Shown: in pieces, positions 1 through 64,000 of the stretch
Layout: each line of letters begins with the position of its first letter
How positions within the stretch are numbered: position 1 is the first letter of the stretch
Position numbers and translations under genes: made by a program
Source: Armatimonadota bacterium
GTDB taxonomy: Bacteria > Armatimonadota > UBA5829 > DTJY01
NCBI GenBank assembly: GCA_023511795.1
Contig: JAIMAU010000009.1
Span: 1-64,000, forward strand
DNA length: 64,000 nt
Direction: 5' to 3'
The notes under the pieces: model-generated
Databases searched by the model: none
Seen by the model: only the letters and a program-made list of their open reading frames with translations
Told to the model about the DNA's origin: nothing

Positions 1-305
1 GGTAACAGATACTCTATGTTTTGCCAACCCAAAAAAGAAAACAAAATTTTCGTTTGCAGCATTTTATAATTTTTATAATTAAATACAAAAAATTAATTTT
101 TAAATAATAACCACAAAAATGAAAAAACCTAAAAATCCAAATTACAGATTAATAAAACAATAAAAACTAAATCTTCTAGAGAATGATAGCAGCTTTGGGA
201 ATCAGTATGGAGCTTTCCAAAGCTTTGTTTGTTTAGTAATGATCTTGCAGAAATGCTAGCGTCTGTTGAAGAATTGTTAGTCATCCTAGAGGCAGCCGAT
301 TAGAT
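1..305. other. Non-coding AT-rich leader with hairpin
   Basis: No credible gene is visible here. Bases of about 40-175 are extremely AT-rich, with long A and T runs. An inverted repeat follows: the arm at 191-201 pairs with 214-224 (11 bp with one G-U, 12-nt loop) and is followed by a T-rich stretch (TTGTTTGTTT). It looks like an intrinsic terminator, either of a transcript entering from before the window or of a leader ahead of the polysaccharide locus. The function is inferred from structure only. Confidence 0.5.
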
Positions 306-929
306 ATGATCATAAATCTTTGGCGGAACCGTATGATAAAGATTGCAGAGCGGTTTTATAACCGGTGTCGCCCTGGAAGAACATATATTTTTGAGACGGA
401 AGCGGGGCTAAAATGCCTTTTCGGCCGTTTTAGTTCAAATCGGCTGGATGAGTATGTAGAGGATGAAATGCCCCTAAAGTCAGCCTTTGTTGATTCTTCC
501 GACCTCTTGCTGTCGGCTGATTTTCTCCGCGACCGCTATACCTTATGCGGCGTTAGCCTGCTCCAATCGCCGCATTTTAGTTTGATGCAGCAGATGGCAT
601 CGGGAACTTTGACACAGGATTCTGACTATGTTTTGAGATGCAAATCGGGTACTCTCGACTCACGCTTGCCTTTTGACCCCGACCTTGAGCAGTTGCGCCA
701 CTGCTTTCAATTGAGGCTAGCGGAGTTAAATGAGAATAGGCCCTTCTATATTTACGTGCGGAGGGTAATCTTCAAAGGAAAGCCAGTATATTTAATCGCT
801 GACGGCAAGCACAAAGCGGCGTTGGCGACTTATTTTAATCGCACCGACTGCCTATACTTAAGATTTGTATCGAGCAATGTCAATCAAGAGCCTTTTTTAG
901 ACAGATATATGACCGCATACTTAGTTTAG
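306..929 (+). CDS. Hypothetical protein, possible ParB-like fold
   Basis: This 207-residue soluble protein belongs to no family I can name with confidence. Its C-terminal third contains YLIADGKHKAALATYF (about residues 160-175). That resembles the DGxHRxxA core of ParB/sulfiredoxin-like domains, so a nucleotide-binding or kinase-like ParB fold is possible but unproven. It is rich in Arg, Leu and Phe and has no signal peptide or membrane segment. It is the first gene of the surface-polysaccharide run, 48 bases ahead of a methyltransferase gene, which suggests a role linked to glycan synthesis. The ATG at 306 is weakly supported by GAGG at about 290; an in-frame ATG at 333 is an alternative. 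Confidence 0.6.
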   Translation: MIINLWRNRMIKIAERFYNRCRPGRTYIFETEAGLKCLFGRFSSNRLDEYVEDEMPLKSAFVDSSDLLLSADFLRDRYTLCGVSLLQSPHFSLMQQMASGTLTQDSDYVLRCKSGTLDSRLPFDPDLEQLRHCFQLRLAELNENRPFYIYVRRVIFKGKPVYLIADGKHKAALATYFNRTDCLYLRFVSSNVNQEPFLDRYMTAYLV

Positions 930-977
930 ATCCTAAAGAGTACTCCATCAATCAGAATTTTATTAGGGCTATTCGAG

Positions 978-1709
978 ATGAATACCAAGCTAAGACAAAT
1001 TGCTGAAAGTATCGAAAAGGACCCTTGCGAATCTACAGGGCATATATACCATCCGTTGCCCTTTCCAGAATTCGAACGACTTAAGACGTCGAGTTCGAGG
1101 GAATCTGCCTTTCGTAAATGGCGCTTGATAAGTCATTCCCTTAAGTCGTTTTCTTCAATAGCTGGATTGCGCGTGCTGGATGTTGGTGCTAATGCTGGGT
1201 TCTATTCGTTTAATTTTGCCAAACTGGGCGCACTTGTGGATGCTTATGAGCCACACAAGCATTATGCCGAATTTGGCGCTCAGATTGCGGAAGCTACTAA
1301 CCTTCCAGTGCGATGGCATAACAAAAGATTGGAACAAGCAGATTTGGCGGGCAAAAACTACGACATTGCCTTGATGCTGAGCGTGTTTCAATGGGTTTCT
1401 AGAGGTAACGAGAACCTAGAAGAAGCAAAAGCATTGCTCAATGCTGTGGCGCACTCTGCAAGAGTTCTGTTTTTTGAATTAGGGTGCAACAGCGGCGAAA
1501 GTGCCATTTATGTTGCTGAGCGCCCGATTGCTTGGATTTGGCGTTTACTCAAGGAAAACACTTCGCCGAAAGATGTTGCCTATCTTGGCTCAACTGCTCC
1601 GTGGGGCAGAGGACGTCGTTTTCTTTTTGCCTGCGCAGAAGATAGAGTAAGTCTAACTCTTTGGCAGCGGTTTATCACCTTCGCCTTGCAAAGGTCCTGG
1701 ATATGTTAG
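978..1709 (+). CDS. Class I SAM-dependent methyltransferase
   Basis: The 243-residue protein has the glycine-rich SAM-binding motif VLDVGANAGFYS at about residue 67, followed by an acidic residue at the end of strand 2 (VDAYEP) and a motif-IV-like segment (DIALMLSVFQW). These are hallmarks of Rossmann-fold class I methyltransferases. The acceptor cannot be read from sequence. The position at the head of a glycan locus makes methylation of a sugar or lipid-linked glycan reasonable. Its stop overlaps the probable start of the flippase gene (ATG at 1703, stop TAG at 1707-1709), so the two are probably translationally coupled. Length is within the normal range and no key motif is missing. Confidence 0.8.
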   Translation: MNTKLRQIAESIEKDPCESTGHIYHPLPFPEFERLKTSSSRESAFRKWRLISHSLKSFSSIAGLRVLDVGANAGFYSFNFAKLGALVDAYEPHKHYAEFGAQIAEATNLPVRWHNKRLEQADLAGKNYDIALMLSVFQWVSRGNENLEEAKALLNAVAHSARVLFFELGCNSGESAIYVAERPIAWIWRLLKENTSPKDVAYLGSTAPWGRGRRFLFACAEDRVSLTLWQRFITFALQRSWIC

Positions 1710-3241
1710 ATGAGAAACAGCAGACCGCTGATGAGTTAAAGAATAAGACAATTCGTGGAATAGGTTGGAGTGTGGCAGGCCAGGCAGGCAATCAGGTTGT
1801 GGTGGCCTTAACAATGATTGTCCTTGCGCGTTTGCTTTCGCCACGAGAATTCGGCTTGCTGGCGATGGTTGTAGTAATCACAAGCTTTGCCAATATCTTC
1901 GCAGAAATGGGATTAGGCTCTGCGTTGGTACAAAAACAAGACATTCGCCAAGAACATTTGTCGTCTGTATTTTGGCTGAACGTGGTCGCAGGTTTGGTTT
2001 TGACTTCGGCATTTATTATTTGTTCGCCGCTTATTTCAAGCTTCTACGGTGAGCAAATCCTGAGGCCGCTCACTCTTCTAATATCAGCCAATTTTGCAAT
2101 TGGTTCGCTGAGCATCGTCCAGAGGACCAACTTTGTGAAAACCCTTGATTTCCGCAGGCTTTTTGTTGCTGATATAACAGCGGTTGTGGTTTCTAGCGTT
2201 GTGGCTATAGCGATGGCTTGTGCAGGTGCAGGTGTATGGAGCCTTGCCACACAATCGGTTGTTCTTACATCGGTGACTGCCGCCATGCTTTGGTTGATGA
2301 GTGCTTGGCGGCCTAGTTTCATTCTTAGATGGAATGCAATAAGAGATCTTTTAGGGTTTAGTGCCAGTTTGTTAGGAACTGATGTGCTCAACTACTGGGT
2401 ACGAAACATAGATTATTTGCTGATTGGGCGGTTTATTGGTAGCAACCCCTTGGGCATCTATAAGAATGCTTACCAGGTTATGCTTTTTCCTTTAACAAAC
2501 GTGTCGCGTGTTATCTCAAGGGTGATGTTCCCGGCGCTTTCTATCATTCAAAATGAAAAGGCACGCGTTAGAAACATATACCTTCAAGTAACCCGAACGA
2601 TAGCTTTGATAACCTTTCCAATGATGGCAGGCCTCTTTGTTGCCGTGGAGCCACTGGTTTTGGCAGTTTTCGGCACAAAATGGTCAGGAATGATACCTCT
2701 ACTTAGGGTATTCTCCATAGTAGGACTAATGCAGTCCATTGGCACTCTCAATGGAAACCTGTATCTTTCTCAAGGAAGGGCTGACCTGCAATTCAAGGTC
2801 AGCCTTTTTGTGAAAGCGACTGCAGTGCTTGGTATCGTAATCGGTTTGCGTTGGGGAATATTGGGGGTGGCAATCGGATATGCTGTTGCGTCGCTTTTAA
2901 ATTCTTATCCAGCATTTTATTTCGCAGGAAAATTGGTAAACCTAAGCTATTGGCAACTTTGGCGCAATCTGTCAGGGGTACTGGGTTGCTCTATTGCTAT
3001 GGCTGCTGTTGTGTTTGGAGCGGGTGTCATATTGCCAACCACGCTGCCTAACTGGGCAAAGCTTGCATGCCAAATAATAATTGGGGCATTAATTTATTTG
3101 TTATTGATTCATTTTTTAGGCGTCAAGGCATATGTGGAGACACGGGAAATCTTGTTAGATCAATATCGCCGCTTCCGAGAAGGGCGCAAACAGCTTGGTG
3201 ATGATGATGCTGCAGATGTTGTTGGTGCCAGAGCGTTGTGA
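1703..3241 (+). CDS. Polysaccharide flippase, Wzx/MOP superfamily
   Basis: This 512-residue polytopic membrane protein has about 12-14 hydrophobic segments. It opens with NKTIRGIGWSVAGQAGNQVV and continues with LARLLSPREFGLLAM, typical of the WzxC/TuaB branch of the MOP superfamily (Polysacc_synt_3). Such proteins flip undecaprenyl-linked oligosaccharide repeat units across the inner membrane. I chose ATG 1703, which overlaps the stop of the methyltransferase gene, over the upstream in-frame TTG at 1661, which would overlap that gene by 49 bases. The downstream glycosyltransferases and O-antigen ligase homologue fit a Wzx/Wzy-dependent pathway. The substrate is unknown. Confidence 0.9.
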   Translation: MLDEKQQTADELKNKTIRGIGWSVAGQAGNQVVVALTMIVLARLLSPREFGLLAMVVVITSFANIFAEMGLGSALVQKQDIRQEHLSSVFWLNVVAGLVLTSAFIICSPLISSFYGEQILRPLTLLISANFAIGSLSIVQRTNFVKTLDFRRLFVADITAVVVSSVVAIAMACAGAGVWSLATQSVVLTSVTAAMLWLMSAWRPSFILRWNAIRDLLGFSASLLGTDVLNYWVRNIDYLLIGRFIGSNPLGIYKNAYQVMLFPLTNVSRVISRVMFPALSIIQNEKARVRNIYLQVTRTIALITFPMMAGLFVAVEPLVLAVFGTKWSGMIPLLRVFSIVGLMQSIGTLNGNLYLSQGRADLQFKVSLFVKATAVLGIVIGLRWGILGVAIGYAVASLLNSYPAFYFAGKLVNLSYWQLWRNLSGVLGCSIAMAAVVFGAGVILPTTLPNWAKLACQIIIGALIYLLLIHFLGVKAYVETREILLDQYRRFREGRKQLGDDDAADVVGARAL

Positions 3242-3286
3242 CATACAAGAAAGGTTGGCACTAGCTAATAAATTAATTTTTTGAGT

Positions 3287-4471
3287 ATGAGTAATCACGT
3301 TGTCTTGCATATTGTAGAAACCTATCTTTTTATTACCGGCAGCTGGATTTATACACAGGTTACCGAAACAAACCGCTACCGCTCCATAGTCGCAGCCAGC
3401 AAAATTGAGAATACGGATGTCTTTCCTTTTCCTGACGTTTATAAATGTAGCCCCCTTATACAAAATCCACGTTCACTATGGCAGTTTGCAGCAAACCGTG
3501 CCTTTGAAATGATGCTCAGCATCAGAAAAAGGAAGTTGACCCGTCTTGTCCACAAGCATAGAGCCGCTCTCATTCACGCCCATTTTGGTCCAACAGGATA
3601 TGGTGCGCTTCCGTTAAAAAGGGCAACAGGGCTGCCGCTAATAACCGCCTTTTATGGTGCAGATGCATGCCAAATTCCCAACCGTGCTCCGAAATGGCAT
3701 CGCAGATTTAAAAAGCTGTTCGAGGAAGGTGATTTATTTCTGGCTGAGGGCAATCATATGAAACAAACCCTTGTTTCACTAGGGTGCCCTAGCGAGAAGG
3801 TGGTTGTTCAGCATCTTGGTGTTGACCTGAGCCTTATTCCATTTAAACCACGCCACCTTTCAGACGACGGCTTAATTAATATCATTGTTGTTGGTACGTT
3901 TCGGGAGAAAAAAGGAATTCCCTATGCCTTGCGTGCTTTCGCGCGAGTTGCGTCCGATCATCCAAACGTTCGCTTAATCATTGTTGGCGATGGCAGAGTT
4001 GGCCCCGAACTTGAGATCAAAGCCGAAATTCTCAAAGCAATCGCCGACGAGTCAATTGAGGATAAGGTGCACATCACAGGCTACATTCCATACAAGGAGT
4101 TTCTCCGCGAAGTAGAACGGGCACATATTTGTTTAGCTCCTAGTGTAGTCGCTGCGGATGGTGATGCTGAAGGCGGCGCACCGGTTTGCCTTATTGAAAT
4201 GTCGGCGTCTGGCTTGCCAGTGATTGCAAGCCGGCATTGTGATATCCCTGAGGTTATAATTGACGGCCAATCAGGTTTTCTCGTGCCAGAGCGCGATGTC
4301 GAAGCGATTGCCGACCGCCTACGCTTTCTTGTAGATCATCCTGAAATATGGGAGCCTATGGCGATTGCTGGGCGCAAGCATATAGAAGAAAATTATAGCC
4401 TTAGAGTAACGATTCCACGTTTAGAGGCCATTTACGACGGGCTACTTCAAGGTGTTTTTCTCAATAAATGA
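3287..4471 (+). CDS. Glycosyltransferase family 4 (WcaL/AmsK-like)
   Basis: This 394-residue GT-B enzyme has an N-terminal acceptor domain with HAHFGPTGYGALPL and the C-terminal nucleotide-sugar domain GT4 signature. Visible pieces are VVGTFREKKG at about 200, GDGRVGPEL, and the block ending EGGAPVCLIEMSASGLPVIA, the E-x7-E-type region. The nearest recognisable relatives are colanic acid/amylovoran glycosyltransferases that extend a lipid-linked repeat on the cytoplasmic face. Sugar specificity cannot be assigned. ATG 3287 is preferred over TTG at 3281. It lies 45 bases after the flippase gene and is followed by a 131-base gap. Confidence 0.85.
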   Translation: MSNHVVLHIVETYLFITGSWIYTQVTETNRYRSIVAASKIENTDVFPFPDVYKCSPLIQNPRSLWQFAANRAFEMMLSIRKRKLTRLVHKHRAALIHAHFGPTGYGALPLKRATGLPLITAFYGADACQIPNRAPKWHRRFKKLFEEGDLFLAEGNHMKQTLVSLGCPSEKVVVQHLGVDLSLIPFKPRHLSDDGLINIIVVGTFREKKGIPYALRAFARVASDHPNVRLIIVGDGRVGPELEIKAEILKAIADESIEDKVHITGYIPYKEFLREVERAHICLAPSVVAADGDAEGGAPVCLIEMSASGLPVIASRHCDIPEVIIDGQSGFLVPERDVEAIADRLRFLVDHPEIWEPMAIAGRKHIEENYSLRVTIPRLEAIYDGLLQGVFLNK

Positions 4472-4527
4472 ATCTATTCATACCGCAAGACTTTTTGATG
4501 GCTTACTAAAAAGATTCTTGTGCAATT

Positions 4528-4558
4528 CTTGAAGCTCTTAACCAAAGGTTAAGTCAAG
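4528..4558. repeat. Interrupted inverted repeat ahead of glycosyltransferase
   Basis: A perfect 7-bp inverted repeat (CTTAACC 4537-4543, GGTTAAG 4547-4553) is nested in a second pair (CTTGA 4528-4532, TCAAG 4554-4558). It sits 44 bases before the ATG at 4603 in a 131-base gap. No T-run follows, so it does not look like a classical terminator. It may be an operator or a structured leader element. Confidence 0.35.
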
Positions 4559-4602
4559 GAAATAAGTATACCTTTGCAGAAGATAGGTTTTGATAATTAG
4601 AC

Positions 4603-5778
4603 ATGAAGAAGATTCTTATTGCAGAAACAATAGACTGGAATTCGTCCGTGCAAATAGGCAGTCATCACTATGCTAGGCATTTTCTCGAGCATGGGGACGA
4701 GGTGGTTTGGGTATCGCAGTATATCCACCCTTTGAGTTTTCTTACAGGATGCCGCGAAAGAACAAAGTATGCTTTCAGTCTTTCCCGAGGGGCGCGAAGC
4801 TCGGAGCACGAACGTCTCTCGCTGTACATGCCATTTACAATACTGCCTTGTAGGCGCCACTGGCTTTTTGACAGCAAGGTGGTAGGCAAGCTGAGTCTCT
4901 ACTGTACATTTCCTTCGGTAAAAAGTGTATTGACTAAGCTCGGCTTTGATAAGGTGGATGTAGTTTGGATATCCAACCCTTTGTTAGCAAACATTGCTAA
5001 CATTGTGAAGCACGACGTACTGGTCTTTAGGGTAAATGATTTGTATTCAGGTTTCAAGGGAATGCCAAGTTGCGTAGTGGAGTTTGAGAAGTCGCTAATT
5101 GAAAGCGCCAATTTAGTTTTTGTTACTTCCAAAGTACTTGCTAAGCACGTGGAGAATTTAGGTGGAAAGGGCATATATTTGCCAAACGGTGCAGAAGTTG
5201 AACATTTTTTATCTCCAATGCCCCTGCCCGCAGATTATTTGGGCATCCCGACTCCAAGAGCAGTGTATGCAGGTGCAATCGAGTGGTGGTTTGATACTGA
5301 TTTGGTTGCGAGCATAGCCAGGAACCTTCCAGATATCTCTTTTGTCCTAATTGGTCGCCGGGAAGGGGTTGGAGATAGTGCGTTTTCGAGTTTGCCGAAC
5401 GTGTATCTCCTGGGACCGAAGCCGTATAAGGAGTTACCTGGATATTATCAACATGCCGATGTCGGTATAATCCCCTTTAAAGTAAATGAGTTCACGGCTG
5501 CAATCAATCCTAACAAACTCTATGAGTACTTTTCGGCAGGATTGCCTGTTGTATCCACATATTTGCCAGAAATCAAACCACTTAGGCCATTGGTAAAGAT
5601 TGCGCAAGATTCCCAAGAATTTGCGGCATTTCTTCGTGAGGCGTTGAAAGAGGGGAAAAATAGTCTGCGAGAAGAGCGTATTCAATGCGCCAAATCGAAC
5701 TCCTGGAAGGCGCGGTTTGACGAAGCGATGGCTTATATCTCCGATGTGCTAAGCTCACGCCGTACTGGAGCGGCATAA
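4603..5778 (+). CDS. Glycosyltransferase, GT1/GT4-like (TuaH-like)
   Basis: The 391-residue GT-B protein starts MKKILIAETIDWNSSVQIGS and continues with a segment typical of family-1-type transferases (HDVLVFRVNDLYSGF, then GAEVEHFLSPMPLP at about 205). Its C-terminal half has AGAIEWWFDTDLV and the PNKLYEYFSAGLPVV donor-binding region. Related proteins include TuaH-type transferases of teichuronic acid and other glycan loci. It should add one sugar to the repeat unit on the cytoplasmic side, but donor and acceptor are unknown. The stop overlaps the next start by one base (TAATG at 5776-5780), indicating translational coupling with the GT2 gene. Confidence 0.82.
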   Translation: MKKILIAETIDWNSSVQIGSHHYARHFLEHGDEVVWVSQYIHPLSFLTGCRERTKYAFSLSRGARSSEHERLSLYMPFTILPCRRHWLFDSKVVGKLSLYCTFPSVKSVLTKLGFDKVDVVWISNPLLANIANIVKHDVLVFRVNDLYSGFKGMPSCVVEFEKSLIESANLVFVTSKVLAKHVENLGGKGIYLPNGAEVEHFLSPMPLPADYLGIPTPRAVYAGAIEWWFDTDLVASIARNLPDISFVLIGRREGVGDSAFSSLPNVYLLGPKPYKELPGYYQHADVGIIPFKVNEFTAAINPNKLYEYFSAGLPVVSTYLPEIKPLRPLVKIAQDSQEFAAFLREALKEGKNSLREERIQCAKSNSWKARFDEAMAYISDVLSSRRTGAA

Positions 5779-6794
5779 TGCAGAGAGTATACATCATCGT
5801 CCTCAATTGGAATGGTTGGCAAGACACAATCGAATGTCTAGAAAGTGTTTTTAGAAGCGACTATCCCGATTTTCAAGTGGTAGTGTGCGATAACGGCTCT
5901 GAAGATGCTTCGGTTGAGCGAATAAGAGAATGGGCTGAGGGACGGTACCAAGTCGAGATAGCATCAGAAAACCCACTTCGTTATCTTGTTTTTCCGCCGG
6001 TTCCTAAGCCTGTTGAATTTCAAGAATTTGACCGAGCCAAAGCGGAGGCAGGTGGGGAAGTGGGGGATGCAGAGCCTCGGCTTGTTATCATAAGGATTGA
6101 TGAAAACCTAGGCTTTGCAGGCGGAAACAATGTTGGAATACGATATGCGCTTGCCAAGGGAGACTGCGGATATGTATGGCTGTTGAATAACGACACAGTG
6201 GTGACTCAAAATGCCTTAAGTGGCATGGTGCGTCGGATGATGGAATCGCCGGTTGCTGGCATGTGTGGTGCAAAAATACTCTACTACGATGAGCCGGAAA
6301 AAGTACAAGTCCTCGGCGGCGTGTCATATAATCGGTGGTTCGGAACAACCAAACAAATCGGCTGGCTGAAATCGGCAGATGTGCCTTATGATTTATTAGA
6401 AGTGGAACGGAGCATGTCATATGTAACTGGGGCGTGTATGCTCGTATCTCGCCAATTTCTTGAGACGGTTGGTTTAATGAGCGAGGACTACTTTTTCTAT
6501 TTTGAAGAGCTCGATTGGGTAATGCGCGCACGGGGTGCATTCGACTTGGTCTACGCCCCAGACAGCGTCGTCTATCATAAAGAAGGCAGGGCTGTCGGGG
6601 GAAGTAGCCGTGCGGCTAATTGTAAAAGCTATATTTCGGACTATTATTATCTGCTGAATAAGATAAAAATCACGCGTAAGTTCTTCCCTTATGCCCTACC
6701 TACTGTGTATCTGAGTATTCTCGGCACTCTTGTAAATCGAATTAGAAGACGCCAATGGGACAGGGTGGATATGGTCTTTAAGATTTGGCGATGA
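5778..6794 (+). CDS. Glycosyltransferase family 2 (WbbL/rhamnosyl-type)
   Basis: The 338-residue GT-A enzyme begins VYIIVLNWNGWQDTIECLES and has VVCDNGSEDAS, then LGFAGGNNVGIRYAL and WLLNNDTVV (a DxD-like NDT), and further on SEDYFFYFEELDWVMRARG. This order is characteristic of WbbL/RfbN-type GT2 transferases, many of which transfer rhamnose. The family makes an assignment to a dTDP-sugar donor plausible, which would fit the RfbB gene further along. An insertion of about 50 residues lies between the first strand block (about residue 45) and the GGNN block (about 115). The gene is coupled at both ends, by TAATG upstream and by ATGA at 6791-6794 downstream. Confidence 0.85.
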   Translation: MQRVYIIVLNWNGWQDTIECLESVFRSDYPDFQVVVCDNGSEDASVERIREWAEGRYQVEIASENPLRYLVFPPVPKPVEFQEFDRAKAEAGGEVGDAEPRLVIIRIDENLGFAGGNNVGIRYALAKGDCGYVWLLNNDTVVTQNALSGMVRRMMESPVAGMCGAKILYYDEPEKVQVLGGVSYNRWFGTTKQIGWLKSADVPYDLLEVERSMSYVTGACMLVSRQFLETVGLMSEDYFFYFEELDWVMRARGAFDLVYAPDSVVYHKEGRAVGGSSRAANCKSYISDYYYLLNKIKITRKFFPYALPTVYLSILGTLVNRIRRRQWDRVDMVFKIWR

Positions 6795-8029
6795 GTATGA
6801 CAGATTTATTGCTGATAATCTGGATTGCAACGATTGGTGCAGACAGGGTTGATTTCTTGGGTGGCACAGGCGATTTTATCCTTACGCCGTTCCTCGTCTT
6901 GTCGCCATTGGTCCTTTCATTTGGGTTTATGCACCTTATGCTTAAGAAGAACGCCCCTGCGGTTTTGGTGCCGAGAAATACCCGCCAAGTTATCTTTCTC
7001 TTCACACTGTTACTTATTCTTGTGCTGTTGTCAGTGGTTTTCGGGCGAGATATGCGCCTGGGTTTGAAGAGATTTGCTTTGCTAGCTATTCAGGTTTATG
7101 GGACTTTGCTTGGAGCAATTGTTCTAGCTAATTTAAAAAACCCAGGGCGTATTCTTCTTTTAGGCGCATACTGCAGTATTGTCCTCAGCCTTCTGATGAA
7201 TATAGGCCAGCTTCTATATTGGCTTCCTGCCTCATTAAGTGATCAAATCAGAAGCATGAGTATCATTGATTTTAGTCCACGGCTTGTTGGACCGTTTGGC
7301 CCTCGGCTAGCTGGTGTATCGATTGACATGAACCGAGGGGCGACGCTTCTAATGGTTTATGCGTTCTTTGTACTGAAGTTTGGCGGTCGTTCGCCGTTGC
7401 ACGATGTATTTTTCTATTTGGCGTTGGTTATGATATTGGCGACTCTATCTAGGTCTGGCATTGCTGGGTTTATACTCATGGGATTGGTTATGCTGGTTCA
7501 AAATGGCAGGATTAGGCTCTCATCGATAGCAAAGGCGATGGCGGTTTTCGGCGGATTAGGTATATTATTACTTTTTGTTGCCCGATGCACGGCGCTAGGA
7601 ACCTATCTTAAAATAGGTAAATTATTAGCGGAACGTCTATCTTTTGGCGAGTCCGAATCAGGTGGCATGCACTTAATGTTAGTTGAAAGGGGCTTGGAGA
7701 TTGCTTCGTCAAGCGTGCAAAACTTTTTCCTTGGCACAGGTTTTGGTAGCTCTAGATTACTGCTTAATGATATTTTTGTAGACAAGTATGCTAATTTCCA
7801 CTCAATATATATTTCGTTTCTTGTCGAAACCGGTGTTCTTTCCCTTTTTGTGCTATTGTTGCTCTGCTGCCTACCCCTCGCAAGGTCTAGGAATTATATG
7901 CCGATGATGCTTGGGTTAATGGTGGTCAATCTTTTCTACCAGCTTTCCCTGGAGCCGATTTTTTGGTTGAGTATAGTCCTTCTGTGGACAAATATAGGTT
8001 TTACAAGAGGTGAAGTGAGGGATACTTAA
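6791..8029 (+). CDS. O-antigen ligase / Wzy-type polymerase family
   Basis: This 412-residue membrane protein has around 11 hydrophobic segments and a long extracytoplasmic loop in the C-terminal half. That loop contains GMHLMLVERGLEIASSS and FLGTGFGSSR, followed by FHSIYISFLVETGVLSLF. The pattern of glycine-rich loop, then HS/HN-x-Y-L-x-E-x-G, matches the Wzy_C (O-antigen ligase) superfamily, whose members ligate or polymerise lipid-linked glycans in the periplasm. Ligase and polymerase cannot be told apart here. ATG 6791 overlaps the stop of the GT2 gene (ATGA). With the flippase it completes the minimal Wzx/Wzy-type pathway in this locus. Confidence 0.85.
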   Translation: MSMTDLLLIIWIATIGADRVDFLGGTGDFILTPFLVLSPLVLSFGFMHLMLKKNAPAVLVPRNTRQVIFLFTLLLILVLLSVVFGRDMRLGLKRFALLAIQVYGTLLGAIVLANLKNPGRILLLGAYCSIVLSLLMNIGQLLYWLPASLSDQIRSMSIIDFSPRLVGPFGPRLAGVSIDMNRGATLLMVYAFFVLKFGGRSPLHDVFFYLALVMILATLSRSGIAGFILMGLVMLVQNGRIRLSSIAKAMAVFGGLGILLLFVARCTALGTYLKIGKLLAERLSFGESESGGMHLMLVERGLEIASSSVQNFFLGTGFGSSRLLLNDIFVDKYANFHSIYISFLVETGVLSLFVLLLLCCLPLARSRNYMPMMLGLMVVNLFYQLSLEPIFWLSIVLLWTNIGFTRGEVRDT

Positions 8030-8046
8030 TCGAAGGCAAGGAAACA

Positions 8047-9174
8047 ATGCGCATCGGGATAAATGCACAGCTCTACTCATCCTCGGCTTCTTATAGAAAT
8101 GCCGGTATATCGAGGTACATTCGCGGATTATTGGCTGCTCTTGCTGTTTGTCGTGACACTCAGGAAATACATGTATTTCTGCGGGACGCAGAACGAATGG
8201 AGTTTCTAAACGAACTCAATGTGCACTGTAGCTGTCGGGGCACGGAAAGCCCTCTGTTTCGAATTGCTTGGGAGCAGACAGTTCTTCCACTGCTAGTCAG
8301 GCGGTTAAGGCTCGATATTCTTCATGCGCCAGCCCATGTGCTTCCCATAGCATGTCCGTGCAAATCAGTGGTCACTGTACTTGATCTTAGCTTTGTCCGT
8401 TTTCCTCAATATTTCCCGAGATTTCAGCGGCAGTATCTTAAATGCTTTACTTTTTGGTCAGCTCAAAGGGCAAATGCAGTAATTACAATTTCGGAGCATT
8501 CAAAGCGCGAGATAGTGGAGCTTCTTAAGGTTCCAGAGAACAAAGTTTTCGCTATCCCTCTAGGTATAGATCGCAACTTTCATCCGGTTGCCGCCGAGGA
8601 GATCGCGCGCGTTGCTAGTCGATATGGAATAAGTGAAAATACAATCCTTTTTGTCGGTACTCTGGAGCCTAGGAAGAATATTCACTCTTTGATAGCGGCT
8701 TTTAACATCGTGCGGAAAAAGTTTAACCAACATTGTACTCTGGTTTTAGCTGGTGGAAAGGGTTGGTTCTATCATGAATTATTTGAATTCGTCCGACAAT
8801 TACATTTAGGGGACAGCATAAGGTTTTTGGGTTATGTTCCTGCTGAAGACCTGCCGGCGCTTTATGGAGCGGCTTCTGTCTTTGTGTATCCATCGATCTA
8901 TGAAGGTTTTGGACTCCCGCCGCTGGAGGCGATGGCATGTGGAACGCCGGTAATAACATCGTCAACAACGTCCTTGCCTGAGGTAGTCGACGATGTGGGG
9001 ATTATGGTGGAACCACATGACGTCGAAGCACTTGCTGATGCGATTTTGCGAGTGTTGTGCGATTTTGATTTGCGTCAGGAAATGAGAGCAAAGGGCATAG
9101 AACGGGCAAAACGGTTTTCTTGGGAGGAAACAGCCCGTCAGACGTTGAAAGTGTATAACAATATCTTTAAATAA
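8047..9174 (+). CDS. Glycosyltransferase family 4
   Basis: The 375-residue GT-B enzyme starts MRIGINAQLYSSSASYRNAG, with a conserved loop for the acceptor domain (AGISRYIRGLL). It has the donor-domain sequence ILFVGTLEPRKNIHSLIAAF at about 198 and YPSIYEGFGLPPLEAMACG near 285, the canonical E-x7-E region. It resembles mannosyltransferases of the MtfB/WbdB type, but donor identity is inferred only from general family resemblance. It lies 17 bases after the ligase gene. A ribosome-binding stretch AAGGAAAC precedes the ATG at 8047. Confidence 0.88.
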   Translation: MRIGINAQLYSSSASYRNAGISRYIRGLLAALAVCRDTQEIHVFLRDAERMEFLNELNVHCSCRGTESPLFRIAWEQTVLPLLVRRLRLDILHAPAHVLPIACPCKSVVTVLDLSFVRFPQYFPRFQRQYLKCFTFWSAQRANAVITISEHSKREIVELLKVPENKVFAIPLGIDRNFHPVAAEEIARVASRYGISENTILFVGTLEPRKNIHSLIAAFNIVRKKFNQHCTLVLAGGKGWFYHELFEFVRQLHLGDSIRFLGYVPAEDLPALYGAASVFVYPSIYEGFGLPPLEAMACGTPVITSSTTSLPEVVDDVGIMVEPHDVEALADAILRVLCDFDLRQEMRAKGIERAKRFSWEETARQTLKVYNNIFK

Positions 9175-9188
9175 GGGGCTGAGAGTCG

Positions 9189-10394
9189 GTGAAAATCGCC
9201 ATTGTTCACGATTTTCTCAATCAAATGGGCGGTGCCGAGCATGTTCTCAAAATATTTCGGGAAATTTATCCCGAGGCTCCAATCTATACGACTATCTATG
9301 TTCCTTCCGCTGTGTGCCCCTCGTTTAAAACTGCAGATATCCGAACATCCTTTATGCAGAAGCTTCCAATGATAAAGAAGCACTTTCGGCGGTACTTGCC
9401 TCTATATCAGTATGCAATTGAGCTCTTCGACCTCTCCGAATTTGATGTTGTGCTTAGCAGTTCATCGTCATTTGCCAAAGGAGTAATTACCCAGCCGCAC
9501 ACATGCCATATCTGCTATTGCTATACTCCAATGCGATTTGTATGGAATTACCACACGTATATTGAGCAAGAGCCTTTCTCGCGGCTTACAAAGATTGTTT
9601 TGCCCTATATTATCCATCGCCTTCGCCGATGGGACGAAATTACTGCAAACCGTGTTGATTTTTATGTTGCAATAAGCGAGGAAATAAGGCGTCGTATTCG
9701 CAAATACTATCGGCGAGACGCAACTGTCATCCACCCGCCAATTGACGCCTCTCGATTCAAGGTAAGCGTTCAAGATGATGGCTATTTCGTGGTTTTATCG
9801 AGACTCCTTCCTTATAAGAGGATAGACATTGCAATTGAGGCGTTTAATAGGCTCAAACTGCCCTTGAAAATCATCGGAGACGGGCGCGACCTCGAACGCC
9901 TAAAGAAAATGGCTGGTCCTACGGTGGAGTTTCTTGGAAGGATACCAGATGATGAAATGTACAAGTGTCTTTCCGCCTGTCGGGCGTTAATATTCCCAGG
10001 TTTGGAAGACTTCGGCCTTGCTCCAGTTGAGGCAATGGCTTGCGGAAAGCCAGTGATTGCGTTTGCTGGGGGTGGCGCGTTGGAAACGGTAAATGATGGA
10101 GTTACTGGAATCTTCTTCTATGAGCAGACACCCGAGGCAGTGGCAGAGACGGTTTCAAGGTTTGACCCCGACCGCTTTGATCCCTACGAGATACGCAAGC
10201 ATGCCGAGCTTTTTGATGTCTCGGTATTTAAAGAACAAATATCAACATTTGTTAGAGAGAAGTTCCATCTGTATCGGACCTCTGCTATGTTGACGGGAGA
10301 CGAAAGGTTCGGTATACTTGCGAGGGTGAGCGATAGAAGCTTTGACTTCGAGAAGAAACACACGTCGGATATAATGCACGATAAACGAGGCTAG
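9189..10394 (+). CDS. Glycosyltransferase family 4 (WbaZ-like)
   Basis: This is a 401-residue GT4 enzyme beginning at GTG 9189. It carries IVHDFLNQMGGAEHVL near the start and the CYCYTPMRFVWNY motif around residue 104, both typical of WbaZ-type mannosyltransferases. The donor site is FVVLSRLLPYKRIDIAIEAF followed by FPGLEDFGLAPVEAMACGKP, the E-x7-E region. It likely adds mannose or a related hexose to the lipid-linked repeat, but specificity is uncertain. The C-terminal 30 residues extend beyond the usual family end. It is the last of the five transferases. A 119-base gap containing a possible tiny ORF follows. Confidence 0.88.
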   Translation: MKIAIVHDFLNQMGGAEHVLKIFREIYPEAPIYTTIYVPSAVCPSFKTADIRTSFMQKLPMIKKHFRRYLPLYQYAIELFDLSEFDVVLSSSSSFAKGVITQPHTCHICYCYTPMRFVWNYHTYIEQEPFSRLTKIVLPYIIHRLRRWDEITANRVDFYVAISEEIRRRIRKYYRRDATVIHPPIDASRFKVSVQDDGYFVVLSRLLPYKRIDIAIEAFNRLKLPLKIIGDGRDLERLKKMAGPTVEFLGRIPDDEMYKCLSACRALIFPGLEDFGLAPVEAMACGKPVIAFAGGGALETVNDGVTGIFFYEQTPEAVAETVSRFDPDRFDPYEIRKHAELFDVSVFKEQISTFVREKFHLYRTSAMLTGDERFGILARVSDRSFDFEKKHTSDIMHDKRG

Positions 10395-10427
10395 TCCATC
10401 CCCCTAAAAGAGGGTGAAAAGATTATT

Positions 10428-10517
10428 ATGCGGCACCCCGAATATTCACCGCTAGTTTATTCCTTGAGAGAGGTTGCTGAGAGTCCCATAAAACGTTTTG
10501 ATTGGAGAGTTTTATGA
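10428..10517 (+). CDS. Possible 29-residue leader ORF coupled to rfbC-like gene
   Basis: An ATG at 10428 opens a 29-codon frame ending TGA at 10515-10517, which overlaps the ATG of the next gene (ATGA). A GAGGGTG sequence lies about 12 bases upstream of the ATG. The peptide starts MRHPEYSPLVYSLREVAESP. I do not recognise it. The exact ATGA overlap is the only strong argument that it is translated; chance is a real alternative at this length. Confidence 0.3.
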   Translation: MRHPEYSPLVYSLREVAESPIKRFDWRVL

Positions 10518-10969
10518 TTTACGGTGTAAAAATCAAAAAGCTTCAGCCCCATGCCGATGAAAGAGGCTGTTTGATGGAGATTCTTCGCTCCGACGAAGAG
10601 ATTTTTGAGAAATTTGGGCAGATATATGTATCTTTAAACTATCCAGGTGTCATACGCGCATGGCATTATCATAAGAAACAGGATGATTACTGGGCTGTTG
10701 TTAAGGGCATGATTAAGGCCGTAATGTATGATTCGCGCGAGGATTCGCCAACTAGGGGAGAAATACAAGAAGTTTTCATGGGGGAACAAAATCCAATATT
10801 GCTTCGAATCCCGGTTGGTGTTATGCACGGCTACAAGACGATTGGAACAGAGTCGTCGTTGCTTATCAACCTGCCCACAATGCCTTATAATGCAGCAGAC
10901 CCGGACGAGTACCGCTTGCCTTACAATACGCCTGATATTCCATACGATTGGGATATCAAGATGAGGTAG
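10514..10969 (+). CDS. dTDP-4-dehydrorhamnose 3,5-epimerase-like cupin
   Basis: The 151-residue single-domain cupin has an N-terminal HADERGCLMEILRSDEE block and the core GVIRAWHYHKKQDDYW, equivalent to the RGLHYQ catalytic-histidine segment of RmlC. It then has AVVKGMIKAVMYDSREDSPT (RmlC: VVRGxVxDVxVDLR) and PVGVMHGY (PxGFAHGF). The fold and first half match the RfbC/RmlC family well. The later FLYKCTDYY tyrosine region of classic RmlC reads LLINLPTMPYN here. It may therefore be a divergent epimerase or a related ketoisomerase acting on a dTDP-4-keto-hexose. ATG 10514 is chosen over TTG 10502 because GGAG at 10505-10508 serves it. RfbB, which would supply its substrate, is next. Confidence 0.78.
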   Translation: MIYGVKIKKLQPHADERGCLMEILRSDEEIFEKFGQIYVSLNYPGVIRAWHYHKKQDDYWAVVKGMIKAVMYDSREDSPTRGEIQEVFMGEQNPILLRIPVGVMHGYKTIGTESSLLINLPTMPYNAADPDEYRLPYNTPDIPYDWDIKMR

Positions 10970-11103
10970 GTCAAAGTTTACCCATTTCCACCAATGAGAG
11001 TTACATTTGGGGATTGGGTTTACCCTACAAGAGTTAGCGGAACTGTGTCATGCGCTTGGGCGTATTAATTGTAGGTAGCCATTAATAAGAAGAGGCTGTT
11101 AGT

Positions 11104-12114
11104 ATGAAAAACATATTGGTAACTGGTGGTGCAGGGTTTATTGGCAGCAATTTCTGCCGGTATATGCTTGAGAAATACCAAGATTACAACATTATTGTGC
11201 TCGATGCGCTGACGTACGCTGGAAACCTCGATAACCTTGCCGATATTCAGGATAATCCACGTTTTATGTTCTTCCACGGCGACATTCGAGATAAGACAAT
11301 CGTCGAAAACCTCGTGCGCAATGTCGATGCCATTGTAAACTTTGCAGCTGAAACGCATGTAGACCGTTCGATTGCCGACCCCGGTAGCTTTGTCCTTACA
11401 GACGTGTACGGAGTATTCATGCTTCTAGAAGCTTGCAAGAAATTCGGCATTGAAAAGTTCCTTCATATCTCTACCGACGAGGTCTATGGAAGCATTCAAG
11501 AGGGAAGCTTCAAAGAGGGCGACCCGCTTCTTCCGAACAGTCCGTATTCATCAAGCAAAGCCGGCGGTGAACTTTTGGCTAGGTCTTACTTTGTAACCTA
11601 TGGACTTCCAGTATTAATAACCCGCGGTTCGAATAATTTTGGGCCGTATCAATATCCTGAAAAACTTATTCCATTGTTTATTACAAACGCGTTGGAGGAC
11701 AAACCTCTGCCTGTTTATGGGGATGGAATGCAAATTCGAGATTGGATCTACGTTCTTGACCATTGTGAGGCTATTGACCTAGTGCTCCACAAGGGAGAGA
11801 TAGGTGAGGCATATAACATTGGTGGCGGAAACGAACGCATGAACATTGAAATCACCAAGTTTATCCTATCCCACCTCGGGAAGCCTGAATCGCTAATCAA
11901 GTACGTTGCCGACAGGCCAGGGCACGACAGACGCTATGCTTTGGATTGTACCAAAATTCAAGCACTTGGATGGTCGCCTCGACACAAGTTCGAGACGGCA
12001 CTGGCAAATACAATAGATTGGTATGTGAAAAATGAGGCTTGGTGGCGGAAAATCAAAGAGCACCAAGCGGATTATAAGGAATTTACTAAGAAGTGGTATA
12101 GTGAAAGGCAGTAA
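11104..12114 (+). CDS. rfbB: dTDP-glucose 4,6-dehydratase
   Basis: The 336-residue extended short-chain dehydrogenase has the NAD-binding GGAGFIGSNFCRYML at the N-terminus. HISTDEVYGS (the TDE triad element) follows at about 121, with PYSSSKAGGELLARSY (YxxxK) near 147, GPYQYPEKLIPLFI and GDGMQIRDWIYVLDHC. The ending around RPGHDRRYALDCTKI is diagnostic of RfbB/RmlB. It converts dTDP-glucose to dTDP-4-keto-6-deoxyglucose, the entry to rhamnose and other 6-deoxyhexoses. Length and motifs are complete. The ATG follows GAGG. No RfbA or RfbD is found in the window, so they must be elsewhere or the pathway branches to another sugar. Confidence 0.95.
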   Translation: MKNILVTGGAGFIGSNFCRYMLEKYQDYNIIVLDALTYAGNLDNLADIQDNPRFMFFHGDIRDKTIVENLVRNVDAIVNFAAETHVDRSIADPGSFVLTDVYGVFMLLEACKKFGIEKFLHISTDEVYGSIQEGSFKEGDPLLPNSPYSSSKAGGELLARSYFVTYGLPVLITRGSNNFGPYQYPEKLIPLFITNALEDKPLPVYGDGMQIRDWIYVLDHCEAIDLVLHKGEIGEAYNIGGGNERMNIEITKFILSHLGKPESLIKYVADRPGHDRRYALDCTKIQALGWSPRHKFETALANTIDWYVKNEAWWRKIKEHQADYKEFTKKWYSERQ

Positions 12115-12195
12115 TTAGCGGCAAGGAACTAACTGCCACTTTAGACAATAATTACTGTTTCATTAACTTCACAAATTATTGCATGAGGGTTAAGG

Positions 12196-13173
12196 ATGAT
12201 CATTACGCAGACTCCGTTACGAATAAGTTTTGCTGGAGGGGGTACAGACTTCGCTGATTTCTACCGCTTGAATGGTGGTTGTGTAATCTCATCGGCGGTC
12301 GATAAGTACATCTATGTGATTATCAAAGAACGCTTCGATGAAAAAATCCGTATTGGCTATTCTCGAACAGAAATGGTTGATTCGATTGACGAGATTGAGC
12401 ACGAACTTGTTCGTGAATGCCTCCGAAAGACAGGTATAACGCATGGCGTTGAAATTTCAACCATGGCTGATATTCCCTCAGAGGGGTCTGGCTTGGGTTC
12501 TTCGAGTAGCGTGACCGTTGGTCTTCTTAACGCAATGTATGCTTACAAAGGCGAGATAGTACCTGCCGAAGTTCTTGCTAAAGAGGCATGTGAAATTGAG
12601 ATTGACATTCTGGGCAAGCCGATAGGGAAACAGGATCAATATATCGCAGCATTTGGCAACCTCCGCTTTATCTCGTTCTTGCCGTCCGAAGAAGTAAAAG
12701 TTGAGTCCATCAATCTTGATCCCGAAAAGAAACGCAGATTGAGCGAGAGCCTAATGCTCTTTTTTACAGGCATGACCCGCAGTTCGAGCGAAATACTTTC
12801 CGAGCAGAAAGCGAATATTGCCGACAGAGTTGACATACTAAAAAAGATGAAGCACCAAGCTGAGGAAATCCGAGAAAGTCTGCTCAATGGGCACATAGAC
12901 CGGCTAGGTGAGATTATGCACCAAGGCTGGCTGTATAAAAAACAGCTTGCCGGGAAGATTAGCAATAGTGAGATTGACAACATGTATGAGCGGGCGCTTG
13001 ATGCCGGCGCACTTGGCGGGAAAATCGCAGGTGCAGGTGGCGGCGGCTTCTTATTACTCTACTGTCCACCCGAGCGCCAAAACAAAGTTCGCGAGGCTCT
13101 CTCTAATCTCAGAGAGCTAAACTTTAACCTTGAGCGAGACGGAACCAAGGTAATCTTTAATGTGAGGCGGTAA
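12196..13173 (+). CDS. hddA: D-glycero-alpha-D-manno-heptose-7-phosphate kinase
   Basis: This 325-residue GHMP kinase begins [19 protein letters not shown], the signature of HddA-type sugar kinases. It has the ATP-binding loop [19 protein letters not shown] at about 95, [17 protein letters not shown], and the C-terminal motif-3 [16 protein letters not shown]. HddA phosphorylates D-glycero-D-manno-heptose 7-phosphate at C1 in the GDP-heptose pathway. gmhA follows after 3 bases and gmhB overlaps gmhA, which supports this assignment over other GHMP kinases. Start ATG is preceded by GAGGGTTAAGG. A second, shorter GHMP kinase lies downstream at 15913. Confidence 0.9.
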
Positions 13174-13176
13174 CCG

Positions 13177-13740
13177 ATGGATAAAGTAAAAAACTACCTA
13201 AACGATGTTGCTCAGCTGCTGATAGAGGCGCCAACGGAGGACATTCGTAAAATTGCATCTCTCGTAATGGATGCTTATCTCTCCGGCAAGCAGGTTTTCA
13301 TCATGGGCAATGGCGGGAGCGCTGCCACTGCTTCACATCTAGCATGCGATCTACAAAAGGGAATTGGTTGTCTCAACCCAGACAAAAAGTTTCGCGTAAT
13401 GGCGCTTACGGACAACGTTCCGATAATGACCGCTTGGGCAAACGATACGGATTATTCAAATATTTTCGCAGAGCAATTGGCAACTTGGGTGGAACCAGGC
13501 GACCTAGTAATTGGCATTAGCGGCAGTGGAAACTCGCCCAATATTATTAAGGGAATTGAAGTTGCAAAGGAAAAAGGTGCTGTCACTGCTGGCTTAAGTG
13601 GTTTCAAAGGTGGCAAACTTGCCCAGGTGGCTGACCATAATGTCGTTGTACTTAGCGATAACATGCAGCATATCGAAGATGTTCACATGGTCATCTCCCA
13701 TTTAATATTTCGCTACCTACTGGAGGAACTGTGTCATTGA
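13177..13740 (+). CDS. gmhA: Sedoheptulose-7-phosphate isomerase
   Basis: The 187-residue SIS-domain protein has QVFIMGNGGSAATASHLACD at about 35, the phosphosugar-binding GNGGSA of GmhA, and LVIGISGSGNSPNIIKGIEV at about 109. Its C-terminus, QHIEDVHMVISHLIF, carries the conserved E and H residues for catalysis. GmhA isomerises sedoheptulose 7-phosphate to D-glycero-D-manno-heptose 7-phosphate. It sits between the HddA-like kinase and gmhB, and its last 10 bases overlap the gmhB start. Size is normal for the family (about 190). Confidence 0.94.
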   Translation: MDKVKNYLNDVAQLLIEAPTEDIRKIASLVMDAYLSGKQVFIMGNGGSAATASHLACDLQKGIGCLNPDKKFRVMALTDNVPIMTAWANDTDYSNIFAEQLATWVEPGDLVIGISGSGNSPNIIKGIEVAKEKGAVTAGLSGFKGGKLAQVADHNVVVLSDNMQHIEDVHMVISHLIFRYLLEELCH

Positions 13741-14294
13741 AAGTGGTATTCCTGGATAGAGATGGCGTAATCAATAAGAATCGCGATGACTATGTAAAAA
13801 CAGTTGATGAGTTCGAGTTTCTCCCGGGAGCTCTGGAGGGTTTGGCAAGACTTAAAGAAGCCGGATACAAGGCAGTCATTGTTTCAAACCAGGCTGGGGT
13901 TGGACGTGGTTTGTTTTCTTTGGATGAGCTTGAGCAAATAACAAAAGCTATGCTTGGTGAAATCAGACTCACAGGCGGAGAAATAGCCGGTGTTTACTAT
14001 TGCATACATCGCAAAGACGAAGGTTGCGGATGTCGGAAGCCCGAACCTGGTCTCTTTCTAAAGGCGCGTGAAGAGCTTGGTCTTGATTCAGAGGGCGGTT
14101 TTTTAATAGGTGACACTGAAAGCGACATTTGTGCAGGGTATCGGGCAGGATGTACTACGATTTTGGTTTTGACTGGCAAATCTTCGGCTGATGACGTTGA
14201 GCATTGGCAGTATAAGCCCGATTATATTGCTGACAACCTTAATTCTGCCGTCGAGTGGATTATTAATAATCAAGTTGGCGTTACGTCTAACTAA
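13731..14294 (+). CDS. gmhB: D-glycero-D-manno-heptose 1,7-bisphosphate phosphatase
   Basis: This is a 187-residue HAD-IIIA phosphatase. The nucleophile motif FLDRDGVINKNRDDYV is at the N-terminus, then VIVSNQAGVGRGLFS, the zinc loop CIHRKDEGCGCRKPEPGLF (Cys and His ligands) and LIGDTESDICAGYRAG. All match GmhB, which removes the 7-phosphate to give heptose 1-phosphate, ready for nucleotidyl transfer. The start is GTG 13731, with GGAGG at 13722-13726 inside the end of gmhA. The nucleotidyltransferase HddC that would finish GDP-heptose is not present in the window. Confidence 0.93.
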   Translation: MSLKVVFLDRDGVINKNRDDYVKTVDEFEFLPGALEGLARLKEAGYKAVIVSNQAGVGRGLFSLDELEQITKAMLGEIRLTGGEIAGVYYCIHRKDEGCGCRKPEPGLFLKAREELGLDSEGGFLIGDTESDICAGYRAGCTTILVLTGKSSADDVEHWQYKPDYIADNLNSAVEWIINNQVGVTSN

Positions 14295-14373
14295 CGGTTA
14301 ATGGTTTTCTTTCCACGACTTAATTATTTGCTTATCAATAAGTAACCTATTATTCCAGGAAGGGGTTTCTAGG

Positions 14374-15888
14374 TTGAGCAAAGCAAGGGGTATTTGGGTT
14401 TTCCTCACTTTAGCGCTAGTTTTAACCACCGTCGGGACGTCTTTTGCGGATACTAGGAGCGTCCCTTCTGCCGACCGGTTGCCACCTGAACATTGGGCGT
14501 ATGATGCGATGCTCAACCTTGCTGCGGACAACTTAATCAGCGGTCTGCCTGCACGACTCTTTGCGGGCGACAGGCTTTTCAATCGCCTGGAAATGGCAGA
14601 AATTGTCGCATCGGCAGTAGATAATGCGTTGGGACGCAAATTGAGCGCTAGCCAGGTGGCTTTGATCACCAAGCTGATTGAGGAATTCAGACCTGAGATT
14701 GCTTTTCAAAATGCATTGGTGCTTGAAAAGTGGTCAAACCGCGAGGAGTCAGGTTCTCCCAATTCAATGGTTTTGACAGGTTATGTGCGCGGTATTGCAG
14801 AGGACGATTCCGGCGATGCGGACAGCCTTCTCCTTATTCCATACAGGGTTTCCGCGTTGGTAAACTTTTCTGAAGACATGCTTGGCGCTTGCATGTTTTC
14901 AGAACGAGAGGATAAGTTCTTCTTGCAAAGGCGAAATGACCCGCAGCCTGGAAAAATAATGATAAAGGGCTATGGTGAAGATTTTACATGGGAGATAGGA
15001 AGAGACTACTTCTGGTGGGGGCCTTGCTATGCTAGTTCGTTGATACTCTCGGACAACAGTGCTGGGTTTTGGAATGCCGCAGGTTCAAAGGAGTTTTCTT
15101 TTGGCCCGTTCTTTGGTCGAGTAAAAATCAGCCAGTTTGCCAGCGCTTTTGAAGACGAGGGGCAGATGCTTTATCTTTTCGGCAGGCGTTATGAGAGGAC
15201 GCTGTCCCATGGATGGAATATAGGTATCAGCGAGACAGCCAAAACAGGCAAAATGCCAAATCCCCTTATCCTTGTGCTCCCATTTTACCTATATCAGCAT
15301 TTGTTTCATGAAGTAGATGAGGAATTTAATACGCTTTATTCCATCGATTTTCTTTACGCGGCCAGACCTTCATATCAAATATACGGTGAATTATTGATTG
15401 ATGACATAACATCCCCACGGATTTTTGGCGGTGGGTTCGAGCGACCCCGGAAAACGGGTTGGACGCTGGGTGTGTATTTGCCTAGAATGCTTTCAAAAAA
15501 TAAGCTCTCGACGTTCAGGGCAGAATATGTCTATATAGACCGACTTACCTATGGTGCGACGCGTGAAGATTATCCATTGCTTGCATATATTCACAACACT
15601 GAGGTAATAGGACATGCGATTGGCCCGAATTCGAAAGCCCTATACCTTCGGTGGGAGCGAAGCTTAGCCGAGAAGCTGAGCGTAATATGTGAGTATGTGG
15701 ATAGACATGAAGTGGAAGCACAAAATCCGCGTCGGAACAATGAAAGAGCCGTGTCATTCCTATTTACTTACGATATTTCGCCTGACAAGTCAATTGGAGT
15801 AAGATTAGCTCCTTATACTACAAGGATGCCCGATGGTAGCCGAAGTTCCGGGACTATCTACCAAATACGGGCAACTGCTGCATTTTAA
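14374..15888 (+). CDS. SLH-domain outer-membrane barrel, Wzi capsule-assembly family
   Basis: This 504-residue secreted protein has a signal peptide (about residues 1-25, ending GTSFA) and an SLH domain at about 38-90 (EHWAYDAMLNLAADNLISG, then GDRLFNRLEMAEIVASAV). A long beta-rich region follows that matches the capsule-assembly Wzi family: GYGEDFTWEIGRDYFWWGP and SLILSDNSAGFWN. The end, with alternating hydrophobic residues and a terminal Phe, is typical of outer-membrane barrels. Wzi-family proteins act in surface polysaccharide attachment. The SLH domain likely binds pyruvylated or aminated cell-wall polymer and tethers the barrel, as OmpM does. The start is TTG 14374 with AGGAAGGGG eight bases before. 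It sits between the two heptokinase genes. Confidence 0.82.
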   Translation: MSKARGIWVFLTLALVLTTVGTSFADTRSVPSADRLPPEHWAYDAMLNLAADNLISGLPARLFAGDRLFNRLEMAEIVASAVDNALGRKLSASQVALITKLIEEFRPEIAFQNALVLEKWSNREESGSPNSMVLTGYVRGIAEDDSGDADSLLLIPYRVSALVNFSEDMLGACMFSEREDKFFLQRRNDPQPGKIMIKGYGEDFTWEIGRDYFWWGPCYASSLILSDNSAGFWNAAGSKEFSFGPFFGRVKISQFASAFEDEGQMLYLFGRRYERTLSHGWNIGISETAKTGKMPNPLILVLPFYLYQHLFHEVDEEFNTLYSIDFLYAARPSYQIYGELLIDDITSPRIFGGGFERPRKTGWTLGVYLPRMLSKNKLSTFRAEYVYIDRLTYGATREDYPLLAYIHNTEVIGHAIGPNSKALYLRWERSLAEKLSVICEYVDRHEVEAQNPRRNNERAVSFLFTYDISPDKSIGVRLAPYTTRMPDGSRSSGTIYQIRATAAF

Positions 15889-15912
15889 TCGAAGAAAAGG
15901 GGAAAACGAAGG

Positions 15913-16815
15913 ATGATAATAACGAGTAGAGCACCTGTACGCATAGACTTTGCTGGCGGATGGACCGACGTAGACATTTTTGCAAAAGGCGCTGGCGGCG
16001 CCGTGCTCAACGCCACTATAGATAAATATGTCACTGGCCGCCTTGAGATTTTCGAAAGTACACCCACAATGGAAAAAGAAGCCCATGAGGGAATTACGGT
16101 GACATATAAGTCTGATTTACCTTCTGGTTCGGGCTTGGGTACGTCTGCATCTCTCAATGTTGTGTGGCTGAGCCTTATAAAATCCCAAATCACGAGCATC
16201 GAAGACAAGAAGATGATCGCGAACCTTGCCTATGAGCTCGAGCGCATATTAGGAATCCTTGGCGGCAAGCAGGACCAGTATGCTAGCGCTATTGGTGGCA
16301 TTAACTTTATGACCTTCAACGATAGTGTAGAAGTTGAGAGGTTGGAGCTTGACCCTAATGTAATTTCCGAAATGGAGAGCAGGCTTCTCCTTTGCTATAC
16401 TGGCAAGCCAAGGCTGTCGGGGAACATCCACGAAAATGTTTGGGGAGCCTACCGCAGAGGTGTGCCGGAGACAGTGAACGCTTTGTACAACCTTCGCAAC
16501 GTTGCAATTAGAATGAAGACCGTATTGTTAAACGGCGATCTAAATGAGTTTGCCGAGCTCCTTAATCAAAACTGGAAACACCAGAAGCAGCTTGATGCTT
16601 CCATTACTAATGAACAAATCGAAGAGCTTTTTGACGAAGCATTCAAGGTTGGTGCGATTGGCGGCAAAGCATGCGGAGCAGGCGGCGGCGGGTGTGTGCT
16701 TTTCTTTACTGAGCCTGGAAAGTATGATAAGGTTGCCAGCGTAGTTGAAAAATTGGGTAGCCGTGTCATCCCATTTAAGTTTGAGTTTGAGGGCCTTCAA
16801 GTAGGCGAAGTGTGA
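15913..16815 (+). CDS. GHMP family sugar kinase, HddA-like paralogue
   Basis: The 300-residue kinase begins MIITSRAPVRIDFAGGWTDV. It has LPSGSGLGTSASLNVVWLSL at about 72, LGGKQDQYASAIGGINFM and the motif-3 loop GGKACGAGGGGCVLFF, so all three GHMP motifs are complete. It is clearly related to the HddA at 12196 but shorter, with a reduced segment ahead of the ATP loop, and FAGGWTDV is also seen in fucokinase-like GHMP enzymes. It could phosphorylate the same heptose or another sugar such as fucose. It lies 24 bases after the Wzi-like gene in the same run and is the last member of the polysaccharide locus. Confidence 0.85.
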   Translation: MIITSRAPVRIDFAGGWTDVDIFAKGAGGAVLNATIDKYVTGRLEIFESTPTMEKEAHEGITVTYKSDLPSGSGLGTSASLNVVWLSLIKSQITSIEDKKMIANLAYELERILGILGGKQDQYASAIGGINFMTFNDSVEVERLELDPNVISEMESRLLLCYTGKPRLSGNIHENVWGAYRRGVPETVNALYNLRNVAIRMKTVLLNGDLNEFAELLNQNWKHQKQLDASITNEQIEELFDEAFKVGAIGGKACGAGGGGCVLFFTEPGKYDKVASVVEKLGSRVIPFKFEFEGLQVGEV

Positions 16816-16937
16816 GATTTGTGCATTTAATCGGTGGACTAATATCGTAATGCCAGCAAGCTACTGTTCTGTCGTTGTTTAGGTTCATTGCCTCTAGGGG
16901 AAAATAGCCTGCGAGGATAAATCCCTGGAGGAGTCAT

Positions 16938-18260
16938 ATGGACCTGGAACGCCGTGGTCTTCTACGTAGAATTATAGTATTCCTCTTATTGTCTCTCTTG
17001 GCGCTGATAATGTATGGCCTTGCGGTATGGTCGTGGAATTCGTCCATGGAGCTCAGCGCGTATGACATGGTTCTCCGCATGCGCTTTAAAGCATCACCTC
17101 GGCCGGACGTTGTAGTGTTGGCAATTGATTCAAAGACTATTGACGAACTTGGGCCATTGCCGTGGGACTACAAAAAACATGCCAGAATCATTCGGGCACT
17201 TACAAAGGTTGGCGCAAACCGAATCGTGTATGATTTCCTTTTTGACCGGCCAGATAGTCTCCATCCGGGAGCCGATACAGCGCTATGGGAAGCGGTGCGT
17301 AGCGCCGGAAATTTATTTTTGCCGATGGCTTATGACCCTTTGAGAGAAACCGAATGGACACCTTCCGACATCCGCGCTCTTATCATTTTGGAACGTTTTG
17401 CAATTTCGCGTCGAATTGAGTATCCCGTAAATTCTCCGATGTTTAGCTATTACTTTTTCATACCGCCAGTAGCAAATCTAATGACTGTAGCTGAAGGCAT
17501 AGGTGGAATGGTAGGTACGCCTTCGGCTGGAGTGGTGCGCGAAGCTCAGCTTGCATATCTTACGACAGTAAAGTACCCAATTCCAATTCAGCCGCTACCC
17601 CAGACAACCCCTCTTCCAAAGTTAACGGACCAAGTTGTGGCTCTACCTGGATTGCCGCTTGCTGTCTCTGCGAAGATTCTGGGAGTAGATAAAGATCAAA
17701 TAATCATTGACCTGACTGGAAGCATTGATTTAATTGCAAATCAATCATTGGTTGCTGAAATACCTGTAGATGAGCAGGGAAGAATGCTCATAAACTACGT
17801 CGGGCCAGCAGGCACAATTCCTCGTTACAGCGCTTCGGATCTTCTTTCAGGGAAGCTTGACAGGTCGTTGTTTGCAGGTAAGCTAGTTCTTGTTGGGGTC
17901 ACCGACTCATCTTCTCCTTATGCTGGCGTCTTACCTACGCTATATGGACAGATGCCGCGAGTTGAAGTTACGGCAAATGCACTTATGACAATTCTAGACA
18001 AGAGCTTTCTCGTGAGAAGGAAGCTCGAAGCGCTTGCAGTCTTGCTGGTACTCGGCATATTGCTTGGTCTTTTATTGCCGTCTTTCTCCGAATCTCAGCT
18101 AAGCTTTTTTGCAATTGTTGCCCCACTTGTTTACATATTGGTTGCGATGATTGTCCTTGCAACTCTAAAACATGTTCTTCCTATTATCCCATCTGTTCTT
18201 CTTATATTATTTAGTTCTGTTATTGCAGGCTTGCTTTACCCCGCTGGTGCAACCGAATGA
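16938..18260 (+). CDS. CHASE2 sensor membrane protein without output domain
   Basis: This 440-residue protein has one N-terminal transmembrane segment (about 10-30) and a CHASE2 domain at about 35-345, with YDMVLRMRFKASPRPDVVVL and VYDFLFDRPDS early and GKLVLVGVTDSSSPY late. Three closely spaced membrane segments follow at about 358-435. CHASE2 is an extracytoplasmic sensor usually joined after three such segments to a cyclase, kinase or other output. Here the protein ends immediately after the last segment, with only PAGATE remaining, so signal output must go through a partner or the gene has lost its effector. ATG has GGAGGAG upstream. It ends at a strong bidirectional terminator. Confidence 0.85.
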   Translation: MDLERRGLLRRIIVFLLLSLLALIMYGLAVWSWNSSMELSAYDMVLRMRFKASPRPDVVVLAIDSKTIDELGPLPWDYKKHARIIRALTKVGANRIVYDFLFDRPDSLHPGADTALWEAVRSAGNLFLPMAYDPLRETEWTPSDIRALIILERFAISRRIEYPVNSPMFSYYFFIPPVANLMTVAEGIGGMVGTPSAGVVREAQLAYLTTVKYPIPIQPLPQTTPLPKLTDQVVALPGLPLAVSAKILGVDKDQIIIDLTGSIDLIANQSLVAEIPVDEQGRMLINYVGPAGTIPRYSASDLLSGKLDRSLFAGKLVLVGVTDSSSPYAGVLPTLYGQMPRVEVTANALMTILDKSFLVRRKLEALAVLLVLGILLGLLLPSFSESQLSFFAIVAPLVYILVAMIVLATLKHVLPIIPSVLLILFSSVIAGLLYPAGATE

Positions 18261-18282
18261 TGTTTTCTGGATAGCAGGACAA

Positions 18283-18328
18283 TATAAACTCAACAGGTGG
18301 ACCAACCGACCCACCTGTTGAGTTTATA
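18283..18328. terminator. Bidirectional terminator, perfect 18-bp stem
   Basis: The arms at 18283-18300 and 18311-18328 are perfect inverted repeats of 18 bp with a 10-nt loop. The outer ends are T/A-rich. It lies between the convergent CHASE2 gene (+) and prepilin gene (-), so it probably terminates both. Confidence 0.85.
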
Positions 18329-18353
18329 CCTTATGCCAGTCTTCTTAATTTAA

Positions 18354-19109
18354 CTATTGAGGTGGCAACCACCCATCGCTTCCGTAGTTTACCCAGAAGT
18401 GATTGCTTTGCCACTTTGGATCCTGCGGGTTTGAGACCTGGAAGGTCTTGACGTGTCCATCAGCGTAGGCTACGTTGATTGAGTCAACATGAGCCAATTG
18501 GACTTCAGTGGTATTGCCGACTTTGAAGCCGGACGGCGCATCCCAAATTAGTGGAGCATCGCCAGGTTTGTCGCAGACAGACAAAGATTGTCCGCTAATT
18601 AAGTAGTATCCACCTGAAACTGGGTCCTTGCAGCGTGCATTGAATATATAGGTAGTACGAGGATCTTGGTTTTGGCTGTTTATAGAAGCCCAGTTATCGC
18701 TAAAATTGTAATCTGTACTGCCGATTGTCCAAGAACCAGTGATTTTTACAGCAGGGCACTCAAAAATCTTTTGATTCTTGACATATGGCAGCAAGAGATA
18801 TTGGAACCACGCCGAGTCCCTCTTTTGGGGATCGCGGAGGTCCGTGCCTCCGAGTTCAAAGATAGACATTGTATCGAACGCTCGACCAAATCCCGACACG
18901 AGTGGGAAATGGTCATCATAGTCCGAAGTGTAGAGATTCATTGCGGCAGTAATCTGCTTGAGGTTGTTGATGCACTGGTTCTTAACTGCCGCCTGCTTTG
19001 CTCGAGCGAACACTGGAAATAGAATTGCTGCGAGTATAACAATGATAGCTATGACAACGAGCAATTCGATTAGTGTGAAGCCCGAGCGATTACGCTTTGC
19101 GAAAAGCAT
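18354..19109 (-). CDS. DUF1559-type prepilin-like protein (H-X9-DG)
   Basis: The 251-residue protein has a type IV prepilin leader: short basic N-terminus, [20 protein letters not shown], with the conserved E5. It then has [10 protein letters not shown] at about 65 and near the C-terminus [18 protein letters not shown], the H-X9-DG motif of DUF1559 proteins. Such proteins are very abundant in Planctomycetes and Armatimonadota and are presumed pseudopilins of type II secretion or type IV pilus-like systems; the exact role is unknown. ATG 19109 is chosen because GGAGGT (19117-19122, minus strand) lies seven bases upstream; an in-frame GTG at 19118 overlaps that site. It has its own promoter at 19344-19372. 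Confidence 0.9.
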
Positions 19110-19118
19110 TTTAAGCAC

Positions 19119-19453
19119 CTCCAGAGTAATTCAAAAATATAAGCGCCGCGCCGACTTACGCGACTTATCCTCGGTTCACCTCCTTCCTTAGATCATGCTT
19201 ATTTCGACATGGGCAAGAACTTTGACAATTCGCTAAACTTGCCCATCTAGAACTGAATATACGGTATGATTTTTATGAGTCCTATTATTACTAGCTTTTG
19301 AGATTACCAAAGCTTACCTGCAGATAGCAGTGCTACTTAATAAATATTAGCACACTTAGCGTTTGGCGTCAACTAATATTGGTTGCGCTTTTTATACTTG
19401 TGACGCAAGGGGGCAGTGCAATCCAATTTCACGTTTTAGACGACAGCAATTCA
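19119..19453 (-). promoter_or_regulatory. Long leader region of the prepilin gene
   Basis: This 335-base gap holds no gene. From the promoter at 19344-19372 the transcript would have a leader of about 225 nt. In it, the arms ATGGGCAAG (19209-19217) and CTTGCCCAT (19238-19246) form a perfect 9-bp stem with a 20-nt loop. Reading the minus strand, AAGGAGGTGA, a full anti-Shine-Dalgarno match, lies at about 19177-19186. No usable start codon follows it, and the real ribosome site is about 60 nt further on. A regulatory leader is possible. Confidence 0.45.
19344..19372 (-). promoter_or_regulatory. Sigma-70 type promoter for the prepilin gene
   Basis: On the minus strand TTGACG (19367-19372) is followed after 17 bases by TAATAT (19344-19349). 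This gives a start of transcription near 19337 and a leader of about 225 nt before the ATG at 19109. Confidence 0.6.
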
Positions 19454-20425
19454 CTAATGGTTCGCTTGGAACATATCATAAATTAGTTTTTTTGTTGCTT
19501 CCGGATCGGCTTTGACAAAAATTCCGCCTGTATTAAGCGCAGGGAGCGTCTCCATTCTTATATTGGCTTTGGGTAGAGATTTTGCAAATGAAAGTAGGCA
19601 CATCATCTGCCGAAATGAGAGGTTAGTCTCGGTGTTCTTGCGTATCATATCAAGGATATGGGGCAGTTTTAGCATTACACAAGGGTTTGACAGTTTTGCT
19701 TTGGCAGCAAGCAAAAGCTCTTGCTGTCTTCCTATTCTTACGAAATCGCTCTCGGCATCTCCCGATTTTGACTGCCTATATCGTACGAAACCCATAGCTT
19801 GATTGCCGTTGAGAACCTGTCTGCCGGGTTTGAGGTGTATGTGCAGATTACCCCAGTTATCGTCGTAGTCAAGCTGCTTGTCGACTGTGACCTCCAGTCC
19901 GCCAATTGCATCCACAGCTTTCTCGAATGTATTAAAGTCTATCAGCACATAGTTTTCGGGATAGACGCCAATAAACTCCTCTAATGTTTGACAGGTTAAG
20001 CTTGGCCCGCCGAGCGCATTTGCGTAGCTTATTCTTCGTTTGCCCCGATAGCCTGGAATGTGTACTAGGGTATCGCGGGGTATTGAAAGTATGTTAAGCT
20101 TATGGTTGCGGAAATCAGCATGCACCAACAACATGGCGTCTGTCCGACCACGTGTGTTAACGATGCGTCCATGTCTATCCCTGTCTACATCACGGCCAAG
20201 CAAGAGGATGTTGACTTCATTCTTGCCAGGAAAGGCTTCCGCCGGTGAATAATTATGTGAAAGTGCAACTTGGATGGCATCGTGCACCGTTTGAGAGGAG
20301 GAATAATAGTAAAAAAGGGTTCCAGTTATTGATAAAGCTAAGAAAAGGAAGATAAATACTATAATTTTTTTGCGAACACCGCGTGAGGATTTTCGTATCC
20401 GGTTGGTTTTAGGTTGAGTTTGCAT
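19454..20425 (-). CDS. LytR-CpsA-Psr (LCP) family glycopolymer ligase
   Basis: This 323-residue protein has a basic cytoplasmic N-terminus, one membrane anchor at about 18-42, and an extracytoplasmic LCP domain. Visible LCP motifs are NILLLGRDVDRDRHGRIVNT, GRTDAMLLVHAD, LSIPRDTLVHIPGYRG, YVLIDFNTFEKAVDAIGGLE and MGFVRYRQ, with the Arg and Asp residues that bind the polyprenyl pyrophosphate. LCP enzymes transfer glycans from lipid carriers to peptidoglycan or other acceptors. One could attach the polysaccharide made by the upstream locus or a secondary cell-wall polymer that the SLH domain binds; this is inference. It is divergent from the metallophosphoesterase gene. Confidence 0.93.
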   Translation of the reverse strand: MQTQPKTNRIRKSSRGVRKKIIVFIFLFLALSITGTLFYYYSSSQTVHDAIQVALSHNYSPAEAFPGKNEVNILLLGRDVDRDRHGRIVNTRGRTDAMLLVHADFRNHKLNILSIPRDTLVHIPGYRGKRRISYANALGGPSLTCQTLEEFIGVYPENYVLIDFNTFEKAVDAIGGLEVTVDKQLDYDDNWGNLHIHLKPGRQVLNGNQAMGFVRYRQSKSGDAESDFVRIGRQQELLLAAKAKLSNPCVMLKLPHILDMIRKNTETNLSFRQMMCLLSFAKSLPKANIRMETLPALNTGGIFVKADPEATKKLIYDMFQANH

Positions 20426-20613
20426 TCTGCCTATTCGCGTCGAAAACTTTTTATGTTTACCGAATTAAGGCGGTTTGTTAACCCTCAAAATATAATAAAA
20501 CGAGATCAAAACAAGCAGTCTTCATATTATAACTAGCGGTCTATTTCTAGTCAACCAAACAATCGTTCTAAAGTAATTTTTTCTTTGGCCATTACAGGGT
20601 AGTGGTGATTGGT

Positions 20614-21294
20614 ATGAATATTCTTGCGGTTGGTGATATGCATGGAAATCTCAATGTTGTTCTTAAGGCTCTGGAGCAATCTAAGGTCGACCTTCTTGTT
20701 TCTACCGGTGACTGGGGTGACCCCGATCAAGTAGATGAAGGAATTTTTCAAACCATTGTAGCTCGTGTCCCTGTGCTAACAGTTTACGGTAATCATGATT
20801 ATGTGGACCTGCTTCGAAACGCCAAGAATCAAGACGGTAGCCCAGTGTTGCTTTTACAAGGCGAAGTTCGCGAGTTTGGCGGCTTAAGGTTTGTTGGCAT
20901 AAGTGGTATATGGGCAAAATCTCATCGCAAGCCACACTACATAACCGATGAGGACGTTAGGCAAATTGCCGAGCATGTTGCTCATGAACATGTTGATGTA
21001 ATGATTACACACGGTTGTGCAATCGGTCTCGCTGACGAGGTGCCAGGTGGCGGGCATGGCGGCCAGCGGTGTTTTCTTGAAGCCTTTCGCCAAATATCGC
21101 CGCGCCTTTATTTATGCGGCCATCTTCATCTGCCCCAAAAACGGGTTCTAAAAGATGGTCGGACAATTATTAATGTCGGTTATAGTGGAGAAGGTGATTA
21201 CTGGATTATAAGTTTTAAAGACCAAACAATTGATGCCTGCTATTATAAGATTGATGGGTTTAACTTTACACGTTTCAAAACAGATACAAAATAA
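20614..21294 (+). CDS. Calcineurin-like metallophosphoesterase
   Basis: This 226-residue protein begins MNILAVGDMHGNLNVVLKAL, with the metal-ligand motifs GDMHG, STGDWGDPDQV, VYGNHDYVDLL and GHLHLPQKR, the standard order GD-x-H, GD, GNHD, GHxH of calcineurin-like phosphoesterases. A histidine in MITHGCAIG is also present. Substrate is not deducible; small single-domain members of this type include phosphodiesterases such as YfcE/MJ0936-like enzymes. An alternative GTG start at 20602 exists; ATG 20614 gives the standard N-terminus. The DNA glycosylase gene follows after 26 bases and may be co-transcribed. Confidence 0.88.
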   Translation: MNILAVGDMHGNLNVVLKALEQSKVDLLVSTGDWGDPDQVDEGIFQTIVARVPVLTVYGNHDYVDLLRNAKNQDGSPVLLLQGEVREFGGLRFVGISGIWAKSHRKPHYITDEDVRQIAEHVAHEHVDVMITHGCAIGLADEVPGGGHGGQRCFLEAFRQISPRLYLCGHLHLPQKRVLKDGRTIINVGYSGEGDYWIISFKDQTIDACYYKIDGFNFTRFKTDTK

Positions 21295-21320
21295 CTCAGG
21301 TGCTTCAATAAGGGTATACA

Positions 21321-22208
21321 ATGGCGAATACGCTCTTGATAAATCCAAGCGAGCTCAATTTGCTTCATACTCTTACCCCTGGCCAAGCTTTCCGCTGGAG
21401 AATGGATTCTGGGGGGAGATGGACAGGGGTTGTTCGTGGCCGCATTATACGAATCTGGCAAGAGGAAACCGAGGTCAAATATGAAATTTTCCCTAATGCC
21501 GGTGATAAGGACTTACTTTGTCATTATTTTCGATTGGAAGTATGTCTTGCATGTTTGTATGCGGATTTTATCCGTGAAGATGAGCGCCTAAAGAAAATTA
21601 TTAAACGGTTCGAAGGTCTTCGAGTGCTGCGACAAGAGCCGGAAGAAACGCTTTTTTCTTATATTTGTTCAACGGCAAACTCAATCTCTCGCATTGTGAG
21701 CGCAATTGAGGCGATTTCTAACAGGTATGGTGAGAGAATCGCTAATCTTGATGGAGTTGATTATTGTTCTTTTCCTTCAGCTGAAGCTATTGCGCATGCA
21801 GACCCTAATGAGCTTGCCGAAATCGCTGGGTTGGGCTTCAGAGCGGCGAATCTCCATTCGGTGGCTAGGCAGATTCTAGATAGGCCGAATGGATGGCTCA
21901 ATTCTCTTAAAGAAGCAAGTTATGAGGAGGCGCGCCGAGAGCTTCTCGCCCTCAGGGGTGTGGGATTGAAGATTGCGGATTGCATTCTTCTTTTCTCATT
22001 GGATAAGGACCAAGCTTTCCCTGTGGATACCCATATCTACAATGTTGCTGTGAAGTACTACATGCCAGAACTGCGGGGCAAGTCTCTAACTCCGCGCATC
22101 TATCAGCGCATTGTAGATTATTTTCAAGCGAAATTTGGGGCATTTGCTGGATGGGCACAGGAATATCTTTATTATGATGATCTCATACCCGAGCGTCCCC
22201 AGAAGTAA
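21321..22208 (+). CDS. ogg: 8-oxoguanine DNA glycosylase, OGG1 type
   Basis: The 295-residue protein has an N-terminal OGG_N-like domain (LLHTLTPGQAFRWRMDSGG) and a helix-hairpin-helix GPD domain at about 95-285. Key features are ICSTANSISRI, similar to the CSSNNN segment of OGG1, and LRGVGLKIADCILLFSLDK with the catalytic Lys at about 216. PVDTHIY carries the catalytic Asp 19 residues later, the same spacing as in human OGG1. It removes oxidised guanine from DNA and has lyase activity. The lysine makes it bifunctional rather than an AlkA-type enzyme. No iron-sulfur cluster cysteines are seen at the end. Confidence 0.92.
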   Translation: MANTLLINPSELNLLHTLTPGQAFRWRMDSGGRWTGVVRGRIIRIWQEETEVKYEIFPNAGDKDLLCHYFRLEVCLACLYADFIREDERLKKIIKRFEGLRVLRQEPEETLFSYICSTANSISRIVSAIEAISNRYGERIANLDGVDYCSFPSAEAIAHADPNELAEIAGLGFRAANLHSVARQILDRPNGWLNSLKEASYEEARRELLALRGVGLKIADCILLFSLDKDQAFPVDTHIYNVAVKYYMPELRGKSLTPRIYQRIVDYFQAKFGAFAGWAQEYLYYDDLIPERPQK

Positions 22209-22247
22209 CGGTTCTAAATGGACCATTTAAGGTGCCTTTGCATAAAG

Positions 22248-22724
22248 TTAATTAGGTTGCTTGTCAGTGGGCGAAGAGGTCTGTTCTGGCGTCACAATTG
22301 TGATTGTTTGGGTTTTGGAATCCCAGGTTACAACTGCACCGAGTGTTTCCGCTAAAAATCTAAGCGGCACCATTGCCCTGCCTCGGTAAATAACTACTGG
22401 AACATCGAGCGTAAGAATTTGTCCGTCTACCTTGGCATGGGCATCTCCGATGTGCAGCCAGATAACCTGCTTGTCCTTGCGGATAAATACTCTGCGTTCA
22501 CGTGGAAACCAGCCTATTTCAGCACTGAATGCTTCAAATACGCTACGGACAGGTACGAGAGTTCGGCTGTTTATGCTTATTGGCGGAACATCGGTTCGAA
22601 CCACTGTCTTGTCAACGGTGATGGTCACGCGCTCTTTGATTACTATTTTAGCTTGAGGCAATAGGTAATTGTTTATTAGCAAAACAAGCGCTGCAATAAT
22701 GAGCAAGGTGTTTTTTCCATTCAT
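22248..22724 (-). CDS. Copper amine oxidase N-terminal-like domain protein
   Basis: This 158-residue exported or membrane-anchored protein has a hydrophobic segment at residues 5-22. Two repeats of the Cu_amine_oxidN1-type fold follow: ISINSRTLVPVRSVFEAFSA, then VIYRGRAMVPLRFLAETLGA near 115, with VTWDSKTQTITI at the end. The family is widespread in Firmicutes and related diderms and is a likely cell-wall or carbohydrate-binding module, not an oxidase. It stands alone here. The gene is convergent with ogg, and the short gap between them holds a small AAATGG/CCATTT repeat. Its 5' end faces the divergent nucleotidyltransferase gene. Confidence 0.85.
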   Translation of the reverse strand: MNGKNTLLIIAALVLLINNYLLPQAKIVIKERVTITVDKTVVRTDVPPISINSRTLVPVRSVFEAFSAEIGWFPRERRVFIRKDKQVIWLHIGDAHAKVDGQILTLDVPVVIYRGRAMVPLRFLAETLGAVVTWDSKTQTITIVTPEQTSSPTDKQPN

Positions 22725-22886
22725 TGGAGTTTCCTCTTAAAACCTATCAATTTCTTACCCCTGTGTTGTTTTTTGTTATGCAAAAATTTTTGCATCCATT
22801 CATTTAAAGGTAATTTTTGCCTGGCTTGCGAACAATAATAAAATTGTGTGGGGTGCGAGAAAGACGCATCCCTTTGGTTAGTTGGT

Positions 22887-23765
22887 ATGACATTGAATTT
22901 GCCAATAATAGAAGGTCCAGAGCCCCAGGCTGGTTTTATAAATCGACTGGCAGCTGCATTTGCAGAGGAAAACCTCATTCTTGCATGCTGGCTTCATGGC
23001 TCCTTTGGAGCGGACAGTGCAGATAAATTTTCTGACATTGATGTGGCTGTTGCAGTTGATGACGATAAATTTTACCACGCGTTTCAAAGTGCCAAACGGA
23101 TTGCAACTTCCATTGGGGAATGTGTTGTAGCTTGGGAAAGTCCGAAGGACATCAATGGAGCTGGCTTTACTGCATTTTACGTGGACTGCAATTTTCTTGA
23201 TGTAAAGGTTTACCGTGCCTCAAGAATGCCCTACATTTGCGTAAAATCGCCAGTGAAGATCTTGTTTGACCGCAAGCGTCTAGTGCATTTCTCGTACGAG
23301 CCAAGAGAGGAGGAAAACCTTGGCGTTCCTCTTTCTGAGCACGTCTGGTGGAAAATGATTTATTTCTGGATTTGTGTTTACTCTGCGGTTAGGTTTTTAA
23401 AACGTGAGGATTACTGGTATGCGGCCGGAATGATAAATGCTATTCGTGGCACCCTGGCTCAGCTATTCTGGCTTTGGACCCGCCCGGATGAGATGACTGA
23501 TATGTCTTTTGTAGTATGGGGTATCGTGCGCAGAGATTTAGAAGATAATCTTGTTTCTGAGCTTGAGTCTACTGTCTCGGACGCCGAAAAAAAGGAGATG
23601 GTTGACACTCTTGGACGGCTCATTGATCTTTTCCATCGTTATGGAAGACGCATTGCTGAAGATACCGGTTCGCAATACCCTGAGAAACTTGTTGATGTCA
23701 TAACCGATTTTTATCGGCGTGAGTGCCTCAAAAATGCTATAATATCATCGTGTCCGCCGACTTGA
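22887..23765 (+). CDS. Nucleotidyltransferase-fold protein
   Basis: The 292-residue protein has LHGSFGADSADKFSDIDVAV at about 36-55, the GSxxxG...SDxD signature of the polymerase-beta-like nucleotidyltransferase superfamily. A further acidic segment near 100 (FYVDCNFLDVKVY) provides a third carboxylate. The rest is helical and aromatic-rich, similar in layout to AadS/AadE-like adenylyltransferases. Substrate is unknown. I prefer ATG 22887; an earlier GTG frame from 22848 is possible. Its stop overlaps the adenosine deaminase start by one base (TGATG), so the two are coupled. Confidence 0.8.
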   Translation: MTLNLPIIEGPEPQAGFINRLAAAFAEENLILACWLHGSFGADSADKFSDIDVAVAVDDDKFYHAFQSAKRIATSIGECVVAWESPKDINGAGFTAFYVDCNFLDVKVYRASRMPYICVKSPVKILFDRKRLVHFSYEPREEENLGVPLSEHVWWKMIYFWICVYSAVRFLKREDYWYAAGMINAIRGTLAQLFWLWTRPDEMTDMSFVVWGIVRRDLEDNLVSELESTVSDAEKKEMVDTLGRLIDLFHRYGRRIAEDTGSQYPEKLVDVITDFYRRECLKNAIISSCPPT

Positions 23766-24757
23766 TGATATCTCAAATTGCCGCTAAACCAAAAGTCGAG
23801 CTACATCGGCATTTGGAAGGTTCAATACGACCCACAACAATAGCCGAGCTTGGCCGAGCGTATAGGCTACCCCTTCCAACTTATGACCCCGAGGGAATAC
23901 GGTCTCTTATTCAGTTTTCTAGACCAGCAAAAAACCTCAGGGAATTTCTCAATCCATTTGTTAAGGTTATAAGACACTGCTTCGTTAATAAAGAGGCAAT
24001 TGCACGTATAACCTTTGAGGTTATCGAGGATGCCTCGCTTGATAATATAACCTATGTTGAGCTTAGGTTCAGCCCCGAATGTATGGCAATCACGCACACC
24101 CTTTCCATGTGTGAGGTCATGGATGGTATTATTGAAGGTGTCCAAGTGGCTACTAGACGGTTTCCCATAACTGTTGGCTTGATAGTAAGTGTGAATCGCC
24201 CGCCTGGAAATTCTTTAATCTGGCCGACACCAATTGAGGTAGCCAAGCTTGCAGTAAGATATGCTGATAAGGGAGTGGTAGGTTTCGATCTATCAGGTTT
24301 GGAGGCTGAATGTCCACCATCGCGCTTTGCAAAAGAGTTTCAGTTAATTCGAGAGGCTGGTTTGGGTGTTACAGTGCATGCAGGTGAAGACTCAGGCCCA
24401 GAAAGCATTCGCGAGGCAATCGAAATTCTCGGTGCAGTCCGTATCGGACACGGAGTCCGAATAGTACGCGACCCAAATGTTTTGGAAATTGCATTAGCCC
24501 GAGGAGTATGTTTTGAGCTTTGTCCAACTAGTAATGTGCTTACCCGCGCAGTTGATTCTCTCGATAATCACCCGATTAGAATGCTTTATGATTTAGGTAT
24601 GCAAGTTACTGTGAATACCGATGACCCTACTGTATGTGGGGTAACATTGACGAACGAATATTTGCTTTTAATCGAGAAGTTTGGCATGGATTTGAATGAT
24701 ATTGACCGACTTATTGAGAATGCTCGCAGAGCAAGCTTTGGAGGTTTGCGACAGTGA
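23765..24757 (+). CDS. add: Adenosine deaminase
   Basis: This 330-residue amidohydrolase has the zinc-binding KVELHRHLEGSIRP at its N-terminus and FDLSGLEAECPP at about 178. TVHAGEDSGPESIREAIEIL (Zn His and catalytic Glu region), IGHGVRIVRDP and TVNTDDPTVCG follow. All zinc and catalytic motifs of the adenosine/adenine deaminase family are intact. It deaminates adenosine to inosine in purine salvage; an adenine deaminase reaction cannot be excluded from motifs alone. ATG 23765 is chosen because it forms a TGATG overlap with the previous gene and starts just before the domain. Confidence 0.92.
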   Translation: MISQIAAKPKVELHRHLEGSIRPTTIAELGRAYRLPLPTYDPEGIRSLIQFSRPAKNLREFLNPFVKVIRHCFVNKEAIARITFEVIEDASLDNITYVELRFSPECMAITHTLSMCEVMDGIIEGVQVATRRFPITVGLIVSVNRPPGNSLIWPTPIEVAKLAVRYADKGVVGFDLSGLEAECPPSRFAKEFQLIREAGLGVTVHAGEDSGPESIREAIEILGAVRIGHGVRIVRDPNVLEIALARGVCFELCPTSNVLTRAVDSLDNHPIRMLYDLGMQVTVNTDDPTVCGVTLTNEYLLLIEKFGMDLNDIDRLIENARRASFGGLRQ

Positions 24758-25644
24758 TGAAGATGCCGCTCGGAGTGTCAACCTGGTGCTTTAATGATTT
24801 AGCCCCACGACAAGTTAGAGTTATTCTTGATGGTGGTGAGCAGTCTTCACCCGAAGGTCTCCCCTATGTGCGTACGTATTTCCGCGAATTGGTTGATGTG
24901 GTTCATAATTCCAGCATACAAACTCTCGAGCTTTGGTACAGCGATGTCTTGGGTGATGAGAACGTTGCGGCTAGTATAAACCGCCTCTCCGAGCATGGCA
25001 AAATCTCCTCGATGCATGCTCCATTTGGTCCTGTGCGAGACCTGGGGTCATTGGATGATGATGTCAGGCGTAGAGGAATTGAGGGATGCAAATGGGCTGC
25101 CAATTTGTTGAATCGTTTTGGAGGCAAGACTTTGGTTGTCCATGGGGGTTCTGCGGCAAAAGATGCGGCTCAAAAACCTGAGCGGATAAAATACAGCGCA
25201 CAGAGTATTGCGGAGATTGCAGATTTTTGTGAAGGTTTAAACATCGACGTAGCAGTCGAAATGCTTGCAAATCTGGCTGTTGGGAGCAGTGCTTCGGAGC
25301 TGTTGAACATCTTGCAAATGATTAACCGTCCCAATGTGGGCGTTTGCCTTGATGTAAATCATGTCCTTCCTGCGGATGAAATTATCCCATCGGTATATGC
25401 ATTGGGGAAAAAATTAATTACCCTTCATATCTCAGATTATGACGGCAAAGAAGAAAAACACTGGCTGCCAGGCATGGGGATAATTGATTGGAAAACCTTT
25501 ATTAAAGCACTTCATGAAATTGGATATGCCGGGCCCTTCATGTATGAGACACGCTTTAAAGCGGCAAGCCTTTGCGAAGCGGCATCAGTGCTTGAGGAAA
25601 ATTATAAAATGCTGATGGCCTCAGCAGGATTAAATATTGGCTGA
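24757..25644 (+). CDS. Sugar phosphate isomerase/epimerase (TIM barrel)
   Basis: The 295-residue AP_endonuc_2-type TIM-barrel protein begins MKMPLGVSTWCF. Motifs include SSMHAPFGPVRDL, GGKTLVVHGGS, DVAVEMLANLAVG with a metal-binding Glu, VGVCLDVNHVLPADE, ITLHISDYDG and GPFMYETRF. The pattern of Glu, Asp, His and Glu on consecutive strands fits the divalent metal site of xylose-isomerase-like enzymes. The substrate is undefined. ATG 24757 overlaps the stop of add (TGATG); GTG 24754 is an alternative with a slightly better spacing from GGAGG at 24740. A terminator overlaps the last codons. Confidence 0.87.
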   Translation: MKMPLGVSTWCFNDLAPRQVRVILDGGEQSSPEGLPYVRTYFRELVDVVHNSSIQTLELWYSDVLGDENVAASINRLSEHGKISSMHAPFGPVRDLGSLDDDVRRRGIEGCKWAANLLNRFGGKTLVVHGGSAAKDAAQKPERIKYSAQSIAEIADFCEGLNIDVAVEMLANLAVGSSASELLNILQMINRPNVGVCLDVNHVLPADEIIPSVYALGKKLITLHISDYDGKEEKHWLPGMGIIDWKTFIKALHEIGYAGPFMYETRFKAASLCEAASVLEENYKMLMASAGLNIG

Positions 25645-25665
25645 AGCCATCAGCGCAGGGTTTTT
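25611..25665 (+). terminator. Intrinsic terminator overlapping the isomerase 3' end
   Basis: GCTGATGGC (25611-25619) pairs with GCCATCAGC (25646-25654), and inside it TCAGC (25621-25625) pairs with GCTGA (25640-25644). The T-run 25661-25665 follows. It ends the nucleotidyltransferase-add-isomerase unit before the convergent transketolase gene. Confidence 0.75.
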
Positions 25666-25695
25666 GGCAGCAGACTTTGTTATAACCTGCCCACA

Positions 25696-27690
25696 TTATT
25701 TCGATTCAACAAGCTTCTTCGCCCTATCAGCAAGATGTTCTGCACATAGGCCAAATACTTGCATGAGTTCCCAAGGCTGTCCTGATTCGCCGAACTTGTC
25801 TTGAACTCCTATCATATCGAATGCTATCGGCTTCTCAGTGCTTTTCAGTAGGATTCCTGCTACGATGTTTCCGAAGCCGCCGACTTGGTGCTCTTCCGCA
25901 GTAATAACAGCGCCAGTTTCATTTGCCGCACGGATGATAGCATCCTTGTCTATTGGCTTGACTGTGTGAACGTTTAGAACCCTTGTTTCCATGCCAAACT
26001 CTTCCTTAAGTATCCATGCCGCACGCATTGCCTCAGGAACCATAGGTCCACATGCGATAATGGCAATATCCTCATTCTCGTTCTTATATTCGGACGCCAA
26101 AATGGTTTCGAAGGCATCAACGAAATTAGGTTTTGCGCCTCGGTAGCGAATTACATTGGCTTTCCCAAAAACGAAAGGCGTGTCGAAAGTGCTAATTATC
26201 GGCGTTGCCTCTCTTGCATACCGAATATAAACCGGGCCAACAACGTCTAGGATCCCAATCTTGGTTGCTCGTTCGGTTTCTATGGAATCTGCTGGCACAA
26301 TCAGGTTCATGTTCGGGAGAATTGCCATAAGGCTGATTTCCTCAAGCGCTTGGTGAGTTGCACCGTCTGGCCCAACTGAGATTCCACCATGTGCGCCTGC
26401 AATTTTCACGTTGAGATTCGCATAACAAATAGTTGTGCGAATCTGGTCCCATGCCCGACCAGCAGCGAATACGCCGTAGGTCCCAGTAATGGGAATTTTT
26501 CCCTCCTTCGCAAGGCCACCTGCAACTGCCATCATGTTCTGCTCAGCAATGCCAACGCTGAAGACTCGGTTTTTGCGTTCGGGATTGTTTTCCTCGAAGG
26601 CAGTAATACGAATTGAGGCTGATATATCGGCGTGAATTGTTACAATTCTTGGATCATCGCCAATTTTTGCAAGCCCTTTGCCAAAGCCCATTCGAGTTGG
26701 TTCCATTTCAACTTGCATTTCGTTGCTGGAGTTCCACCAGTAATCGCGCTTGAATTTAGGTAGTTTCGATTTTGCATTTTCCGCAGCGCGTTTGGCATGA
26801 GCTGAGGCGTAGTCGAGCAACTCCTTGATTCTTTCATCTGTCAGCCCGGGGAATCTTAGTTCCTCAATTGCCTTTTCGAATTGTTCTTTCTTAGGGGCTA
26901 TGCCATGCCAGCCCGCTTCATTCTCCATGAATGAAACGCCCTTGCCCTTAATCGTGTCGCCAATTACTATTGTTGGCTTGCCCTTGATTGTTTTTGCTTC
27001 CTCAAACGCCGTTGCGATTTGAGCAATATCATGACCGTCTATCTCAATAACGTGCCAGCCAAAAGCCCGATACTTGTCGGCAATTGGCTCAATGTTCATG
27101 ACATCCTTCGTCCAACCATCAATTTGAAGCTTGTTTTTATCGAGAATTCCGCAGAGATTGTCTAGCTTGAATTGGCTAGCCGACATGGCGGCTTCCCATA
27201 TGCTTCCTTCTTGCTGTTCGCCATCACCCATGATGCAATAGATTCGGTGTGACTGGCCGTTTAATTTTGCAGCGAGGGCCGCACCAACTGCAACACCCAG
27301 CCCCTGGCCAAGCGAGCCGCTTGAGATTTCAACGCCACAGAGTTCCAGCATATTTGGATGTCCTTGGAATGGGCTTCCAAGCTGGCGGAGGCGCATAGCT
27401 TCCTCGATTGGGAAGTACCCAGCTCGCGCGAGGGCTACATACAACGCTGGCGCTTTGTGACCGGTTGACCAAAATACTCGATCCCTACCTTCCCAACATG
27501 GGTCATCCGGTTTGTGGTTTAGCGTGTGGAAATAAAGCACGGTAACGAAGTCGATTATTGATAACGTTCCGCCCGGATGCCCTGACCCGGCAGCATATAT
27601 GGAAATAAGGTTGTAGGCTCGAAGCTCCTTAGCAATTGCTTCTAGCCTCTGCACTTCCTCTTCGGAAATCACCGATTGCTTAACAGCCAT
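25696..27690 (-). CDS. tkt: Transketolase
   Basis: The 664-residue enzyme carries both halves of transketolase. The thiamine-diphosphate domain has AAGSGHPGGTLSIIDFV, SSGSLGQGLGVAVGAA and MGDGEQQEGSIWEAAM (the GDG...N-type ThDP site). The pyrimidine-binding half starts about residue 335 with MGFGKGLAKIGDDP and has FSVGIAEQNMMAVAGGLA (the catalytic Glu). The C-terminal domain begins about residue 560. It transfers two-carbon units in the pentose phosphate pathway and so would also set sedoheptulose 7-phosphate, the heptose precursor used by GmhA. The minus-strand ATG has GAGGAGG upstream. Confidence 0.96.
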   Translation of the reverse strand: MAVKQSVISEEEVQRLEAIAKELRAYNLISIYAAGSGHPGGTLSIIDFVTVLYFHTLNHKPDDPCWEGRDRVFWSTGHKAPALYVALARAGYFPIEEAMRLRQLGSPFQGHPNMLELCGVEISSGSLGQGLGVAVGAALAAKLNGQSHRIYCIMGDGEQQEGSIWEAAMSASQFKLDNLCGILDKNKLQIDGWTKDVMNIEPIADKYRAFGWHVIEIDGHDIAQIATAFEEAKTIKGKPTIVIGDTIKGKGVSFMENEAGWHGIAPKKEQFEKAIEELRFPGLTDERIKELLDYASAHAKRAAENAKSKLPKFKRDYWWNSSNEMQVEMEPTRMGFGKGLAKIGDDPRIVTIHADISASIRITAFEENNPERKNRVFSVGIAEQNMMAVAGGLAKEGKIPITGTYGVFAAGRAWDQIRTTICYANLNVKIAGAHGGISVGPDGATHQALEEISLMAILPNMNLIVPADSIETERATKIGILDVVGPVYIRYAREATPIISTFDTPFVFGKANVIRYRGAKPNFVDAFETILASEYKNENEDIAIIACGPMVPEAMRAAWILKEEFGMETRVLNVHTVKPIDKDAIIRAANETGAVITAEEHQVGGFGNIVAGILLKSTEKPIAFDMIGVQDKFGESGQPWELMQVFGLCAEHLADRAKKLVESK

Positions 27691-27866
27691 TTGTCCTCCT
27701 CAAAGTTGCCAGATTTTGATTATTTTTTTTAATAAGTTGAAATATCGGCTACCAGTTATCTATAACATCCTTAATAACTAAAAGCCGAAACACTATCCTT
27801 ATTTTAGTTATTCTTGACTTTTAGTCAAATACCCTCCTGCTGAGAGTTTCAGAATAAAAACTGGTA

Positions 27867-27895
27867 TTGACATATCGCTTAAAGCATGCTAAAAA
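27867..27895 (+). promoter_or_regulatory. Sigma-70 type promoter of the subtilase gene
   Basis: TTGACA at 27867-27872 is followed after 17 bases by TAAAAA at 27890-27895 (with AAATAT adjacent). Transcription would begin near 27902 and give a leader of about 65 nt to the ATG at 27969. The region 27691-27866 carries the divergent transketolase control region, in which I see no other clear motif. Confidence 0.6.
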
Positions 27896-27968
27896 TATAA
27901 CAGATGAAGTACCCACCTCACGCTTCCCTTGTTGCTTCCCGTGCGTGTTGCCAGGAGGCTTAATTTAT

Positions 27969-30900
27969 ATGAGAACATCCCGTAATCAGGCGATTCAGGG
28001 CGAGCTCTTTAGACCTTTTTTCTGGCTACTCACGGCAATTTTACTTTTTATCCTTTACGCACCAGCCTCCGCACAACTAGAAGTTGTCCTTGCTCCACCT
28101 CCTGAACCTAATGTAAAGCCTATGATTGTGCATCCACTGGAAGCAGATGGCGATTGTGACAAGATAGGGGATAGCATCCAAAAGCGAATTCGCGAAATCC
28201 ATAACGCAATTGCTCTCACACCTGACCCGCTTCGCAAAGCATTACTTAAAAAGCAACTGGATGTACCCGTCCGGGTTGAGTTGATATTTAATCGCCAAAT
28301 TACGCAGGGGCAACTCGAAAATTTTATCGCCTTGGGAGGCAAAGTTGAACATATCTATCGGGCGGTTAGCTATGGTTGGACAGGAATAATGCCGCTCGGT
28401 GCTGTCGAAATGCTTAAGGCTCAAATGGGCGACTCTTTGGTAGCCATAATCGAAGACCAACCAGTTGAACTTCACCTTGATGAGGCGACCAGGACGGGCA
28501 GGGTTCGCCCTATTTGGGCCCCAGGATTTGCCGGCAATTCCTCAGGATATTCGGGCAACAGTGGGACGACAATTGCTGTCCTGGATACGGGAATAGATGC
28601 ATCGCATACCGACCTTTCAGGCAGAATGCAGTACTGGAAGGACTGGACAAGTGATAATGAACCCAATCCCATTGATCATGGCGCCCACGGAACTCACGTT
28701 GCTGGAATCGCTCTAGGAACCGGCGGCGCAGCCGGGTCTTCAACGTCGTTGCTATACTATACCGACAGCGGCGATATGTCTGGATTAACCAATGGCTATT
28801 TCTACCCATCGCCAATCCATATCCCAGGCGGATTGTATACAACCTTCACAAGCACTGCGACTTGGGTCGGTGACAAAACTACTAGTTTATATGGTTTATA
28901 CCGCGCGAATGGTTCTACCGGAAGCTATTCTGCGTTAAGTAGCGCTTCGAGCGGAAGTTCGCCGCTTACCGAGACCAACACATTTACCTCTTCGTCACAG
29001 TATCAGTATACCGCCGGATTGATCCAAAACGCATCCAAGAGCGTTGGGAGATATGCGGTGGCGAACTCAGTGACCTATTCTGGAATTGGGGATGGATTCA
29101 ATACATTTCGAGGTGTTGCCCCCGGATGCCGCTGGGCAGGATTGAAAGTATTTAAAAACGATGGCACAGGTTCAACAACGGATATTGGTGAAGCTCTGGA
29201 CGATATTGTGTCTAAGAGGGTAACTCACAATATCAAGGTTGCCAATATGAGCTTGGGAGTCTCTGGGAGCCCGGGTCTAAATACTACTCTGCGGGCAAAG
29301 ACAAATACGGCTGTCAACAACGGAATAGTGATTGTTTGTTCAGCAGGCAATGATGGACCGGGCACCAGTGGGGCAAATCAGATTGATGACCCAGGCAGAG
29401 CCGCGCTTGCGATAACCGTGGCGGCGAGCAATGACATCAATGAGCTTACCCAGTATACGAGCAGTGGTTTTAGTTCACCTGGATCAGACGAGGATTATAA
29501 ACCCGATGTCATGGCGCCAGGTGGTTCGTACTACTATTCGCTCATACTTTCTGCTGATACAAACAATTCAGATGCCGAAGTCTCTACGTTTGCCGATGTG
29601 CAAGCAAATGACTACTGCAACATGGCAGGAACTTCTATGTCATCACCGTTCGTTGCGGGGGCGGCGGCGTTAGTAATTCAAGCGCTTGAGGAAAATGGTC
29701 TTGTTTGGAATTTCAATTCAAATGCTCACCCTTTGTTGGTGAAAATGCTCTTGTGCGCGACATGCACAGAGTCAAATGCGAATCGTGAGGTCAATTCTGG
29801 CACGAACCCAACGCTTGGGCGTGCGGCAGCTCCTAAGGACCTATTTGAGGGGTTCGGTCTTATAAATCCTGATGCTGCAGTTGAAGCCGTGAAATTGGTT
29901 TATAATGGCTCAATAATCATCGGTTCAACTACTGGAGGGTATTACGATAGAAGAGCTTGGGCCAGAAAGGTCAATTTGGTTTCAGGTGTACAGTTTGCGG
30001 TTAACCTGGATGTTCCTTCTACAGGTGATTTTGACCTTTATCTCTATTCGGGGACACCAGATAGTAAAGGAAACCCAGTGATTCGCGCCTACAGTACCAA
30101 CGAAGGAAGCGGCGTTGATGAAGCGATTAGCTATACACCTTCTGCAAGCGAAACCGGTTATCTGGTTATCAAACGTGTAAGCGGTAGCGGGACGTGGAAT
30201 TTATCGCCTCCAGATCCTACGCCGCCAACCACACCGGTGGTAACCGATGATGGCGCTTTCACCACGAGTACAACCACTATCCATGCAACTTGGGCGGCAT
30301 CGGATCCTGAGTCTGGCATCGCCGAGTACCAATATGCCATTAGCACGACAAAGTTTGAGTCGGGTATAATCCCAAACGGCGGCTGGGTAAGCGTCGGCAC
30401 CCAGCAGAGTGGAACACGTAATGACCTTTCTCTTTCTTATGGACATGTTTATTACGTGCTCGTGAAAGCCAAAAATGGCGCCGGCCTCTGGAGCGAAATA
30501 GGCGTTTCCGACGGTGTAACGGTCGTTCAAAATACCCCAATGACCATAGGCGGCGCAAAGCTCCTGCCGAATGGCTCCACTGTTGGATTGAATTACAAGG
30601 TAGTCACTGCAGTTTTTACCGATTGCTTCTACATCGAGGAAGAAAGCAAAGCAGCCGGTATTCGTGTTACTCCTATTGAAATGCCAGAAGGAATTTCAGC
30701 AGGTAAGCTTATAAATGTTGGCGGAACAATGCAAACAATTGGCCGCGAGAGACACATAAATGGAGCCACTGCCGCTGTTGGGGCTTCTTGCCCTATAGAA
30801 TCTCTCTTGCTTATCAACCGCGCTGTGGGAGGCGAGCCTTGGAATTACAACGAAGTTACGGGAGCTGGGCAGGCAGGTATTGACGGCGCATGCGGACTTA

Positions 30901-31151
30901 ACAATATAGGACTCCTTATCTGTACGACCGGCCGCGTAACCTGCGTTGAGGGAACGGATTTTTGGCTAGATGACGGCTCTCGAGTTACTGGTGACACTGG
31001 ACATGAGGGAATAAGGGTTTCTGCTATTGGCATTGCAGATTTCCCATCGGTGAACAATTATGTAAAGGTTACCGGTATTAGTTCATGCATACAGTCGGGG
31101 TCGAATCTCTGCCCGCTTATTCGAGCAACTGACTTGGTGATAATTCAGTAG
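27969..31151 (+). CDS. Secreted S8 subtilisin-like serine protease
   Basis: This 1060-residue protein has a signal peptide ending ILYAPASA, a pro-region of about 110 residues and an S8 catalytic domain. The triad is Asp about 206 (IAVLDTGIDASHTDL), His about 243 (HGAHGTHVAGI) and Ser about 556 (AGTSMSSPFVAGAAA). His to Ser spacing is near 313 residues against roughly 157 in subtilisin, because a beta-rich, Ser/Thr/Tyr-rich block of about 115 residues sits at about 250-370. After the protease come a pro-protein-convertase-like or jelly-roll segment, an FN3-type domain (about 745-840) and a C-terminal OB-like domain. ATG 27969 has AGGAGG ten bases upstream. Likely secreted and calcium-stabilised. 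Confidence 0.92.
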   Translation: MRTSRNQAIQGELFRPFFWLLTAILLFILYAPASAQLEVVLAPPPEPNVKPMIVHPLEADGDCDKIGDSIQKRIREIHNAIALTPDPLRKALLKKQLDVPVRVELIFNRQITQGQLENFIALGGKVEHIYRAVSYGWTGIMPLGAVEMLKAQMGDSLVAIIEDQPVELHLDEATRTGRVRPIWAPGFAGNSSGYSGNSGTTIAVLDTGIDASHTDLSGRMQYWKDWTSDNEPNPIDHGAHGTHVAGIALGTGGAAGSSTSLLYYTDSGDMSGLTNGYFYPSPIHIPGGLYTTFTSTATWVGDKTTSLYGLYRANGSTGSYSALSSASSGSSPLTETNTFTSSSQYQYTAGLIQNASKSVGRYAVANSVTYSGIGDGFNTFRGVAPGCRWAGLKVFKNDGTGSTTDIGEALDDIVSKRVTHNIKVANMSLGVSGSPGLNTTLRAKTNTAVNNGIVIVCSAGNDGPGTSGANQIDDPGRAALAITVAASNDINELTQYTSSGFSSPGSDEDYKPDVMAPGGSYYYSLILSADTNNSDAEVSTFADVQANDYCNMAGTSMSSPFVAGAAALVIQALEENGLVWNFNSNAHPLLVKMLLCATCTESNANREVNSGTNPTLGRAAAPKDLFEGFGLINPDAAVEAVKLVYNGSIIIGSTTGGYYDRRAWARKVNLVSGVQFAVNLDVPSTGDFDLYLYSGTPDSKGNPVIRAYSTNEGSGVDEAISYTPSASETGYLVIKRVSGSGTWNLSPPDPTPPTTPVVTDDGAFTTSTTTIHATWAASDPESGIAEYQYAISTTKFESGIIPNGGWVSVGTQQSGTRNDLSLSYGHVYYVLVKAKNGAGLWSEIGVSDGVTVVQNTPMTIGGAKLLPNGSTVGLNYKVVTAVFTDCFYIEEESKAAGIRVTPIEMPEGISAGKLINVGGTMQTIGRERHINGATAAVGASCPIESLLLINRAVGGEPWNYNEVTGAGQAGIDGACGLNNIGLLICTTGRVTCVEGTDFWLDDGSRVTGDTGHEGIRVSAIGIADFPSVNNYVKVTGISSCIQSGSNLCPLIRATDLVIIQ

Positions 31152-31255
31152 CAGCATTTTAAGTTAATCGAACTATTACTTGTTTATGTTTCTCCGGCAG
31201 CCTATTTTTATTAGACATGCAGGGGGATGCGGAGGGTGTTGAAAGCAGTCATTAT

Positions 31256-31280
31256 ACCACCTAGGTACCACCTAGGTGGT
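31256..31280. repeat. Tandem palindromic operator-like element
   Basis: ACCACCTAGGT occurs at 31256-31266 and again directly at 31267-31277, and the second copy is part of a perfect 14-bp palindrome ACCACCTAGGTGGT (31267-31280). It lies in a 278-base gap (31152-31429) ahead of the glycoside-hydrolase-like gene. The rest of that gap shows nothing recognisable. The arrangement is that of a regulator-binding site, but no regulator gene is adjacent. Confidence 0.5.
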
Positions 31281-31429
31281 TCTTCACCGAGTTTGCGAAA
31301 GCTGGCTGCTTGTTTGAATTTCCTAGCTTTGAACTTCAGTCCTAGAAATTGTTTTAGCATCACATCACATTGACACCATTTGTCCCCTCTTCGTATAATA
31401 TCCGAGCCGATTATGGGATTGTGATATCT

Positions 31430-33718
31430 ATGCCTGGGGCATTTTCCATTACAAACGGAAAGTCCACGCTAATATTTGAGCCAGATGGTGAAAGGTTCGT
31501 CCCAAAGCTGTACCTGGAGCGTTCGGGACAGCTTGTAATTGCGATGTCTGCGCCGGTTTTCTTGACCTTATGGGCAGAAGACATTGTGGTTCCTGCACGG
31601 ATTGTTAGGGTTTTTGGGCAAGGACAAATAGAATTCGAAGGAGAGTTTCCAGGCCTCCCTGATTGGCATCTATCAGGCAGTGTCGTTCCAGCTGGCGACC
31701 AGGCGCCGAGATTCGACTGGCAAATTCGGGTTGCCTACATTGGCGACAATGCGCAGGAATGTCGCTTAAGAGTGCGCTTCGAAGTGTGCGATGTCGGCGT
31801 TCCCCGCTGGATGGTGCCTGCGATGTTCTATAAGCATAACAGGCCCGAAAATTGCGTGAGAAAGTATCCCCGCTATTCATACGAAGAAAATCGCCCCAAG
31901 GATTTTATATCTAGCTATTGGGCATTTAGGTCAGATCGCTCGTCATGCCCATCGGTTTTCTGTTGGACAGAAAACTTCACAACATGTCTCGCAACAAGTG
32001 AGATGTTCAGTCACGGGCAGAGTGGGATTGGCTTTGTGGGCAGACAAGGAGAGATTGCGTTGATGCTCAACTTTCCGTACGCCGAAGAGCCTGTGAAATA
32101 TAGCTCGTGCCGCGAGGATGGAAATGCGCCTGAAGTACTTACAACCCCTATAATGCCGGCCGACCGCATTTCGTTTGGGTTTAGCACCTACGTTGATGAG
32201 CACGACTTCCATGCCTACAATGGCTTGATTCGCGATATTTACAATGAGTCTGAGGACGAAACCAATCCCTGGCTAACGAAACTTGAGGCCGAGGAACTTC
32301 TAGCATATGGCCTTTATCGCTGGCATTACGATGCCGAACAAAGCGTTCTTTATGAAACCTGCGCTTTCGATAGCTACTTTGGGAAAGGTAAAGGCCAAGT
32401 TGACAGGCCACACATGCACGTTGCCTGGGTTAGTGGGGCTCCATATGCCTATGTCCTTTGGCGATATGGGCGCGATAAAGGGATAAAAGAGTATGCCGAA
32501 GCAGGGCTTTCGGTGCTCGACAAGATAGCCAATGAAGGGATTTCTCCGTGTGGTCTCTTTTGGCCTGAATGGACACAAGAGCGAGGTTGGGGAACCGGCT
32601 GGAACCCAAATCCTAATTGGATACAGGCTCGTACGGTCAGCGAAGCCACATGGTTTTTCCTCCAAGCACTTGAGGATGCGAAAGAAGCTCATGAAAATTG
32701 GGCATCAGCTGTTCGGAGCAACCTCGACGTCGCTCTCAGGATCCAACGAGCGGATGGGAACTTTGGCTCCTACTATAACGTAGAGACGGGTGAAGTAGAA
32801 GAATGGGATGGCGCTGGAGGATTGATGTGGATTCCTGCGCTTCTTGCTGGCTCAAGGTATTTTGGCAATGACGAGTATGCCGATGCTGGGATACGAGCTG
32901 GCGAATATTATTCAAAATTTGTGGAAGACGAATATATTTATGGAGCGCCGGAGGACGTGCACCTCACACCTACTTCAGAGGATGGCTACAACGCATTGAT
33001 TGCCTATCTCCATTTGTATGAGACTACCAGGGATAACCGATGGCTGGAGCTTGCCAAGCGTGCTGCTGATTGGGTAGCCACTTTTCGATGGGTCTACAAT
33101 ACGGTTTTCGCACAAGAAACAATTCTAGGTAGATACGATTTTCGCACAATGGGCGGAGATATTGCGTCCCCATCAAACAACCATATTCACAACTACGGCT
33201 TAATATGTCATCCCGAGATGCTGCGCCTGTGGTCATATACAGGCGATACCTACTATCTTAGCAGGGCAGCGGATCATCTTGCATGCTTCCATCAATTTAT
33301 TGCACGCGAGGATGGAGACTTCAATGCAAGAAAAGGAATGATAACCGAACAATGGTTCCATACCGACTGGACCCATCCCAAGGGCTCAATGCTTCAGCTT
33401 GCTCATTCTTGGTGTGCAGGCTTGGTGCTGTATGCGGATATGTACACTCGTTCATTTGGCGATGTCGTAATTGATAGCGAAAGCCGAGAGGTATATGTCC
33501 TTGATAACATATGGTTAAAGGAAACAGAAGAGGTTGACAGCGACATAGTTCTTACACTTGAAAATCCCTCACTGCGAGATCAAACGCTTTCCGTTCGACA
33601 TTCCAGGATTGGCATTGTAGGTAAGATAACAATTCCAGCACGGGATGAGTTGAGAGTACGGATAGGTGGACGCCAGGGCGATATTAAGGAGCTCGAGCCG
33701 GAGGAGAAAATCTGGTGA
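31430..33718 (+). CDS. Glycoside-hydrolase-like protein, probable alpha/alpha toroid
   Basis: This protein of 762 residues has no signal peptide and matches no family I can name. The N-terminal third is beta-rich (FEVCDVGVPRWMVPAMFYK). The middle and C-terminal parts hold repeated helical pairs with conserved aromatic residues (GLFWPEWTQERGWGTGWN; ARTVSEATWFFLQALEDA; EDGYNALIAYLHLYE; RNLxxLA-type pairs), as in (alpha/alpha)6 toroid hydrolases. PHMHVAWVSGAPYAYVLW and GWGTGWNPN could line an active site. Start is unclear: ATG 31430 is proposed, TTG 31370 also possible, both with weak ribosome sites. It overlaps the ribokinase gene by four bases. Sugar release and phosphorylation could be linked. 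Confidence 0.7.
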   Translation: MPGAFSITNGKSTLIFEPDGERFVPKLYLERSGQLVIAMSAPVFLTLWAEDIVVPARIVRVFGQGQIEFEGEFPGLPDWHLSGSVVPAGDQAPRFDWQIRVAYIGDNAQECRLRVRFEVCDVGVPRWMVPAMFYKHNRPENCVRKYPRYSYEENRPKDFISSYWAFRSDRSSCPSVFCWTENFTTCLATSEMFSHGQSGIGFVGRQGEIALMLNFPYAEEPVKYSSCREDGNAPEVLTTPIMPADRISFGFSTYVDEHDFHAYNGLIRDIYNESEDETNPWLTKLEAEELLAYGLYRWHYDAEQSVLYETCAFDSYFGKGKGQVDRPHMHVAWVSGAPYAYVLWRYGRDKGIKEYAEAGLSVLDKIANEGISPCGLFWPEWTQERGWGTGWNPNPNWIQARTVSEATWFFLQALEDAKEAHENWASAVRSNLDVALRIQRADGNFGSYYNVETGEVEEWDGAGGLMWIPALLAGSRYFGNDEYADAGIRAGEYYSKFVEDEYIYGAPEDVHLTPTSEDGYNALIAYLHLYETTRDNRWLELAKRAADWVATFRWVYNTVFAQETILGRYDFRTMGGDIASPSNNHIHNYGLICHPEMLRLWSYTGDTYYLSRAADHLACFHQFIAREDGDFNARKGMITEQWFHTDWTHPKGSMLQLAHSWCAGLVLYADMYTRSFGDVVIDSESREVYVLDNIWLKETEEVDSDIVLTLENPSLRDQTLSVRHSRIGIVGKITIPARDELRVRIGGRQGDIKELEPEEKIW

Positions 33719-34635
33719 GCCAAATTGTTGTTGTCGGGTCAAGCAATACGGATATGGTAGCCAAAACTGAGCGTATGCCGATGCCGGGGGAGACGGTCTT
33801 TGGCGAATTTGTAATGGCTCCTGGCGGCAAGGGTGCGAACCAGGCGGTCGCGGCGGCTCGGCTCGGAGCAGAAGTTACTCTTATTGCTCGAATTGGCAAC
33901 GATGTTTTTGGTGATTTGTCGTTCAGTAATTTTGAACGCGAGGGAATTAGGACAGATTTTATGGTTCGGGATTCTTCCACACATTCTGGAGTTGCGTTAA
34001 TCTTCGTAGATGCAAAAGGTGAGAACTCAATTGTTGTTGCTTCTGGAGCGAACGGAAGACTTGCGCCGGAGGATGTTGATAGAGCACAAGAAGCCCTAGC
34101 AGAGTGCAAAGTTCTTCTTCTCCAACTCGAGATTCCATTGGAAACCGTATTCCACGCCGCAAGTATTGCAGCGAAACACGGCGTAAAAATAATTCTTACC
34201 CCAGCACCTGTAAGGCAATTGCCGGCGGAGCTACTTGGATTAGTTGATGTGCTAGTGCCAAACGAAACCGAAGCGGCGGCACTGCTTGATTTGCCGAGTG
34301 AATGCTTGCTTGATAATCCGCAGGCTGCCGCAGGACTGCTTGATCTTGGGGTTGCCAGCGCAGTAGTTACCCTTGGCTCACGGGGTGCCCTGATTGTAAC
34401 GCGCGAGGGGAACCAACTTCTGCCTGCAATTCCCGTCAAGGCAGTGGACACAACCGCGGCGGGAGATGCTTTTACTGGTGCGCTTTCGGTGGCGCTTGCA
34501 CGAGGCGAAAGTATTAGAAAGGCTGTAGAATTTGCGGTAGCCGCTGCGGCAGTTTCGGTTACACGAATGGGAGCTCAGCCTTCCTTGCCGACCGAATCTG
34601 AAGTATTAGAGTTGCTCAAAGAGGTGGTGAAGTAA
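33715..34635 (+). CDS. rbsK: Ribokinase-type PfkB carbohydrate kinase
   Basis: The 306-residue kinase begins MSQIVVVGSSNTDMVAKTER, with APGGKGANQAVAAARLGAEV at about 40 (PfkB signature 1, GGKGANQA). It has VLVPNETEAAALL, VTLGSRGALIV and signature 2 VDTTAAGDAFTGALSVALA with the catalytic Asp at about 253. The set matches RbsK, which phosphorylates ribose at C5. Start GTG 33715 overlaps the previous stop (GTGA), so translation is coupled to the hydrolase-like gene. The match is close enough to use the symbol, but ribose specificity is inferred from motifs only. Confidence 0.88.
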   Translation: MSQIVVVGSSNTDMVAKTERMPMPGETVFGEFVMAPGGKGANQAVAAARLGAEVTLIARIGNDVFGDLSFSNFEREGIRTDFMVRDSSTHSGVALIFVDAKGENSIVVASGANGRLAPEDVDRAQEALAECKVLLLQLEIPLETVFHAASIAAKHGVKIILTPAPVRQLPAELLGLVDVLVPNETEAAALLDLPSECLLDNPQAAAGLLDLGVASAVVTLGSRGALIVTREGNQLLPAIPVKAVDTTAAGDAFTGALSVALARGESIRKAVEFAVAAAAVSVTRMGAQPSLPTESEVLELLKEVVK

Positions 34636-34715
34636 AGCAGATTACTAGATGGTGAATGTTATTGTAAATCTAAGGTAATTAGCCTTGGAATAGCTTGCGA
34701 AAAGGTCAGGACATA

Positions 34716-34744
34716 TTGACCTGCGATGGCATTTGTTGTAACAT
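34716..34744 (+). promoter_or_regulatory. Promoter of the parvulin-type foldase gene
   Basis: TTGACC (34716-34721) and TAACAT (34739-34744) are 17 bases apart. AGGTCA/TGACCT (34703-34708 and 34717-34722) is a 6-bp inverted repeat across the -35 region and could be an operator. The leader would be short, about 25 nt, with GAAAGGAGAGG before ATG 34777. Confidence 0.6.
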
Positions 34745-34776
34745 AAGCGGTAACGCATTTCGAAAGGAGAGGTCGA

Positions 34777-35832
34777 ATGCAGACAAAGAGAATTCTTATT
34801 TTAATTGCAGTAGTCATAGCAATCTCGGCAATTCCGGCATATTGTGCTAAGCCGGTGCCGGACATAGTGGCTACCGTGAATGGTGAGAAAATCACCAAAA
34901 AGGAGCTGGAAAACATCCTATTTGATTGGAGCGGCCCCTTGGCGCTTGAGGAGCTGATTGACCACCGATTAATAGGACAAGAGGCAAGGAAACAGGGCAT
35001 TGTTGTTACCCCTGAAGAAGTCAAGAAAAAGATGGAGGAGAGCAAGAAATTCCTTCCTCCGGGCATGTCTTTGGAAGAAGCTTTGCAGCGTAGCGGAATG
35101 ACGCCTGGACACTGGTTTGCCAGGTTAAAGGCCCAGGCTCAAGCCGAGGGAATAGTCAGAAAAACAATCAAGATAACTGATGAGGATCTTGCCGGACAAG
35201 TAAAGGTCTCGCGAATCTTAATAAAAGTCCCGTATAAACAGGACGAGGAAGAGAAAAAGAAAGCCGAGCAGGAAGCTCAAGAGAAGATTGCCAAGATCTC
35301 CCAAGAGATAAAAGATGGATTGGCATTCGAAGAGGCTGCAAAGAAGTACTCCGAGGACCTAATGACAAAAGAGAAGGGCGGCGACATGGGTTATGTACCC
35401 AAGAACACAATGGGTAAGGAGTTTGAGGAAGCTATTGCTAAGCTCAAACCTGGTGATATAAGCGACCCATTCAAAACCGCAATTGGGTATCAAATCGTGA
35501 AGTATTTTGGTAGCGGCAAGGAAGCGCAAGGAAACGAAAGAAAGGAACTAATAGATCGTCTGACTACAATGCAACTGCAACAAAAAATGAATGATTGGTT
35601 CCTTACGCTTAGAAATAAAGCAAAGATTGTAAACTATCTGGCTCCTCAGCCGCCGAAACAGCAAGAACAGCCAAAAGTAGAAGAGTCCAAACCAGCTGAG
35701 TCGCCGAAGCCTGCCGCTCAGCCGACCGAAGAAGCCCCCAAGGAGGAGCCAAAGAACGGTGCTCCTCCTCCTGGAGTAAGCGATGCGGAAGCAGCTACGC
35801 CGCCGCCACCGCCTACGCCTCCTGCACCATAA
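34777..35832 (+). CDS. Periplasmic parvulin-type peptidyl-prolyl isomerase
   Basis: This 351-residue exported protein has a signal peptide (ILILIAVVIAISAIPAYC). A SurA/PrsA-like N-terminal chaperone domain follows (VATVNGEKITKKELENILF, then HRLIGQEARKQGI at about 68). The parvulin rotamase domain lies at about 150-250 (VSRILIKVPYK, GGDMGYVPKNTMG, FKTAIGYQIVKYF). The last 60 residues are Pro/Glu/Lys-rich and likely disordered. It assists folding of exported proteins, in this genome probably the barrel and secreted enzymes. Own promoter at 34716; strong terminator at 35884. Confidence 0.92.
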   Translation: MQTKRILILIAVVIAISAIPAYCAKPVPDIVATVNGEKITKKELENILFDWSGPLALEELIDHRLIGQEARKQGIVVTPEEVKKKMEESKKFLPPGMSLEEALQRSGMTPGHWFARLKAQAQAEGIVRKTIKITDEDLAGQVKVSRILIKVPYKQDEEEKKKAEQEAQEKIAKISQEIKDGLAFEEAAKKYSEDLMTKEKGGDMGYVPKNTMGKEFEEAIAKLKPGDISDPFKTAIGYQIVKYFGSGKEAQGNERKELIDRLTTMQLQQKMNDWFLTLRNKAKIVNYLAPQPPKQQEQPKVEESKPAESPKPAAQPTEEAPKEEPKNGAPPPGVSDAEAATPPPPPTPPAP

Positions 35833-35883
35833 ATAAATCAAAAATGAGCGATCCAACTCTTGCGGTGAGTTGAAAATAAAAGT

Positions 35884-35922
35884 CCGGGCTTGCAGGCTCC
35901 AACGCGGAGCCCGCAGGCCCGG
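35884..35922 (+). terminator. Intrinsic terminator after foldase gene
   Basis: Arms 35884-35900 and 35906-35922 form a 17-bp stem with one G-U pair and one mismatch and a 5-nt loop, followed by a pyrimidine-rich stretch. It ends the single-gene foldase transcript. Confidence 0.75.
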
Positions 35923-36036
35923 TCTCTGCTTTCATTAGCTGATTAGCTTTTAAATGTTACGGATAGCGTAAACACCTCATTCTAGCTTGCAGAGTCCAAA
36001 CATCAAAAGAAAGTTTATCGAAGAGGAGGATTAGGA

Positions 36037-37194
36037 ATGGCAAAGAAAAAGGTCAACGTCGGACTTGTGGGCTATTTGTTCATGGGGAAGGCGCATAGCG
36101 TTGGTTATCGCGACTGCGCATTTGCTTTCCCAGATGTCAAGGCCGAACCCGTCATGAAGGAGATATGTGGGCTTGTTGGTGCTGAAGCGGCGCAATATGC
36201 AAAGCAGTATGGTTGGGAGCGGTCAAGCGAAGGTTATCAACATGTGGTTGAAGCCGATGACATCGATTTGGTAGATATTGCTACCGGGAACGATACGCAC
36301 AAAGAGATTGCGATTGCGGCTGCAAAAAATGGCAAGCACATCTTCTGCGAAAAACCAATGGCAATGAACACGGCTGAATGTAAGGAGATGATAGATGCCG
36401 CCGAGAAGGCAGGTATCATCCACATGATAAACTTTAACTACCGCCGTGTTCCAGCTGTTGAGCTGGCAAAGCAAATGGTTGAAAAGGGAATGATAGGCAC
36501 GCCTTATCATTTCAGGGCTGTTTACCTGCAAGATTGGATTGTAGACCCCGAATTCCCGCTTGTTTGGAGACTTCAGAAAGATAAAGCCGGCTCAGGTGCT
36601 CATGGTGACCTCAATGCTCATATTATTGACCTTGCCCGCTACCTTTGCGGTGAGTTTGATGAGGTATGTGGTTTAATGAAAACCTTTATCAAACAGCGTC
36701 CAGTTCTCTCAGCAGCGACAGGAGGGTTAAGCGCTAAAGCTGGAAAGCAGATGGGTGAGGTTACTGTTGACGATGCGACGCTTTTCCTCGCCAAATTCAA
36801 GAATGGGGCAGTTGGCACCTTTGAGGCAACTCGCTTCGCCACCGGAAACCGTAATGGAAATCACTTCGAGCTAAACGGTAGCGATGGGAGCATACGATTT
36901 AATTTAGAGAGACTAAATGAGCTGGAATTCTTTAATCGCAAAGACAAAGAAGGACAGCAAGGTTGGAAAACAATCCTTGTAACAGACCCGCCGCATCCAT
37001 ACATCAAGGGTTGGTGGCCAGCAGGACACATAATAGGTTGGCAACATACGTTTGTTCATCAGATATACAATCTAATGAACGGAATTGCTACAGGCAAAAA
37101 TCCGGCGCCTGACTTCTACGATGGATTGAAATGCCAAATGGTGCTAGATGCTGTAGAAAAGTCGGCCGAGACTGGACAGTGGGTAAAAGTATAA
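36037..37194 (+). CDS. Gfo/Idh/MocA family oxidoreductase
   Basis: The 385-residue NAD(P)-dependent enzyme has VNVGLVGYLFMGKAHSVGYR at its N-terminus, a Rossmann variant in which the usual GxGxxG reads GYLFMG. LVDIATGNDTHKEIAIAAAK and the CEKPMAMNTAE motif (the EKP lysine) follow at about 108, with NFNYRRVPAVELAKQMVEKG at about 133. The C-terminal beta domain has GSGAHGDLNAHIIDLARYL with the catalytic-type His near 195-200. The substrate is a cyclic polyol or sugar, undefined. GAGGAGG precedes ATG 36037. It stands alone, with about 200 bases on either side. Confidence 0.88.
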   Translation: MAKKKVNVGLVGYLFMGKAHSVGYRDCAFAFPDVKAEPVMKEICGLVGAEAAQYAKQYGWERSSEGYQHVVEADDIDLVDIATGNDTHKEIAIAAAKNGKHIFCEKPMAMNTAECKEMIDAAEKAGIIHMINFNYRRVPAVELAKQMVEKGMIGTPYHFRAVYLQDWIVDPEFPLVWRLQKDKAGSGAHGDLNAHIIDLARYLCGEFDEVCGLMKTFIKQRPVLSAATGGLSAKAGKQMGEVTVDDATLFLAKFKNGAVGTFEATRFATGNRNGNHFELNGSDGSIRFNLERLNELEFFNRKDKEGQQGWKTILVTDPPHPYIKGWWPAGHIIGWQHTFVHQIYNLMNGIATGKNPAPDFYDGLKCQMVLDAVEKSAETGQWVKV

Positions 37195-37471
37195 ACAGGG
37201 ATTAGCTTTCTGGTTGCGGTGATTAGGTGCACCGAAATAGATTGTGAAACCGCAATCGAATTTCATAAGGCTGGCTAATTGTGGAACAGCACGGCCGCCG
37301 AGGAAGTCAAACTTAAAGGAAAGGCTTCGGGGAGGGGTGGTTCGTTGACTTCCGCTCCTCCCTTATGCTACGATTAAGTCTGTCTGAAAATCCCAGGGGA
37401 TGGATTTATACCCAAGCGGTCTCCAATCAATACCCTGTGGTGACTTTAATGAATTGAAGGGCCAGAGAGAT

Positions 37472-38812
37472 ATGCTAAGAAGTAGGCTAACAATTATAAT
37501 TACCTGCGTAGTTATGTCAGTACTGCAATTGACATACCTCCACGCTCAAAATGTAAGCGACATCGAGATCGCGAGACCGTTGGATGGAGCAACTGTGCGA
37601 GAAAAAGTGCGCATAATCGTACCAGGCAGATGCGTTCCACAAGGCGGTTTTGTCGCTTACTTCATAGATGGCCGCTTTAGAGCAGCAGTCTCAAATCCAG
37701 ATGAAAATGGCGGATCCTACGTATACGTTTGGGATACCAAAGCCGAGGAAACCGACCCGAGCCTTACCCCAGAGCAAAGAAAACCGCGAGAGGGCAAACA
37801 TACCATAAAGGTACAAGCTTTGGATGCAGGAGGCAAAAAGACTGGCAAAAGCAAAGAAATCACAGTGTACGTGAAGAACAAAGCCGAGCTTCCGCCTGGT
37901 GGGATTAGACTGCAGTATAAGCTAAGACAAGGTATGGTAGTAGACTATAAGTACTCCATTACCGCAAGCCTCAAAAGCATTCAGGGGGCGACAGAGCTTG
38001 CCAACACAGTCGGCCAAGCATTCGAAGGCTCCGAATTAATAGTAAGGAGGTCAGTCGAGGATGCTCGGCCAGATGGTACATTTCTAATCCGACAAAAGCC
38101 CATCGGAACGATTAAGCTTGTGCAAGGTGGAAGGTCAGTCCCTGCGCCAAACCTTAATATTCGTGCTGCTTATGATATTGAGGACTTGTCGGGTCGAGTT
38201 AGCTATATCATGGGTTCAAATTCCCCAGGCTTGTTGATAACAGTGGACCTGCCGAATTTTCCTTCAAGCAGGTTGGTTGTGGGCGATACGTGGACTTCCA
38301 GGGATAAGGTGATTCGGGATGTACTCACTGGCGAGTCACTGGTTCTAAATACCCATAGCACGCTAGAAGGGGCAGAATGGCATAACGGTTATCCTTGCGC
38401 AAAAATCGTCACGACATTTGAAGGCATTGGACGGTCTCCGTTCCCGACAGTGCTCAAGGGAAATTCACAAATAAAGGGTGAAACAATCACATATTTTGCT
38501 TATCAGGTTGGCAAATTAATCTCGTCGATGACTACGGCAACAATTACAGCAGAAACTGACTCGGCATCGGTGTCGGCGCTAGCTCAGCAAATAACTAGTG
38601 GGTCGAGCTATGCATCCAGCGTATTGAGCGGAGCTTCTTTGGGAGTGTCAAGCTCAACAGGTGGTCCAGGCGGTTTCGAGGAGCCGCCGCCACCCTTGCC
38701 CACTACAAGCGGGCCAAGCTTCAGCGTTGGTACCCGACGAGGCACTACGACGACCCAGAGTAGCGTGCAGGTGGTCTTCGAAGTAAAGCAGAGTCTGGAA
38801 CTGGCTCGCTAG
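37472..38812 (+). CDS. Secreted Ig-fold protein of unknown function
   Basis: This 446-residue protein has a signal peptide (LTIIITCVVMSVLQLTYLHA) and an N-terminal Ig-like domain at about 30-135: IEIARPLDGATVREKVRIIV, then VYVWDTKAEE and GKHTIKVQALDAGGKK. It resembles bacterial Ig-like modules. The central part (about 155-370) is beta-rich with no recognised match, and the tail is Gly/Ser/Pro-rich low complexity. The in-frame ATG at 37400 would put 24 residues ahead of the signal, so ATG 37472 with AGAGAG upstream is preferred. Terminator at 38858 follows. The gene is not in an operon. Confidence 0.8.
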   Translation: MLRSRLTIIITCVVMSVLQLTYLHAQNVSDIEIARPLDGATVREKVRIIVPGRCVPQGGFVAYFIDGRFRAAVSNPDENGGSYVYVWDTKAEETDPSLTPEQRKPREGKHTIKVQALDAGGKKTGKSKEITVYVKNKAELPPGGIRLQYKLRQGMVVDYKYSITASLKSIQGATELANTVGQAFEGSELIVRRSVEDARPDGTFLIRQKPIGTIKLVQGGRSVPAPNLNIRAAYDIEDLSGRVSYIMGSNSPGLLITVDLPNFPSSRLVVGDTWTSRDKVIRDVLTGESLVLNTHSTLEGAEWHNGYPCAKIVTTFEGIGRSPFPTVLKGNSQIKGETITYFAYQVGKLISSMTTATITAETDSASVSALAQQITSGSSYASSVLSGASLGVSSSTGGPGGFEEPPPPLPTTSGPSFSVGTRRGTTTTQSSVQVVFEVKQSLELAR

Positions 38813-38857
38813 TTTACGCAGGCGCAAGAGAGTTTAGTAGGCTTGACTTAATATTGG

Positions 38858-38887
38858 CTCGGGCGGGGAGTACTTTCCCCGCCTGAG
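38858..38887 (+). terminator. Intrinsic terminator
   Basis: CTCGGGCGGGGA (38858-38869) pairs with TCCCCGCCTGAG (38876-38887), 12 bp with one G-U pair, loop of six, followed by TTTCCTT. It separates the Ig-fold gene from tatC. Confidence 0.8.
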
Positions 38888-38972
38888 TTTCCTTAATGGC
38901 AAAAGCGGCTTACAACCTATCCAAGAAACGCAAAGGATAAAATAGTTCAGTAGTTCGCAAGGTAACCAAATA

Positions 38973-39734
38973 GTGCTTAGTTCTATGAAGACCGAAGTTG
39001 AGGAAGACATCGAAAACGGAAAACAGCTAGAGCTTGTAGAACATCTGGCTGAACTTCGAGCAAGAATCATACGGTGCGTGGTATATCTAGCTATCGGTGC
39101 ATGCGCCGGATGGTTTTTCTTCCCATTCTTCTTCAAAATCTTAGCCGGTCCAATCATTGGTTTCTTGAAGGAGATGGGAAGTTCATTCCTTCTCACCGGC
39201 GTTGCTGAAGGATTTACAATCAAGTTCCAGATATCCCTAATTACAGGTTCAATCCTTGCACTGCCTCTAATCACCATGGAGGGATGGGGATTCATTGCCC
39301 CAGGTCTGACGCGGAAGGAGCGGCGAGCGGTTAAACTAGTAGCTCCGCTTTCAATATTGTTATTCTGTTTAGGCGTGGCACTAGCCTACTTCGCACTGCC
39401 AATGGGAATTAGGTGGTTGATAAGCCAGAATCCGCCCGGAGCGAAGTTCATGCCTTCTGTTGCCCAGACACTCCTATTTATAATAAAAATGTACTTAGCT
39501 TTTGGCTTGGTGTTCCAAACCCCCATTATCCTGATGTTCCTAGCAAGAGTTGGAATTGTTGACTCACAGATGTTGAAATCATATTGGCGGCAGGCCGTCC
39601 TTGCTCTGCTTATCGTTGCTGCGGCCGTAACACCCTCAGGAGATGCAATGACAATGATGATGATAGGCTTGCCCATGGTCTTCTTATACATTCTTAGCAT
39701 TGGTCTTGTGAAGCTTGTTGAACCGCGGTCATGA
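38973..39734 (+). CDS. tatC: Twin-arginine translocase subunit TatC
   Basis: The 253-residue membrane protein has six hydrophobic segments, typical for TatC. The conserved N-terminal LVEHLAELRARIIRCVVYLA (the HLxELRxR signature that reads the twin-arginine signal) is followed by FTIKFQISLITGSILALPLI and the loop GFIAPGLTRKERRAV. Near the end, VTPSGDAMTMMMIGLPMVFL is the conserved TPxxDxxTQ-like motif. It forms the receptor core of the Tat system. GTG 38973 or ATG 38985 could be the start. No tatA or tatB is in the window. It overlaps the next gene by four bases (ATGA). Confidence 0.94.
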   Translation: MLSSMKTEVEEDIENGKQLELVEHLAELRARIIRCVVYLAIGACAGWFFFPFFFKILAGPIIGFLKEMGSSFLLTGVAEGFTIKFQISLITGSILALPLITMEGWGFIAPGLTRKERRAVKLVAPLSILLFCLGVALAYFALPMGIRWLISQNPPGAKFMPSVAQTLLFIIKMYLAFGLVFQTPIILMFLARVGIVDSQMLKSYWRQAVLALLIVAAAVTPSGDAMTMMMIGLPMVFLYILSIGLVKLVEPRS

Positions 39735-41998
39735 GTCTGCGGAAATTCCTTGCGGAACTTCAAAACTCGCCCGAGTACAAAGGACAGCTTGTTCATCTAG
39801 CTGTCATACCCGCAAAACTGGCTCGCTATGGCGAAGTCAGATACAAGCTTAATCCTCGTCTTTGCGAACGACTCAAAGCCATTGGAATAGATAAGCTTTA
39901 CTCACATCAAGCTGCCGCAATTAACGCAGTTCTAGGAGGACGTCATGTGGTTGTTGTAACATCAACTGCAAGCGGCAAAACCCTGTGCTACAACATTCCC
40001 ATTCTCAACATCCAGCTCTCGGAGCCAACTAAACGTGCCATTTATCTGTTTCCTACAAAAGCTCTTGCACAGGACCAATTGCGTAAACTTAACGAGCTCA
40101 ATCACCAATTCGAACTTAGGTTTGGGATATATGATGGGGATACACCTCAAACTGAACGGCGCGCCATACGCAAGAATTGCCATACGGTTCTGACGAATCC
40201 GGACATGCTCCACCTTGCGATACTGCCGTATCACACTCAATGGGCTGATTTTTTTCGCAATTTAGCATTTGTAGTTATTGATGAAATGCACGTCTATCGC
40301 GGGGTATTTGGCGCACATGTTGCAAATATTATTAGGCGTCTGCGCCGCATCTGCCGCCATTACGGCTCTGTTCCGCAGTTCATTGCATGTTCAGCAACAA
40401 TTGGCAACCCTGAGGAGCTAATGAGGAAGCTTACGGGCGTAAGGACTGAGGTCATAGATGATGATGGTTCTCCTTCCGGAGAGAAGTTGTTTGCGTTTTG
40501 GAATCCACCTTACATAGGTGTTGGGGAAAGAAGGAGTGCAAACTGGGAAGCGGCTTACCTTCTTTCTAAGCTTGCATGCCGGCGTATAAGAAGCATAACT
40601 TTTGCGAAAGCAAGGGTTGTTGCCGAGCTAATTTATCGATATGCAAGAGCGAATTTGGAAGCGCACGACCCTGAGACTGCTGGGAGGATTATGCCATATC
40701 GTGGTGGATATACGCCTGAGCAGCGACGGCAAATTGAGAAGGGGCTTTTTGAAGGAGAGCTTCTAGGAGTTACGGCAACTAATGCACTTGAACTTGGTGT
40801 TGACGTTGGCGACCTAGAAGCGTGCATTCTTACTGGTTATCCAGGTACGATTGCCAGCACTTGGCAGCAAATTGGGCGCGCAGGCAGAGGGCAAAATACA
40901 TCGCTTGCCATTCTAATTGCGCTTAACAATCCACTTGACCAGTTCATTGTGCAGAATCGTGCCTATTTATTGGACCGTACTAATGAAAAAGCTATTCTGG
41001 ACCCACAAAATCCCTACATCCTTGCTGAACATCTGTCTTGCGCTGCTTATGAAACTCCTATTTCGGAACTCGATTATGACCTTTTCGGCGCGAATTCGGA
41101 ACCGCTTTTGAATCTGTTGGCTGAGTCGGGGCAGATAGTTCGCCAAGGGAAATGGTTTTGGAATGGTGAAGGCTACCCAGCGGCCAGCGTCAACATACGT
41201 TCCACAGGAGGAAATAGTTATCTAATTTACGACGTTGCTAAGCCTGGGGAACCTCTGGGCTCAGTTGAGGAAGCTACTGCTTTCCAAATGATTCACGAAG
41301 GGGCAGTCTACCTTCACCAAGGCGAGTCATATGTTGTGGAACGCCTTGACCAAGTAGGATGCTGTGCTTATGCTTCCAGACGTGATGTAGACTACTACAC
41401 CTCGGCTACAACTGTTACGGAAACCCTTATAAAAAGGACGCTTAAATCTCAAACATTGGCGGGCTCACAAGTATACTTTGGCGAAGTGATTGTAACGGAG
41501 CAAGTCATTGGCTATAAGAAAAAGCGCTTGCTCACTGATGAAACGCTTGAGAACGTAGACTTAAACCTTCCACCTCAGTCGTTTGATACCCAGGCAATCT
41601 GGCTGGTTATTGATTCCTCTATAGCAAGGATTGTTCGGAGCCAAGGTTATGACCTAGAAGGTGGCATTCACGGCCTAGAACATGCGCTAATAGGAATGAT
41701 GCCTCTATATGCCATGTGTGATCGCCAAGATGTTGGTGGAGCATCCCATCCGTCGCATTTTCACACTGGGCTTCCCACTATATTTATATATGATGCACAT
41801 CCCGGCGGCGTTGGCATCGCCGAAGATGCATACACAAAGATTAAAGAATTAATTAACTCGACTCTAAAAGCAATTTCCGAATGTCCTTGCTTTGATGGTT
41901 GTCCATCCTGCATTCATTCTCCCAAATGCGGCAATAACAATTCCCCGCTTGATAAGCAAGCCTCATTACTAATCCTGAATGCCCTTGCTAGTCTGTAA
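39731..41998 (+). CDS. DEAD/DEAH helicase with DUF1998 (MrfA-like)
   Basis: This 755-residue superfamily-2 helicase has Walker A TASGKT (about 79-84), DEMH motif II (VIDEMHVYRG at about 180), CSATIGNPEEL (motif III) and QQIGRAGRG (motif VI). Its C-terminal DUF1998 domain ends with a Cys cluster (CPCFDGCPSC and later PKCGNNNS at about 717-735), which binds zinc. The order matches MrfA/Hrq1-type helicases that function in repair of mitomycin-like crosslinks. The partner exonuclease MrfB is not next to it. The start ATG 39731 overlaps the tatC stop by four bases, an unusual pairing that suggests joint translation. Lengths agree with the family (about 750). Confidence 0.92.
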   Translation: MSLRKFLAELQNSPEYKGQLVHLAVIPAKLARYGEVRYKLNPRLCERLKAIGIDKLYSHQAAAINAVLGGRHVVVVTSTASGKTLCYNIPILNIQLSEPTKRAIYLFPTKALAQDQLRKLNELNHQFELRFGIYDGDTPQTERRAIRKNCHTVLTNPDMLHLAILPYHTQWADFFRNLAFVVIDEMHVYRGVFGAHVANIIRRLRRICRHYGSVPQFIACSATIGNPEELMRKLTGVRTEVIDDDGSPSGEKLFAFWNPPYIGVGERRSANWEAAYLLSKLACRRIRSITFAKARVVAELIYRYARANLEAHDPETAGRIMPYRGGYTPEQRRQIEKGLFEGELLGVTATNALELGVDVGDLEACILTGYPGTIASTWQQIGRAGRGQNTSLAILIALNNPLDQFIVQNRAYLLDRTNEKAILDPQNPYILAEHLSCAAYETPISELDYDLFGANSEPLLNLLAESGQIVRQGKWFWNGEGYPAASVNIRSTGGNSYLIYDVAKPGEPLGSVEEATAFQMIHEGAVYLHQGESYVVERLDQVGCCAYASRRDVDYYTSATTVTETLIKRTLKSQTLAGSQVYFGEVIVTEQVIGYKKKRLLTDETLENVDLNLPPQSFDTQAIWLVIDSSIARIVRSQGYDLEGGIHGLEHALIGMMPLYAMCDRQDVGGASHPSHFHTGLPTIFIYDAHPGGVGIAEDAYTKIKELINSTLKAISECPCFDGCPSCIHSPKCGNNNSPLDKQASLLILNALASL

Positions 41999-42126
41999 AC
42001 TTGACGCTGTCTTGTCTTCCACAGAAGTTAGTGAAGTCGTTGCGCACAGTTTAGATTTATAGTCGTATGGGTAAACAGTTCCAGTAACTATTCGAAATCG
42101 TCGGCAATTCGATTAGAATTGCGTTG

Positions 42127-42396
42127 ATGCATATGAGCGAACCAGGCAAGTCAGCAATTTTGGGGACATTTATTGTCATTCTGCTAGTTATTATCGTTAT
42201 AGTTCTAGTAGCGTACTTTGCATGGTGGTTGCCTGTGCATCGTGGGACTGGGGTAATTCAAGATCCTGCGAAAGAAAGCACACTATTTGTTTCCGCGGCC
42301 AAGAAAAAGCCATTCCCCTTATTCATGCCTTATCCGTCTCGAAAGCAGTCTGCACTACCTTTGCAAAAGACGGTGCCACAGCAAGTGCTTTATTAA
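42127..42396 (+). CDS. Small single-span membrane protein
   Basis: This 89-residue protein has one strong hydrophobic segment (FIVILLVIIVIVLVAYFAWW) after a short soluble N-terminus, and a basic Lys/Pro-rich tail. Start is uncertain between ATG 42127 and 42133; no clear ribosome site is seen. No family is recognised. It may be a real membrane peptide with its C-terminus outside or in the cytoplasm. The neighbour GlsB-like gene follows after 25 bases and may be co-transcribed. Confidence 0.45.
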   Translation: MHMSEPGKSAILGTFIVILLVIIVIVLVAYFAWWLPVHRGTGVIQDPAKESTLFVSAAKKKPFPLFMPYPSRKQSALPLQKTVPQQVLY

Positions 42397-42421
42397 AGCC
42401 ATTATGAAGGAGTGATACATC

Positions 42422-42676
42422 ATGACATTAGGAGGTCTTTTTCTCCTGTTTGTTATTGCTGCAGTAATAGGAACAATTTTTGAGCTAATAATGGGCATAA
42501 AGACGGGTGCTGGCTGGATAGGAACCATTATCGTAGGTTTCTTGGGCGCCTGGGTGGGGTCTGCACTTTTCAGGGTTGGTCCAATCTTTAGCGGAGTATA
42601 CCTAACTTCGGCCATATTTGGGGCAATTGTCCTTGTGTTCCTACTGAAATTGGTAACCGTACGCCATGCGACCTAA
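42422..42676 (+). CDS. GlsB/YeaQ/YmgE-family stress membrane protein
   Basis: The 84-residue protein has three hydrophobic segments, with GWIGTIIVGFLGAWVGSALF in the middle. That is the classic motif of the transglycosylase-associated (GlsB/YeaQ) family, general-stress membrane proteins of unknown mechanism. Preceded by AAGGAGTG about nine bases before the ATG. Length is typical (80-90). It likely pairs with the small membrane gene just upstream. Confidence 0.85.
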   Translation: MTLGGLFLLFVIAAVIGTIFELIMGIKTGAGWIGTIIVGFLGAWVGSALFRVGPIFSGVYLTSAIFGAIVLVFLLKLVTVRHAT

Positions 42677-43028
42677 GTGGTGCCCAACTGGATATTTTAA
42701 AAGCTAGAAGTTTTAGGACTTTCAACTTGTAAGAAGGATTAATAATCCTGAGTGCCGAATTTAATAACCGTTTGGAAAGTAGCTGAACTAGCAAAAGGCA
42801 ACATTAATAAAGAGCCATTGGTTGAACTGGGTTATTGAATTCTGCATGGTGTTCTCATGGCGTCGAATGGAATTTAAGTGCAGAGAAGTTCTTCATAAAG
42901 CAAGACGCCAAAATTGCTATGGGGAGGTGGTAACAAAGTTATTTATAACAAAAGTTGCGGCGGAGAACTCTTCGTTGCTAGTTGATGAGTAGAATTAAAA
43001 GTTAAAAACCTAAAAAGGAGTTGAAAGG
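42677..43028. other. 352-base non-coding gap
   Basis: No supported gene is present. A 15-base near-perfect palindrome AGGATTA-A-TAATCCT is at 42735-42749 and may be an operator. Several short frames exist, the longest an unsupported 48 codons from 42846. The last 20 bases carry the ribosome site (AAAAGGAG) for the gene at 43029. I see no terminator or clear promoter. Confidence 0.5.
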
Positions 43029-43715
43029 ATGAAGAACAGTTTTCTAGTACTGGCAATCGGTTCATTGCTTGTATGTGCCTATTTAGGAATAGCAAGCGCT
43101 GCTCCTTCGTTCTTTAGCACTTCAGGCAATATATTAACGCCAGATGACACACTTTTGTCGACGGGAGGTTTTAGCGCCAACTACCACGCCATCGAGATCG
43201 AGGATACCGACCAGACGCAAACAATTATAGGTGCCAATGTTGGGGTTACACCCTCGCTTGAATTAGGGGTTGCAAGGGTTGACTTTGATAACGGAAACGA
43301 GGAAACTATCATCAATGGCAAATACCTGCTGTTCCCCGAGACGGCAGTGAGGCCCTCATTGGTCCTAGGTGTATTAGACCTGGGCGGAGAGCTCGATCCA
43401 GATGACGATCCTGGCATCTATGTACTGCTGGGTAAGAACCTTACGCCGATGGCTTCGGATATCGCCGGCGAGCCCTCAAAGCCTCTGAGGGGCGTCATAG
43501 GGTTTGGTACAGGTTACTTTGACGGATTGTTTGGGGCTTTGGACTGGACAATCAGCCAGCGGATGAGCCTAATGGCTGAATACATTGACACAGGCGATGC
43601 CCAGTTCAATGTGGGCATTAGGTTTGCGTTGACAGACACGCTTCGCGGCGATGTGGCCTTGATTGATGGCGATGATTTAGGATTCGGAATTAGCTTCACA
43701 AAGATGGGGCTTTAA
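43029..43715 (+). CDS. Secreted beta-rich protein, YjbH-like barrel family
   Basis: The 228-residue protein has a signal peptide (VLAIGSLLVCAYLGIASA) and a mature part made of alternating polar and hydrophobic residues: FFSTSGNILTPDDTLLSTGG, SANYHAIE, TIIGANVGVTPSLELGVAR and GIRFALTDTLRGDVALIDGD at the C-end. It resembles a small YjbH/OM-barrel-like module. TGNI-TPDD-LL at the start is typical of such proteins. A specific role is unknown; an outer-membrane location is inferred. Preceded by AAAAGGAG. It ends at a strong terminator. Confidence 0.75.
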   Translation: MKNSFLVLAIGSLLVCAYLGIASAAPSFFSTSGNILTPDDTLLSTGGFSANYHAIEIEDTDQTQTIIGANVGVTPSLELGVARVDFDNGNEETIINGKYLLFPETAVRPSLVLGVLDLGGELDPDDDPGIYVLLGKNLTPMASDIAGEPSKPLRGVIGFGTGYFDGLFGALDWTISQRMSLMAEYIDTGDAQFNVGIRFALTDTLRGDVALIDGDDLGFGISFTKMGL

Positions 43716-43748
43716 GCTGATTTACTAAGCGCAGATTAGCTTTCTTAT

Positions 43749-43789
43749 CCTCTGTTGTGGTGGCGCAAGAAATGCTGCTACAACAGAGG
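43749..43789 (+). terminator. Intrinsic terminator
   Basis: CCTCTGTTGT (43749-43758) pairs perfectly with ACAACAGAGG (43780-43789), and the stem extends inward with G-U pairs to about 16 bp, with a nine-nt loop at 43765-43773. AAATTTTATTT follows. Confidence 0.8.
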
Positions 43790-43891
43790 AAATTTTATTT
43801 ATGGGGGGTTTTATCCACTTTGACTTCAAATATCTTAAATGTAAGTTACTTTTGAATTATGAAGGCTTCCGATGATTACCCAAAAGGTTAC

Positions 43892-43919
43892 TTGACTTTT
43901 TTGTTCTTAGCGTTATAAT
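43892..43919 (+). promoter_or_regulatory. Strong sigma-70 type promoter of the amidase
   Basis: TTGACT (43892-43897) and a perfect TATAAT (43914-43919) are separated by 16 bases. Transcription would start near 43926, about 110 nt before ATG 44036. Confidence 0.75.
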
Positions 43920-44035
43920 TCATGTAAGTTCGCTAGCGTACCACAGAGTCGTTTTTTTGTTTCTGCATCCGAAACATCCCATGGCCACCACGATTCCGTT
44001 TGGTACGAGCGGAAAATTTCATGGGAGGGATGCGC

Positions 44036-47000
44036 ATGAAAGACTTGTGTCTTTCGCCATGGCGAGTAGTGCTATCAGCACTACTTGGGTGCCTCTGCAT
44101 TGCCAGTGGTGCCCTAGCCGGACCGGTAGCCTATATTGATGGTGGTGGAGAAATTTTCGTAACCAACCATCCCAAAGCAGTGGACGCGGTCTCGGCACTT
44201 TCTCTACTATCCTCACCACCTCCGAATACGCCATTTACTCCAGCATTGACCTCGGCGGTGCCTCCTGGCACTAAGCTCCTTGATTTCAGGATTGAGGGGG
44301 ATAAAGCGGTTGTCAATTTCTCCCGAGGAATTTTGGTGCACGAACTTACGGAGGAAAGGCTTGCAGGCATCTTCGATCAGGTGAAAGCTACCCTTTGGAA
44401 TTATGGCTTTCAGGGAGAAGTCGCCGTGAATGTCGAGGGTACTCCGCTAGCAGAGTATGTTGCACCTACACCTGTTATAGAGCCTCGCAAGGAGGCTCGC
44501 GTATTAGGATTGGGAGGCCGCAGCATCACCCTATCGCCTGGGCACGGTTGGTTTTGGAATGGCAGTGGCTGGTATACTCAGCGGCCTGTATACTGCTCGC
44601 CACTAAACGAAGAAGATTTCCACAATCTTGAAATCTGCCAGTACATCCAGACCTATTTGGCACAGGATGGCATGACTGTCAAGATGGTGCGCTGTACAGA
44701 CAAGAACTATGGCACTTGCTCGTACAGTGGCAAGCCTTGGTGGCAGATGGCAGCTTGCTACTGGCTTCAGCACGTTGGCTATCCATGTAGCGTATATGGA
44801 AGCTATAGTGGGTGTTCACTTGGAGACGGCGCTACTGAGATTAACGATGACATTCGCTCCAGGCCGCTTGCTTCGGATTACGACGGCACAGACATTTATA
44901 TCTCGCTACATACAAATGGATACCAAGGCGACTGCTATGGTCCTTCTTGTCCTACGGGCACAATCACCTATTACGACTGCAGCACAGAGCATGCAAACTG
45001 GTGCACGGTGAGCCAGAATCTCGCCAATGCGGTACACGACAATTTGATTGATACTATTAGGAACAAGATTCCAATCAGCGACTGGACGAACCGCGGCAAA
45101 GCGAACTCTAACGGTGCGTATGGTGAGATTCGGATTCCGGACAGGGCGGCGATTTTGATTGAGCTAGCTTTTCATGACACATGCGACAGGGATGCTGTTT
45201 ATCTGAGGGACAATTTCTTCAGGTCTGCATGTGCGTGGGGCATTTACAAGGGTGTTTGTGCGTATTTTGGTCAGACCCCAACTTGGGATTTCTACTCTGA
45301 CCAGCTAGTTAGCCACACCATTCCAAGTACAATGAGTCCAGGCGAAACAAGGTCGGTTAGCATTACCTTCCGGAATAGGGGTGTTTTGTGGACTGAGGCG
45401 AAAGCCATCAGGCTGGGTGCAGTAGGCGATTCCGACCCATTCACGACTCAGACTCGGCACACTATATCTGGCGAGGTTGGGCCTAATCAGACATACACAT
45501 GGACATTCAACCTGACTGCTCCAACAACGCCAGGCACCTACACCACCGACTGGCGCATGGTCCGCGATGGCGTTACCTGGTTCGGTGCCACATGCTCGCA
45601 GACCATTAATGTTGTTGCTAGTGATAGCCAAGCGCCTTCAGTGCCTACAAACCTGTCAGCAACGGTAAAATCGCCAAGCCGGATAGATTTAGCGTGGAAT
45701 GCTTCGACAGATAACATAGGTGTTACGGGTTACAAGATTTATCGCAATGGCGGGCAAATCGGAACCTCGGCTTCGACGAGCTATGTAGATTCATCCTGTT
45801 CAGCGAACACAAGCTACACATACACGGTAGCGGCTTATGATGCAGCTGGGAACACGTCTGGACAGAGTAGTCCGGCCTTTGCTACCACTCCGCCAAGCGA
45901 GATAGTTATTGATAACCCATCATGCGAGCTTTCGGGCGTGTGGAGTACGGGAACTTCAGCTACTGACAAGTATGGTGCAGATTATTATTTTGCAAGTAGC
46001 GCTGTGAGTGAGGGCAAGACTGCGACCTGGCGGCCAAACTTTGCTTTTGGTGGAAGCTATGATGTTTACGCCTGGTGGCCCGCTGGAACGAACCGAGCGC
46101 CGAATGCGCCATACACAGTTGCTTGGAGTGGCGGCTCGCAGGTTGTTCAAGTGAACCAGCAGAGCAGCGGTGGACAATGGAACTCCTTAGTCTCCAGCAA
46201 GACATTTGCCATGGGTACTGGTGGCTACGTAAGGCTAAGCAATGGCACTGGCCAGACGGGTTATGTTGTCATGGCGGATGCTGTCCGCTGGGTAACGCTT
46301 TCGGTCGACACTGTTGCGCCAAGCGTCCCAACAAACGTTGCGGCGAATCCGGTGTCTTGCACACAGATAAACTTAACGTGGAATGCTTCGACGGATAACG
46401 TCGCCATTGGTGGTTATAAGATTTACCGGAATGGCGTGCAGGTTGGGACAAGTGCCGCAACTAGTTATTCCGACACCGATTGTTCACCGGGCACGACTTA
46501 TACCTACCGTGTAAGTGCGTACGACACAGCGGGCAATGAGTCAGCACAAAGTAGCCAAGTTGCTGCAACCACACCTGGTGATACGACTGCGCCTAGCGTG
46601 CCAACCAACCTGAGTGCCAATGCAGTTTCCGGTACACAGGTAGATTTGACTTGGACTGCATCAACAGACAACATTGGTGTAGCGGGGTATAAAATCTATA
46701 GAAATGGCGGCCAAATTGGCACTAGTTCGAGCACTTCATATTCGGACACTACCTGCAGTCCTGGCCAGAGTTATACCTACGAGGTGTCGGCATATGATGC
46801 TGCTAGCAATGAATCTGCTAAAAGCACACCCGCTTCAGTAACTACTCCTGGCGTTGACACGATTGCGCCGAGTGTACCGACGAACTTGAGTGCGACGGCT
46901 GTTTCAGGGACGCAGGTAGACTTAAGCTGGACGGCGTCTACGGACAATGTAGGTGTAGTTGGCTACAAGGTATACAGGAATGGGGTACAGGTAGGCACTA

Positions 47001-48775
47001 GTACAGGCACGAGTTACTCTGACACAGGGTGTGTGCCGGCTACCAGTTACACCTACGAGGTATCTGCGTATGATGCGGCTTCGAACGAGTCAGCGAAGAG
47101 CGCGCCTGCGACTGTAGTCACGCCTGACACAATTGCGCCGAGTGTGCCGACGAATCTCCAGGCGAGCGCTGTTTCTCAGACGCAAATCAACCTAAGCTGG
47201 ACGGCGTCTACGGACAATGTCGGCATAATAGGTTACAAGATTTATCGCAATGGTGCGCAGATTGCTACTTCAACTACAACTAGCTACTCTGATACGACTT
47301 GCGAGTCTTACACAACCTATACTTACAGGGTAAGTGCATATGATGGTTCGAACAATGAGTCAGGTCTAAGCAACCAGGCAACGGCAACCACATTGCCTTA
47401 CACGGACATAATCCTAGACAACAACGTGGCTGTATATGTTGGCACTTGGTTTACAGGTACTTCAGCCACTGATAAGTATGGGTCAGACTATCGGTATGGC
47501 ACGACGGACACAGTAGAGAGCCGAACAGCCACGTGGACGCCGGACATTGACATCTCCGGTTACTATACGGTTTATGCCTGGTGGCCGCAGGGCAGCAACA
47601 GGTCTTCGGCTGCTCCTTACACTATCTACTGGGACGGCGGATCGCAAACAGTTGCAGTTAACCAAAAGACTAACGGCGGCATGTGGAACACCCTTGTTAC
47701 GAACAAGAGGTTCCTGGCAGGAACAGGGCAGTCCGTCAAATTAAGCAACAACACTGGCGAGGCGTCGCTGAACGTCATGGCAGACGCAGTGCGATTTTTG
47801 CTAGTTTCAGACGACCTGACGCCGCCGAGCGTGCCGAGCAATGTGTCAGCCGTTGGGGTCTCTGCTTCGCAGGTCAACGTGAGTTGGACGGCTTCAACAG
47901 ATAACGTTGGAGTTAGCGGATACAAGGTGTACCGCAATGGGGTTCAGGTGGCGACAACTGCTAGCACTTCCTACTCTGATACAGGGCTTAGTGAGCTAAC
48001 TACCTACACATATGAAGTGTCGGCTTATGATGCTATGGGGAACGAGTCGGCAAAGAGCGCCCAAGCCACTGGTACTACCCTCGACGGTACTCCGCCAAGT
48101 GTTCCGAGCGGTGTAACTGCGACAGCTGTTGGTCCTCAGCGAATTAATCTTACTTGGACGGCTTCGACAGACAACGTGGGAGTAGCAGGCTACAAGGTCT
48201 ACAGGAATGGCAGCTACATAGGCTATACAGCGAGCACCAGTTATTCTGACGGAGGACTTTCACCGAGCACATCATATACCTACACTATATCGGCATATGA
48301 CGCTGCTAGCAATGAGTCTTCTCAGAGTAGTGGGGCATCGGCAACGACGCCTGGGTATGCTAATGTCATTGTAGACAACCCTGCATGCGTGTTCACAGGA
48401 GTCTGGACGACAGCTACCGCATCCACCGATAAGTATGGTTCAGACTATGCCTATGCGAGCACTGCGGTGAGCGAGGGCAAGACGGCAAAGTGGATTCCAA
48501 GCATTCCATACAGCGGCAACTACGATACTTATATTTGGTATCCGCAGGGCAGTAATAGAGCTACCAACGCGCCATTTACCCTTTATTGGGATGGCGGTTC
48601 GCAGACTGTCGCCTGGAATCAGCAGACAAACGGTGGTGCGTGGAGACTGCTGCTCGGGAATAAGCACTTCGTTGCGGGAACGAGCTGCTACTTGAAGCTC
48701 GGCAATGGCACTGGTGCAACTGGTTCTATCGTTGTCGCTGATGGCGCGAGGTTCCAACAAATAAGCGGTGACTAA
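44036..48775 (+). CDS. Modular N-acetylmuramoyl-L-alanine amidase with GerMN, FN3 and golvesin-like domains
   Basis: The 1579-residue exported protein has a signal peptide (VLSALLGCLCIASGALA) and a GerMN-like domain at about 30-140. The Amidase_3 catalytic domain at about 160-400 has zinc ligands SPGHG (about 169), NEED (about 191) and SLHTNG (about 290), and the catalytic Glu in IELAFHD (about 375). An NBR1-Ig-like domain follows at about 415-530. Then come seven FN3 repeats and three golvesin-C-like domains in the order FN3, golvesin, FN3 x4, golvesin, FN3 x2, golvesin. It should cleave the peptide from glycan strands. ATG 44036 has GGGAGGG six bases upstream (earlier TTG 44000 rejected). 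Residue numbers are approximate. Confidence 0.9.
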   Translation: MKDLCLSPWRVVLSALLGCLCIASGALAGPVAYIDGGGEIFVTNHPKAVDAVSALSLLSSPPPNTPFTPALTSAVPPGTKLLDFRIEGDKAVVNFSRGILVHELTEERLAGIFDQVKATLWNYGFQGEVAVNVEGTPLAEYVAPTPVIEPRKEARVLGLGGRSITLSPGHGWFWNGSGWYTQRPVYCSPLNEEDFHNLEICQYIQTYLAQDGMTVKMVRCTDKNYGTCSYSGKPWWQMAACYWLQHVGYPCSVYGSYSGCSLGDGATEINDDIRSRPLASDYDGTDIYISLHTNGYQGDCYGPSCPTGTITYYDCSTEHANWCTVSQNLANAVHDNLIDTIRNKIPISDWTNRGKANSNGAYGEIRIPDRAAILIELAFHDTCDRDAVYLRDNFFRSACAWGIYKGVCAYFGQTPTWDFYSDQLVSHTIPSTMSPGETRSVSITFRNRGVLWTEAKAIRLGAVGDSDPFTTQTRHTISGEVGPNQTYTWTFNLTAPTTPGTYTTDWRMVRDGVTWFGATCSQTINVVASDSQAPSVPTNLSATVKSPSRIDLAWNASTDNIGVTGYKIYRNGGQIGTSASTSYVDSSCSANTSYTYTVAAYDAAGNTSGQSSPAFATTPPSEIVIDNPSCELSGVWSTGTSATDKYGADYYFASSAVSEGKTATWRPNFAFGGSYDVYAWWPAGTNRAPNAPYTVAWSGGSQVVQVNQQSSGGQWNSLVSSKTFAMGTGGYVRLSNGTGQTGYVVMADAVRWVTLSVDTVAPSVPTNVAANPVSCTQINLTWNASTDNVAIGGYKIYRNGVQVGTSAATSYSDTDCSPGTTYTYRVSAYDTAGNESAQSSQVAATTPGDTTAPSVPTNLSANAVSGTQVDLTWTASTDNIGVAGYKIYRNGGQIGTSSSTSYSDTTCSPGQSYTYEVSAYDAASNESAKSTPASVTTPGVDTIAPSVPTNLSATAVSGTQVDLSWTASTDNVGVVGYKVYRNGVQVGTSTGTSYSDTGCVPATSYTYEVSAYDAASNESAKSAPATVVTPDTIAPSVPTNLQASAVSQTQINLSWTASTDNVGIIGYKIYRNGAQIATSTTTSYSDTTCESYTTYTYRVSAYDGSNNESGLSNQATATTLPYTDIILDNNVAVYVGTWFTGTSATDKYGSDYRYGTTDTVESRTATWTPDIDISGYYTVYAWWPQGSNRSSAAPYTIYWDGGSQTVAVNQKTNGGMWNTLVTNKRFLAGTGQSVKLSNNTGEASLNVMADAVRFLLVSDDLTPPSVPSNVSAVGVSASQVNVSWTASTDNVGVSGYKVYRNGVQVATTASTSYSDTGLSELTTYTYEVSAYDAMGNESAKSAQATGTTLDGTPPSVPSGVTATAVGPQRINLTWTASTDNVGVAGYKVYRNGSYIGYTASTSYSDGGLSPSTSYTYTISAYDAASNESSQSSGASATTPGYANVIVDNPACVFTGVWTTATASTDKYGSDYAYASTAVSEGKTAKWIPSIPYSGNYDTYIWYPQGSNRATNAPFTLYWDGGSQTVAWNQQTNGGAWRLLLGNKHFVAGTSCYLKLGNGTGATGSIVVADGARFQQISGD
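46860..47400 (+). repeat. Near-identical 270-bp FN3 DNA repeats
   Basis: Adjacent FN3 modules inside the amidase share long identical DNA. For example, 28 bases at 46923-46950 recur at 47193-47220, an exact 270-bp (90-codon) offset, and the segment beginning GCGCCGAGTGT is repeated at the same offset. This indicates recent duplication or gene conversion inside the gene. Confidence 0.7.
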
Positions 48776-48826
48776 TTGCTAGACTGACCGCTAGGTACGG
48801 TATGCTAGTGCCGGTCTCCTGACTCA

Positions 48827-48857
48827 AAGGGGCGGAGGCTATTGTTCTCTGCCCCTT
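48827..48857 (+). terminator. Intrinsic terminator after amidase gene
   Basis: AAGGGGCGGAG (48827-48837) pairs with CTCTGCCCCTT (48847-48857), 11 bp with one G-U pair, nine-nt loop, followed by GTTTATT. Confidence 0.75.
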
Positions 48858-48996
48858 GTTTATTAATAGGTGAAAAACTGCATAGGGTTTGCTAATAAGA
48901 GTTGACAATCGGGTAGCATTGGATGGTATTATTACCTCACCATTTCTCAACAGAACCGGCATTCTGCCGCGATTAGATTTGGAGGAAATAATTAAA

Positions 48997-49998
48997 ATGA
49001 TAGTGCACGTAAAAGACCAGTTAGCAAAAGGCACGTTTCTCACTTATCGGCCTGAAATTAAGGTAATCGATTGCACCATACGCGACGGCGGCTTAATCAA
49101 TGACCATCAGTTTGATGATAACTTCGTTAAGGCAGTTTACAACACATGTGTCGAAGCCGGCATTGACGTCATGGAGATTGGCTATAAGGCAGACAAGAAA
49201 ATATTTGCCCCGTCGCAATTTGGTAAATGGAAATACTGTGATGAAGACGACGTCCGCCGAATTGTGGGCGACAATCCTACCAATCTTCTATTAGCCGTAA
49301 TGGCAGATGCTGAACGGACAGATTACCATAATGACATCCCGCCTAAGGATAAGAGCGTAATAGACATCATTCGCGTTGCCACATATATCCACCAACTTCC
49401 CACAGCGCTTGATATGGTAAAAGATGCAGTTGATAAAGGCTATCTTGCAACCTTGAACCTAATGGCGGTCTCCACGGTCCAAGAGCGAGAGCTCGAAGAG
49501 GCTCTTACCTTGATGGCAGACTCGGGTGCGTGTGCTATCTATATTGTCGATAGCTTTGGGGCATACTATTCGGAGCAAATTCGCGACCTAACAATCCAGT
49601 ATCTAAGGGCTGTCGAAGGCAAGGGTGTCGAAGTTGGCATCCACGCACACAATAACCAAATGCTTGCTTATGCGAACACAATCGAGGCGCTAATTGTTGG
49701 TGCAAACTATCTGGACGCTACTATTAATGGAATGGGCCGCGGAGCAGGTAACTGTCCTCTTGAATTACTAATTGGATTCCTCAAAAACCCAAAATTCCAA
49801 CTTAGGCCAGTCCTGAAATGCATTCAGGAAGTCTTTCTTCCGCTTGAAAAGGAAGGCAAGATGGAATGGGGCTATCGGATACCCTACATGATTACCGGGC
49901 AGTTGAATATTCACCCGCGTGCGGCAATAAAAATGCGTGCTGGTAACGACCCCGACGATTATGTATCATTCTATGACCAAATGATAGAGGAGCAGTAA
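48997..49998 (+). CDS. DRE-TIM metallolyase (hydroxy-oxovalerate aldolase-like)
   Basis: The 333-residue TIM-barrel enzyme opens its domain with IKVIDCTIRDGGLINDHQFD. DCTIRDGG matches the DRE motif in which Asp binds metal and Arg is catalytic. GVEVGIHAHNNQMLAYANTI has the HxH metal ligands, and ATINGMGRGAGNCPLELLIG is the conserved late motif of DmpG/HMG-CoA-lyase-like aldolases. It lacks the C-terminal domain of DmpG. A 4-hydroxy-2-oxoacid aldolase reaction is plausible; the substrate is not known. ATG 48997 with GGAGG about 11 bases upstream is chosen; the frame could start earlier at 48889. Confidence 0.85.
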   Translation: MIVHVKDQLAKGTFLTYRPEIKVIDCTIRDGGLINDHQFDDNFVKAVYNTCVEAGIDVMEIGYKADKKIFAPSQFGKWKYCDEDDVRRIVGDNPTNLLLAVMADAERTDYHNDIPPKDKSVIDIIRVATYIHQLPTALDMVKDAVDKGYLATLNLMAVSTVQERELEEALTLMADSGACAIYIVDSFGAYYSEQIRDLTIQYLRAVEGKGVEVGIHAHNNQMLAYANTIEALIVGANYLDATINGMGRGAGNCPLELLIGFLKNPKFQLRPVLKCIQEVFLPLEKEGKMEWGYRIPYMITGQLNIHPRAAIKMRAGNDPDDYVSFYDQMIEEQ

Positions 49999-50338
49999 GT
50001 TAAGACAGAAGATGGATCATTAGCACGGTCTCTGGGGACGATGTAGATGGCTGATTTTTACTTGCGCTGACCCTGTGGCCAAAATAGGGCTGGTTTGAAT
50101 TAGCTGTGCTATAGTCTTTCTGTAAGGTTTTTAAGATTTTTCCGTGGGAGGCTTGCAATCCCACGGATTTTTTTGCAATTTTCGATTTATACTAATTTTT
50201 GCAATGTTGGGTTCCTCTTTATCTGCTTTCTAGATTCGTTTCTTGCTTACAAATATGTGTAAATATCCAGTCACAAGGGTATAAAAGTTATAATCGATTG
50301 TCACATAAGACAAAGCTTGCTGGAAAGAGCACAAAGCG
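49999..50338. other. 340-base intergenic region
   Basis: A strong terminator at 50142-50174 ends the aldolase transcript. A TATAAT at 50289-50294 lies 44 bases before the next ATG but has no good -35 partner. No gene, repeat or RNA is otherwise seen in the stretch. Confidence 0.55.
50142..50174 (+). terminator. Intrinsic terminator with seven Ts
   Basis: CCGTGGGA (50142-50149) and TCCCACGG (50159-50166) form a perfect 8-bp stem with a nine-nt loop, followed by A and then seven Ts. Confidence 0.9.
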
Positions 50339-51502
50339 ATGAGGTTGTTCAGCGTACCTGCAGATTTCCAAGAGACCACAATTGATAAATATCACGAGTT
50401 AAATTCACGCTGTGAAAACGCAAAAGTAGAAGAAACCTATGGCCAAATCACTGGTGGACTCCTAACAAGCTCGGGCCGTGGTTCATGTAGACTTCCAAGC
50501 GTAAACCTCACAAGCTTAGCGCATTATATTTCCTACTCAGCAGACCGCGGGATTGAATTCAACTATATCTTTAATGCTTCTTGCCTTGGAAATATTGAAT
50601 TCACAAAATCGGGTTTCGAAAGTGTTAATCATTTTCTAGGGAGTCTATGGGATGCCGGGGTCCGTCGGCTTACCGTTACCCTTCCACAGCTAATATTGCT
50701 AGTCCAAGACTCTGGATACCCGTTTGAAATCAAACTCTCCACCATCTGCCAGGTAAATTCGCCAGACAAGGCTGCTTTTTGGAAAAGACAGGGGATAGAC
50801 AGGATAGTGATTGACGAGGACATTACCCGCGACTTTCGGCGAATCCGTCAAATCAGCCAAATTGTAGGCGATGGCGTGGAAATAATAGCGAACAGTGCTT
50901 GCTTAAGGAATTGTCCCTACAAAATGTTCCATTATAACCATGAGTCACATTTTCCAATAGTAAATCAGGATGAACAGAAATTTTACGAGCGAAAGTGTTT
51001 TTTAAACAAAGCCGATGACTGGACAAATCCAATTAGATTAAATTGGATTAGGCCGGAGGACCTTGGCTATTACGAGAGTGTTGGTGTTAGGCGTTTCAAA
51101 ATTCAAGGACGCCAGGCTGTTTTAGAAGGCGACCCTCTTAGGACGGTTGAGGCATATATGAGAGGTAGCTATTCCGGTGATCTCTTTGGGCTCATCAACA
51201 TGTTTATGCCTTATATCGCGAAGAATACTTATCAACCATATGTTGATAATAGCAAGCTCGAAGGATTTATAGCTCCGTTTTTCAATGACCCGAACCACTG
51301 CACTGGTGATTGCGATAAGTGCGGTTATTGTGAGGCATTCGCAGAACTCAGCATTGATAGAGCGAGCGCTGAAGAAATGCGCATGCGTGTTCTTAAGAAT
51401 ATGGGCAACTATCAATTTTTTGGTGCTTGTTACAATAAGGCTCCTTCTCAGACGTTTGCAAGTCGGGTCATGCAAAAAGCTCGCAAAGTGATCGGGGTGT
51501 AG
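50339..51502 (+). CDS. U32-like cysteine-rich TIM-barrel protein
   Basis: The 387-residue protein has a TIM-like first part (KLSTICQVNSPDKAAFWKRQ and GIDRIVIDEDITRDFRRIRQ). A conserved Cys pattern follows: SACLRNCPYKMFHYNHESH at about 198, KCFLN at about 219, and CTGDCDKCGYC near 321-331. This matches the layout of peptidase-U32 family proteins, whose cysteines ligate a 4Fe-4S cluster in the RlhA/UbiU/TrhP branch, where they act in hydroxylation or similar redox chemistry. Assigning protease activity would be unsafe. The substrate is unknown. It follows the aldolase gene by 340 bases and may be independent of it. Confidence 0.78.
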   Translation: MRLFSVPADFQETTIDKYHELNSRCENAKVEETYGQITGGLLTSSGRGSCRLPSVNLTSLAHYISYSADRGIEFNYIFNASCLGNIEFTKSGFESVNHFLGSLWDAGVRRLTVTLPQLILLVQDSGYPFEIKLSTICQVNSPDKAAFWKRQGIDRIVIDEDITRDFRRIRQISQIVGDGVEIIANSACLRNCPYKMFHYNHESHFPIVNQDEQKFYERKCFLNKADDWTNPIRLNWIRPEDLGYYESVGVRRFKIQGRQAVLEGDPLRTVEAYMRGSYSGDLFGLINMFMPYIAKNTYQPYVDNSKLEGFIAPFFNDPNHCTGDCDKCGYCEAFAELSIDRASAEEMRMRVLKNMGNYQFFGACYNKAPSQTFASRVMQKARKVIGV

Positions 51503-51790
51503 AACCTGCTAATGTACCATTGCCTCATATCACAAGCAGGATTTGGCAACCCCGTTTGTTTTTTTATCGCTTCTACCCTTACCTCGCCCGACAAGATTGT
51601 CTTCATTAGCTTATTTTCTGCGTTTGAAGTGGGATAAGCAATAAATAATTTACAATGGTAGTGCAAATTTCCTTACAAGTTTAGCGAGAGTTAGAGGCAA
51701 TCGTTTCTTTCTGCAGAAATATTGCGCTATAAAAGGAGTGGCATTATTGACTGATTAATAATTTTAAAAATGCAGATTGGGGGAAGTATA

Positions 51791-52495
51791 ATGCCTGAAA
51801 ACAATATCGCGCCAGAAGAAGTACTTAATGTAAATCGGAAGTGGCTGCCGCCCGAGCCACATCTTTCTAAAGTCATCGAGGCTGTGCAGAAGGGCTCCGC
51901 GCATATTGAGAACCGCGGCCATGGTGAAGCTCCTTTGCTTGTCTTCGAGGACGGTGGTGTAATTGAGCTCCCCAAAGCTCGCTATGAGAACACATACCGA
52001 GGGATGCAGCTAGTATCCGCGCCGGAGGCCACGCAGATGGGGCAGACAACAAAGCACCGTGATGTGTGCGGCTGTGTAGATGAGATGAAGGGAATTTTGC
52101 GTGATAATCCTGACTCCCTAATCGGTGACCCACATAAATTTGACCAATTGTTGGATGATGCGCTCTATATGATCTCGCGAATGAGCAAGCGCGAAGATGA
52201 ATATCGGAAATTCATTACCGATGTTGTATCCGCATGCATGAATATTCCTCATGCTCCTGACCCGAAGATGGCTTCAAGTGCCGCGGAGGAAATTAAAAAC
52301 ATCCTATACAACCACCCAGAAGATGGTCGGAAATATGCAGATCTTCTTAATCAACTTGCGGAGGATGTGCGATGGGTTGCCTCGAATCAGGAGCGCGTTC
52401 TCCGGGAGTACAAACATATTGCCCTCAAGATTTTTGCTCTTTACAAGTCGGTAAAAGGAGCAAGAAATTGGGATAAAGAAGAAGCCGAGTGCTGA
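51791..52495 (+). CDS. Hypothetical soluble protein
   Basis: This 234-residue protein is of no recognised family. It is rich in Glu, Lys and Asp with no signal peptide or membrane segment. Residues about 95-190 look helical (QLLDDALYMISRMSKREDE) and the final 40 residues may form a coiled coil (LLNQLAEDVRWVASNQERVL). ATG 51791 has GGGGGAAG six bases upstream; the earlier ATG 51770 has none. It is 46 bases ahead of the rhomboid gene and may be co-transcribed. Two lone cysteines (CGC at about 93-95) are present, which could bind metal. Confidence 0.7.
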   Translation: MPENNIAPEEVLNVNRKWLPPEPHLSKVIEAVQKGSAHIENRGHGEAPLLVFEDGGVIELPKARYENTYRGMQLVSAPEATQMGQTTKHRDVCGCVDEMKGILRDNPDSLIGDPHKFDQLLDDALYMISRMSKREDEYRKFITDVVSACMNIPHAPDPKMASSAAEEIKNILYNHPEDGRKYADLLNQLAEDVRWVASNQERVLREYKHIALKIFALYKSVKGARNWDKEEAEC

Positions 52496-52541
52496 AAACT
52501 GATTTCAGATCTTTGGTTTGTTCGATTAGAGGGAACGCAGC

Positions 52542-53744
52542 GTGCTCATACCATATCGAGTAAAGAACCCTGTCAGACGATTCCCGTTCATCACCCTTGG
52601 AATTATTGGGGCGAACGTCATTGTCTATGCATCTACGACAAAGGACTTTCAAGAAATACGCTCCGATGTCCTTGAGACCTATGGATTTGCACTTTTTACT
52701 TCACCATTAATCAATACAATTGCATCGGCGTTTCTTCATGCAAATATATTACACCTTGTTGGCAATATGTTCTTTCTTTGGCTCTTTGGGCCGTCTGTTG
52801 AAGAAAGACTTGGCATCAAGCGTTACCTACTATTATATTTTACAACAGGCTTTGCAGGCGAAATACTCCAAGGCATCATGGAATTGTTCTTTTATGGTAC
52901 TGTGAGACCAACTATTGGAGCATCAGGGTGTATTCTAGGCGTGGCTGGCGCCTATTTGTATCTTTTTCCTTGGAGCAAAGTTTGCGTTTTTAACTGTTTT
53001 CCCTCTCGCTGGTGTGGCGAATGGGAAAAGGATTCCTGGCATGGCGTATGGGAAGTGGACGCAATTTGGGTCATAGGATTGTATATTCTTATTGATTTTG
53101 CTGGAGGGTTGTTTTACGGTGTGGCGGGAATAGGCGGCTCTGTTGCGAACTTTGCGCATGTTGGCGGTGGAATGGCAGGCATATTTTTATGCTGGCTTTT
53201 TCGCGCAAAGAGAGACACGGAAGAATTGTCCGAAGCTAAGGCTGTCGAAGCCGATACGCGTGACCTTGAAAACATGCCGCTATATGCCCTTGAGATTATG
53301 CTCCAAGAAGAAGTTGGAGATCCAGAGCTGATTCGTGCTGCTATCAAACCAGCTATCAAACAAGGCCGCAGGGACATAATAGATTCTGCAATGGCGCAAG
53401 CCGGTCATTCGCTGATAGATGAAGACCCGCTAATTGTGGCATACTACCTGTTAGAGTTTGGAGGAAATGCAAACATATATAAGCCAGCGCATCTTCTTCA
53501 CCTAGCAGGCTTGCTTAAAGACCTTGGAAATCCAGACTGGGCTATTAAAATTTATAGGTTGGTTGCCAACACCTGGGCAAACGAACCTGAGGCTGAGACG
53601 GCTCTTTACAGATGCGTCCTATGTTTGGGGAACACTTACAAAGATGCAGATGGGGCGAAAGAAGCGATTAGAGAGTTGGTTTCTCGCTTCCCACAGGGCG
53701 AAATGATTCCATTTGCCAAAGCCTTGTGGAAGCAGTTGAAATAG
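52542..53744 (+). CDS. Rhomboid serine protease with C-terminal helical repeat domain
   Basis: This 400-residue protein has six membrane segments in the first 225 residues and the rhomboid motifs HANILHLVGNMFFLWLFG (about 66), TIGASGCILGVAGAYL (nucleophile Ser at about 127) and ANFAHVGGGMAGI (base His at about 205). From about 225 a soluble helical domain with TPR-like pairs (LLHLAGLLKDLGNPDWAIKI; ALYRCVLCLGNTY) follows. It cleaves membrane proteins within the bilayer. The TPR-like tail suggests it recruits a partner. Start GTG 52542 has GAGGG about eleven bases before. The unknown protein upstream may be a co-transcribed partner. Confidence 0.88.
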   Translation: MLIPYRVKNPVRRFPFITLGIIGANVIVYASTTKDFQEIRSDVLETYGFALFTSPLINTIASAFLHANILHLVGNMFFLWLFGPSVEERLGIKRYLLLYFTTGFAGEILQGIMELFFYGTVRPTIGASGCILGVAGAYLYLFPWSKVCVFNCFPSRWCGEWEKDSWHGVWEVDAIWVIGLYILIDFAGGLFYGVAGIGGSVANFAHVGGGMAGIFLCWLFRAKRDTEELSEAKAVEADTRDLENMPLYALEIMLQEEVGDPELIRAAIKPAIKQGRRDIIDSAMAQAGHSLIDEDPLIVAYYLLEFGGNANIYKPAHLLHLAGLLKDLGNPDWAIKIYRLVANTWANEPEAETALYRCVLCLGNTYKDADGAKEAIRELVSRFPQGEMIPFAKALWKQLK

Positions 53745-53765
53745 TTTTTTCACTAGGGGGAATAT

Positions 53766-54653
53766 ATGGCTGAATCATTGAATTGCAAATTCGAAATGGA
53801 TAAATCAATCAGCATTGTGGCAGGCAATAACAATTTACCGAAAATAATCCTTTCTCATGAGTCAAACTCATGTGCGGAGGTTTATCTGCATGGCGGACAT
53901 GTTACCAGATGGAGTGTGCCAGGGAAAGGAGAGCTTTTCTTTCTTAGCCGTGAATCATTTTTTGCCATGGGAAAGCCCATCAGAGGCGGAATACCGATAT
54001 GCTTCCCCCAATTCGGAAGCCATGGGACCCTGCCAGCTCATGGATTTGCCCGCATAAGCGACTGGGAGTTGGTTCGGTGCGAAACTTTAGGCAATAACGT
54101 TATAGCAGTCGAGCTTCAGCTTAGCGAAACACCAGAGACGTTAGCTATATGGCCTCACAACTTTATTCTGAGGCTTAAAATATTTCTTGATGTAGGGACA
54201 TTAGCTCTAGCGCTTGAGGTTGTGAATACTGGTAAGGAACCTTTTGATTTCCAGGCAGCACTCCATACTTATTTTAGTGTAGCAGATATCAAGAAAACCG
54301 CTATTATTGGCCTTCGTGGGGTTACCTATAAGGATGCTCTTCAGGACCTAGCTGAGGCCATCGAGTTCGCCCCCGAAATACGCTTTGGAGGGGAGACAGA
54401 CCGCGTTTACATAAATGCACCGGATAGACTTCAAATCAGCGATGGCGGGAATGGTCGCATAATAACCATCGAGAAGAACAATATGCCTGACGTTGTGGTT
54501 TGGAATCCCTGGGTTGAAAAGTCCCGTCGGCTGGCAGACTTTGGGGACGATGAATACCTTCGAATGGTGTGTGTCGAGACAGGCAGAATTGCCGACCCTG
54601 TTACCCTTGAGCCTGGTGGACGCTGGCAGGCTGAGACGATGTTTTCCTGCTAG
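53766..54653 (+). CDS. D-hexose-6-phosphate mutarotase
   Basis: This 295-residue aldose-1-epimerase superfamily protein has VYLHGGHVTRW at about 39, KPIRGGIPICFPQFGSHGTL at about 74 (YeaD-type FPQF), GFARISDWELV, the catalytic-His segment AALHTYFSVADI, and near the end VVWNPWVEKSRRLADFGDDE and VCVETG with the catalytic-type Glu. It interconverts the anomers of glucose 6-phosphate and related hexose phosphates. ATG 53766 follows a GGGGG stretch. It appears to be monocistronic. Confidence 0.9.
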   Translation: MAESLNCKFEMDKSISIVAGNNNLPKIILSHESNSCAEVYLHGGHVTRWSVPGKGELFFLSRESFFAMGKPIRGGIPICFPQFGSHGTLPAHGFARISDWELVRCETLGNNVIAVELQLSETPETLAIWPHNFILRLKIFLDVGTLALALEVVNTGKEPFDFQAALHTYFSVADIKKTAIIGLRGVTYKDALQDLAEAIEFAPEIRFGGETDRVYINAPDRLQISDGGNGRIITIEKNNMPDVVVWNPWVEKSRRLADFGDDEYLRMVCVETGRIADPVTLEPGGRWQAETMFSC

Positions 54654-54780
54654 GTACTGACCGTAAAAGCATCTTTCTATCAAAAATTACAAGGCCACCT
54701 TGGATTATTGACGTACTTATGGTATTTCTGATACCATTTCGCATGTAAATTAACATAGTCGCACACTTAAGGTACACGAT

Positions 54781-56229
54781 ATGGAATTAGTAGGCGGACC
54801 GCCATACGATATCTCACCCGAAACTGACATCTCAAGTCTGCTCCCCAAGGATTCGATTGAGCGACTGCTTTCGACTGCCCTGAGTCGAGGCGGAGATTTC
54901 GCCGATGTTTACATCCAGCGTTCCAGAAGCATGGATATCCCTCTCGAAGAGAAAAAAATTCGCTCTGCTCAGATAAGAATCTACCAAGGCGTCGGAATCC
55001 GAGTGACTTCAGGCGAGAAGACAGGGTTTGCCTACTCGGACACTTTTGATATGCACAGCCTTGTTGAGGCTGCTAGAGTTGCAGCACAGATTGCAGAGGG
55101 GCCGGGAACAGAGAAGCCCATCCGTATTACCCCCGAACCAACTCCGCAGTATTACACCATTAAGATTGACCCCGATTCAAAACCTATAGCTGAGAAAACA
55201 GCGCTCCTAAAGCGTGCGAGCAAAGCTGCTTATGCTTATGACCATCGAATCAAACAGGTGGAAGTAAGCTATTCAGATGTCGATACCGAGATTGTTGTTG
55301 CAAACTCTGAGGGGCTATGGGTTTCGGATAACCAGCCAATGCTGAGGTTCTTCGTATTTTGCTTGGCTCGTGAAGGCAAAGTTACGCGAAGCAGCTCGTT
55401 AGGCGGTGGTGGGCGAATTGGCATGGAGTATTTCCAGGGGGTCTCACCAGAGGACATCGCTCAGGAGGCGGCAAGGGTTGCTATAATCCAGCTCGAAGCT
55501 GGTCCTGCACCTGCTGGAATGATGCCAGTGGTTATTCACAGGGGATGGGGCGGAGTACTTCTACATGAGGCGGTAGGCCACGGCCTCGAAGCTGATCTTG
55601 TTAGAAAGGGAGTATCGACATATGCGGGCCGTCTTGGCGAGCAGGTTAGCTCGCCTCTTTGCACGCTCGTCGATGATGCAACAATCCCAAACCGCCGCGG
55701 CTCAATAAATATAGACGACGAAGGCACGCCTGGCCAAAGGACAGTCCTTATAGAAAAAGGTGTTTTGAAAGCCTATATGACCGACCACCTCAATGGAAGG
55801 CTTATGGGCCTTCCGCTGACCGGCAACGGACGCAGGCAGAGTTACCAGTACATCCCGTTGCCTCGAATGACGAACTTCCTAATGGAAGCGGGAGACTCGG
55901 ACCCCGAGGAAATCATTAACTCCGTGGAACGGGGCGTTTTTGCAAAGAACTTCAGTGGCGGTCAGGTTGATACAACGAGCGGCAATTTTGTTTTTACCAT
56001 AACTGAGGGTTATATGATTGAGAAGGGCAAGATAACTCGACCTATTCGAGGCGCAACTCTAATCGGCAATGGCCCCGAAATACTAAATAAATTAGAGATG
56101 GTAGGATCGGACCTTGCACTCGACCCAGGAATAGGAACCTGCGGGAAAAACGGGCAGGGTGTTCCAACGGGTGTCGGGATGCCAACCGTAAAGATCTCCG
56201 AACTCACGGTTGGTGGAACTGAGGAATAG
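54781..56229 (+). CDS. tldD: Metalloprotease TldD
   Basis: The 482-residue protein has the zinc-binding HEAVGHGLEADLV (HExxxH at about 262-266) and RGGDFADVYIQRSRSMDIPL near the start. GVGIRVTSGEKTGFAYSD and the conserved C-terminal NFSGGQVDTTSGNFVFTITE segment with GNGPEILNKLEMVGSDLAL follow. TldD is the catalytic partner of TldE/PmbA and degrades short peptides and trims modified peptides. It overlaps or abuts pmbA, matching the family's usual gene pair. ATG is preceded by AAGG. The sequence looks complete. Confidence 0.95.
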   Translation: MELVGGPPYDISPETDISSLLPKDSIERLLSTALSRGGDFADVYIQRSRSMDIPLEEKKIRSAQIRIYQGVGIRVTSGEKTGFAYSDTFDMHSLVEAARVAAQIAEGPGTEKPIRITPEPTPQYYTIKIDPDSKPIAEKTALLKRASKAAYAYDHRIKQVEVSYSDVDTEIVVANSEGLWVSDNQPMLRFFVFCLAREGKVTRSSSLGGGGRIGMEYFQGVSPEDIAQEAARVAIIQLEAGPAPAGMMPVVIHRGWGGVLLHEAVGHGLEADLVRKGVSTYAGRLGEQVSSPLCTLVDDATIPNRRGSINIDDEGTPGQRTVLIEKGVLKAYMTDHLNGRLMGLPLTGNGRRQSYQYIPLPRMTNFLMEAGDSDPEEIINSVERGVFAKNFSGGQVDTTSGNFVFTITEGYMIEKGKITRPIRGATLIGNGPEILNKLEMVGSDLALDPGIGTCGKNGQGVPTGVGMPTVKISELTVGGTEE

Positions 56230-56260
56230 GCAAGACACGTCGTTCGATGGGATTCTAGCT

Positions 56261-57598
56261 ATGGACTACGTCTCATTCGCGCAAGATGTCGTCAAACAAG
56301 CAATTCGTGCTGGTGCGCACGAAGTAGATGTGTATATTCAAACTGGCGATGACTTTGAAGTGGAGGTCAGACTCGGCGAAATTGAAGAGCTAACACAGGC
56401 ATCTTCGAAGGGTCTCGGACTCCGCGTCTTTGTGGATAAGCGAATGGCTTTTGCAAGCACAACCGATCTCCATATGCCAGTTGTCAGCGATTTAATCAAG
56501 ACAACCGTCCAGCTTGCAAAGGCGGCAAATAGAGATAAGTACAACGGCCTTCCTGACGTCGGTCCTGGGGCCGTTCCCGACCTAAAACTCTTCGACCCGG
56601 CTCTAGTAGCATTGCCAATTGAGGAACGAATCAGGATGGCAAGGGAAACCGAGAAGGCATCTCTCGAGTTCGACCCACGGGTGACAAGCAGTTATGGAGC
56701 AGGCTTCGAAGCATATTCAGGCAACAGAGTCCTAGCAAATTCAAACGGCATAGCATACACTTATTCCAGCACACACTGTTCGATATCGGTAGCGCCGGTT
56801 GCGGAAGAAGATGGTAAGAAACAAATCGGAGGAGCATACTCTAGCAGACGGTTTCTTGCCGAGCTAGCCTCGCCAGAGGAAGTTGGACGCGAAGCAGCTC
56901 AGAAAGCTGTCGAAAAATTGGGCGCACGAAAGGTTGAGACACAAAAGGTGCCGGTCGTGTTCGATAGAATGGTTGGCCCAGACCTTTGGGGGCCTGTTTT
57001 CTCTGCACTAGACGGAGATTCGGTTCACAAGGGCATCTCCTTTCTCAAGAAAAAGCTTGGAAAGCGAATCGCATCACCAGTGGTTTGCATCGTGGATGAT
57101 CCACTCATGCCAGGCGGCGTGGGCTCAATGCCTTTTGATGGCGAAGGGATACTTACATCCCGCAAGATTGTTATTGAAAATGGCGTGCTTCAAATGTATT
57201 TTTATGATACACGGACTGCGCGTAAATATGGGAAACAGCCCACCGGGAATACTAGGCGAGGCTACTCAGGAACGCCACATATATCTCCTAGCAATTTCTA
57301 TCTCAAGCCAGGCGAGAAATCCAGAGACGAAATTATTCGTGGAATAAAAAAAGGCTTTTATGTCACCGATACCATCGGCAGAGGAGCAAATATTGTTACG
57401 GGCGACTTTTCCGTAGGAGCAACGGGAATATGGATATGCGATGGAGAGCTTGCCTTCCCAGTTCAGGAAGTAACGATTGCTGGAAACATGCTTGAAATGA
57501 TGCTCAATATAGAAGAAGTTGCTAACGATATTCGATTCGTATCAAATATAGCTAGCCCTACCTTCAAGATCGCCGAAATGATGGTGGCGGGGAGGTAG
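56261..57598 (+). CDS. pmbA: TldE/PmbA subunit of the TldD-TldE protease
   Basis: This 445-residue homologue of TldD lacks the HExxxH motif, as the PmbA/TldE subunit does. Visible features are GAHEVDVYIQTGDDFEVEVR, SSKGLGLRVFVDKRMAFAST, KVPVVFDRMVGPDLWGPVFS, SPVVCIVDDPLMPGG, TGNTRRGYSGTPHISPSNFY and NIVTGDFSVGATGIWICDGE. It is needed for the TldD-TldE heterodimer. The frame extends upstream to GTG 56210, overlapping tldD by 20 bases, but ATG 56261 gives a normal N-terminus and is preferred. It directly follows tldD. Confidence 0.93.
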   Translation: MDYVSFAQDVVKQAIRAGAHEVDVYIQTGDDFEVEVRLGEIEELTQASSKGLGLRVFVDKRMAFASTTDLHMPVVSDLIKTTVQLAKAANRDKYNGLPDVGPGAVPDLKLFDPALVALPIEERIRMARETEKASLEFDPRVTSSYGAGFEAYSGNRVLANSNGIAYTYSSTHCSISVAPVAEEDGKKQIGGAYSSRRFLAELASPEEVGREAAQKAVEKLGARKVETQKVPVVFDRMVGPDLWGPVFSALDGDSVHKGISFLKKKLGKRIASPVVCIVDDPLMPGGVGSMPFDGEGILTSRKIVIENGVLQMYFYDTRTARKYGKQPTGNTRRGYSGTPHISPSNFYLKPGEKSRDEIIRGIKKGFYVTDTIGRGANIVTGDFSVGATGIWICDGELAFPVQEVTIAGNMLEMMLNIEEVANDIRFVSNIASPTFKIAEMMVAGR

Positions 57599-57606
57599 AA
57601 CATAGG

Positions 57607-59541
57607 TTGGAAAAGCGGCGGCCGGAGAAATATCTCTCAGGAGTCACCCTTAGGGCAGTCATTATTGCGCTGATTCTCATTCCTTTTAATAATTACTGGA
57701 TTTTCCTCACCGAAATCGTCCGCTATGCAGGCCATCCAACAACCATATCGCTTTTCTATAATGCTGTGTTTCTTCTTCTGGTGCTCGTTGGTTTGAACAT
57801 GCTCCTCAGACGATTCGTCCCTCGCTGGGTTTTCTCGCAAGGAGAGCTGCTGACAATCTATGTGATGATAAACCTTGCTTCGGCAATGGCAAGCCACGAC
57901 ATGATCCAGGTTCTTGTTCCGGGCATGAGTTACCCATTCAGGTTTGCCACGCCAGAGAACCGCTGGGCAAGTCTTTTCCTCGACAAAATACCAAAGTGGC
58001 TGTCGGTTAGCGACAAAGAAGTGCTAAATGGATTCTATCAGGGAGCAAGCACTCTATATACAAAGAAAACCCTCCTAGCTTGGGCAGTTCCAGTGACGAT
58101 GTGGTTGCTTTTCCTGATGGCTTTAATATGGGTTATGCTTTGCCTTACCGTTCTGCTTCGAAAGCAATGGACTGAGCGTGAGAAGCTGACATATCCCCTT
58201 GTGCACCTTCCAATGGATCTTTCAACCGAGAAAACAAGCTTCTTTCGCAACAAGCTTTTTTGGGCCGGGGTGGCAGTAGCAGTCGCTATTGATATGCTAC
58301 AGGGTCTCCATGTGTTATATCCATCAATTCCTGGATTGCGAATAAAGGGCATCAACATCGGAGAGTACATTGTCAACCCCCCTTGGAATGCCATAGGCTG
58401 GACACCTATGCATTTCTACCCGTTCGGCATTGGTCTAGGAACACTGCTTCCCCTGGACCTTTCTTTCTCGTCTTGGTTTTTCTTCCTTTTTTGGAAAATG
58501 CAAATAGTTGCGGCGGCAGCATTTGGGTGGAACCAAATTCCTAGGTTTCCTTATATCAATGAACAGTCGTTTGGTGCATACATGGGCATTTGCTTATTCG
58601 CAATATGGGCTAGCAGAAAGCATGTTGCCAGCGTTTTATCGAGCCTCTTTCTAAAAAAGGAAGTGGATGATGAAGGAGAACCACTCAGGTACCGCACAGC
58701 TAGCATCGGTGCACTTATCGGACTAGCTGTTTTGATGATATTTGTCCGGGCAATGGGGATGTCGTGGTGGCTCATTGTTGCTTTCTTCCTAATATATTTT
58801 GCCATGTCTATTGCCATTACCCGCATGCGGGCTGAACTAGGTCCACCTGCTCATGACCTGCACGCCGCTGGGCCAGATACAATTCTGCCATCAATTATCG
58901 GGCCTTCCAAGCTTGGCACTCCAAATCTCGTTGTTCTCTCAATGATGTTTTGGTTCAACCGTGCTTACCGGTCACACCCAATGCCAATTCAGCTTGAGGG
59001 GTTCAAGATGGCAGAGCGTGCGTCAATGAGTTACCGAAGGCTTTTTGGAGCTATCATACTAGCCACTTTGTTTGGAGCTATTGCTGCGTTTTGGTCTGAA
59101 TTGCATATCTACTATCAGGTTGGCGCAGGTGCCAAGATGGGTCCTCCAAACGTGCCGTTAATTTTCGGGAGCGAACCATATAATCGCTTAGATGCATGGC
59201 TGAAAGGTGCGCCACCACCAAGCGGAAATATTGCTTGGGCAATTACAATTGGGCTTCTTTTAACTATAATATTAAACTCTTTAAGAATGCGGCTGCCTTG
59301 GTTTCCATTTCATCCTGTCGGCTATGCAGTATCTAGTAGTTGGTCGATGAATCAGCTGTGGATGTGCATGTTCATCGCATGGGCGATTAAACTAATTCTC
59401 TTGCGTTATGGTGGTTTGAAGCTTTACCGCCAAGCCGTTCCCCTTTTCCTCGGCGTTATCCTCGGCGAATGCGTGATGGGCAGCCTGTGGACAATCATAG
59501 GCATCGCCCTTCATGTTCAGACTTACGCCTTCTGGCCATAA
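57607..59541 (+). CDS. DUF6785/DUF6784-type polytopic membrane protein
   Basis: The 644-residue protein has about 14 hydrophobic segments and motifs seen in DUF6785-type proteins, common in Armatimonadota and Planctomycetes: GLNMLLRRFVPRWVFSQGEL, WTEREKLTYPLVHLPMDL at about 195 and ITRMRAELGPPAHDLHAAGP at about 400. The HLPMDL and RAELGPPAHD segments are the most conserved and may line a transport path, as in OPT-like transporters. The substrate is unknown. The start is TTG 57607 with GGGGAGG upstream at the pmbA stop. It is the last gene of the tldD-pmbA run. Confidence 0.8.
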   Translation: MEKRRPEKYLSGVTLRAVIIALILIPFNNYWIFLTEIVRYAGHPTTISLFYNAVFLLLVLVGLNMLLRRFVPRWVFSQGELLTIYVMINLASAMASHDMIQVLVPGMSYPFRFATPENRWASLFLDKIPKWLSVSDKEVLNGFYQGASTLYTKKTLLAWAVPVTMWLLFLMALIWVMLCLTVLLRKQWTEREKLTYPLVHLPMDLSTEKTSFFRNKLFWAGVAVAVAIDMLQGLHVLYPSIPGLRIKGINIGEYIVNPPWNAIGWTPMHFYPFGIGLGTLLPLDLSFSSWFFFLFWKMQIVAAAAFGWNQIPRFPYINEQSFGAYMGICLFAIWASRKHVASVLSSLFLKKEVDDEGEPLRYRTASIGALIGLAVLMIFVRAMGMSWWLIVAFFLIYFAMSIAITRMRAELGPPAHDLHAAGPDTILPSIIGPSKLGTPNLVVLSMMFWFNRAYRSHPMPIQLEGFKMAERASMSYRRLFGAIILATLFGAIAAFWSELHIYYQVGAGAKMGPPNVPLIFGSEPYNRLDAWLKGAPPPSGNIAWAITIGLLLTIILNSLRMRLPWFPFHPVGYAVSSSWSMNQLWMCMFIAWAIKLILLRYGGLKLYRQAVPLFLGVILGECVMGSLWTIIGIALHVQTYAFWP

Positions 59542-59780
59542 AGTTATTAACTTTTCTAGAGAAAATCACCCCAAATTGCCGATAATCAGAATAGCAGGCG
59601 TTATCTCCAACCGTTTGCCGCAAACAAATTGTGTGTGAAAGGCATGGCAAATGTATGGAATAAACCTGTAGAAGCGGAGATTTGCGGGCCTCCGGCAAGG
59701 GACGTTCCTTTTTGTCAGGAGCCGCAGCCGGTATCTGATTGGCGAGAACCAAAAATTTTCAAGGAGGTGTACGAAAGTAC
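59542..59780. other. Upstream region of the pilin operon
   Basis: The 239-base gap holds no gene. A GC-rich part (59670-59740) contains a short hairpin (CGGAG 59679-59683 with CTCCG about 59694). The perfect ribosome site AAGGAGGTG at 59761-59769 is about 12 bases before ATG 59781. No clear sigma-70 or sigma-54 promoter can be named. Confidence 0.45.
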
Positions 59781-60158
59781 ATGAAGGCACTCAGAAAGAT
59801 GAAACGTGGTGAGAGGGGCTTCACATTAATCGAGATTATGATCGTAGTCCTGATCATCGGAATCTTGCTTGCGATTGCAGTTCCGAACTTTATCAAGGCG
59901 AGAGAAACCTCCCGGGCGAAGAGCTGCATTGCAAATCTAAAGCAGATTGACGCTGCCAAAGAGCAGTGGGCTATGGACAACAAGAAGACGACTGGTGACG
60001 AGCCAGCATGGCCAAGTGATTTGGTGGGCGCTAACAAATACATCAAGGGTAATGAGCCCACGTGTCCATCAGGCGGCACATACACATGCAATCCAATCGG
60101 CACCGACCCGGCATGCAGCATCGGTGCTTCGTCAACTCCGCCGCACGTCTTACCATAA
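59781..60158 (+). CDS. Type IV pilin-like protein 1 (PilA/pseudopilin)
   Basis: The 125-residue prepilin has the leader MKALRKMKRGERG|FTLIEIMIVVLIIGILLAIA, with the cleavage-site Gly and Glu5. A short globular domain follows with the pair CPSGGTYTCNP and CSIGA, typical of small pilins with a C-terminal disulfide. It is a major or minor pilin of a type IV pilus-like system. ATG 59781 is chosen; ATG 59799 is also in frame. A terminator-like hairpin 14 bases after its stop suggests it is made in excess over the downstream pilins. Confidence 0.88.
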   Translation: MKALRKMKRGERGFTLIEIMIVVLIIGILLAIAVPNFIKARETSRAKSCIANLKQIDAAKEQWAMDNKKTTGDEPAWPSDLVGANKYIKGNEPTCPSGGTYTCNPIGTDPACSIGASSTPPHVLP

Positions 60159-60171
60159 GGATAAACAAGTC

Positions 60172-60199
60172 GGGTAGGGGTTTGCATGGACCCCTACCC
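60172..60199 (+). terminator. Partial terminator between pilin genes
   Basis: GGGTAGGGGT (60172-60181) pairs perfectly with ACCCCTACCC (60190-60199), 10 bp with an eight-nt loop. The following bases TTCAATCTC are only modestly T-rich, so it may be a processing or attenuation stem. Pilin 1 would be favoured over the four genes downstream. Confidence 0.6.
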
Positions 60200-60329
60200 T
60201 TCAATCTCGCCAAATCAACCGGCGCCCGCGGTTACGGTGGACCTTGGCAGCGTCACCCGTTTCCGGGGGCTTTGCAATCTTAATTCTACTAAATCTACCG
60301 CCTCTGCCTTCCATTAAGGGGGTTAGATC

Positions 60330-60689
60330 ATGACCGCATATTTTAAAACAATTCGCGGGCGGAAGGGCTTTACGCTTGTTGAGATTATGATTGTTGTTTT
60401 GATTATAGGTGTCATCTTGGCAGTTGCAGTGCCATCGTGGTTAGGTGCACGAGAAAGATCACAAGCACGAACGTGCCAGGGCCAGCTTAGAGAGATTAAG
60501 TATGCAAAGGAAAGCTGGGCTATGGATAACCATAAAAGAGCAGATGACATGCCCTCTCTCGATGACCTTTATCCAACCTATCTCAAAAGTAAGCCCGAAT
60601 GCCCAGCAGGTGGGACATATACCATTGGCGCTGTGAATGAAGACCCAACATGTTCAATTGGCGGGAGACATTCGCTTGATTGGAGGTAA
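60330..60689 (+). CDS. Type IV pilin-like protein 2
   Basis: The 119-residue prepilin has MTAYFKTIRGRKG|FTLVEIMIVVLIIGVILA as its leader and helix. Its short C-terminal domain carries CPAGGTYTIG and DPTCSIGGR, the same Cys frame as pilin 1, so they are paralogues (both also have KxSWAMDN/KEQWAMDN at the helix end). GGGGG precedes the ATG. The PilV-like GTG start follows, with its ribosome site GGAGGT at 60682-60687 overlapping this gene's TAA stop. Confidence 0.88.
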   Translation: MTAYFKTIRGRKGFTLVEIMIVVLIIGVILAVAVPSWLGARERSQARTCQGQLREIKYAKESWAMDNHKRADDMPSLDDLYPTYLKSKPECPAGGTYTIGAVNEDPTCSIGGRHSLDWR

Positions 60690-60693
60690 TTCC

Positions 60694-61092
60694 GTGATTA
60701 CAAAAGCGTTGAAACGGAAGTTATACAAGCAAGGCGGCTTCACATTGGTAGAGGTGCTTCTTGTTGTTTTTGTCCTAGCTCTGACAGCCCTAATTCTTGC
60801 AGCGGTGTTCCCATCATCGCAGGTTTCTAGAATTAAAGCTGCACATCTTTCTTATGCTGTAAGCTTGGCACATCAGAAGGTAGAGGAGCTTCGATCTGCA
60901 GGTTACAGCGGAGTTCTCGTAAGCCCAACCGTTGAAACTCCTTTACCAGAGCTTCCTAATGGTGTTCAGCGCATCACGGTCAGCCAATATGCTCCAAATA
61001 TAAAAAAGATTGAGGTAAGTATTACTTGGGGAGGGTATCGCCAAGTTCAAGGTAGCACGAACTTGGTTACGCTAATATCTGACCATAGCTGA
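60694..61092 (+). CDS. PilV-like minor pilin
   Basis: This 132-residue prepilin-like protein has a KQGG|FTLVEVLLVVFVLALTAL leader and a helix followed by a short domain with AHLSYAVSLAHQKVEELRSA, the common minor-pilin V layout in which the helix continues into HQKVEELR. Start GTG 60694, seven bases after GGAGG (60682-60686), is much better than the ATG 60637, which would overlap the upstream gene. Minor pilins of this type prime assembly of the pilus or pseudopilus. Confidence 0.82.
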   Translation: MITKALKRKLYKQGGFTLVEVLLVVFVLALTALILAAVFPSSQVSRIKAAHLSYAVSLAHQKVEELRSAGYSGVLVSPTVETPLPELPNGVQRITVSQYAPNIKKIEVSITWGGYRQVQGSTNLVTLISDHS

Positions 61093-61100
61093 GGATAACA

Positions 61101-61628
61101 ATGAGAAAGTTTGTTCCTTCCAAACGTAACGGAATGACAATGCTTGAGGTGCTCATTGCAACAGGGTTGCTTAGTGCAGCTCTAATTTCAACACTGGGTC
61201 TGTTAAACACTATGCTTAGCCTCTGGATGAAAGGTTCAAGCGGGACCGGAGCAAACATGTATGCAAGCCTGGCAATGCGCAGGCTTGTTCTTGATATACA
61301 AGAAGGCAGTAGCGCACAGGTGGTAAACGGCAATTTGGTTGTAAACTTTCCATATTACAGTGTTGCCACTGGCCAGTATATAAAGGGTCTCAGTGGGGTT
61401 ACAGCGACCTACTATATCTCAGGCCCCACCGGTAGCGAATCAAGCGGTACCTATCTTTGGAAACAGGTGGGTACTAAGAAGACTCGCCTCGCACGAAATG
61501 TCGAAAGTATGGTTGTTTCGGTTACGGCAAATAAACTCGTTCGAATTACAATTACGGGGAGGGATCAAGAAGGCGGAGCTGTTAGTCCGAACCTTCTTCA
61601 GCAAAGTGTAAAGCTGCGAAACGGATGA
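61101..61628 (+). CDS. PilW-like minor pilin
   Basis: This 175-residue protein has a short basic N-terminus, then KRNG|MTMLEVLIATGLLSAALIS, the prepilin cleavage site with Glu5 in the leader helix. The body is beta-rich (VTATYYISGPTG; GTYLWKQVG) as in PilW/PulJ minor pilins. It lies eight bases after the PilV-like gene and 30 bases before the PilX-like gene, so it is part of one operon. ATG 61101 has AGGATAAC upstream. Confidence 0.8.
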   Translation: MRKFVPSKRNGMTMLEVLIATGLLSAALISTLGLLNTMLSLWMKGSSGTGANMYASLAMRRLVLDIQEGSSAQVVNGNLVVNFPYYSVATGQYIKGLSGVTATYYISGPTGSESSGTYLWKQVGTKKTRLARNVESMVVSVTANKLVRITITGRDQEGGAVSPNLLQQSVKLRNG

Positions 61629-61658
61629 ATTTTTTCATAGGCGAGGGGTCGGTAAGTA

Positions 61659-63311
61659 ATGCACCTTATCTCTGCAGTTTTTAGGTCAAACAAAGGTAGT
61701 GCGTTGATGACCAGTATTATAGTAATGATGCTGGTATCAATGCTGGGAATTTCGTATATTGCTCTCACTACTACAAACCTTGTTCGTGCCGGTCGTGATG
61801 AGCGGCGTGCCACGGCTTTCCATTTAGCTGAGGCTGGCTTAGACTACATGATAGAGAAGATAATCAGCGAGGCTCAGACAAACGGTGGTACAATTGTCGC
61901 AAAAGTGAACTACAACAGCACGCCTGTTCTGTCGGAACTTGTTAGTGGTGCAACAGGCGTTATAAATGTGGTTCCAGATGCTGGGCTGAATACATTTGCC
62001 ACGATAACCTCCAGCGCAACATATCGCGGGATTACAGAAACTATTCGCGTTAGAGTAAAAATCCGTTCGGTTGGTGTCTGGGACAACGCTATATTTGCAG
62101 GAATTGGCCAGTCAGGCAAGGGCATCAATGGAAATGTCGATATTCGCGGTTCTATCCACATCCTTGGCGATGGTGAGCCGTTCTCCGACCTTAATGGCAA
62201 CGGACGGCGGGATTCGGCTGAAACTTTTACAGATGATAATGGAAACGGAAAGTATGACGCGGGTGAGCCTTTTGTAGATACCGATGGCAATGGAATATGG
62301 AGTGATGCCGAGCCATTCCAAGATAACAACCTAAATGGCGTATATGACCAGCCGCTGACCGTAACCGACTTGGCTGGCGATTTAAGTGGGCGAGCGTTCA
62401 TAGGGAATAACTATGCTGGCATGCCAGTGCTTCTTCAATCCAAGATACCTCCACTAACTCCCGAACCAGTTGCTGGCGAGATGGTGTATACATTAAACGC
62501 GGAAGTCAGGGTCAAGCATGGCAAGATAAACCTTTCGGGCACGGCGACGGTTGGAGATCCTAATATTTTTGGAAATTCCGTTAAAGAGACCATTGACGGC
62601 ACGTACGTATCCGATGGATGGGGCGGAACCGCTGGGGCGGCGAATGTTTACTCTGATAATGGGTCTAGTCAGCGCTATGACCTTGGCGACAGGGTTTCAT
62701 TTCCAAGCTTGTTGGATCCTTATACTGATCCTAGCACTGGCATCTCTTATACTACATATGCCGACTATCTAAGAGCAAAAGCCCTCACTATACCAATAAA
62801 TAAAATAGATTCGACGGTACCAGCTTTTTCATTTTCGGATGGGACTAATTCCATTTCTTGGGATCCAATTTCAAGACGACTCAACATCACCGGAATAGTC
62901 CGCATTAATGGCAATCTGGATTTGAGCAGGAAAGATGGTTCGGTGATATTTGATGGTAAAGGAACTTTGTTTGTTGAAAATGACATTATGGTACATGGTA
63001 ACGTGCTTCCGCTAGGCACTTTCCCCACAACCTCGGCGTTAGGTTGTATTGCTGGGCGTGACATAAATTTCGCCACTGGTGTGGGCGAGTCGCAACTTTA
63101 TGCCGCAGGCGCATGGTTTGCTCAGCGTAAGATTGTGAGCGCCAAGCAAAGCCAGTTTGCAGGTACGTATGTTGCGAACTATTTTGATATGGGCACAAAT
63201 GTTCCCAACATCTACCAAGTACCTGCGTTATCAAGAAATCTACCGCCTGGCATGCCAGGTGGTGACATCCGAATAGTAACTGCGCAAATTTTGAGCTGGA
63301 GGCATTTGTAA
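61659..63311 (+). CDS. PilX-like protein with calcium-binding repeats
   Basis: The 550-residue protein has a PilX-type hydrophobic N-terminus (SNKGSALMTSIIVMMLVSML) and AGRDERRATAFHLAEAGLDY (the PilX AFxxAEAG motif). Its long extracytoplasmic part carries, at about residues 173-232, four tandem 15-residue units such as TFTDDNGNGKYDAGE and PFVDTDGNGIWSDAE with a DxDxNGNGxxD calcium-loop pattern. A beta-helix-like region follows (GNVDIRGSIHIL; GIVRINGNLDLS). It is probably a minor pilin or tip-proximal component. ATG 61659 is 30 bases after the PilW-like stop. The calcium repeats are unusual in PilX proteins. Confidence 0.85.
   Translation: MHLISAVFRSNKGSALMTSIIVMMLVSMLGISYIALTTTNLVRAGRDERRATAFHLAEAGLDYMIEKIISEAQTNGGTIVAKVNYNSTPVLSELVSGATGVINVVPDAGLNTFATITSSATYRGITETIRVRVKIRSVGVWDNAIFAGIGQSGKGINGNVDIRGSIHILGDGEPFSDLNGNGRRDSAETFTDDNGNGKYDAGEPFVDTDGNGIWSDAEPFQDNNLNGVYDQPLTVTDLAGDLSGRAFIGNNYAGMPVLLQSKIPPLTPEPVAGEMVYTLNAEVRVKHGKINLSGTATVGDPNIFGNSVKETIDGTYVSDGWGGTAGAANVYSDNGSSQRYDLGDRVSFPSLLDPYTDPSTGISYTTYADYLRAKALTIPINKIDSTVPAFSFSDGTNSISWDPISRRLNITGIVRINGNLDLSRKDGSVIFDGKGTLFVENDIMVHGNVLPLGTFPTTSALGCIAGRDINFATGVGESQLYAAGAWFAQRKIVSAKQSQFAGTYVANYFDMGTNVPNIYQVPALSRNLPPGMPGGDIRIVTAQILSWRHL
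62178..62357 (+). repeat. Four 45-bp tandem coding repeats
   Basis: Within the PilX-like gene, four consecutive 15-codon units encode DxDxNGNG-type loops with the period of 45 bases. They are degenerate in DNA but aligned in protein (GNG or LNG core at the same offset). Boundaries are approximate. Confidence 0.65.
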
Positions 63312-63381
63312 TCTTATATGGTTTGACTTTCTTGTAGCGAAGCGTAAATTCTGGTATATTTTGAGTAGCTTTAAAAACTAG

Positions 63382-63421
63382 AGACCTTTCTCCGTATAGA
63401 ACGGCGAAGGGTCTTTTCTTT
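63382..63421 (+). terminator. Terminator of the pilin operon
   Basis: The arm at 63382-63394 (AGACCTTTCTCCG) pairs with 63402-63414 (CGGCGAAGGGTCT) with one mismatch and one G-U pair and a seven-nt loop, followed by a T-rich tail (TTTTCTTTCT). It ends the pilin unit before the VanW-family gene. Confidence 0.8.
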
Positions 63422-63426
63422 CTACA

Positions 63427-64000
63427 ATGAAGTTGGCAAGGCTGAGGGTTGGGTTTTTATTCTGCTTATTTATAATCGTGCTGGCGGTATTGGGGGCGGC
63501 ATGGGCTGCACTTCAGCTTAAAAGCCAGGTAGTCTATTCTGGTGTTAGTGTTGCAGGATTAGATTTAGGTGGTTGCACGGTCCAGCAGGCACGAGATGCA
63601 CTTTCTCGGAGGAGTGAAGAGATTGTCTCAGCAAGGCTGGTGCTTGCGTTTAAAGACCTAGAAAGGACTGCCACCATTGGTGAACTAGGTGGTAGGTTGG
63701 ATGTTGATGCATGCGTCCGGGCGGCCCTTGCAGTTGGAAGACGCGGGAACATAATTCAGCGACTCAAAGAAATAATTTCTGCTGGACATAAAGGCAGAGA
63801 TTTGCCCCTTGTCTTTGCTTTTGATGATGCAGTGCTCTTATCTTACCTTACCCCCATCGCTAGAAGAATTAACCGTCCACCGGTAGATGCTAGACTCAGC
63901 CTCAATTCAGGTTCGGTGCGAGTGGTACCAGAACAGCCAGGCTTGCGTCTAAACTTGGCGGAAAATGCATCTCATATCAAAAAAGGGGTAAATTCCGGCG
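63427..64000 (+). CDS. VanW-family protein, N-terminal part (cut by window end)
   Basis: An open frame from ATG 63427 runs to the window end without a stop (191 codons visible). It has a signal-anchor (FLFCLFIIVLAVLGAAWAA) and a region with VYSGVSVAGLDLGGCTVQQA, the usual start of the first peptidoglycan-binding-like (PG_binding_4) domain in VanW/YoaR proteins. The VanW domain itself would lie further on. The family is associated with the cell wall and of unclear activity. It starts six bases after the pilin operon terminator tail. Confidence 0.72.
   Translation, partial: MKLARLRVGFLFCLFIIVLAVLGAAWAALQLKSQVVYSGVSVAGLDLGGCTVQQARDALSRRSEEIVSARLVLAFKDLERTATIGELGGRLDVDACVRAALAVGRRGNIIQRLKEIISAGHKGRDLPLVFAFDDAVLLSYLTPIARRINRPPVDARLSLNSGSVRVVPEQPGLRLNLAENASHIKKGVNSG

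Follow-up and report, generated by a model that had tools for sequence, protein, structure and literature searches.

How an outer-membrane barrel of the Wzi type came to carry an SLH domain, and what that domain does there, is the question raised by one gene in a window of 64,000 nucleotides (the whole stretch of DNA analysed here, contig JAIMAU010000009.1 of an Armatimonadota bacterium). The ORF at 14374-15888 encodes an outer-membrane protein of the Wzi family with a well-preserved SLH module at its periplasmic end. Its parts and its neighbours in the window are as follows.

14374..15888, + strand: Wzi-family outer-membrane protein with N-terminal SLH/OmpM-stalk module, 504 aa (ORF, Pfam, AlphaFold2, 2YNK)
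14350..14373, + strand: ribosome-binding-site-like stretch 5' of the TTG start (read from the sequence)
14374..14451, + strand: signal peptide region, residues 1-26 (K/R, hydrophobic stretch and SFADT in the sequence)
14479..14598, + strand: SLH domain, residues ~36-75, with W41, F63, G65, R71 and E73 (PF00395; phmmer to 8BZ2)
14599..14736, + strand: OmpM-stalk-like helices, residues 76-121, with an L..LI.EF..E motif (OmpM1 alignment, models)
14767..15885, + strand: 18-strand Wzi beta-barrel, residues 132-504 (PF14052, model strands, profile match)
1661..3241, + strand: Wzx-type flippase (PF13440, 314.8 bits; NF007773 above cut-off)
6785..8029, + strand: Wzy_C/O-antigen ligase-type protein, likely polymerase (PF04932, 38.0 bits)
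12196..16815, + strand: heptose-type operon with HddA-like kinase, GmhA-like protein, GmhB, SLH-Wzi and a second HddA-like kinase (profile matches)

The frame is open from its TTG start, a few bases 5' of which lies the Shine-Dalgarno-like stretch AGGAAGGGG. The signal peptide claimed by the earlier note can be read from the sequence, and the AlphaFold2 model renders this region as a helix (residues 2-19) at low confidence. The same note had placed the gene inside a polysaccharide locus, and this setting was confirmed: the flippase, glycosyltransferases, the Wzy_C protein, an RmlC-like protein and RmlB all lie 5' of it. Within the operon, the SLH-Wzi gene sits between GmhB (NF006506, 193.6 bits, cut-off 178) and the second HddA-like kinase, and the GmhA and HddA matches were under their cut-offs. 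Two HddA-like kinases thus occur in the single operon at 12196-16815. Neither Wza nor Wzc was seen among the scanned window proteins; the window starts at contig base 1, so that export genes may be cut off. Close to the polysaccharide locus, the - strand encodes a LytR-CpsA-Psr family protein (19454-20425, 142.5 bits); it may be a wall-polymer ligase, here in a genome that specifies an outer membrane. Farther along, at 44000-48775, lies the gene for a protein of 1591 aa with Amidase_3, Germane (PF10646), Golvesin_C and seven fn3 stretches.

The N-terminal module is an OmpM-type SLH. By hmmscan, PF00395 scored 19.6 bits at residues 39-75, just below the curated Pfam cut-off of 20.8 bits, and by six-frame search it scored 23.7 bits, above that cut-off; only one copy per chain was found by hmmscan. 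The SLH call is nevertheless real, as homology was clear from phmmer, from an HMM built from OmpM only and from the domain model. With phmmer against the PDB, residues 36-109 matched the SLH structure of Veillonella OmpM1 (8BZ2) at 2e-8, over both the SLH and the next helix. The OmpM-only HMM matched the ORF at 5.9e-16, and the best of 1360 shuffled proteins reached an E of 2. The N-terminal domain modelled alone (pLDDT 88.5) aligned with 8BZ2, the compact form of the OmpM stalk (PMC10628300), at Z 11.4 over 83 of 83 residues (rmsd 2.4, 32% identity), the next row having a Z of 4.5. In addition, a 17-sequence profile (A1) matched OmpM1 (8BYS) at 5.8e-23, and this match reached its first strands.

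The barrel is equally well identified. PF14052 scored 59.3 bits at residues 199-471 by hmmscan (curated cut-off 30.1 bits), and the signature GR.Y.WWGP...S.ILSDN is present. A full-length AlphaFold2 model built from 9 sequences (pLDDT 81.2, pTM 0.83) showed helices at 41-51, 60-64, 71-85, 92-104 and 106-121, followed by a barrel of 18 strands if 151-154 and 157-166 are taken as one. In VIA, the model matched E. coli Wzi (2YNK) at Z 21.1 (rmsd 4.1, 356 residues aligned), with residues 36-504 of the model aligned to 28-474 of the chain; later rows had a Z of 18.0 or less, and most bacterial barrels among them begin at about residues 115-132 of the model. Helices 92-104 and 106-121 run straight into the barrel with no coiled-coil stalk, although a monomer prediction cannot form a trimeric extended stalk and the compact fold is thus partly a product of the method. 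The earlier note had called a single SLH domain and a Wzi-like barrel and had quoted motifs from each; the motifs are where it placed them, and both calls hold after the Wzi and SLH HMM searches and the structure prediction of the barrel that it had proposed, with the SLH Pfam score straddling its cut-off.

The architecture is shared by a congener (G224) and by relatives in the family (G223 and G225), and the source genome has 1 Wzi match and 2 SLH matches in total. Within the class, W41, G65 and R71 were kept in all eight aligned members. The SLH is the most conserved part of the protein there: mean pairwise identity was 59% in the SLH, 24% in the linking helices and 40% in the barrel. Across Armatimonadota, 55 of 291 genomes had a PF14052 match, and in many of these Wzi proteins the signal peptide is followed by the consensus VP.GDW.YDA...LA..GL..G...F.GDR.FTR.EMA, as was also the case for all aligned N-termini of the class. 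In some Wzi proteins of the phylum (L006, L013, L015 and L054), the module is preceded at the N-terminus by an additional stretch, roughly 100 aa long or longer (e.g., SGYVLEVSGSSARLSLSAEDDVQPGDEFSALQ). A contig search for relatives with the single protein found none, while an alignment-based search did recover relatives; a search of plasmids gave nothing beyond one SLH protein of the OmpM-like kind and a match attributed to chance.

The same module was found in Wzi of other phyla. The N-terminus of a Desulfobacteraceae Wzi (L047) reads NVPLGHWSYDALDKLRGFGLIQSDIYDTRPYTRLETARLV...LLDRFKDEFKMEL, and a KSB1 Wzi (L038) begins in much the same way; in the phyla around these two, Wzi was above cut-off in 12 of 99 and 57 of 59 genomes, respectively. 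The OmpM-only HMM matched 17 of the 38 Wzi frames from both phyla at E < 0.01 (best 1.2e-9), and among the other frames, several carry a version of the module that has diverged further. A profile of 24 of these N-termini aligned with OmpM by hhalign at E 3e-18 (reversed 0.37), with a score of 94 against a maximum of 16.4 in 200 column shuffles; the 24 were chosen by eye from the 38 frames, so that the 38-frame hmmsearch is the fairer test. When searched against the PDB, the Wzi-only profile of other-phyla N-termini (A3) matched 8BZ2 (9.5e-9), Sap SLH (0.0016) and SlpA (0.039). Judged from these alignments, the N-terminal module of Wzi in other phyla is SLH-related. OmpM and most Wzi of Armatimonadota have an SLH motif of 38 residues; in the Desulfobacteraceae- and KSB1-centred phyla, almost every Wzi has one of 34. 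In the Selenomonas-centred phylum, one Wzi (L123) has a modified short form of the module. Three other PF14052 proteins of that phylum (L125, L126 and L128) have no SLH-like N-terminus, their signal peptide seeming to run almost directly into the barrel. PF14052 had no match in 121 genomes of the Synergistaceae-centred phylum, where control profiles were equally silent.

Considering these results, we propose that the protein would be a Wzi-type outer-membrane lectin, which may hold the polysaccharide made by the locus on the cell surface. Its SLH/OmpM-stalk module would belong to the Wzi family widely and not solely to this lineage, and would fold compactly beneath the barrel, in the manner of the helical plug of E. 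coli Wzi. The Armatimonadota class retains a full-length SLH loop together with the wall-polymer-binding residues, and the loop is four residues shorter in the Wzi proteins of the other two phyla covered in depth; the intact SLH would probably be ancestral and have worn down elsewhere. We give this explanation as a whole a probability of about 0.7.

The strongest competing account is that of a wall-tethered capsule barrel, with the SLH bound to a pyruvylated polymer of the wall and surface polysaccharide held by the barrel, which would couple the capsule to the wall. Such tethering can be combined with a family-wide origin of the module. W41, G65 and R71, conserved in the class as described above, correspond to residues that contact sugar or pyruvate (roles from PMC10628300), and the SLH is better conserved than the barrel. 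The source genome also encodes CsaB (310 bits; its relatives are similar) and, as its second SLH protein, an OmpM-like porin with a collagen-like linker, a coiled coil and a barrel-like remainder, besides one OmpA-domain protein. Against this, in the known SLH binders three SLHs come together, within a single chain or through trimer formation (PMC10628300), and this protein has a single SLH; E. coli Wzi is a monomer (PMC3791409), and the coiled-coil stalk of the OmpM-like proteins of the same phylum is missing here. For OmpM itself, the isolated stalk failed to bind sacculi and the full-length protein bound (PMC10628300). The comparison between phyla bears on the point as well. No CsaB was above cut-off in the tested genomes of the Desulfobacteraceae- and KSB1-centred phyla, several of which had no SLH match at all and some of which had one. 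The module occurs in Wzi of genomes without a detected SLH protein or CsaB, so that finding it is not in itself proof of tethering; nor is the R of the TR.E motif, which CsaB-less genomes also keep, a mark of wall binding in particular. The place of the domain, with a short linker, no coiled coil and an alignment with the 2YNK plug, is as compatible with a plug as with a tether, if not more so. Since the SLH ligand residues are kept in the class, tethering stays possible, but for the domain in this protein we consider wall contact the less likely outcome by a clear distance. As to the other SLH proteins of the phylum, its OmpM-like proteins (L002, L102-L121) consist of an SLH, long linkers (some collagen-like, GPPGPAG) and then a coiled coil that carries an L..L..EF..EL motif, and one genome (G199) has 26 SLH matches, many of them in tandem, compared with two in the source genome.

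An origin by fusion within the lineage is unlikely. Under it, an Armatimonadota ancestor would have placed an OmpM SLH ahead of the Wzi barrel in an event unconnected with the N-terminal helices found in Wzi elsewhere, and it draws on the profile scores, by which the Armatimonadota module is nearer to OmpM (130) than to the N-termini of other-phyla Wzi (80). Those N-termini, however, match the OmpM SLH unaided, in the same order and place, so that two independent gains would be required. In a tree of the module, which covers a 46-residue domain and few columns, the Armatimonadota Wzi SLHs form one group, with the exception of L014, whose stretch had been extracted incorrectly, and the OmpM SLHs from these genomes fall outside that group. 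On this 46-residue tree, a recent acquisition of the domain from the resident OmpM was rejected. The join of SLH and Wzi is thus not a new fusion, as the same module opens Wzi of other phyla. The statement of the earlier note that one protein joins both tasks holds for the presence of the two domains but not for a fusion specific to the lineage.

That the protein is an OmpM-type porin or general outer-membrane pore with an incidental Wzi match is very improbable: the N-terminus is OmpM-like and OmpM barrels appear in the structural list at Z 16.1, but 2YNK stands 3 Z above the next structural row, and the Armatimonadota barrel profile matched OmpM barrels with a probability of 0.2 (E 0.3) against an E of 1.8e-42 to the Wzi barrels of the two other phyla. 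The barrel profile of those phyla gave a probability of 0.4 with OmpM and likewise indicated no relation. Kinship between Wzi and OmpM barrels was therefore unsupported by barrel profiles, despite the extension of the A1 match into the strands of 8BYS.

Returning to the proposed plug-like Wzi module, a further step concerns E. coli Wzi, the N-terminal part of which is a helical plug needed for function or stability; its authors likened this helical bundle to DnaJ-like domains (PMC3791409). In the PDB search with profile A3, residues 17-69 of 2YNK were weakly matched (E 0.46). A full-length Wzi profile (A6) matched the 2YNK barrel at 4e-30 and the OmpM SLH at 1e-8, and residues 17-69 of 2YNK were colinear with the SLH-like module, with 2.4 bits for the segment. 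With the N-terminal domain model as query, 2YNK was missing from the rows returned by Foldseek and VIA, an absence that is still compatible with a relation. The sequence relation of the E. coli plug to the module is thus suggestive, and because the plug match alone is not significant, this step rests on the colinearity and on the full-length structural alignment. We tentatively raise the wider idea, which we regard as rather doubtful, that a worn-down SLH/OmpM stalk may make up the plug on the periplasmic side of Wzi, that of E. coli included, that capsule lectins may descend from wall-tethered outer-membrane barrels, and that Armatimonadota may retain an intermediate, a single protein by which surface polysaccharide is tied to the wall as well as to the outer membrane.

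In a literature search that left most subscription papers outside its reach, nothing was found linking Wzi to an SLH domain, S-layer homology or OmpM; the sole publication found there to name both Wzi and SLH gives them as separate families. A link to the OmpM SLH would give the unexplained Wzi plug an origin and a testable former role. It would also connect the attachment of capsules with the outer-membrane tethers, in which Terrabacteria and other diderms differ, and would single out the Armatimonadota class as an extant group that still has the wall-binding residues.

Several known systems can be compared with this protein. E. coli Wzi (PF14052, 2YNK, PMC3791409) shares the 18-strand barrel, a signature of the GR..WGPG..GSL type, the setting in a polysaccharide locus and periplasmic N-terminal helices in a similar place. 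The N-terminal part here is a recognisable SLH with a full loop, whereas its 2YNK counterpart has diverged so far that its match by sequence is not significant. OmpM1 of Veillonella parvula (8BYS, 8BZ2, PMC10628300) likewise has an N-terminal SLH and an L..L..EF..EL helix, and the compact crystal structure of its stalk (8BZ2) is matched by the fold predicted here over 83 residues. Its barrel is a 16-strand trimeric porin, in contrast to the 18-strand Wzi barrel, with no detectable sequence relation between them, and the OmpM-type coiled-coil stalk between SLH and barrel is absent from the Wzi protein. SlpA of Deinococcus radiodurans (7ZGX, PMC9388160) also has one N-terminal SLH on an outer-membrane barrel protein but differs in its trimeric coiled coil of about 28 nm and its 30-strand barrel. 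Finally, the cyanobacterial SLH-OprB porins (TC 1.B.23), compared here by their description in PMC4827864, place an SLH before an outer-membrane barrel in the same way, with a barrel of a different family.
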